A stretch of 28,360 nt of DNA, taken from positions 1 through 28,360 of IMG/VR virus record IMGVR_UViG_3300021093_005236; one strand, given 5' to 3'. Both the position numbers and the translations under genes were made by a program. The DNA comes from a virus. The notes below the pieces were generated by a model that saw nothing but the letters and a program-made list of their open reading frames with translations, did not search any database and was not told where the DNA came from. Shown here in pieces: positions 1 to 28,360 of this stretch (position 1 is its first letter; every line of letters begins with the position of its first letter).

Positions 1-150
1 TTCTAAATAGCCAGAAGCTAGGCATTTAGCTGAAACCTTTTTATCATCAATTAAAGTTACTGTACCTAAGTTGCTTACAGAAAAAAGTCCTGCCAGGGTT
101 CTACCAATTGAATTGAGACCGACGACCACAAACTCTAGAGTATCGCTCAT
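1..150 (-). CDS. ThiF/E1-like Rossmann-fold protein, N-terminal fragment (cut by window edge)
   Basis: Only the first 50 codons are in the window, starting with ATG at 150 and running off the left edge. The fragment has a beta strand (residues 6-10, hydrophobic), a glycine-rich turn GLNSIG (11-16), a helix, a second strand ending in LIDD (33-36) and then KKVSAKCLASGYL. This order of strand, GxxxxG turn, helix and strand ending in Asp-Asp, followed by a V-S-x-x-x-L stretch, is what the N-terminus of ThiF/MoeB/HesA (E1-like) adenylating enzymes looks like. ThiF family members adenylate the C-terminus of a ubiquitin-like or sulfur-carrier partner. The canonical GxGxxG is altered (Asn in place of the second Gly), and the catalytic Cys and zinc site lie outside the window. 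Another NAD- or FAD-binding Rossmann protein is possible. The Shine-Dalgarno site is weak. Confidence 0.5.
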   Translation of the reverse strand, partial: MSDTLEFVVVGLNSIGRTLAGLFSVSNLGTVTLIDDKKVSAKCLASGYLE

Positions 151-213
151 GATTAAATATCTTTTTATCAATTTTTTAAAAATGTATTAATGCTTATTAG
201 TGTTTAAGCCGTT

Positions 214-408
214 TTAACGACAGATATTATTTAATTCTTCATCTTTAAATTCTAATAGTTGTTGAGTTGTAATTTTTAAATATTGATTAGAATTTAAAAG
301 TGAGACTACTTTAATATGATTATTCAGCTGCTGATCCACTGAGTCAACATTATTGTTTATTTGTTTTATTGTCTTTATTTTTACAGTTATATTACGCAAG
401 ATCGTCAT
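214..408 (-). CDS. small hypothetical protein (64 aa)
   Basis: I do not recognise this protein. The start is well supported: AAGGAG lies a few bases before the ATG at 408. The product is Asn/Gln/Lys/Ile-rich and looks helical, with no transmembrane segment and no cysteine cluster except one near the C-terminus. It sits between the NTP-pyrophosphatase-like gene and the ThiF-like gene on the same strand, with short gaps on each side, so it is probably part of the same transcript. The base composition is more AT-rich than in the replication genes. Confidence 0.6.
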   Translation of the reverse strand: MTILRNITVKIKTIKQINNNVDSVDQQLNNHIKVVSLLNSNQYLKITTQQLLEFKDEELNNICR

Positions 409-431
409 ACTCCTTAAGCCAAAGGTCTCGT

Positions 432-890
432 TTAATCATTTTTTATTATTTTTTTGCTTTGAATATAAGCATATAAAATAATAACATAGTTAATTACATC
501 AAGAATAGTATCTCTAAGAGCCTCGTCTTTAACTTTAAAAGACCCCGTAGTGATGAACGTGGATAGCCGGGACATCTTGTCGGTAAGCCGGACCATGATA
601 CCAGCCTCTGTTGCACAAACCCCCATAGATTCGCATCTGGTAAAGTTTAGGAAGGGGTGGGTGGAGTCTTTCCCGCCACTGTAATCGTGGTTTTTACGTT
701 CCGACAAAGATCTAGCCTCTTCGGTTAGCTCCCTGTGGAGGTTTAAAAGCCACTGCCTATCAATTGTTTCGTTTTTATTTACTTCAGAGTTGTGGAAATC
801 GCTTTCCTTGAGCATGTTCTTTAAAGGGGATCCAGCCATTCTGCCATTTCCTTTACCAAGATCTAAGATTTTATTTTGCGACGGATTCAT
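432..890 (-). CDS. all-alpha NTP-pyrophosphatase-like protein (DUF1599 / nucleotide-modification-associated domain type)
   Basis: The C-terminal 110 residues contain ERKNHDYSGGKD, then a hydrophobic-acidic helix with RLTDKMSRLS and a final helix DTILDVINYVIILYAY. This arrangement is typical of the DUF1599/MazG-like all-alpha NTP-pyrophosphatase group common in phages, whose members hydrolyse or sanitise nucleoside triphosphates or accompany base-modification genes. The open frame continues up to a TTG at 950. I chose ATG 890, which has AGGA just upstream and overlaps the preceding gene by 20 nt. ATG 839, with AAAGGAA about nine bases upstream and no overlap, is about equally good. The N-terminal 40 residues are low-complexity and probably disordered. 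The domain call rests on motif pattern only. Confidence 0.6.
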   Translation of the reverse strand: MNPSQNKILDLGKGNGRMAGSPLKNMLKESDFHNSEVNKNETIDRQWLLNLHRELTEEARSLSERKNHDYSGGKDSTHPFLNFTRCESMGVCATEAGIMVRLTDKMSRLSTFITTGSFKVKDEALRDTILDVINYVIILYAYIQSKKIIKND

Positions 891-1350
891 TTGATCCTGA
901 GATTTCGAGGACATAGGTTTCAAGTTTTGTGTCATAGATATAATATCCAAATTGAGGAAACTCTTTGATTAATCCTTTGATTGACTTATTGGCCAGTCTA
1001 GCAGCATCTTCTAAGATGTCAAAGTCTTTTACTAGCGTTCCGCTATTTTTTATCCCTTCTACACCAACCACCAGCAAAAATCTTTTTTGCCTTGCAGGTT
1101 TTATATACTTTATTTCTGTAAAAGTTGGAGAAAATTTGTAGGGTTTTGATTTTTGCTTTTGTTCTTTTTCCTGTTGCTTTTTAGCCCAGGTCTTCAAAAA
1201 CGATACTGGCTTAGGCTCATACATTGCCTTTTTATGTACAGTTTCTTCCACTATGACTCTTTTAACTTCTTTTTCAGTGTCTACATATGGCTCTTTTCCA
1301 TCCATCATTATTGAGTCTGAGTCCGGTATGTATATGATGTATTTTGTCAC
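871..1350 (-). CDS. hypothetical protein (159 aa)
   Basis: I do not recognise this protein. It starts with GTG at 1350, and the G of that codon is also the last base of the TAG stop of the preceding gene (a TAGTG junction), which points to translational coupling. The N-terminal 80 residues are charged, with a Lys/Gln/Glu-rich stretch around 57-70 that is likely helical or disordered. The C-terminal 60 residues have a strand (FLLVVGVEG), a helix with an acidic and Ala-rich face (EDAARLANKSIKGL), then FPQFGYYIYD. The strand, helix, F/YP, aromatic strand pattern resembles the small gene just upstream (1350-1565), so the two may carry the same small domain. No catalytic motif is visible. Confidence 0.6.
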   Translation of the reverse strand: MTKYIIYIPDSDSIMMDGKEPYVDTEKEVKRVIVEETVHKKAMYEPKPVSFLKTWAKKQQEKEQKQKSKPYKFSPTFTEIKYIKPARQKRFLLVVGVEGIKNSGTLVKDFDILEDAARLANKSIKGLIKEFPQFGYYIYDTKLETYVLEISGSNESVAK

Positions 1351-1565
1351 TACAAAAAGTCTCTTAATGGTGCGACAAATATTTTATCTGTAGTTAAATT
1401 AGGGTACACCTTATTTAATAAAATAACGGCATCTGATTTTCTTTCATATGCCAATTCCATGTTTTCAAATATAAACTCAGGATGTCGAAGGTAATCTACT
1501 AGAAAGCCATTTTGCTCATAGGCTAGAACCCATTTGTTTTGATATTTTAGCGGGTTCTGTGCCAT
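1350..1565 (-). CDS. small hypothetical protein (71 aa)
   Basis: Function unknown. The predicted fold is strand (KWVLAYE), loop, helix (ELAYERKSDAVILLNKVYP), strand (IFVAPL), a compact alpha/beta domain like the C-terminal part of the gene downstream. The frame opens at ATG 1586, which has no good Shine-Dalgarno site. ATG 1565 has AGGG about nine bases upstream and was preferred. Either start overlaps the end of the upstream gene (1516-2019), by 50 or 71 nt, because the first strand of the domain is encoded inside the overlap. Its TAG stop shares one base with the GTG start of the next gene. Confidence 0.5.
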   Translation of the reverse strand: MAQNPLKYQNKWVLAYEQNGFLVDYLRHPEFIFENMELAYERKSDAVILLNKVYPNLTTDKIFVAPLRDFL

Positions 1566-2019
1566 TAAATTCAACCCTGTCAACATTCTTTAGGATTGTT
1601 TTACACTTTTCCTTTATATGCTCAAATCTAACTTTGTCGACCAGTATATTAGAGCTTTCTTGTTTACCAGAAACTTGAAGTTTACATATATCATACAATA
1701 AATCCACTATTTCACGAAAGTAGATTTTAGGGTCATTATTCAAAATTTCATTTTTAAATGCAGAAGAACTTGCTTGTATGTCTAAGATTGATATGCCAGT
1801 AATAGATGGTGCGTCTAGCCAGCCACATATCTCATCATACAGGCAATTTTCTAACGTGTGTTTAGCTGGGCTTTTGCTTATTGCTAACGGCCCCTGACAT
1901 CTAGGAGCATATTCCTTAAGTATGTAGTGATTAAATATAGAGGCATCCGTTATCGCTATCTGTATGGTGAATTTTAGGGTATCTTTTAACGGCATTCTTT
2001 CAGGCTTATCATTAATCAT
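1516..2019 (-). CDS. hypothetical protein (167 aa)
   Basis: I do not recognise this protein. ATG 2019 is preceded by AAGGATAAAGAA, a good Shine-Dalgarno site, and overlaps the TGA stop of the upstream gene in an ATGA junction. The protein is mixed alpha/beta with no transmembrane segment. It has several cysteines (near residues 42, 59, 65 and 112) that are too widely spaced to be an obvious zinc site, and the C-terminal third is a Lys/Glu-rich likely helix (VRFEHIKEKCKTILKNV). It belongs to the run of unknown genes downstream of uvsX. Phages often encode takeover or accessory proteins in such positions, but nothing in the sequence proves that here. Confidence 0.65.
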   Translation of the reverse strand: MINDKPERMPLKDTLKFTIQIAITDASIFNHYILKEYAPRCQGPLAISKSPAKHTLENCLYDEICGWLDAPSITGISILDIQASSSAFKNEILNNDPKIYFREIVDLLYDICKLQVSGKQESSNILVDKVRFEHIKEKCKTILKNVDRVEFNGTEPAKISKQMGSSL

Positions 2020-2387
2020 TTCTTTATCCTTCTTTTACATGGAGCCCTTACCCATTCATCCAATCCTTTTACTTTTAATTTAAATCCAATAACTTCAAGT
2101 GGAAGTGTATCTATAGCCACCTCTATATGTTGTACCTTATCGGCATTGTGTTTAAGTACATTAGCAGCAACTTTATTGACTAGCCACAGATACCTGCCAT
2201 ATCTATCTCCATAGCTCCAGATGTAATCCCTGTTGTCGTGGGCCTCGGCTACGGTATCAAAAGGTCCGAGCAAATGTTTTTCTGCCCTCTTATCCAAATC
2301 TAGAAGCCACATTCCTTGGTAAATTTTTGGTAATTCTTCTTTTAGTTTACTTACAACTTCATACTCTAAAAGTGTTTTATATTTCAT
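2016..2387 (-). CDS. hypothetical protein (123 aa)
   Basis: Function unknown. The start at ATG 2387 is well supported by GCAGGAAATAA directly upstream, and it overlaps the upstream stop by 4 nt (ATGA). The middle contains an aromatic-rich segment WLLDLDKRAEKHLLGPFDTV, then DNRDYIWSYGDRYGRYLWLVNK, which looks like two strands around a helix. The C-terminus is strongly basic (CKRRIKK), as in nucleic-acid-binding tails, though this alone is weak evidence. It is translationally coupled on both sides, so it is co-expressed with the uvsX transcript. Confidence 0.65.
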   Translation of the reverse strand: MKYKTLLEYEVVSKLKEELPKIYQGMWLLDLDKRAEKHLLGPFDTVAEAHDNRDYIWSYGDRYGRYLWLVNKVAANVLKHNADKVQHIEVAIDTLPLEVIGFKLKVKGLDEWVRAPCKRRIKK

Positions 2388-2905
2388 TTATTTCCTGCAA
2401 TCATCTTCAGAAACCCTTCTAAAGTGTCTATAGCAACCCCTCCATCTCCTGAAGACGAAGATCGTACTAATCTAAAATAGCCATCAGGCATGCGAGTAGA
2501 TATTCCGGTATGTATAACCATATCCTGACCTATTACTGAATTATAAAATATCATGGCAGCGATTTGCCCCTTTTGACATACAGCAACCTTTTTGGCAAAT
2601 TCTTTCCAAAGCGGATGCCGGTCTAATTTTGTTGGAGACTTTAGCAAATCATTTATACTCCAGTCCTGTAGCCTGTGAGTAGTTATCCAGAACTGTCCAA
2701 ACAGATCCTGGAGCTCGGCTAGAGGCTCACTGCTCGCCTCTAGCCGCTCCCTCCAAACGTCAAATTCAGGACTGCTTTGATCAAAAAGCTTCGCTATCAG
2801 CTTTTTGCAAATTTTGTTTTCATATGCGCTTTGACGATTTATCTCTTGTTTTTCATAAAAATTTGAAAGGCTATCAAAAAACTCTGATTCTTGACGTTCT
2901 TTCAT
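2384..2905 (-). CDS. hypothetical protein (173 aa)
   Basis: I do not recognise this protein. It begins at ATG 2905, overlapping the TGA stop of uvsX by 4 nt, with TTGGAG just upstream. The first 100 residues look helical and charged. The last 60 include a hydrophobic stretch (GQIAAMIFYNSVIG), a Ser/Gly loop (SSSSGDGG) and a final helix (TLEGFLKMIAG). No metal-binding or nucleotide-binding motif is seen. Because it is the first gene after uvsX in a chain of ATGA overlaps, a recombination or replication accessory role is possible but unproven. Confidence 0.65.
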   Translation of the reverse strand: MKERQESEFFDSLSNFYEKQEINRQSAYENKICKKLIAKLFDQSSPEFDVWRERLEASSEPLAELQDLFGQFWITTHRLQDWSINDLLKSPTKLDRHPLWKEFAKKVAVCQKGQIAAMIFYNSVIGQDMVIHTGISTRMPDGYFRLVRSSSSGDGGVAIDTLEGFLKMIAGNK

Positions 2906-4152
2906 TCTCCAACCTCTTGCTTTTGTTCAATTGGCTGATTGCTTATGGAGTATGACGTCTTCTCATATACATATTTATTTTCTAACTTTAACCCTGGCCA
3001 AACCTTCATTCTATTTATTCCCAGGGCATCTGAGAGTCTTTCTCGCAATTCGACATTATTACGTATGGCCTCGCCCATCTCTGAGTCACTCACGGCGACC
3101 AATCCCAGTTCTTTGCAGCTGTACTTATTGCTATTGACCGTTACGTTGACTATATCCTTTAAGCGGCCTTTAACCCCTGTTGGACTGTCGTCAGTAAGCA
3201 GCATTGCCGTGGCTGCATCCCAGTCAAACCAGCATTCGCTGATTTGCCCTCCTTCGTCGCCCTTCCAGCGATAAGGAATTTCGATGTTACGTTTGCTAGC
3301 ACCCATAGAATTCTTGTTTACCGTGATCTTCAAAATCTTTTCTGTAAAGCCACGAGTAGCCTTGAACACTGGAGTTCCCTTTACGACAGAAAACCACAAA
3401 TCAAGCACTGCATGGTAGTCTTGTCCAGTGCCGCCAGGCTTTCTCTTAGCACCTTGAATGGGACTATTGGGGTCATCTGAAAGGTGGTTGATGTACACCA
3501 ATGCGTATGGCTTCATGTATAAATGCTTGTTAACGTGTCTAAAGAATTCGTTATGCGACTTGCACTTAATCATGCCGCCGGTATTGCGAGGATTGATACC
3601 ACCTTCTTTTTCAATTCTGGCATCCGTCTCCTTGGTATCTACGCCGCCAAGGGAGTCGATAATAAACATGACCGGTCTATCATGCATAGCTGGATCTTCT
3701 GATGCAAACCTAAGCGATCCAAGAATTTGCTCTTGCCATTGCTCGGTGGAGAAGGCAGGATATTCCAAGGTCTTTTTAGTGTTTACAGCTCCAACAACAG
3801 CTTTGTACAAAGTGGCAGATTTCTTGTTTTCAGTGTCCACATAAACGCAAAGTCCTCCGAAATCCATCCATAGCTTTGCCAAGGTCATAGCAAATGCCGA
3901 CTTACAGGATTCTTTCATTCCTGCAACTCCAATAATTCTACTCATTTGATAGCAGGTATTATCTGCCAGCCACCTGTAGGACAAATAATCACAGGGAAGC
4001 CCCCATATTCTGTCCGCCAGATCGGATGCGAGACAAACCTGATTGCCAGAGGCCCTCATGGCGTGAGCCATGAGGGCGCTGATTCCAGCATCAAGTTCTG
4101 AATTGTTATTAATGATTTCGTCTTTCTTTTTCTTTGACATTGTTGTATTCAC
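2902..4152 (-). CDS. uvsX: UvsX/RecA-type recombinase
   Basis: A RecA-family strand-exchange ATPase that would coat ssDNA and drive recombination-dependent replication. Visible features are a P-loop GMKESCKS (residues 78-85), a strand with the catalytic-type acidic residue (VYVDTEN, Glu about 108), Walker B VMFIIDSLGG (Asp about 166), and a flexible DNA-binding loop rich in Gly, Pro and Lys (about 222-245). The penultimate P-loop glycine is replaced by Cys. T4 UvsX also lacks this Gly (Phe there), so the change favours a UvsX-like protein over bacterial RecA. The length of 416 residues is close to UvsX. The GTG at 4152 forms a 4-nt overlap with the upstream stop; ATG 4140 is the alternative. 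It lies directly after the candidate ssDNA-binding protein gene, as expected for partners. Confidence 0.85.
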   Translation of the reverse strand: MNTTMSKKKKDEIINNNSELDAGISALMAHAMRASGNQVCLASDLADRIWGLPCDYLSYRWLADNTCYQMSRIIGVAGMKESCKSAFAMTLAKLWMDFGGLCVYVDTENKKSATLYKAVVGAVNTKKTLEYPAFSTEQWQEQILGSLRFASEDPAMHDRPVMFIIDSLGGVDTKETDARIEKEGGINPRNTGGMIKCKSHNEFFRHVNKHLYMKPYALVYINHLSDDPNSPIQGAKRKPGGTGQDYHAVLDLWFSVVKGTPVFKATRGFTEKILKITVNKNSMGASKRNIEIPYRWKGDEGGQISECWFDWDAATAMLLTDDSPTGVKGRLKDIVNVTVNSNKYSCKELGLVAVSDSEMGEAIRNNVELRERLSDALGINRMKVWPGLKLENKYVYEKTSYSISNQPIEQKQEVGE

Positions 4153-5597
4153 TTATTAACGTTGTTTTGTAATTTGGACATTAACGCTTTCATCTGTGAT
4201 GATAAATCTGGACCTCCAGCCGACAGATTAACTGGCGCCGCCACCGGGGGAACTGTAGGAGCCGAATTAGCAACAGGCGCCACCGGAATAGGCGGTGCCT
4301 TTGGCTTTGTCACAGATGATACAGATTCAGGGGTAGTGTATGGCGGCTTAGTTGTAAACATAGGAGCTCGTGCGACAGGGGGCTGTACAGCAGGCTGTAC
4401 AACCGGAGTTGAAATTACCGTAACAGGAGTAGGTGCTGGTGTAGGAACGGAAAAGCCTCCCATTGCCACACTGTTGCTACCGTCTTGGATAATGCCAGCT
4501 TCGATAAAAGCCCACTCATCTCCAGGGAACAGCTCAAGCAGCCATTGAATTTGCAGCTTCTCGTTGTTCTCCAAGATATAATCACTGAACGGACGAACCT
4601 TCTTCAGAACCTCGTCAGGCAGCACATATTGCTCCCCAAAGCGATCCGAAAGATTCTGGACGGCACAGGTATAGGTGGCTATACCTGCAGGACCAGATGG
4701 ATAGGAGGAGAATGTCACTAGTTTTTGCTTTACGGCAAAATCTGAGTGACGGAATCCTGCCTCCCAGTTTGTCTGGGCCGTCTCACTCTGAGAAACATCG
4801 CCAAAATGATCAATGATGTACTCTGGATCCATGTTAATTCCATCAGCACGCTCAAACCAAACATCATAAAAACCTTCTTTGGTTCTTGCATCTTCACGAG
4901 ACTTAATTGCAGAAATTTGATTAATCATCAGAATCTTGTGACGCGGCCAGCAGGGCTGTCCTTCTTCGTCGACCGTGTAATTGATGCCAGCGTTATTGAC
5001 CATAAATCCTTGCAGAAACATGGTGCGAACACCCTTGCTCAGCGGAGAATTAAGGTCATTGCCATCAACCGGAACCAACTCGTGGGCCCTCTTGTATTTG
5101 GCGGTGCTGGTATCAACGTTGATCGTAGGCTCAGAACGACGCAGAGCTTTATTGTACTTGTGGCCACCTCCGGTGCGCCAGAGGAACTCACGTAATTTGT
5201 ACATCGGACTCATGTAGCCCTTGCCCCAGTCACGCTCGGTTTGAACAGTCATCCCGTCCGGTCCTTCCATCATATTGATGGCAAGAATGTCCTTACGTTT
5301 TTTGTAGTCCGGATCATTGCCAACTTTGCGATAGACCATGACCCAGTCAATGCCGTATTGGCCCAGAGTAGGTACCACACCTCTGGTAGAATCCTGTCGA
5401 AATCCACCGCTAGTCATGGCGGCGCTTGCTCCATAGCTTGCATGGGGAGGCACCAGAATAAACTCGCATGGAGCTTTGCTCGAGATGTAGCCCATGGAGG
5501 GCGCATCATCATTAAATATTTTTTGGTAGTCTGAACTGCGGGATACTACGTTGTTTTTGCTGTCTTCGTAAATTGCTTTGTTAAAATTAAATGCCAT
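4149..5597 (-). CDS. candidate single-stranded DNA-binding protein with proline-rich tail
   Basis: The start is clear: AAAGGAAAT lies before ATG 5597. Residues 1-370 form a folded, aromatic-rich globular region with many Trp, Tyr and Phe. Residues about 380-455 are a Pro/Val/Ala/Thr-rich disordered linker. The last 25 residues form a probable short helix (SSQMKALMSKLQNN). It lies between polymerase and uvsX, where a phage would often place its ssDNA-binding protein, and a disordered linker followed by a conserved tail is typical of such proteins. However, the tail is not acidic as in T4 gp32 or bacterial SSB, and I see no gp32 zinc motif. The call is therefore based mainly on context; another abundant replication protein is possible. 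Confidence 0.5.
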   Translation of the reverse strand: MAFNFNKAIYEDSKNNVVSRSSDYQKIFNDDAPSMGYISSKAPCEFILVPPHASYGASAAMTSGGFRQDSTRGVVPTLGQYGIDWVMVYRKVGNDPDYKKRKDILAINMMEGPDGMTVQTERDWGKGYMSPMYKLREFLWRTGGGHKYNKALRRSEPTINVDTSTAKYKRAHELVPVDGNDLNSPLSKGVRTMFLQGFMVNNAGINYTVDEEGQPCWPRHKILMINQISAIKSREDARTKEGFYDVWFERADGINMDPEYIIDHFGDVSQSETAQTNWEAGFRHSDFAVKQKLVTFSSYPSGPAGIATYTCAVQNLSDRFGEQYVLPDEVLKKVRPFSDYILENNEKLQIQWLLELFPGDEWAFIEAGIIQDGSNSVAMGGFSVPTPAPTPVTVISTPVVQPAVQPPVARAPMFTTKPPYTTPESVSSVTKPKAPPIPVAPVANSAPTVPPVAAPVNLSAGGPDLSSQMKALMSKLQNNVNK

Positions 5598-5646
5598 AAT
5601 AATTGTATTTCCTTTTGCGTTTGTTAGAGTTGTGTGTTGTTGTTTA

Positions 5647-8505
5647 TTACTTTTTGTACTTGGATAAAACAGGATACTGTGTTACATCTTCATCTGTCAA
5701 GGGCTCTCCCCATCGAATGCATACTTCTGGATCTATATTTAGCAGAAGATCATTTCCTGGAATTCTGCACCTATCGCACATTGCGATTTTTATTACTTCT
5801 AAAGTTTCTTCTACCTGACTTACTGGGCAAGTTACTATAACTTGGTCGTGAACGCTCATGATTATCTTATATTTGAGATGCGGCCTTTCTTCATTTCTGA
5901 TTAAGAACAAATTGACCAAGGCCAACGACATTAAGTCGCCAACAGTTCCCTGAATGGGCGCGTTCATAGCCTGTCTCTTTTGATGCGATATGAGCTCTTT
6001 GTCTTTGGTTTTGTCAAACCTTCTTTTACGGCCAAAGCCATTTTCTACATATCCTTGCGTATTATCGCCTACGCAAGCCTGTTGCAGCTCTAACCAATAT
6101 GCAAGGTTTGGAAAAGTCTCTTTAAACTTGTCAACAGAGTCTTGAGCCTCCTCCACTGTGATATTAATTCCTTCCATATATACTGCTTGACGAATTGCAG
6201 CTGCACCACGACCATACGCAATTCCAAATGTAATAGTTTTCGCAATGGTTCTATACTTTCCGTTACCTGATTCTTTTAGCCACTCCTTAAGTCCCTTTGA
6301 ATAGTCCGCCGGTGGCTTTGGCAAACGAAACATGTCTATAGCAACTTCAGAGTGGAAGTCCGAGCCTGGATCGTTTAACTTTTGTTGCATATTTCCATCT
6401 TTGCTAAGCCAAGCCATGACGAACAGCTCAGCTTGAACCCAATCGCAATCCAATAATGCCCAGCCTGGATCTGCACGGAAGCAAGATCTTATAGATGGAA
6501 TTTTCTTTCCAGTATCTTTAAAAGCACGTCCTACTAAATCTTCTGCAGTCTTTGGCAGCTGGGCCATATTTGGATCAGAGTGTCCATATCGTCCAGTTTC
6601 TACCGTCTGTCTAATTTTAGTATGGGTTCTACCGTCCGACCATAACTTTGGAAGAATTCCGCCTTCTATGAAGTGGGATCCATCTTCTGCAACCACAAAC
6701 GATCCACAGAAAGTTTTAACTGTTTGAGAAACAGCTGTATACAGCAGCATGGTGTTTAAGAATTCGTCATCCTTGTGAGATAGCAATAACTCCTGGATTA
6801 CAGCACGTTCAGTGGACGGTGTATAGCTTTCGATTGTTTCAGGGTTCTTTATAACATCCGACCACTTTTTTTCGTTTGTAGCTTTGATAGGCTCAAATCT
6901 TTTTAGAGTAGCTGTGCTAGGGGGATTAGTCTTGGCTCCAGGCTTTATCCATCCAAAAAGCGCTGCCGCCTTTTGAATTGAAGAGTCAGGATTAAAGTCC
7001 GACCAATTTAACATTTCCTTCAGACGGTCGACCAGCTCTCTGCGTTTTTCAGAGTATTTTTGAGACAAAAGTTCCAGTCTTTGCACATCGACGCCCATAC
7101 CAGTCATCTCCATCTCAAGAATAGGCATTGTTGCCGGCATAACCACTGTCTCAAACAAAGATTTGATCTTAATATTTTCTTTAAGATTCATCTCATGATT
7201 TTGCGTCTGAAATATTCTAAACGTGACATCGGCATCTTTAGCCGCATACTCGAACAAAATATCGTCAGGTATGCCTCCGTAGCTATGCACATCAACATCA
7301 TACTTGTTATTCTTAATCCAATTATTCAAGGCCAGCTCATATCTGCCCATCTTCGTATGCCTAGATGTGTACACCTCCAAACCCTGTGCCCAATTCTCAT
7401 TGAGCAGATGGCCGGCAAGAGCTGTATCCCAACCAAACAACACTGATAGGGTGACGTCTACTCCGTTGGATACCATCCAGGGCAAGTCTGCCCTAATAAA
7501 GTGGCCCACTAACCTGGTTCTTCCATTCTCAATAAATTTCTTTATCAGCTTCCACGCTTCAACTTTGTTGCATCCAAGTTGGGTAGGAGTCATGCCAGCA
7601 TGATTGAACACGATAACAAGGGCCTTGCCGGGAGTCCAGCTGAATTGAATACATCTGAGTTCTCCGTCAACGTGGTTTCTGCCTCCCCACTCGCAATCCA
7701 CAGAAACCCACCCGGAGTACTCTGATTCAATTGTTTTGAGGCTGTTCTCCAGATGATCTAAGCTATAGCAGTAGGTGTACGATATGTGCACATCGTCCAC
7801 GATTTGAGTAGTGTTGGAATTCAGTTCTTCAGCGATTCTGGTAAGTTCCATTTCCAAGCCGCCCCTCATTTCCGGAACGTGCAGCACGGCCGAAAAGTCG
7901 GTTATTGCAGTGGTTTTTACGCTGAGCGGACTTTCCTCCGCCGTCAGTGTCCTGTTTTTGTATTGCTCCATTGTCGCTTTTGCGCCAAATAGAGCCTTGA
8001 GAACCTTAGCGCCCAGGATGATCAGAAGATCCGGCTTAACCAGCTCCAACTCCTTCTTGAACATTGGCATATAGTCTTCAATCAGATCTTTTGGAATAGT
8101 CGTCTTCTTACCGTGAACGTGAGTCTTAACAAAGGTGGTAAGGTACACGTCGTTTATATTTAATCCGGTTTTAGACATCAAATCCTTGAATTCAATCGTC
8201 CAGTCTCCATGAAAAAGCCTTTTCTCTTTTTCCTCTATGGAGTTGGGCCACGATCCAACCATCATGATTTTTTTGTAACTTGGACCTACGTTTGCATACT
8301 TATCGGTGCCTACAGAGTCCAGATGGATGCCGGGCAATATAATCATAGGTGAGGTTATGCCCGTTTCTCCAGTTTTGGTTGTCTCATATACTTTATTTAG
8401 TATGTCCGTAGCTGTATATGCGACGCTCTGACTGCGCTCTTTGGCAACCTTAATAACGACGTTTCCATACGTCTCTATGTCTTTATCTACTATTTCTACT
8501 GGCAT
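5647..8505 (-). CDS. polA: family A DNA polymerase with N-terminal uracil-DNA-glycosylase-like domain
   Basis: The replicative polymerase. ATG 8505 is chosen because TTGGAG sits five bases upstream; the frame also has GTG at 8511 (numbering below uses that frame). Residues about 80-230 resemble the family 4 uracil-DNA glycosylase fold (KIMMVGSWP, DVYLTTFVKT, KPDLLIILGAKVLKALFG), but the usual GEAPG motif is absent, so it is probably non-catalytic. SPO1-type phage polymerases are known to carry such a domain. The 3'-5' exonuclease looks intact: D272/E274 (VDCEW), D342 (RADLPW), D426 (YAAKDAD). Polymerase motif A is DCDWVQAE (D690, E695) and motif B is R754-K758-F762-Y766. Motif C is SVHDQV (D889), with Gln replacing the usual Glu. 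There is no 5'-nuclease domain. ClpS-like and primase genes lie upstream, and the ssDNA-binding candidate lies downstream. Confidence 0.95.
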   Translation of the reverse strand: MPVEIVDKDIETYGNVVIKVAKERSQSVAYTATDILNKVYETTKTGETGITSPMIILPGIHLDSVGTDKYANVGPSYKKIMMVGSWPNSIEEKEKRLFHGDWTIEFKDLMSKTGLNINDVYLTTFVKTHVHGKKTTIPKDLIEDYMPMFKKELELVKPDLLIILGAKVLKALFGAKATMEQYKNRTLTAEESPLSVKTTAITDFSAVLHVPEMRGGLEMELTRIAEELNSNTTQIVDDVHISYTYCYSLDHLENSLKTIESEYSGWVSVDCEWGGRNHVDGELRCIQFSWTPGKALVIVFNHAGMTPTQLGCNKVEAWKLIKKFIENGRTRLVGHFIRADLPWMVSNGVDVTLSVLFGWDTALAGHLLNENWAQGLEVYTSRHTKMGRYELALNNWIKNNKYDVDVHSYGGIPDDILFEYAAKDADVTFRIFQTQNHEMNLKENIKIKSLFETVVMPATMPILEMEMTGMGVDVQRLELLSQKYSEKRRELVDRLKEMLNWSDFNPDSSIQKAAALFGWIKPGAKTNPPSTATLKRFEPIKATNEKKWSDVIKNPETIESYTPSTERAVIQELLLSHKDDEFLNTMLLYTAVSQTVKTFCGSFVVAEDGSHFIEGGILPKLWSDGRTHTKIRQTVETGRYGHSDPNMAQLPKTAEDLVGRAFKDTGKKIPSIRSCFRADPGWALLDCDWVQAELFVMAWLSKDGNMQQKLNDPGSDFHSEVAIDMFRLPKPPADYSKGLKEWLKESGNGKYRTIAKTITFGIAYGRGAAAIRQAVYMEGINITVEEAQDSVDKFKETFPNLAYWLELQQACVGDNTQGYVENGFGRKRRFDKTKDKELISHQKRQAMNAPIQGTVGDLMSLALVNLFLIRNEERPHLKYKIIMSVHDQVIVTCPVSQVEETLEVIKIAMCDRCRIPGNDLLLNIDPEVCIRWGEPLTDEDVTQYPVLSKYKK

Positions 8506-8561
8506 TGTCACTCCAATGTTTAATTTTGGCGTCCTATCTAGATTTCACAATTTATCTTTGC

Positions 8562-8849
8562 TTATTCACAGGTAGGCTCTATTGAACAACTTAAACCGCG
8601 GGATATCAATTGCTCCATTATGAATTCAGCATACTCCTTATGCGTGATCTTGATTATGGAAACGCCTTCCTTATCTACCTCTAAAGTCTTTATGACCGCA
8701 TGGTGCGGCATCATTCCCACTATTTCCATAAAGCAATTGATTACGTGTTCAAACGTATTTACATCGTCATTATGCACTAGCACCATCCATTGCGGAAGTG
8801 GTGCGCTATCAGTATCGGTATTCGGAGCATCTGCAATTTGTTTATTCAT
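8562..8849 (-). CDS. clpS: ClpS-like N-end-rule protease adaptor
   Basis: The 95-residue product matches ClpS in length and layout: a short disordered N-terminus rich in Asp, Thr and Pro (1-18), strand WMVLVHNDD (21-29), helix EHVINCFMEIVGM, helix HHAVIKTLEV, then strand and helix to a final IEPT. ClpS binds the N-domain of ClpA or ClpC and delivers proteins with bulky hydrophobic N-termini. The N-D-D signature that binds the substrate alpha-amino group is present (27-29). At positions matching E. coli Met40 and His66 I align Phe33 and Asp59, so substrate choice may differ. The start is ATG 8849, with AAGGA eight bases upstream; the longer frame to TTG 8879 lacks such a site. The gene lies between primase and polymerase on the same strand. 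Confidence 0.85.
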   Translation of the reverse strand: MNKQIADAPNTDTDSAPLPQWMVLVHNDDVNTFEHVINCFMEIVGMMPHHAVIKTLEVDKEGVSIIKITHKEYAEFIMEQLISRGLSCSIEPTCE

Positions 8850-8869
8850 TTTATGTGTCCTTTTTTTAT

Positions 8870-9967
8870 TTATTGCCAATTGCCTATGGCTTCCATTAAC
8901 TCTAGGGTAGACATGGTGGCTGGATCCTGACCCTTTGGTAATTTCACCGTAATACAGCCTTTAGCTATCTTACAGTTCAGCCTTTCTATGCACTCAAAAA
9001 TTCTGCCATTGATAGCAGCCTCGTACTCCACCATAAATATGATCTGTCCGTCTTTGAATGTATTTGCTAGCAATTCCTCCTGCATAGGCTTGGGATACAT
9101 ACCAAACGTGCATACTCCAGCACGACCGCATGCAATCGCTGATAAGGCCCCCTCACAAACTATGCAGAACATACCCTCGCTGAATTTTCTAGCGTCATCC
9201 AATCTATATACAGAATTACTGAATGAATACCCTGGGGCATTCAAGTATTTTTGTATAACGGGCTTTTTGGTAATTGAATCATATGGTATGGGGCCAATGT
9301 ATCTAGCCATCCACCCCTGCCACACTCCTTGTTGAACATTTGGTATTATCAGTCTACGTTCAGGAGTTACAGTATGCCAGATGCCACCTGAATCCATAAA
9401 GCTTCTTTTCCATGGACTTTTTTTGCAGTAACAAAATTGGTATTCGGACGCCATTTTGTTTATGTCGTTAAATCCCCGGGACACCAGGTAGGATATGGCG
9501 GGGTGATCTTCTGGCAGTTCATTAATAGGCACAAGGTCGTCTACGTCTCCAGGCAATTCCATTTTCCTGGTGTCCGCGTCAACTCCAGTTTTAAGCGAAT
9601 CGGTTTTCACGTCGTATGCCGCTATGTCGGAGTTGCCATAAAGCGCCTCCCACATGTCCGACCAATCGCAAGCTTCATTATGACACTTTATGCAGGAATA
9701 TATTTTTCTGCCTGCCTCCTCGCATCTGGTGCCCCATACATGACTAATGTACAGACGTGAACGTTTATCGTTGCATTTTGGGCAGTTGACAGAATAGGTT
9801 TCGCCCCAATTAATTATGTTTATTTTCTTTTTAGTATTAAGGTCGAAATACGACGCTAGGGCATCGGTTACTATTCTATATTTTGCCTCTACTCCAGAAT
9901 TGTTTATCTTTACTTTTCCAAATTTACCTTGAAGAGCTTTGTACAATTTTTCATTTATGGGTTTCAT
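8870..9967 (-). CDS. DnaG/gp4-type DNA primase
   Basis: Synthesises RNA primers for lagging-strand replication and would work with the DnaB-like helicase encoded immediately upstream (ATGA 4-nt overlap). An N-terminal zinc-binding region has CPKC (62-65) and CIKCHNEAC (92-100). A primase core follows with RRLIIPN and a YLNAPGYSFSNSVY segment like the catalytic N-lobe of DnaG. The TOPRIM fold shows VCEGALSA (Glu272) and then FMVEYEAA (about 312-318), where family members usually have D-x-D. Both acidic positions are kept as Glu rather than Asp, which is unusual. The length of 365 residues fits a phage primase without a helicase domain. The short lysine-rich segment PKGQDPA near the C-terminus is common in such primases. 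Confidence 0.85.
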   Translation of the reverse strand: MKPINEKLYKALQGKFGKVKINNSGVEAKYRIVTDALASYFDLNTKKKINIINWGETYSVNCPKCNDKRSRLYISHVWGTRCEEAGRKIYSCIKCHNEACDWSDMWEALYGNSDIAAYDVKTDSLKTGVDADTRKMELPGDVDDLVPINELPEDHPAISYLVSRGFNDINKMASEYQFCYCKKSPWKRSFMDSGGIWHTVTPERRLIIPNVQQGVWQGWMARYIGPIPYDSITKKPVIQKYLNAPGYSFSNSVYRLDDARKFSEGMFCIVCEGALSAIACGRAGVCTFGMYPKPMQEELLANTFKDGQIIFMVEYEAAINGRIFECIERLNCKIAKGCITVKLPKGQDPATMSTLELMEAIGNWQ

Positions 9968-11439
9968 CCTAGATTTTCTCTAACTGCTGAGCTAAATTCT
10001 GCAGCGCTTACTGCCTTGCGAGAGTGCCTATCAAATAAAGTTGGTGATCCTGCCTCTGATAAACTGTCCTGATCGTAAACCTTCATAGACTCAATATCTA
10101 CATTTGCTTTGTCCACATACTTCCATCTTGACAAAGCGCCTTCCATCTGGATTGTCATATCCATAAATGGCTGGCCGTTTCTTACCTTAGGTGCAGTAAT
10201 CCAGGCCAAGTTACTTTCAGGATCTCTGTTTCCTATGCATATAACTGTATCCATGTAATGATGCAGAGTTCTGCATTGAAATGCATCTGTAGCCTCTGGC
10301 TTCCTCCTTGCGCCTGCCTGGGCAGCTTGAGTTCCAAGCTGGTGATATATGAAAATATTGACTCCGTAGTCGGTGCCTATTTTTCTTATCTGGTCGGCGC
10401 AATCATTCATTACTTTGGTTATGTCGTTCTGATTTATGTTCCTGAGTGCCATATAGTTATTCACCATGGGTCCAAGCCAGTCTATACCCACATATCTCAG
10501 ATTGGCGCCCTTGTCCAGAACTTGTTTAATCATTCTTGCGATTTCAGGAGGTCCGCCACTACCACCCTTGTTATTCCTGGCCGCTTCCAGCATATCAAAT
10601 AGATGTAGCCTTCCTTTGAGTCGGCTCTTTATATCAGCCCATTTAGTCATCATGGCCTTGTTGTCTTTAAACTTAGATACACTCATACTGTTTAGCGATG
10701 CTATTGGTATGCCAAGCGCATAAGAATAAATTCTATTGGTGATGCCGGGCACAACGGCCTGCTCGTAACTAATGATCATAGAATCCTCGCCATTCAAAGC
10801 GGTCGTGGTAGCCATCTGAACGTTAGTTAAGGTCTTGCCGCCTCCGGAGGGAGCTAATAGAAGAGTGGTTTCTCCTGGAGACGAGCCTCCGCTTGTAACC
10901 ACGTCCACGAAGTCTACACCCCATGGCTTTCTTTTATTATCAATCAACATTGGGTCGTCTTTTGCAAACGGATCAACAGCTCCCGTTTTGCAAATGGACG
11001 ACTTTGCAACCTCCTGATTTAGCTTACTAATTCCCTCTAACAAGTCTCCAGATTTTGGAAGTTGTTCAATTACTGGCAGTATCTTTCTGGTAATTAGTAG
11101 CTTCTTGAGTTCCTCAAGAATGTAATCCTTTACTTCTTTGATGTCGGATATTGAAGAATACGCCCACTGCAACTGTTCTCCGAACAACACCGCATCCGAT
11201 TCAGATATTAGATTGTTTCTTAATACTTTATGTTCGAACTCTGATAGCACGATATCGTAAGGAACTGCGCTCTTAGATTGTTTGAACCAACTGCTGCCGA
11301 TGATGTAGGCCACTCGTAATGGATTTTCGCTTTCTTTAAAATCTTTTAATGACAGCTTACTGAAAGCCTCCTCCATTACGTCGGGAGACCTCAGGAAGCC
11401 TAGGATTAGCCATTTGCTATATGTTTGGTTTATATCCAT
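9964..11439 (-). CDS. DnaB-type replicative helicase
   Basis: A RecA-fold hexameric helicase that unwinds the fork. The N-terminal 150 residues are helical, as in the DnaB N-domain. The motor domain has GVDFVDVVTSGGSSPGETTLLLAP, Walker A APSGGGKT (196-203), an acidic strand IISYEQ (about 223-228, with the catalytic-type Glu), Walker B YVGIDWLGPM (Asp about 320), and FIYHQLG (about 363-369), matching the Gln/His sensor motif. The C-terminal 60 residues look disordered. The gene overlaps the upstream gene by 10 nt and the primase by 4 nt, so helicase and primase are co-translated. ATG 11439 has AGGA about eleven bases upstream. The family assignment is firm; no loader protein is recognised. Confidence 0.92.
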   Translation of the reverse strand: MDINQTYSKWLILGFLRSPDVMEEAFSKLSLKDFKESENPLRVAYIIGSSWFKQSKSAVPYDIVLSEFEHKVLRNNLISESDAVLFGEQLQWAYSSISDIKEVKDYILEELKKLLITRKILPVIEQLPKSGDLLEGISKLNQEVAKSSICKTGAVDPFAKDDPMLIDNKRKPWGVDFVDVVTSGGSSPGETTLLLAPSGGGKTLTNVQMATTTALNGEDSMIISYEQAVVPGITNRIYSYALGIPIASLNSMSVSKFKDNKAMMTKWADIKSRLKGRLHLFDMLEAARNNKGGSGGPPEIARMIKQVLDKGANLRYVGIDWLGPMVNNYMALRNINQNDITKVMNDCADQIRKIGTDYGVNIFIYHQLGTQAAQAGARRKPEATDAFQCRTLHHYMDTVICIGNRDPESNLAWITAPKVRNGQPFMDMTIQMEGALSRWKYVDKANVDIESMKVYDQDSLSEAGSPTLFDRHSRKAVSAAEFSSAVRENLG

Positions 11440-12050
11440 GGGTTTAAAACTTCCTGAGGTATAAAATCGTTAAATTTTTCTAAATAAACAGGATGGCAAA
11501 AAGCCTGCCGTCTTGCTGCCGATAGTATATTCTGGGGCAGCTTGCCCTGCACTCCCAGATTTTTTGCTACCGCATATATGAAAACTTCATCAAATGTATT
11601 CAGCGGATCCTGCAAGAATTTTAATACGTCTTGTCCTGCAGACAGCTTTTCCATTTTTTTAAACATAAGTTCAAACCTAAGCTTATGTTGCTGGTATTGC
11701 GGATCAGGCTTTCCGCTAGTCATGTAGAAGTTGAAATTTTTATCTAATCCAAACTTGTACGGCATTGGGTAGGCTGGATATTCATTAAAGAAGCACCACT
11801 CTACATATGCCCTGGGGTTGACAGACCAGTCTATGCATTTAAATGCGACTTTTTTCCACGTGTCTTCGACTCTTTTATTCTTGGAGTTCATGGCGTAGAT
11901 ATAGTCTTCCATGCGTCCAGTTACGTTAAGTTTGCATTTGGCATACGTCTCTTTTATAGACGCTACTGTACGCTCAAGTTTACCTTCAATATCTCCCATT
12001 TTTTGTTTTCGTAACTTTGAAATCGGGTTTTGGATCGTCTCGCTGTCCAT
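11430..12050 (-). CDS. hypothetical protein (206 aa) between the UvsW-like and DnaB-like helicases
   Basis: I do not recognise this protein. It is mainly helical, basic in the first 50 residues and aromatic in the middle (ECCFF-like and YPAYPMPYKFGLDKNFNFY stretches), and soluble. Its position immediately before the replicative helicase is where a helicase loader might be encoded, but no loader motif or P-loop is visible, so that remains a guess. The start is uncertain. ATG 12050 overlaps the end of the upstream helicase gene by 88 nt, and ATG 11999 by 37 nt; neither has a clear Shine-Dalgarno site, so translation may depend on ribosomes finishing the upstream gene. It overlaps the next gene by 10 nt. 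Confidence 0.6.
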   Translation of the reverse strand: MDSETIQNPISKLRKQKMGDIEGKLERTVASIKETYAKCKLNVTGRMEDYIYAMNSKNKRVEDTWKKVAFKCIDWSVNPRAYVEWCFFNEYPAYPMPYKFGLDKNFNFYMTSGKPDPQYQQHKLRFELMFKKMEKLSAGQDVLKFLQDPLNTFDEVFIYAVAKNLGVQGKLPQNILSAARRQAFCHPVYLEKFNDFIPQEVLNPWI

Positions 12051-13405
12051 AAGTCAAATGTGTCTGCAAAATCAATCAGAATGCCTTTGTTTTTTCCAGA
12101 AGAAATTCGGCAAACACGTCCAGGCATTTGTATATCTTTAATTGGAGATGCTCCGCCATCGGCACGTATTATGACCGACAGCTGAGGAAAGTCAACTCCG
12201 GTGCTCCATATTCCTGTTGCAATAGCTCTTTTCAATTGGCCTGAACTAAATTTTTTTCGTATTTCCTCTACCTGCTTTTTGGTTAACGGATTTCCTTCAA
12301 GAAGTTTTCGCTTTTTAAAGTATTCCGCTGTTTCATCGTCCATGCTTCCATATACCGCTTCGAAATCAGGCATCAACTTTTTGAGCTCTAAGGCATGTTC
12401 AATTTTATCAACAAGTATTAGTATTTGCGGATCTTTTTCTGTCAAGCGCTGAGGTATCGTTTCATATACCGCTCTGGATATTGCGGTATTGCGAGCAAAG
12501 TTGCCCCAGTATCCAAGGCGCATTCTTTTGACATCAGATTTGAAATTTCTAATTGCATCAACAGAAGTGCACCCCCAGTCCACCTTCCACACCTCTATAG
12601 GCACGACGAGTCCCAAGTCTACGCCTTCTTGGTAGTCGACTTTGCATATCTTGTTTCCAAAATATGCCTCCATAGCTAGTGCTGTATTATCCAGTCTTTG
12701 GTCAGGAGAAGCGGAGTATGATATTAACTTACACTCTCCGAACGCAGGATAATATTCTAGAAATGAGGGAATCAGAAGTTCGTGCACTTCGTCCAGTTGC
12801 ACTACGTCGAACTTGTCTAGCTCCAGACCTCCAAGAGATCCCGATGTGCATATCATGGGATTTCCTTTTATATGATGATCTGAATTCCAAACGCCGGCCT
12901 TCGGAAAACATGTCTTTAGGCGTTGATATAGCTGATTGCAAATTGTCTTTGACTTACTTATGACAGCATGCTGCTGCTTTGGATAAAGCTCAATAATCTT
13001 TTCTATGATAACGCCTTTGCCAAAACCGGTAAGAGCATCCACTATTCCAAAATCGGCTTTAACGATTTCATTAATAACCTCCAACTGGCCTGGCCTAAGC
13101 CCGACCAGTTTGGAGGCATCTGGAATTGGAAACTTCGTGGACCTAAGATCCGAATACTCGGGTTTGAATCCAGCCTTTGCAAGAATCCTCAGGCATCGTT
13201 CCAGCAGACCGCAGGGGAAATACATCCAACCATCCTGCATTGCATACAGGTTGACAGGAGTGCTCACATAGCGAGGCGCCCGACCAGGCTCACGAACTTG
13301 GGAGCTATGTAAGTATTGAAATTCCCGCTGTAGCACTTCATTATGTGGGCCCTCTGGAGTTCTCAAAAATCTCATTATTCGTTGCAATACGACTTTGTTA
13401 CTCAT
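11963..13405 (-). CDS. uvsW: UvsW-like superfamily 2 DNA helicase
   Basis: A DNA-dependent ATPase that in T4 remodels stalled forks and R-loops. Motifs, numbered from ATG 13405: GLRPGQLEVI before the P-loop (Q-motif-like); Walker A LTGFGKG (about 125-131, with Gly after the Lys instead of Ser/Thr); motif II DEVH (205-208); motif III SASP (about 231-234); motif V ATGIWSTGVDFP (396-407); motif VI QMPGRVCR (426-433). The N-terminal 100 residues are a separate alpha/beta domain rich in Arg, as in UvsW. The start is ATG 13405 because AAGGAG lies four bases upstream; the frame extends to GTG 13432 with no such support. It is co-directional with the helicase and primase genes. Confidence 0.87.
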   Translation of the reverse strand: MSNKVVLQRIMRFLRTPEGPHNEVLQREFQYLHSSQVREPGRAPRYVSTPVNLYAMQDGWMYFPCGLLERCLRILAKAGFKPEYSDLRSTKFPIPDASKLVGLRPGQLEVINEIVKADFGIVDALTGFGKGVIIEKIIELYPKQQHAVISKSKTICNQLYQRLKTCFPKAGVWNSDHHIKGNPMICTSGSLGGLELDKFDVVQLDEVHELLIPSFLEYYPAFGECKLISYSASPDQRLDNTALAMEAYFGNKICKVDYQEGVDLGLVVPIEVWKVDWGCTSVDAIRNFKSDVKRMRLGYWGNFARNTAISRAVYETIPQRLTEKDPQILILVDKIEHALELKKLMPDFEAVYGSMDDETAEYFKKRKLLEGNPLTKKQVEEIRKKFSSGQLKRAIATGIWSTGVDFPQLSVIIRADGGASPIKDIQMPGRVCRISSGKNKGILIDFADTFDLWTARRSKTRFQSYENKKWEILKVNLSVQ

Positions 13406-13440
13406 AATGCTCCTTAGACTGTCAGTTTTCACGATGTCGA

Positions 13441-13779
13441 TTAAATAACAGTAATGCAGATGCCATCGTTGAATTCATAGGCCTCATTAAAGATCTTATT
13501 AATTTCCCCAAGGTAGTTGCTGTCGACCAGGGAATTAAGATAGTAGTACTGCATGAAGCGGTTGAATTCCTTTTGACTGCGAGAAAATATAAAATTAGAC
13601 AACCTATTTGAGATAAGTTTAGCGTCTCTAGAATTTACGCACTGAATTTTAGTGAAATCCGCCTTGGCGATTAGCTTTATGGCGACTGCAGCGTCATCAG
13701 TGATAGCGGCGTGCATCATGTTATCGGTGATGGGAGTGCTACTAATTGGCAAAAGATTGAGCTTTGATGATATTTTCAT
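13441..13779 (-). CDS. hypothetical protein (112 aa)
   Basis: Function unknown. The product is mostly helical and has an Ala/Ile-rich amphipathic stretch (DDAAVAIKLIAKADF), a basic segment (SNRLSNFIFSRSQKEF) and two Tyr-rich turns. It is soluble, with no metal site. The ATG at 13779 has no recognisable Shine-Dalgarno site, and the sequence just upstream is the abnormal homopolymer block. Either the true 5' end is corrupted in this assembly or expression depends on something unusual in that block. It is followed after 35 bases by the UvsW-like gene. Confidence 0.6.
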   Translation of the reverse strand: MKISSKLNLLPISSTPITDNMMHAAITDDAAVAIKLIAKADFTKIQCVNSRDAKLISNRLSNFIFSRSQKEFNRFMQYYYLNSLVDSNYLGEINKIFNEAYEFNDGICITVI

Positions 13780-13794
13780 TTTTGTGTTTTTCTT

Positions 13795-13896
13795 GGGGGA
13801 GGGGGGGGGGGGTTGAAGGTTTTTTGTTTTTTTTTTTTTTTTTTTTTTTTTGTTTTGTTGGGGGGGGGGGGGGGGGGGGGTTGCCCCCTCCCCCCC
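13795..13896. repeat. block of long homopolymer tracts between the SbcC-like gene and the next gene
   Basis: In order on the plus strand: 5 G, A, 12 G (13801-13812), a short mixed stretch, 25 T (13827-13851), 21 G (13860-13880), TTG, 5 C, T, 7 C (to 13896). Nothing else in the window resembles it. On the minus (coding) strand this reads as G-rich, then C21, then A25, then C12, between a stop codon and the next ATG. Poly-G and poly-T runs of this kind are a known product of sequencing artefacts or poor gap closure, and that is my first explanation. A real slippery or structure-forming spacer cannot be excluded. It replaces any Shine-Dalgarno site expected for the gene starting at 13779. Confidence 0.9.
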
Positions 13897-13904
13897 TTAA
13901 TTAC

Positions 13905-16091
13905 CTACATTCTTTCAGATCCATCCAATGCAATATTCTTGCAGCCATAGGCCGCAAGCGCAGGACTATGAGTAATTACTATAAACTGTCGACCAGTCTG
14001 CCTACCTATTTTTGCAAGATAGTTAAAAGCTTCCGCAAGATCTCTAGAATTAGATTCCTGCATTGCTCCTGATGGCTCGTCGAGAGCCAAGACTCCAAGC
14101 GTGCTTGCAAATACATCATTTACAGCCAACAGATAGCAGACGCTGGCCTGCTGCTTCTGACCTCCAGACAATCTTTTGGCATGATGCACCAGCCCATCGG
14201 ACTTAGTGGCCATAAATTCAAGATTGTCGTCGATATGGGCCGTGAAATCGGCATTTATGGTGCTGAGGTAAAACCTCAACCGGTCATTGAGCAGCTTCAT
14301 ATACTGAAGAGACAGCAGCCTCGGAAGCCCGTCCTTCATAAGAACTTCATTCACCTTGTCCAAAATCTTTCTGAATTTCTCTATTGGTTTAACTGATGCA
14401 GCCCTTTTCTCTTGGAGATCAAGCTTATGCTCCGCCCTGTCAAGAGAAATCTTAGCATTATCAAGACTGCCATCCAATCTTGTAACCTTGTCCTTGACGG
14501 TCACGGCATCCTGGTGCAACTTAGTAAGACGGGCATACTCATGCTCGTCATATCTAGCTGGATGAATGCCAGCCAACTCGTTTGTCAAAGATTCTTCCAG
14601 CGATATCTGGGATTGTATTTGCCCATTTACGGCACAAATATTTTCTTTTATTGTAGACACGCCTCTTTCAAGCATGTCAAAATCGCTGACTGTTTTGGCA
14701 AAGGCTTTCTTCATGTCGGCAGTCATTTTTGGAGTAGTGGCTACAAGGTCTTCCAATTCTTTATTGACTTCCGTGGCCTGCGCCATGGTGGTACTAGTAA
14801 ATGATATGTAAGAAGCTTGATCCGTCTCGTACGTATCCCACTCTTTGTTAAGCGCCTTTACGTACTTTAGAGTCTCGACAAGAAGTTCTACCTCGGATGC
14901 TAATTGCTGAACCTCTATGGACAGCGCTGCACGATCATGGGCACATATAGCTGTCTCTGTGCCGCATTCCGGGCATTTACCTTGGTCAACCAAATTAAGC
15001 CTTTTCGCAGCCATATAGTGCTGTTGCTTTTTCTCATTGAGATCGTCCTGTATTTTTGTATCTGCGCCTTCGGCAGGCTGTTTCTCCTTGGGCTCTACCG
15101 GCCGAGTGGATATGCACTTCTGCAGTTCTTCTGCCAGCTTAGAAGCCTTGGTCTTTAGTAGATCTATGCGAACATTTGCCGCAATCAACATGTCCGCAGA
15201 ATACAAATTCTTTTTGGCTTGCTCAGCCTCTTCTTTGGACGACTCTCTTTTTTGAAGTAAAGAACTTAGCGTATCCTGCTGAGCCTTGAGCGTGACCTTT
15301 AACTGCAATAAAATTGACTTGCTAGTCTTTATTCTTTGATCAAGTTGATTTCGCTTATCGTCATTTTTCTTTAGCTGTTCCAGCACATCTAGCTTTACGT
15401 TAATGGACTGTATATCAAATGCGACGTACTGAGCCATCAATTCCGATATTTCGGTATTAAGTCGATTGACTTCGCCTTCAGCCAAGTTTCTTTCCACTTG
15501 AGCCTCTTGCAAAGGTCCGTTTATATCGGGCACTGTAATCGCTAGTAAAAGATCTTTAATTTGACCTCTCATAACCTCTAATTCGCTAGTTCTTGTTAGC
15601 GTGTGAATGATCTCCTTAAACTTAGCTGGAGTGGCAGACACAGGGGTGGTTATTGAATCTTGGTCGACTATCAGATGGCCGTCTATTATGCTGGCAGGAA
15701 CTGGAATCAGCGAGTGCGTTTTATCCAGCGCCTCCTTCGATCCAAATATTTCTTCTACTTTTCCGTCATCGTGTTCGATGCGCAGACGTGGAATATTAAG
15801 CGTACCGAATTTCTTTTCTCCTGCTACCGCTTTGGCGATATGCAGCACTTTATTTCCTATGCGCCAGGATACAACAAAATAGCAGGCCTCTTGGGGCGGT
15901 GTTCCCCAAGAGGCCCAGCTGTTTGCATTCCCTGGAAATGAATTCGTAAGAGACGCTCGGATCATTGTGAGTACGGTTGACTTGCCGCAGCCGATCGGAC
16001 CGGTTATCACGGTCAGTGCGTCGTCAAACTCAAACTCAAAATCTCCTTTAAGGAGACCAATGTTCCTGCCCTTCAGGGAGAGCAGTTTCAT
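13905..16091 (-). CDS. SbcC/Rad50-like ATPase (T4 gp46-like) with zinc hook
   Basis: The ATPase half of the SbcCD (gp46/gp47) nuclease, which resects DNA ends for recombination and, in phages, degrades host DNA or starts recombination-dependent replication. Walker A GPIGCGKST lies at 31-39. Two coiled-coil arms flank a zinc hook CPEC (373-376). The ABC signature RLSGGQ is at about 640-645, Walker B VLALDEP at 668-673, and the H-loop ITHS near 706-709. The length of 728 residues is between T4 gp46 (about 560) and bacterial SbcC (over 1000). ATG 16091 has only a weak Shine-Dalgarno site. The nuclease partner is encoded upstream, separated by two other genes. Confidence 0.92.
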   Translation of the reverse strand: MKLLSLKGRNIGLLKGDFEFEFDDALTVITGPIGCGKSTVLTMIRASLTNSFPGNANSWASWGTPPQEACYFVVSWRIGNKVLHIAKAVAGEKKFGTLNIPRLRIEHDDGKVEEIFGSKEALDKTHSLIPVPASIIDGHLIVDQDSITTPVSATPAKFKEIIHTLTRTSELEVMRGQIKDLLLAITVPDINGPLQEAQVERNLAEGEVNRLNTEISELMAQYVAFDIQSINVKLDVLEQLKKNDDKRNQLDQRIKTSKSILLQLKVTLKAQQDTLSSLLQKRESSKEEAEQAKKNLYSADMLIAANVRIDLLKTKASKLAEELQKCISTRPVEPKEKQPAEGADTKIQDDLNEKKQQHYMAAKRLNLVDQGKCPECGTETAICAHDRAALSIEVQQLASEVELLVETLKYVKALNKEWDTYETDQASYISFTSTTMAQATEVNKELEDLVATTPKMTADMKKAFAKTVSDFDMLERGVSTIKENICAVNGQIQSQISLEESLTNELAGIHPARYDEHEYARLTKLHQDAVTVKDKVTRLDGSLDNAKISLDRAEHKLDLQEKRAASVKPIEKFRKILDKVNEVLMKDGLPRLLSLQYMKLLNDRLRFYLSTINADFTAHIDDNLEFMATKSDGLVHHAKRLSGGQKQQASVCYLLAVNDVFASTLGVLALDEPSGAMQESNSRDLAEAFNYLAKIGRQTGRQFIVITHSPALAAYGCKNIALDGSERM

Positions 16092-16101
16092 ATGTATTTA
16101 C

Positions 16102-16779
16102 TCAGTCGTTAGTTTTAAGTTTATATTGAGATGTTTTTGCTGATGGTGATGGCGACGACTCCGTGTCGTTACTACGACGGCCTTTTGGGCGAACAGCTAT
16201 GTTGTTACGCTTCAGCGTATTGATTACACAGGAGACGCTAACCCCGAACTTCTCGGCAATCTGCTTTGCCCCTACGCCTTCGTTGTAAAAGCGAACGACA
16301 TTCTCCAAATTATCCTTGAGCTTGTGTGGAGCTCCACGCTTCTTGTGCTCCGTGCTAGAGGCAACAGACTGCTTGGGAGTATTATTAACATTGGTGCTAT
16401 GCGTTGTCATGGTGTCTTTCTTTTTGTTGATTTCTCGTACTTTTGACTGCTTTGGTTTTTCTACGTATGGAACTGACGCAGTCGCTGCCAGTTCAGATTC
16501 GTTTACGATTTCTATGTTATTTTTCTTTGCGTATTCTTTCATCCATTCTTCTGAAGGCGTGTCGTCTGACATTGTAGTAGTTGAATTAAGATCCTCAACT
16601 TCTTCTGAGGGAATTTCTTCAAAAAATTCTTCCTCTTCTTCCTCTTCCTCCTCGTCTAAATACACCTCGTCGATATCGTCAAGCTCCTCATCTGAATCTG
16701 GCGTAAGATCATTTCCTTCGTCTACTTTAATGTTTTCGTCATCAAATTCGCCGTTTAAAATTCTGTCAACAATACTCAT
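16102..16779 (-). CDS. acidic protein with a C-terminal resolvase-type helix-turn-helix
   Basis: ATG 16779 has AAGGA seven bases upstream, so the start is secure. Residues 20-65 are extremely acidic, with an almost unbroken Glu run at 43-51. Residues 100-148 are a Lys/Thr/Ser-rich linker. Residues 149-196 form a helix-turn-helix of the Hin/resolvase type: RGAPHKL, then a helix VVRFYNEGVGAKQIAEKFGVS and the recognition helix VSCVINTLKRNN. A basic Ser-rich tail follows. Possible roles are a transcription regulator, a DNA-binding adaptor with an acidic protein-interaction or DNA-mimic arm, or a partner of SbcCD. There is no recombinase catalytic domain. It lies inside the SbcC/SbcD transcript, ten bases before the SbcC-like gene. 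Confidence 0.7.
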   Translation of the reverse strand: MSIVDRILNGEFDDENIKVDEGNDLTPDSDEELDDIDEVYLDEEEEEEEEEFFEEIPSEEVEDLNSTTTMSDDTPSEEWMKEYAKKNNIEIVNESELAATASVPYVEKPKQSKVREINKKKDTMTTHSTNVNNTPKQSVASSTEHKKRGAPHKLKDNLENVVRFYNEGVGAKQIAEKFGVSVSCVINTLKRNNIAVRPKGRRSNDTESSPSPSAKTSQYKLKTND

Positions 16780-16794
16780 GGTAGATTCCTTTTT

Positions 16795-17496
16795 TTATAA
16801 AGCACTAATTTTGGTGCGGACTGTGTAATCGATCACATCTTCAATATTTATACTCTTCTTGGGGTCAAACGTTCCATTGTTGTCTATTATATTTTTCATT
16901 ATTGCAATCATGCGATCCTTGTCATTTGGGTACTTGGAGTAAAACGCCTTGCAAATGACCTCTTCTTTATCCGAAGAGACTCCATGGGTGCCCTCGTGAC
17001 CTTCATAGGCACTTTCAATCAACTCCATCTGACTCTTTGTGAAATACTTGATGAACGGAGACGTGTCCAAATCTTCAAATACTTTCCAATTAAGATTCTC
17101 GGCAATGTAATTGCGACCTGGGTATATTGTCATGTCATTGTATAGTGACACAGCAGATACAAATATAGCTCCAAGAGCGCATACTTCGCATTTCTTAATA
17201 TTACATACATATTCACTTAAGTCTACTGCAAAGTCGTCTAACTCATCTTGGGGTATCTTATCAACCTTAGAGTTTATAAAGTCGTCAATACTGCCCATCT
17301 TAGAATCTTCAACCCAGATGAGTCTTTCGGGTATGAGTTTTTTTGAGTTGAGTTGAGAGATTACATCCTTTGCAATTGCAACTCTCATTGCATCGGTAGA
17401 CGTGGTCTTCTGCTTCTTAGTTATCCTGGCAGACGCATACGGGCAGCTTTCTGTTTTATTTTTCTTGAACTGCGCCTTTTTTACTTTTGTTGTCAC
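16795..17496 (-). CDS. hypothetical protein (233 aa) with a conserved-looking Cys motif
   Basis: I cannot name this protein. GTG 17496 has TAGGA five bases upstream and shares one base with the stop of the SbcD-like gene (TAGTG). The N-terminal 35 residues are basic and likely disordered. From about residue 37 there is an ordered domain: a helix MRVAIAKDVISQL, then VCNIKKCEVCALGAIFVSAVS (Cys at 98, 103 and 106), then YEGHEGTHG and a helical C-terminus. The combination of an initial MRVAIA helix and a C-x-x-C-A-x-GA motif looks like a conserved small family, but I cannot recall its name with confidence. It sits between the two SbcCD subunits. Confidence 0.65.
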   Translation of the reverse strand: MTTKVKKAQFKKNKTESCPYASARITKKQKTTSTDAMRVAIAKDVISQLNSKKLIPERLIWVEDSKMGSIDDFINSKVDKIPQDELDDFAVDLSEYVCNIKKCEVCALGAIFVSAVSLYNDMTIYPGRNYIAENLNWKVFEDLDTSPFIKYFTKSQMELIESAYEGHEGTHGVSSDKEEVICKAFYSKYPNDKDRMIAIMKNIIDNNGTFDPKKSINIEDVIDYTVRTKISAL

Positions 17497-18629
17497 TATA
17501 TTCCTACCTTTTCTTTTAAGCTACTTACAGCTTTGTCGAATCCCATTTCCATTGCTTGCTTTACAAACTCCATTGCATCCGATTGTGATTCTTCTTTAAC
17601 ATCTAAAAGTTGAGCGAGAGCAGTGTCAAGGTCAACTTTCTCCGACAGAGACCCCTTCACTTCTGTGAGGTCTCTGTCATGAGATACATCTACTTTTTCA
17701 AATACAAATGCCTTTTGTTTAAATTTATCTATGGCTCCAGCCAATTCAGAAGTCATTTCCGAAGGTACAGTGATATGCAGTCGGGGAAGCGTCTTTCCCA
17801 TGTATTCTTGCATGTCCAGAACATATGGAACATTTGAGCAGCTGTCAAGCCAACTTTGAATTCTAGAAATATCTTCCTTTGATTTCATGTCTGTCCTTAG
17901 AAATGGACGAGACCTCAACGGCACTTTCTCTACGGACAAATCGTCATTAACAACGATAAACGACTTTGCCTCAGGTTCGCCAAGACGGTGCATCCACATA
18001 GAGCCTGAGTACATAAACCGAGTACCCTTAGGCCCTTGCCACTGCCACTCCATATGGATGTCCCCCATGAGGACCAGCTTGTATTTCCCGTCAAACCACT
18101 CCAAATCCATGTCGCATAATGGGGCTTCATCTGGCGGAAGTCCAAGTGCTGAAACGACTTGTGACGCAAACCCATGAAGAATCAATATGTCAGCTTCAAC
18201 AAAGTTACCGGTTTCTATAAACGACTCCCATTGACGGCGAGTGCGCCAGTTGTATCCAGCCACACGGTATCCAGCTATGTCGAATATCTTTCCCTCCATG
18301 GGTCTGGCGACTGATGCGCCTCCGCCTTCCAACGATAGTCTTTTGAATCCACGTTCGTGATTGCCGTCAATGTATAAACATCTATCTCCAGGAATCTTAC
18401 GAAGAACTTTCCTGAGGGCCACTGTGTGTTCGTCGCTTATCGTAGGGGTATCGACTTGATCGCCCCCCATTATCATGTGCAGGGGATTACCCTGCCTCGA
18501 ATTGCTGTTGCAGTAGTCAACAACCTGGTTCAGGGCGTACAGGTCGTCGCCTCTTAATTCGTAAACAGATCTGTACGCCGACTCCCTGGCTTGCAAGTCA
18601 GCGCAAAACGCTAGTATTGGTTTTGGCAT
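17496..18629 (-). CDS. SbcD/Mre11-like nuclease (T4 gp47-like)
   Basis: A calcineurin-type metallophosphoesterase that forms the nuclease half of SbcCD. Numbered from ATG 18629: motif I CADLQA (9-14), motif II GGDQVD (55-60), motif III DGNHE (88-92), a metal His in ILHGF (His152) and GDIHM (189-193). These match the Mre11/SbcD order. Motif I normally reads D-x-H; here it is D-L-Q, so one metal-coordinating His is replaced by Gln. The C-terminal third (after residue 230) would be the capping and SbcC-binding region and is rich in acidic residues. The frame opens at TTG 18653, but ATG 18629 begins right at the first strand; neither has a good Shine-Dalgarno site. The partner is encoded at 13905-16091. 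Confidence 0.87.
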   Translation of the reverse strand: MPKPILAFCADLQARESAYRSVYELRGDDLYALNQVVDYCNSNSRQGNPLHMIMGGDQVDTPTISDEHTVALRKVLRKIPGDRCLYIDGNHERGFKRLSLEGGGASVARPMEGKIFDIAGYRVAGYNWRTRRQWESFIETGNFVEADILILHGFASQVVSALGLPPDEAPLCDMDLEWFDGKYKLVLMGDIHMEWQWQGPKGTRFMYSGSMWMHRLGEPEAKSFIVVNDDLSVEKVPLRSRPFLRTDMKSKEDISRIQSWLDSCSNVPYVLDMQEYMGKTLPRLHITVPSEMTSELAGAIDKFKQKAFVFEKVDVSHDRDLTEVKGSLSEKVDLDTALAQLLDVKEESQSDAMEFVKQAMEMGFDKAVSSLKEKVGI

Positions 18630-18706
18630 TTTAAATATTTTTTTGCTGAGCAAACTCTTTGGGTCTTAATACTTTCTTTCAAAACAACATTACCACATCT
18701 TTTTTA

Positions 18707-19024
18707 TTATTTTGAGTCTGCTAAGGGATTTATCCTCTTTATCAACACGAGCGCAACCAAACACGCTATAAGTGTTGTACATATCCATGTCCACAGACCT
18801 AGTTTGAATACAAGGCAGTGTAGTGAGGTCAGTGCCAATGTGCTCTGGACGGCCAGGCACACAGAGCACGATATCATTTTTTGCAAAAAAGTTTCTTGTT
18901 GATCGGCCCATACCATTATGGTGTTCACCGTCAGTTCAAAGTTATGCACGCCCCACACTATCATGTAGGACATGACGCCAATAGATATCGCCGAGAGGGC
19001 GACTGTAAGTATCCACTCGATCAT
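18707..19024 (-). CDS. small multi-pass membrane protein (105 aa)
   Basis: Three hydrophobic segments are visible: about 3-26 (WILTVALSAISIGVMSYMIV), about 50-72 (SCSVCLAVQSTLALTSLHCLV) and about 76-97 (LWTWICTTLIACLVALVLI). A short basic and acidic end follows. A holin or other envelope protein is a reasonable guess for a phage, given the size, the segments and the cluster of hydrophobic small genes just upstream, but no specific family is recognised. The start at ATG 19024 shares its first base with the TAA stop of the micro-ORF upstream (a TAATG junction), which supports both frames. About 80 bases separate it from the SbcD-like gene. Confidence 0.55.
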   Translation of the reverse strand: MIEWILTVALSAISIGVMSYMIVWGVHNFELTVNTIMVWADQQETFLQKMISCSVCLAVQSTLALTSLHCLVFKLGLWTWICTTLIACLVALVLIKRINPLADSK

Positions 19025-19140
19025 TATTTTTTACCGTTAATTATTGAGTAGCCTAGCAGAGCTGTGAGCGCTATGGCTATTGTTGTGCAGGGGTCAATAA
19101 AAAGAAATATTAAAAAGAGCAAACATAGCAGTGGGAACAA
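19024..19140 (-). CDS. 38-residue hydrophobic micro-ORF, copy 2 of a tandem duplication
   Basis: It starts with TTG at 19140, with AGAGG six bases upstream, and ends in a TAA that overlaps the ATG of the next gene. The product begins with a strongly hydrophobic segment (LLCLLFLIFLFI), then DPCTT, then a second hydrophobic stretch (IAIALTALLGYSII) and a basic end (NGKK). It would span the membrane once or twice. The first 20 codons are a copy of the neighbouring 21-codon frame. Evidence for translation: a matching Shine-Dalgarno site in both copies, open frame, stop/start overlap with the next gene, and a sensible membrane-protein composition. Function is unknown; a holin, toxin-like peptide or membrane anchor are options. 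Confidence 0.45.
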   Translation of the reverse strand: MFPLLCLLFLIFLFIDPCTTIAIALTALLGYSIINGKK

Positions 19141-19241
19141 TTTTTACCTCTATTTATATTTATCGCGATCCGATAGAAGAAACATTAAAAAGAGCAAACA
19201 CAATAATGCAAACAAGCTTTACCTCTACTTACATTTATTGC
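19092..19241 (-). repeat. tandem direct repeat of two 75-base units
   Basis: Units are 19167-19241 and 19092-19166. By hand alignment about 57 of 75 positions agree, with the best blocks around the stop/Shine-Dalgarno junction (TAGAGGTAAA) and the core TGTTTGCTCTTTTTAAT. Each unit carries the end of one frame (…NKCK or …DKYK), a Shine-Dalgarno site, a TTG start and a hydrophobic segment. 75 is a multiple of 3, so frames are preserved between units. Confidence 0.8.
19150..19215 (-). CDS. 21-residue hydrophobic micro-ORF, copy 1 of a tandem duplication
   Basis: It starts with TTG at 19215, six bases after AGAGG, and ends in TAG at 19150-19152. That stop codon overlaps the AGAGG site of the following copy. 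The product is a single membrane-spanning peptide (FALLCLLFLMFLLS) with a charged tail DRDKYK. Relative to copy 2 it lacks the second hydrophobic part. Either it is a truncated relic or a functional mini-peptide. No family can be assigned. It directly follows the 59-residue gene, whose own stop also overlaps the Shine-Dalgarno site. Confidence 0.35.
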   Translation of the reverse strand: MFALLCLLFLMFLLSDRDKYK

Positions 19242-19404
19242 AATCTGAAGAATCGGGACGCTCCTTTAGTTGATTAAAGTTTTGCAACTTACTGAGGTCA
19301 ATTGTAGGTAGCGGATTCTCGGCGACAAGTGAAGAATCAAAAGCTTTGATTCCTGCTCTTTTTAAGTATTCATCTGGAGATTCTGATTTTAAAATTTTGC
19401 TCAT
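19225..19404 (-). CDS. small hypothetical protein (59 aa)
   Basis: ATG 19404 overlaps the TGA stop of the upstream gene (ATGA), which supports this frame although it is short. The product is soluble and charged: a helix at the start (ILKSESPDEYLKRAG), then a Pro/Leu/Asn middle and an end SSDCNKCK with two cysteines. It has no transmembrane segment, unlike all its neighbours in this cluster. Its last codons are part of the 75-base repeat (the copy ends in DKYK). I do not recognise it. It could be a cytoplasmic partner of the small membrane proteins. Confidence 0.5.
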   Translation of the reverse strand: MSKILKSESPDEYLKRAGIKAFDSSLVAENPLPTIDLSKLQNFNQLKERPDSSDCNKCK

Positions 19405-19622
19405 TTATTGTTACTACTCTCCTCTTCTGTCTCATATACTACCCTTCTTACTTCAGTTTGTCCCTTTTTATCGATATCCACTAGCTTGTATAAGTTGTCA
19501 AAAACAAATTTACCTAGTATTATCAAACCTGTGGCCAATAAAATACACAATTTATAGGCAGATACAAAAAAGTCTTTAGCCAGTCTTGCCAGCATGTCTC
19601 CTGGGCTTTCAGATAATTGCAT
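19401..19622 (-). CDS. small single-pass membrane protein (74 aa)
   Basis: ATG 19622 is chosen because CGGAG lies six bases upstream. A longer frame to TTG 19685 would run further into the terminase gene on the other strand and lacks such a site. Residues about 18-40 form one hydrophobic segment (FFVSAYKLCILLATGLIILG). The C-terminal half is charged (DIDKKGQTEVRRVVYETEEE) and probably cytoplasmic. It begins the cluster of small membrane proteins and is divergent from the terminase: the two start codons overlap in a CATG. Function unknown; a lysis or superinfection-related role is a guess. Confidence 0.55.
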   Translation of the reverse strand: MQLSESPGDMLARLAKDFFVSAYKLCILLATGLIILGKFVFDNLYKLVDIDKKGQTEVRRVVYETEEESSNNK

Positions 19623-21543
19623 GAATAACTCCGAAAAAAGTAACGAACAAAAGTCAAAAACGGATTTGACTTCTTTGGCCCCCAAATGGGTTGTGGATAT
19701 GGCTAATAATATGAAATCTATATGTCAGGTAGACGATATAGACAACATGATATTTGCCCTACCTCCAGAAAAAATTAAAGAAATGTACAGTCGCCTCAAC
19801 ATTGAGGATTTTACAAAATTCATGAACATGTATTTGAGCATGAATAAGTCGTCTCCAATTTGTCTCGCATCAATGCTCAGATTAAATGGACGACCGTTTA
19901 CTTTGGTCAAACATAAGTTTTTTGAGCCACTTTTTTATCCTAATTTACCAGACAGAACATTGCTTGTATGTGCTCGTCAAGTTGGCAAGTCTACTCACAT
20001 TGCTGCCCAAGGAGTTTTGCAGGCAGCCTCGATAAATCGTTTCAAGGTGTTATATATGGCACCTCAGTTCGAGCAAATACGTCGGTTTAGCCACCAATAT
20101 ATACGACAATTTGTGCACGAGTCCTACATTAAGTCCATACTGATGGACAATAACTGCGTGGATTCAGTCATGCAAAAAACGTTCAAAAACGGATCAGAGC
20201 TGTGGTTCTCATTTGCCAAACTGTCCGTAGATAGAATTCGCGGCTTGTCTGTGGATGGCATACGAATGGACGAGATACAGGATCTCAATCCAGAATTCCT
20301 AGACATTGTTAGAGAGTGCATGTCTGCGTCTGAAAAACGATCAGAAATGTACGCCGGCACTAGCAAAACCGTAGATAACGTTATAGAGCAGTTAAGACTC
20401 CAATCATCTCAGGCCGAATGGTTTATGAAGTGCGACCATTGCAACCATTGGAATATTCCCACCGTTGAAGGCTCAGGTCCTGGCCTTGGCGTTATGGAAA
20501 TGATTCGTCCCGAAGGATTGTGCTGTGCCAAATGTCATAAACTACTTCAACCTGAAAAGGGATTCTGGGTTCATAAATATAAAGAAAAGTCTAATAACTT
20601 TCCGAGCTACCACGTTCCTCAAGTCATAGCCCCAGTTCATTATGCAAACCCCAAAAATTGGAAATCATTGCTTTTAAAAGAGAGTTGGTGGCTCCGGGCT
20701 GTTTTTATCAATGAAGTTCTTGGAGAGGCGTGTGATGAGGGCCAAAGGTTGGTGAGTCAGAGTGAGCTAAAGGCCGCTGGAGTTTTACCTGCCAACTCTA
20801 AGGAAAATGCTTCTCAGGTCTTAAAATACGTAGACAGAGTGCTAGGGGTGGATTGGGGAGGAAAAGGAAGTCGATTTCAATCAATGACAGCTGCTGCAGT
20901 GGCTTGCTACATGCCAGATGGAAACATAGATATCGTATTTGGCCATGTATTTCCTGCAATGATGGACTCGGTGCTCGAAACCAAAGAGATTGTAGAAATC
21001 TCCAATGAATTTAAATGCACCACCATAGCCCATGACGTTGCAGTTGCAGGAGAAGTAAGGCTTAGCATCATGAGAAGCATCGGAGTTCCGGACTCTAGAC
21101 TCATAAACTGCAGATATGCAGCCAGCGGAAGTATAAAATCCATGCTGCAATTCGTACCCCCTACGAGTATAAATCCAACTAGCTATTACAATTTGGACAA
21201 AAGTAAAGTTATAGCGGCGGTATGCCTGGCAATTAAGAACAAAAACATACGATTTCCCCAGTATGACAGCATGGTTGACTCAGTGGGCCAGAACATAATG
21301 GACCATTTTTTGGCTGTTTATGAAGAAAGTAGTGAAAGTATGTTTGGCACAGAGCGAAGATACATCCGTAGAAATCCTGGAATGCCAGACGATTTCCTAC
21401 ATGCCGTAGCATTTGCTGTAATAACCTTGTGGAGAAGATACCCAGAGCTCATACCAAACCTTATGGACGAAGTATTGGATGGAGACGAGCACATACACAT
21501 GAGTAATCCATCGGCCTACTACAATAATACCGATCTTGACTAA
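19621..21543 (+). CDS. terL: terminase large subunit (DNA packaging motor ATPase/nuclease)
   Basis: The motor that pumps phage DNA into the prohead and cuts it. Numbered from ATG 19621: Walker A ARQVGKST (118-125), Walker B IRMDE (about 214-218), a coupling motif AGTSKT (about 245-250), a zinc-binding pair CDHC (271-274) with CCAKC (301-305), then the RNase H-like nuclease starting at GVDWGG (Asp411) and ending near MPDDFLHA. The Walker A with RQVGKS and the nuclease DWGG are typical of large terminases; the inserted zinc ribbon is seen in the GpA-like group. The upstream ATG 19594 is also possible; neither has a clear Shine-Dalgarno site. It is the only plus-strand gene between two minus-strand genes. 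No small terminase subunit is recognised in the window. Confidence 0.93.
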   Translation: MNNSEKSNEQKSKTDLTSLAPKWVVDMANNMKSICQVDDIDNMIFALPPEKIKEMYSRLNIEDFTKFMNMYLSMNKSSPICLASMLRLNGRPFTLVKHKFFEPLFYPNLPDRTLLVCARQVGKSTHIAAQGVLQAASINRFKVLYMAPQFEQIRRFSHQYIRQFVHESYIKSILMDNNCVDSVMQKTFKNGSELWFSFAKLSVDRIRGLSVDGIRMDEIQDLNPEFLDIVRECMSASEKRSEMYAGTSKTVDNVIEQLRLQSSQAEWFMKCDHCNHWNIPTVEGSGPGLGVMEMIRPEGLCCAKCHKLLQPEKGFWVHKYKEKSNNFPSYHVPQVIAPVHYANPKNWKSLLLKESWWLRAVFINEVLGEACDEGQRLVSQSELKAAGVLPANSKENASQVLKYVDRVLGVDWGGKGSRFQSMTAAAVACYMPDGNIDIVFGHVFPAMMDSVLETKEIVEISNEFKCTTIAHDVAVAGEVRLSIMRSIGVPDSRLINCRYAASGSIKSMLQFVPPTSINPTSYYNLDKSKVIAAVCLAIKNKNIRFPQYDSMVDSVGQNIMDHFLAVYEESSESMFGTERRYIRRNPGMPDDFLHAVAFAVITLWRRYPELIPNLMDEVLDGDEHIHMSNPSAYYNNTDLD

Positions 21544-21585
21544 TAGCTAAGGCTGAAAAAACAAGTAGTTTAAATCAGGGCAGTA

Positions 21586-21640
21586 CGCCTTTTTCTATCT
21601 TATTATATGTATAAACCTGTAATAAGATAGAAAAAGTGCG
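21586..21640. terminator. long inverted repeat between convergent genes (possible bidirectional terminator)
   Basis: A perfect 17-base stem (21589-21605 with 21620-21636), extended by 3 more pairs after one bulged base, encloses a 14-base loop. The stem is AT-rich (CTTTTTCTATCTTATTA on the left arm). Each strand reads a T run just at the base of the stem, as a bidirectional terminator would need, and it lies between the ends of the terminase gene and the minus-strand gene ending at 21752. The low GC content of the stem is unusual for a terminator, so RNA processing or another structural role is possible. Confidence 0.55.
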
Positions 21641-21683
21641 CTTTAGTAGCAAATAGGTACTAAAGTATTTTAACATATTAATA

Positions 21684-21706
21684 AGGCTATTTTAGCCTAC
21701 ATTTTT
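21684..21706 (+). terminator. short hairpin with T run, weak terminator candidate
   Basis: AGGCT (21684-21688) pairs with AGCCT (21694-21698) around a 5-base ATTTT loop, followed by ACATTTTT. It is in the 208-base gap after the terminase gene. The stem is only five pairs, so confidence is low. Confidence 0.3.
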
Positions 21707-21751
21707 CTGCTAATATAGAGTTAGCAACCGTTATATTATTTTAACACATTA

Positions 21752-24424
21752 TTAGTTGTTAAATAGATTCATCAAAGCCGCTTTTCTAAGGCTTTTTAAT
21801 CTCTTTATTGACGACACAAGGGTATTCCATGTGGGCTTAGGTAATACCAATAAGGATACTCCATTTTTGGTCATACTTTTTGCTCCAAGGTCTTTTAAAT
21901 GTAAAATAGCTGCTTCCCAAGCCACTACAGGTATGTTGTAATACCTCATCTGACCCCACAAATTAGCTAAATCTATTGCCACAATGTCTTCCATTGGATT
22001 TTTTAATATCACATACCGCTTCTTAGTGCTTTCCCCAGTAAAGGTCTTGAACATGCCGTTTTCGACACCCTCATGTATAAAGTTTATTAAGTGTGCGGCT
22101 GCTGAAGAGCTATTTATGTAACCTTTTGTGGAAACCATAGCCTTTGCGGCCTCTATTACTCGTGCGGGTTTGTTTAGAGAATTAGCCAAATACTTTAGGT
22201 TATCTAAAAAGCTATGTGGTCCATTATGCTTTACTGTAAGAGAATACTGCATGAGAAAAGGAAATGCATTTTCACTTTTCAATAAAGCCTTTGTTTCATA
22301 TGAGAACGGCACATCTGCTCGCACAAATGCCCAATCCTTATCAGCAGCTAGGGCCGACGCCATCATAGGATTAACGACAACCATGCTGTTTAGGCCTTGT
22401 CCCTCCAGCCACTGAGCCAAAAGCTTGGGCTTGGATCTATTGCCATCTATGGCTACAGGTACGTGGTGTATAGTGGCTAAGGAGTGAGCAGACTCCATAT
22501 CATCTTTGTTGTTCAAAGTGGTGGCCTTCAGGCCTAAATCCATCCTGATTACGTCAAATATATATTCTGCCAAGGATCCTTTGCTACCCCCAAACAAGGT
22601 ATTTGTTCTCGAAGATTCGTTGATGACCGAATGTATAGCAGAAATCATGGAGGCCATTCCTGCCATATATGCCGCTGTTTCTGGCCCATAATCAAATAAA
22701 CTGGCTATTGAGTCTATGGCTATGCCGGGATCCATCATTACGGATGCACAGGGCGGCTCCACGTCATCCATTACGAATGGAACTCCGACTCTTATCTGGT
22801 GCGAATCTATCGACATTCTAGGTATATTGAATCTACCGGTATCAAAGTCATAGCCAACGTAGTTCTGCACAGCATGCACCTCTGGTGAACTAAGTCTCAA
22901 TATTATGTCTAAATACTTTTTAGACATTGAATCGAGCAAAAATGGATGCTTTGATATGCCTGCATTGACAGAAATTAATGCAAGAGCTTTTGCAGGATCG
23001 GATTCCAGGAGTTCTTCGTCCATCTGAAAATCCACTTCTTTGCCTTCAAATGTAAATCTCCCAAACAAAGACGCCTTTCCATCTTGTTTTGATCTGCATA
23101 TATTAGTGATTCTCACTGTAGCATTGCATATGAGTTCATCTGGAATTTCCCTGGAACCCTGCATCCACAGTTTTCCATCTTTTTCAAATACTATTTTTTT
23201 ATCTATTATTACTAGTTGAGAGGTTGCCACATTCTCAAGAATATCCTCAAGCTCTTCTCGTATCGTATTTGAGCACGAAGCAAGTATGAGGTTCTTTTGA
23301 AATGTCGAAAGCTCCATAGCTTTTACGACATTCCTAGCGTTTACAACCCCCATTGTGATAAGTTCTGTAGTGAGAAAATCCAAAGGATTGATTAAATTAT
23401 TTTCAGATATATGTTTATGGATCGTAGGCATTAAATTACCCATCCATAACTTTGATGTTTTCTCAGCAGGCCTCCAAATATACGGAGTGTCATCTAGCAT
23501 TATTTTAAAGTTTTTAGACTTTATACAAGTTTTTAAAAATGCGGTATCTGGGGCGTCCGTCCAAACGATTGTTGGCTTAGGTAAGAACAGTGGATCTAAT
23601 TGACCTATTGGGGACTTGGCCACCACAGACAATTTATTATAACGCTCTATCGTACATTTTTGGACTATTCTCGCTGCTTGAAGGGGGTGATCTAAGACAT
23701 AGACCTCTGCAGAGGGGTCTCTATGACAAGAATTTAAGCCGCAGTATCCTGGATAGTGCCCACTTAAGACGTTTAAATAATTAAGCTGGTCTTTATTTCC
23801 TATAAATCCAAATCCTGAAATAAATCCAGGGTTTAAGTAAAAAGGAGTAACTATTAGCCCTTCTGTAGCTTTTCCAAATCCATGGATTTTATCTTCCAGC
23901 AGCTCCTCTATTTCATGTTTATGGGCATATCCGAACCAATCTGTAAATCCTCGATTATAGGTCTCCTGACTTACCCAAAGATTAAGTTCGCTAAGTCTGC
24001 CTGTAGCAAATCTATTAGCGGTTGGAAACATGTTGTTTCTGGCGATTTCCCACACCTTCAATACTTTATTGTAATACCTTTGATAAAATGTAGAATAACT
24101 AATTAAATCTTCCATTAACAGATCTTTTATTTTTAGCTCTTCTGCAATTTTATGTACTAATTCTTCTGGATTTAAGATCTTGTACGCCTGGCCGTACAGG
24201 CGAAGGCCTTCACATGAAAGTTTACATTTATCGCAGTACATCCATCCGCCAAATGGAATTAACGCCGAAACGTACATATTTGCAGTTTTACACTTAATGC
24301 ATCTAACATAACTGCCAGGTTTGGCAATATCGTCGTAGCCCAAAAGTTTCAGAATTTTTGTATAATGGAAGGCCGAGTAGAACTTTTCCGAAGGAACACC
24401 ATCTATGATTCGCTGGATTGACAT
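21752..24424 (-). CDS. large zinc-ribbon protein resembling a degenerate primase-helicase
   Basis: 890 residues. The N-terminus has a zinc ribbon like DnaG primases: CIKC (42-45) and CDKC (64-67). A segment at 195-220 (GFISGFGFIGNKDQLNYLN) resembles the primase catalytic core. Residues 240-254 (EVYVLDHPLQAAR) and 283-294 (PTIVWTDAPDTA) sit where TOPRIM acidic motifs would be, but the sequence is altered. Residues 605-660 look like an ATPase: TLFGGSKGSLAEYIF in place of a P-loop, then MESAHSLATIHHVPVAID, reminiscent of the D5/DUF927-type helicase domain, but without a proper GKS/T. The real primase and helicase are encoded elsewhere, so this may be a divergent or inactivated paralogue with a new role. 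ATG 24424 overlaps the divergent gene's start by 20 nt and has no clear Shine-Dalgarno site. Confidence 0.55.
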   Translation of the reverse strand: MSIQRIIDGVPSEKFYSAFHYTKILKLLGYDDIAKPGSYVRCIKCKTANMYVSALIPFGGWMYCDKCKLSCEGLRLYGQAYKILNPEELVHKIAEELKIKDLLMEDLISYSTFYQRYYNKVLKVWEIARNNMFPTANRFATGRLSELNLWVSQETYNRGFTDWFGYAHKHEIEELLEDKIHGFGKATEGLIVTPFYLNPGFISGFGFIGNKDQLNYLNVLSGHYPGYCGLNSCHRDPSAEVYVLDHPLQAARIVQKCTIERYNKLSVVAKSPIGQLDPLFLPKPTIVWTDAPDTAFLKTCIKSKNFKIMLDDTPYIWRPAEKTSKLWMGNLMPTIHKHISENNLINPLDFLTTELITMGVVNARNVVKAMELSTFQKNLILASCSNTIREELEDILENVATSQLVIIDKKIVFEKDGKLWMQGSREIPDELICNATVRITNICRSKQDGKASLFGRFTFEGKEVDFQMDEELLESDPAKALALISVNAGISKHPFLLDSMSKKYLDIILRLSSPEVHAVQNYVGYDFDTGRFNIPRMSIDSHQIRVGVPFVMDDVEPPCASVMMDPGIAIDSIASLFDYGPETAAYMAGMASMISAIHSVINESSRTNTLFGGSKGSLAEYIFDVIRMDLGLKATTLNNKDDMESAHSLATIHHVPVAIDGNRSKPKLLAQWLEGQGLNSMVVVNPMMASALAADKDWAFVRADVPFSYETKALLKSENAFPFLMQYSLTVKHNGPHSFLDNLKYLANSLNKPARVIEAAKAMVSTKGYINSSSAAAHLINFIHEGVENGMFKTFTGESTKKRYVILKNPMEDIVAIDLANLWGQMRYYNIPVVAWEAAILHLKDLGAKSMTKNGVSLLVLPKPTWNTLVSSIKRLKSLRKAALMNLFNN

Positions 24425-25751
24425 AACTGATGACGTCTCTAAAAAGTACTATAATGCGCTCATACAACAAGTGGCAATGCCTGAATATGTTAAGTCTGCA
24501 GGCGTTCTTACTAAAGACGCCGCTGCTATAAAGAGTTCTAAATGCTTTGCGGACACAGTAAACAAGAAATTTGCCCTCGACAGTAAATCTGATTGCTGGT
24601 GTTCTGCTCTTTATTTCTACGGCAACCAGTGTAGCACTTCACCGATAGGGAAACAAGCTGAAGTAAAATTATTAAATGCAGCAAGAGTTTGGGGCATCTT
24701 AGAAGATGTAGAAACTATCAAATCTGCATTTGAACAACAAATTATTCCAGTATCGTATGCTATGACATTTGAGCATAAAGGTGCAAAGATAGAAAGATGT
24801 CCAGATCACACCAAAGAAGCAGCTACGGCCAGCGCAGAGTGGCTATATGAAAATAGGTATAAGTTTCTTACAGATGTTCAAAGGAAAACAGCCTCTAAGT
24901 TGCAGGCAAGGGCAGACATTTTTAAATTAAACGTAAAAGCTGCTGCCTATATTGACAGAGTTGCTAATTCAAATACTTATTCAAATATAAACTGCAAAAT
25001 AGCTGTTGCTATCACAGACAGATTAAGTAGCATACCTACCGTTAAGTGGTCAGAACTTGAAGATGAGTTATTAAAAGTAGCCAATGATTTAAGCACCCAT
25101 CCATTTGAATTGTGTAACGCGGGGGATATAATTTGTAACTGCCTAGAGGCTTTTGATATTAAACACGGCTTAAATTCAAAGTGGGGTTCGGCTCTGCAGC
25201 ACCCCATTGATGTATGCTTTAGGGTCAGCCTTACTAAAGCTGCATCAGTAGCTGATGGAATTGTTCATTTAACTACTGGCATCCCAGTAGATCTCACCAA
25301 GATCAGCGACCATCAACTTGAAAAAGGCCTTAAGATTGCTGGAGACGATTTTTTGTCTTACTGCCAGACAGATGGCTTTAACGTAGACCGCAACAAGGCT
25401 GCAGAAATTCTGCCCACTATGCCTAAACCAGAAGCCCGCCGCTTTGAAGAAGCTGTTAAGACCTCCGGCTATATACCAGAAACAACCGACGATCTACTGA
25501 GTCGTTTATTTAAAGAAGCCAATATGGGCATGATGCCCGCTATGCAACAAATGCTTATGGATGACACTAATCCAATGCCCGGCGAAGACGATTCTTCTTT
25601 TGAGGCTCGCATGAACGAAAAGAAAGAACAAGCTAAACTAGATGCTCTCGATGCTCAGGCTGGACTCGCTGCGGTTAAGGCTCGACAAGCAAGACAACAG
25701 CACGAACAGAACTCTCTTAACTCTCAAATAGGCACAGCCCAAGAAATGTAA
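24405..25751 (+). CDS. hypothetical protein (448 aa), first gene of the plus-strand operon
   Basis: I do not recognise it firmly. ATG 24405 has GAAGGA nine bases upstream. Residues 45-95 contain KCFADTVNKKFALDSKSDCW, then CSALYFYG and a helix that ends ARVWGI. This F-A-D-x-x-x-K-F-x-L-D pattern resembles short segments I know from phage capsid-associated proteins, but I hold that loosely. The middle (100-330) is helical with many Ala and Lys. The C-terminal 75 residues are Met/Gln/Glu-rich and coiled-coil-like (EARMNEKKEQAKLDALDAQ). It begins a cluster that ends at 28282 with a terminator. A virion or scaffold role is plausible from context and composition only. Confidence 0.55.
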   Translation: MIRWIDITDDVSKKYYNALIQQVAMPEYVKSAGVLTKDAAAIKSSKCFADTVNKKFALDSKSDCWCSALYFYGNQCSTSPIGKQAEVKLLNAARVWGILEDVETIKSAFEQQIIPVSYAMTFEHKGAKIERCPDHTKEAATASAEWLYENRYKFLTDVQRKTASKLQARADIFKLNVKAAAYIDRVANSNTYSNINCKIAVAITDRLSSIPTVKWSELEDELLKVANDLSTHPFELCNAGDIICNCLEAFDIKHGLNSKWGSALQHPIDVCFRVSLTKAASVADGIVHLTTGIPVDLTKISDHQLEKGLKIAGDDFLSYCQTDGFNVDRNKAAEILPTMPKPEARRFEEAVKTSGYIPETTDDLLSRLFKEANMGMMPAMQQMLMDDTNPMPGEDDSSFEARMNEKKEQAKLDALDAQAGLAAVKARQARQQHEQNSLNSQIGTAQEM

Positions 25752-25753
25752 TT

Positions 25754-26170
25754 ATGATTAAAGTAGCAAATAATCTTCAACGTATGGTCTCTGTCAAGTC
25801 TGCCGGTTTGCAGTGGAGTGGAACGCTCGCAGATCTCGCCAAGATCCTGCCGTATACGAACACCGCCATCGGCGGCGGTCTGGGGGCCCTGGGGGGTTCT
25901 GCCATTGGCGGCTTGATTCAGGCGCTGAGAGGCAAGTCGATTCTAAAAGGCCTCGGCTATGGTGGCCTGGCCGGACTCGGACTGGGTGGCGGAGTAGGCC
26001 TGTACGGGGGTCTTAAAGCTAAAAATCGCCTGCTGGATGATTACATCCCCATACACGGCAATCCAACAATAACGATTCCCGGGAACCCTAGATCTCAAGG
26101 TGAAGGTTCGACCACAGTCGAGACCGAGTTAGGTCCGTTATATCCTGGGAAAACACCCGGGAACAAATAA
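25754..26170 (+). CDS. glycine-zipper protein (138 aa), putative membrane-active virion protein
   Basis: It follows the previous gene after two bases. The N-terminal leader is MIKVANNLQRMVSVKSAG, and the first eight residues are identical to those of the next gene. Residues 38-86 are two Gly/Ala/Leu-rich hydrophobic segments with GxxxG spacing (GGGLGALGGSAIGGL and GYGGLAGLGLGGGVGLYGGL), joined by ALRGKSILKGL. A Pro/Thr/Gly tail follows. Glycine zippers often pack as membrane hairpins or oligomers, for example in channel or pore proteins. The glycine-rich part is noticeably GC-richer than the flanks. Role unknown; DNA ejection or membrane puncture is a guess. It resembles the last gene of this operon (27707-28282). 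Confidence 0.6.
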   Translation: MIKVANNLQRMVSVKSAGLQWSGTLADLAKILPYTNTAIGGGLGALGGSAIGGLIQALRGKSILKGLGYGGLAGLGLGGGVGLYGGLKAKNRLLDDYIPIHGNPTITIPGNPRSQGEGSTTVETELGPLYPGKTPGNK

Positions 26171-26184
26171 AAGAAAAATAAGTT

Positions 26185-26997
26185 ATGATTAAAGTAGCAA
26201 ATAATTTAAGAAAATTAGCTGCCACACACAGTATTCCATCAGAAGAGGAGTATCTTATGTCATTTTGGAACGACAGAATGGCAGGTATGACTCCGCATCC
26301 GCATGAGAATAGAAACCTGACGGCCGACGACATCAACAAGACGGTTTTGCAGTTCGCAGCAATGAATATCAACGATGCTGCACGACAGGCCAAGAGTGTC
26401 AGTAGAAAGGGGATGCTAGACGGAAAGAAGCTTAAGGACAAGGATATAGCTTTTGGTCCCGGAACCGCTACTGCATTAGCTGCGAGTACAATCGCTTACT
26501 TACGAGCTTTGGGAATAACGGGAATAAGCCTTGGCCAACACCCATTGGTAACATCTGATTCACGTAAAAATCTAAGCAGTGCAGCGCTAACCTTACTTGA
26601 TAGATCTGAAGCAGACAAGCGACTGGATGAGTTATTGGCAGAGAGAAAGAAGGAAATGGGCTTTCTTTCTAGGATATTCACCTCGGACAAGAATATAGTT
26701 GATAGCCTATCTAAAAACCCAAATATAGCTAAGCAGATTCAAACTCTGATAAAGGAGCACACCTTAGGCGTTGCAGCGCCAGGTGCCGACTACAAAGCTG
26801 TTGCAAAGATGTACAAGCAGCTATCAGATGCCGCCAAAAAGAGATATACTGGCACCTATAAGAATCCAGCTATATCTCATATCCTTGATACAAAGAAGGA
26901 TCTGAAGAAGCAGATTGAGATGCAATCTAAACTTATCAACGAGGCTTATCCTAACGCCGGCATATTCGCAGATAACCTTGCAAAGGCAGAAGAATAA
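26185..26997 (+). CDS. hypothetical protein (270 aa), helical
   Basis: Starts at ATG 26185 and shares the leader MIKVANNL with the preceding gene. The rest is helix-rich and charged (EADKRLDELLAERKKEMGFL, YKAVAKMYKQLSDAAKKRY, KKDLKKQIEMQSKLINEAY), with one Ala/Gly hydrophobic patch (TATALAASTIAYLRALGITGISLG, residues about 93-116) that could be a buried or membrane-contacting segment. There is no catalytic motif. I cannot name a family. Its position suggests a virion component co-expressed with the glycine-zipper proteins. Confidence 0.6.
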   Translation: MIKVANNLRKLAATHSIPSEEEYLMSFWNDRMAGMTPHPHENRNLTADDINKTVLQFAAMNINDAARQAKSVSRKGMLDGKKLKDKDIAFGPGTATALAASTIAYLRALGITGISLGQHPLVTSDSRKNLSSAALTLLDRSEADKRLDELLAERKKEMGFLSRIFTSDKNIVDSLSKNPNIAKQIQTLIKEHTLGVAAPGADYKAVAKMYKQLSDAAKKRYTGTYKNPAISHILDTKKDLKKQIEMQSKLINEAYPNAGIFADNLAKAEE

Positions 26998-27008
26998 ACT
27001 GAAATCTA

Positions 27009-27710
27009 ATGCCAATTAAAAGCATAACAGCATCTAAAGCGTACGATCAGCTGTGGAAAAGTCGGGATACCGTCGGCACTGTGCTGCTTACTATGATTCT
27101 GGACTCTTACGGTCAGGAGATCTTTGATATGGACCCTCAGGCATTTCGTCAGGAGCTTGAGGAGGGGTTTTCAGTATCTGATATCCCTGATGTGAACACC
27201 GATAAAATATGGGCACTTTGGAACTCTTTGACGACCGACCTAGTTCATACAGATGTGTCCACTTTTATGAACTGTGCCAATGTTTTAAGTGGAACACCTA
27301 TGAGCTATGACGTCTTTGACATAGCCGATCCATATGAATGTGCTTGGGCTATTACCGAGCTCACTATGCTGGACTCCAACACCCCTGAGCGTCTCAGTCC
27401 AGAAGTTCGTAGATATATAGGCGAGATCTGTAAGGAGCTGGGCCTCTATCGTTTGCCTCCATCGCTTTCAAAAGTAGCGGAAATGGGCCCAAACGATTAT
27501 GTAGCAAATATGGAATCCTACGCTACAGATACCGTACAACTTCAAATAATGATCCAAAATCAAATTAAATTCAAAGATGACGTACAGGCATATGTCGATA
27601 GGAGGACCAGCAAGATGATGCTGGAGCTTAACAACGTGCCATTGATGAATAAGGACTCTAGGTCATGGAATAAGTTTGTATCAGGGTTTGCAAAGGGAGT
27701 GTCTAAATGA
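27009..27710 (+). CDS. hypothetical protein (233 aa)
   Basis: ATG 27009 lies eleven bases after the previous stop; the Shine-Dalgarno site is weak. The product is acidic in its first half (TMILDSYGQEIFDMDPQAF, EELEEGFSVSD) and more basic near the end (YVDRRTSKMMLELNN). It is mostly helical, soluble and cysteine-poor, with several Trp residues. Nothing identifies a function. The C-terminus ends in an ATGA overlap with the following gene, so the two are co-translated. A neck, connector or other virion role is only suggested by context. Confidence 0.6.
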   Translation: MPIKSITASKAYDQLWKSRDTVGTVLLTMILDSYGQEIFDMDPQAFRQELEEGFSVSDIPDVNTDKIWALWNSLTTDLVHTDVSTFMNCANVLSGTPMSYDVFDIADPYECAWAITELTMLDSNTPERLSPEVRRYIGEICKELGLYRLPPSLSKVAEMGPNDYVANMESYATDTVQLQIMIQNQIKFKDDVQAYVDRRTSKMMLELNNVPLMNKDSRSWNKFVSGFAKGVSK

Positions 27711-28282
27711 ATCTTGATGCATACATTAATTTAAAGAAGGCAGATCTAAGAAGATGGCTTAAAGAAAGCTGTGCGGACATCTCCGAGAAAAAAGCCGAAA
27801 TCTCATCTTCAGAATCCATAGTAGATGTTCCTATCAAGTGCACCCCCGGATTTGGTTGCAAAAGATACTTTACTAAAGACGAAATTGATGAAATAGACAA
27901 AGCTAAAGCCAAGATTTTGCCAATGTTATTTAGCACCCCAGCAGACCCAGTATCTTCAGGCCTATCCAGTCCATCGTGGGCAGGCTTGGGCGCAGGAGCC
28001 TTGGGAGCTTTATTGGGCGGAGGATTAGGCGGAAGCGTCGGAGCTTTAAGAGGCTCTAATGCTCCACTTGGCGCAGCTATAGGCGCTCTACTGGGAGGCG
28101 GCGCTGGAGCAATGTACGGCTATGGTAAGAAAGTAAGAAAGAATAAGGAAATTGAAAACTTGATGCAAAACCTGCCGGTTGGAGCAGATCTAGGTGATGT
28201 AGAGGTGTTCTCCGACCCAGAGCTTAAACAACATCTGGCAAGAGATTTTCAAAGAAGGCTAATTCAAAAAGGTTTACTCTAA
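27707..28282 (+). CDS. glycine-zipper protein (191 aa), last gene of the operon
   Basis: ATG 27707 overlaps the upstream stop by 4 nt (ATGA). Residues 1-85 are charged and include two cysteines in CTPGFGC. Residues 91-142 hold two Gly/Ala/Leu-rich segments with GxxxG spacing (GLGAGALGALLGGGLGGSVG and LGAAIGALLGGGAGAMYGYG), joined by ALRGSNAP. The layout matches the 138-residue gene at 25754-26170, including the ALRG linker. A charged C-terminal region follows. The proteins are probably related in the zipper region and may form a membrane-inserting or oligomeric structure together. Function is unknown. It ends 20 bases before a strong hairpin terminator. Confidence 0.6.
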   Translation: MNLDAYINLKKADLRRWLKESCADISEKKAEISSSESIVDVPIKCTPGFGCKRYFTKDEIDEIDKAKAKILPMLFSTPADPVSSGLSSPSWAGLGAGALGALLGGGLGGSVGALRGSNAPLGAAIGALLGGGAGAMYGYGKKVRKNKEIENLMQNLPVGADLGDVEVFSDPELKQHLARDFQRRLIQKGLL

Positions 28283-28302
28283 AAACTTAATAGACATATT
28301 AA

Positions 28303-28338
28303 AACAAAACCCAGGGCCCATGAACCCTGGGTTTTGTT
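28303..28338 (+). terminator. strong hairpin terminator after the plus-strand operon
   Basis: A perfect 14-base stem (28303-28316 with 28325-28338) with AACAAAACCCAGGG on the left arm and an 8-base loop. The right arm ends GGGTTTTGTT, giving a partial T run. The stem has a GC-rich core, as expected for intrinsic termination. The left arm begins with A runs, so it could also terminate transcription coming from the right on the minus strand. Confidence 0.8.
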
Positions 28339-28360
28339 ACGTATGGGGCGTTTATTGGGG

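Follow-up and report, generated by a model that had tools for sequence, protein, structure and literature searches.

ClpS of E. coli docks on the N-domain of ClpA and delivers N-degron proteins. It also inhibits the degradation of ssrA-type substrates, and its N-terminal tail enters the channel (PMC9663308). ClpS has been described in jumbo phages as well, where its proposed role is to bring targets to the host ClpAP (PMC7824862), and the ClpS of Atu_ph07 is listed among the Clp-like proteins of that phage (PMC6102473). GenBank phages annotated with ClpS include PA5oct, Phosso, GAP32 and Kaldavass. The entry 'Acinetobacter phage MD-2021a' (L170, CAKLQH020000043.1) was rejected as a phage ClpS; it is likely bacterial chromosome, with clpS beside clpA and argC. 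An earlier sequence-only reading of the DNA studied here was aware of no characterised phage ClpS. In the literature library searched, no phage ClpS turned up that had been studied by experiment, but ClpS is annotated in jumbo phages and an adaptor role has been put forward for it in the reports cited above. A literature search on planctomycete phages gave nothing direct. Phage ClpS is thus already known from jumbo phages, and the planctomycete-type branch described below keeps it at one fixed spot.

The window, which is the whole stretch of DNA analysed, comprises 28,360 nt (positions 1 to 28,360 of IMG/VR virus record IMGVR_UViG_3300021093_005236). It carries a gene for a ClpS-family protein (P0001) inside a phage replication operon, with the following features.

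8562..8849, minus strand: ClpS-family adaptor gene, encoding P0001 of 95 aa (Pfam and predicted fold)
8858..8862, minus strand: ribosome-binding site AAGGA, 8 nt 5' of the clpS ATG (read from the sequence)
8870..9967, minus strand: DNA primase, upstream neighbour of clpS (phrog_47, E=2.8e-20)
5647..8505, minus strand: DNA polymerase A (polA) with 3'-5' exonuclease and uracil-DNA-glycosylase-like domain, downstream neighbour of clpS (PF00476)
9964..11439, minus strand: DnaB-like replicative helicase of the same gene run (phrog_19, E=5.1e-22)

The plus-strand frame at 8562-8849 is interrupted by stops, and the 95-codon ORF lies on the minus strand with its start at ATG 8849. The placement of clpS between primase and polymerase in the sequence-only reading was borne out by the phrog_47 and PF00476 matches of the two flanking genes. 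The primase stop is 20 nt from the clpS ATG. The ORF list starts polA at GTG 8511, and ATG 8505, 56 nt from clpS, fits its relatives. The minus-strand run also includes genes for a UvsX-like recombinase, an SbcC/SbcD-like pair and another helicase, and the large terminase of the window is on the plus strand. The uracil-DNA-glycosylase-like domain occupies residues 76-195 of polA, N-terminal to the exonuclease and polymerase domains. Base-identical clpS copies were found in three other IMG/VR contigs (40, 71 and 111 kb).

P0001 matched the Pfam ClpS family (PF02617) with 60.3 bits (E=1.5e-16; 60.2 bits in the genome search), for which the curated cut-off is 23 bits. The NCBIfam ClpS models matched below their strict equivalog cut-offs (60.3 versus 107), and PHROGs gave a weak match to 'ATP-dependent protease'. 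Sequence matches in the PDB were ClpS throughout (chloroplast, Plasmodium and mycobacterial); for two of them the source organism is taken in part from the Foldseek entries. The AlphaFold model of P0001 has a mean pLDDT of 84.7, with values above 90 over most of the core, and its secondary-structure order is beta-alpha-alpha-beta-alpha-beta. When this model was searched against the PDB with Foldseek, all 38 of the 38 matches at E<=0.001 were ClpS or ClpS-containing entries (best E 1.4e-7), and the top match was ClpS1 in 7d34 (TM 0.93 by target, rmsd 1.1). The model is not independent of homology, because its alignment contained bacterial ClpS. The comparison of a predicted structure with ClpS, which had been proposed earlier as a check, came out for ClpS, and the ClpS fold order and NDD motif noticed earlier agree with the Pfam score, the model and the NDD at residues 27-29. 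The C-terminal domain of ribosomal protein L7/L12 has a related fold but is a weaker structural and profile match than ClpS; an L7/L12-like protein was rejected since Foldseek reached 8.6e-3 at best versus 1.4e-7 for ClpS, without a Pfam L7/L12 match. Outside the core, the model shows one further feature.

8793..8849, minus strand: unstructured N-terminal extension, residues 1-19, ending in a proline-bearing junction A-P-L-P (pLDDT 48 for residues 1-10 and 65 for residues 11-20)

The prolines of this junction are one residue apart and not in tandem. Junction prolines are a described feature of ClpS (PMC9663308).

The order primase-clpS-polA was also found in L012, L013, L015 and L115, so the gene does recur beside primase and polymerase in other genomes, where the sequence-only reading had suggested looking. 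In L012-L015, clpS overlaps the primase end. L011 is the nearest relative of the window by polymerase (79%), and here the primase is followed directly by polA; no ClpS match was found in its 57-kb record. Because the polymerase tree pairs L011 with the window (100/100), loss of clpS in L011 is the simplest reading, and the other genes of the replication run were kept. Two further records carry a tandem clpS pair (L028 9932-10650 and L029 419-1137), and between its two members the C-terminal end of the primase gene recurs as an orphan copy. The second copy of this pair, named ClpS-b, stands alone in L014 (11124-11408).

The selection on these genes bears on whether clpS has a role. Among the canonical copies, the three closest pairs are under purifying selection, with dN/dS of 0.02 (L012/L013), 0.06 (L020/L023) and 0.04 (L119/L123). 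For ClpS-b, the L014/L028 pair gave a pN/pS of 2.35 versus 0.10 in polA of the same pair; with a Fisher p=0.15 for an excess, this ratio does not show positive selection on ClpS-b. Between L012 and L014, identity is 92-100% in the flanking DNA but falls to about 75% within clpS. The little constraint on ClpS-b and the absence of clpS in L011 would fit a gene with no function, carried along neutrally or left as a remnant. However, the window gene has an open frame and a good ribosome-binding site, the same spot is retained over a large divergence (49% protein identity between the ClpS of the window and that of L012), and purifying selection is strong in the L012/L013 pair. We therefore regard a passenger as very improbable.

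The residues of P0001 that correspond to the substrate pocket and the Clp-facing surface of E. coli ClpS were located by alignment.

8763..8771, minus strand: Asn27-Asp28-Asp29, corresponding to E. coli Asn34-Asp35-Asp36, the N-degron amino-group site (alignment)
8751..8753, minus strand: Phe33, corresponding to E. coli Met40, the pocket gatekeeper (alignment)
8685..8687, minus strand: Thr55, corresponding to E. coli Met62 (alignment)
8673..8675, minus strand: Asp59, corresponding to E. coli His66 (alignment)
8634..8636, minus strand: Glu72, corresponding to E. coli Glu79, presumed to face the N-domain of ClpA (alignment)

The PDB alignments also set the NDD, Phe33 and Asp59 at the same counterpart positions, and the alignment of Phe33 and Asp59 with Met40 and His66 claimed by the sequence-only reading therefore stands. 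In ClpA-ClpS structures, Glu79 belongs to the interface with the ClpA N-domain, and Glu72 is presumed to have the same role. Over the alignment, P0001 and E. coli ClpS are 25% identical. They share the fold, the NDD, Glu79 and an N-terminal extension with junction prolines, and they differ at Met40/Phe33, Met62/Thr55, His66/Asp59 and Lys84/Ile77. A hydrophobic gatekeeper at position 40 is thus present in P0001. His66 of E. coli ClpS, which is needed for amino-group binding, is absent, with Asp59 there instead. The position of Lys84 is Ile, Leu, Val or Tyr in host ClpS.

Phe33 and Asp59 had been read as a changed substrate pocket in the phage protein. In contrast, the same states, together with Thr at 62, are present in Planctomycetota chromosomal ClpS, and a phage-specific change was therefore rejected. 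The chromosomal ClpS closest to P0001 combine Tyr at 40 with Thr at 62 and Asp at 66. In other ClpS of the phylum, position 40 is Phe and position 66 is either His or Asp, and Thr at 62 occurs in most of the phylum. Asp at 66 was found in host ClpS L032-L039, L052, L057 and L065, so that His66 is not family-defining there, and the His/Asp exchange at this position accounts for at least five changes on the ClpS tree. The counterparts of N34, D35, D36, A58, T62, D66 and E79 are conserved across the canonical slot copies and the nearest host ClpS, with the exception of L028 copy a, where D36 is replaced by Asn. The same residue states occur in Planctomycetota ClpS and P0001 nests among these proteins; its pocket is inherited and of the donor type. 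As far as the alignment can tell, its pocket-mouth and Clp-facing residues are largely intact.

Among 84,980 bacterial and archaeal genomes, the nearest cellular relatives of P0001 were Planctomycetota ClpS, with 54-58% identity for most of the best. Where the contigs of these relatives were inspected, they read by their ORFs as ordinary chromosomal genes. The relatives in L032-L039 and L065 resemble P0001 in the NDD, Tyr at 40 (Phe elsewhere in the phylum), Thr62, Asp66, Glu79, a proline-bearing junction and a C-terminal IEP. They differ in lying on a very high-GC chromosome, outside a phage replication operon. On the ClpS tree (75 rows, 95 columns, with many forks open), the phages with clpS in the primase-polA slot form one clade (99/80), which joins the L020/L023 phages in the next clade (96/86) beside Planctomycetota chromosomal ClpS. 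Other viral ClpS fall with Bacteroidota, and a single phage clade uniting the Bacteroidota-type and planctomycete-type phage ClpS was rejected (p=3e-5). A shared origin of the slot phages with those that have KaiC/MoxR neighbours is compatible with this tree (p-AU 0.22). Phages have thus captured ClpS from two bacterial phyla or more (Planctomycetota and Bacteroidota types), which suggests that steering the host Clp benefits them.

The GC3 of clpS (0.43) is like that of its neighbours polA and primase (0.44) and unlike that of host clpS (0.91), which argues for an old resident and not a recent capture. The overall GC is 42% for the phage versus 68-70% for the contigs of the host relatives. A planctomycete host is likely for this phage. 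No close copy of the phage polA was found in 294 Planctomycetota genomes (best 36% identity), and with this gene neither a prophage nor a close phage relative was found there; for this reason the host is still one that we infer from the ClpS tree alone. A further phage set with planctomycete-type ClpS comprises L020-L024, L119 and L123. In L020 and L119, clpS lies directly 3' of a KaiC/DnaB-like ATPase gene, and in L020 it is followed by genes for a MoxR-like AAA ATPase and a DUF2201 metallopeptidase-VWA protein. Planctomycetota also hold a second ClpS-like group (L075, L080, L084-L091), mostly with DDD for NDD; its members have Asp66 and extra residues inserted ahead of the final strand. The contig L036 is titled Bacteroidia and encodes a ClpS protein identical to that of the planctomycete contig L034, which is probably a binning error.

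The jumbo-phage ClpS-like proteins (PA5oct, Atu_ph07, Phosso, GAP32, Kaldavass and Vibrio 2.275.O) are phage-encoded like P0001. P0001 fits their pattern, since its ClpS is on a phage genome (terminase, helicase, primase and polymerase in the window) and the records lack Clp_N and ClpP. In contrast, the jumbo-phage proteins lie on long branches far from the planctomycete type, their genes neighbour chaperone, translation or nucleotide genes, and the ClpS of PA5oct, Phosso and Kaldavass has His66, unlike P0001. Another ClpS, in the 167-kb phage record L030 (9899-10228), keeps His66 and has NTE for NDD; its gene adjoins genes reading like thymidylate synthase and dihydrofolate reductase.

No Clp_N or ClpP was found in 16 phage records of up to 174 kb, some of which may be fragments. 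A phage-encoded Clp machine was rejected on the basis of these records, and the host Clp would have to serve. In genomes of related bacteria, ClpS and Clp_N were present in 10/10 and the Leu/Phe transferase Aat in 9/10, which makes an N-degron pathway plausible in these bacteria. By analogy with E. coli ClpS, P0001 seems to have the parts for docking, delivery, inhibition and tail insertion. As a ClpS-family protein whose pocket-mouth and Clp-facing residues appear largely intact, it would most naturally be read as affecting host proteolysis. The more specific roles named in the sequence-only reading, removal of a replication or defence protein or competition with the host ClpS, are hypothetical.

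P0001 is a true, planctomycete-derived ClpS, and we consider it probable that it acts as an extra adaptor for the host Clp, delivering N-degron proteins and displacing other substrates. The gene was taken from a planctomycete and has long resided in the phage lineage. It would be expressed together with the replication genes, and its product would dock on the N-terminal domain of the host Clp unfoldase, ClpC or ClpA with ClpP. There it may deliver proteins whose N-termini are bulky and hydrophobic, and its occupation of the docking site may divert Clp from its other substrates during phage genome replication. The replacement of His66 by Asp59 speaks against this reading.

The fixed spot between primase and polymerase, together with the overlap of clpS with the primase end in L012-L015, could also mean that P0001 tunes how much of some phage protein is present. 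The N-degron would then be carried by a replication protein or a processed protein of the phage, and the adaptor would time its removal. Consistent with this are the KaiC/DnaB-like ATPase beside clpS in L020 and L119, the thymidine kinase by clpS in Phosso and Atu_ph07, and the Dda helicase near it in GAP32. However, clustering with replication genes may reflect expression timing only, and the loss of clpS in L011 with the rest of the run kept shows that it is dispensable. Such tuning seems improbable to us.

The main rival to the extra-adaptor reading is that P0001 mainly blocks Clp. It would fill the N-domain, insert its tail into the channel and shield phage proteins, for example those of replication or recombination, and N-degron binding would be incidental. 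ClpS-b of L014 and L028/L029 bears on this rival. It retains THKEHAELL in its C-terminal half, while the pocket mouth has become NRD or SRD for NDD, with Leu at 40, Ala at 62 and Lys at 66. The Pfam ClpS model scored 16.3 bits on it in L028 and did not match in L014; its predicted fold still matches ClpS, from an alignment that contained ClpS rows. The ClpS-like proteins of GAP32 (L167 2821-3354) and Kaldavass (L169 2782-3315) also lack the pocket residues, which is a second case of phage pocket loss. These copies would suit a blocker. In contrast, P0001 and its canonical slot counterparts retain the acidic amino-group site, and a pure blocker would not need the strong purifying selection seen in the L012/L013 pair. 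In a mycobacterial simulation, position 35 carries much of the ClpC contact (PMC6274998). ClpS-b has Arg at this position and may therefore not dock well. Altogether, we hold a blocker to be rather unlikely and keep the extra adaptor as the preferred reading.

The tandem, pocket-rewritten copies in the relatives are more unusual than the gene of the window itself. One speculative reading, to which we give little credence, is that new Clp adaptors arise at this spot as in a nursery. After its capture, ClpS would have been duplicated together with the primase end; the second copy would have diverged rapidly and given up the acidic N-degron pocket but not the fold, as an adaptor or decoy that steers the host Clp by a new recognition rule. 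This phage group is a natural comparison, since it offers close relatives with clpS, without clpS, with two copies and with a rewritten-pocket copy.

Elsewhere in the window, positions 21752-24424 (minus strand) encode a protein of 890 aa that begins with a CxxC-type zinc-binding motif and matched nothing in Pfam or PHROGs. At 13795-13897, two genes are separated by long G, T, G and C homopolymers. Near-identical contigs cease to align at these positions, which may reflect either faulty assembly or a genuine spacer of low complexity.
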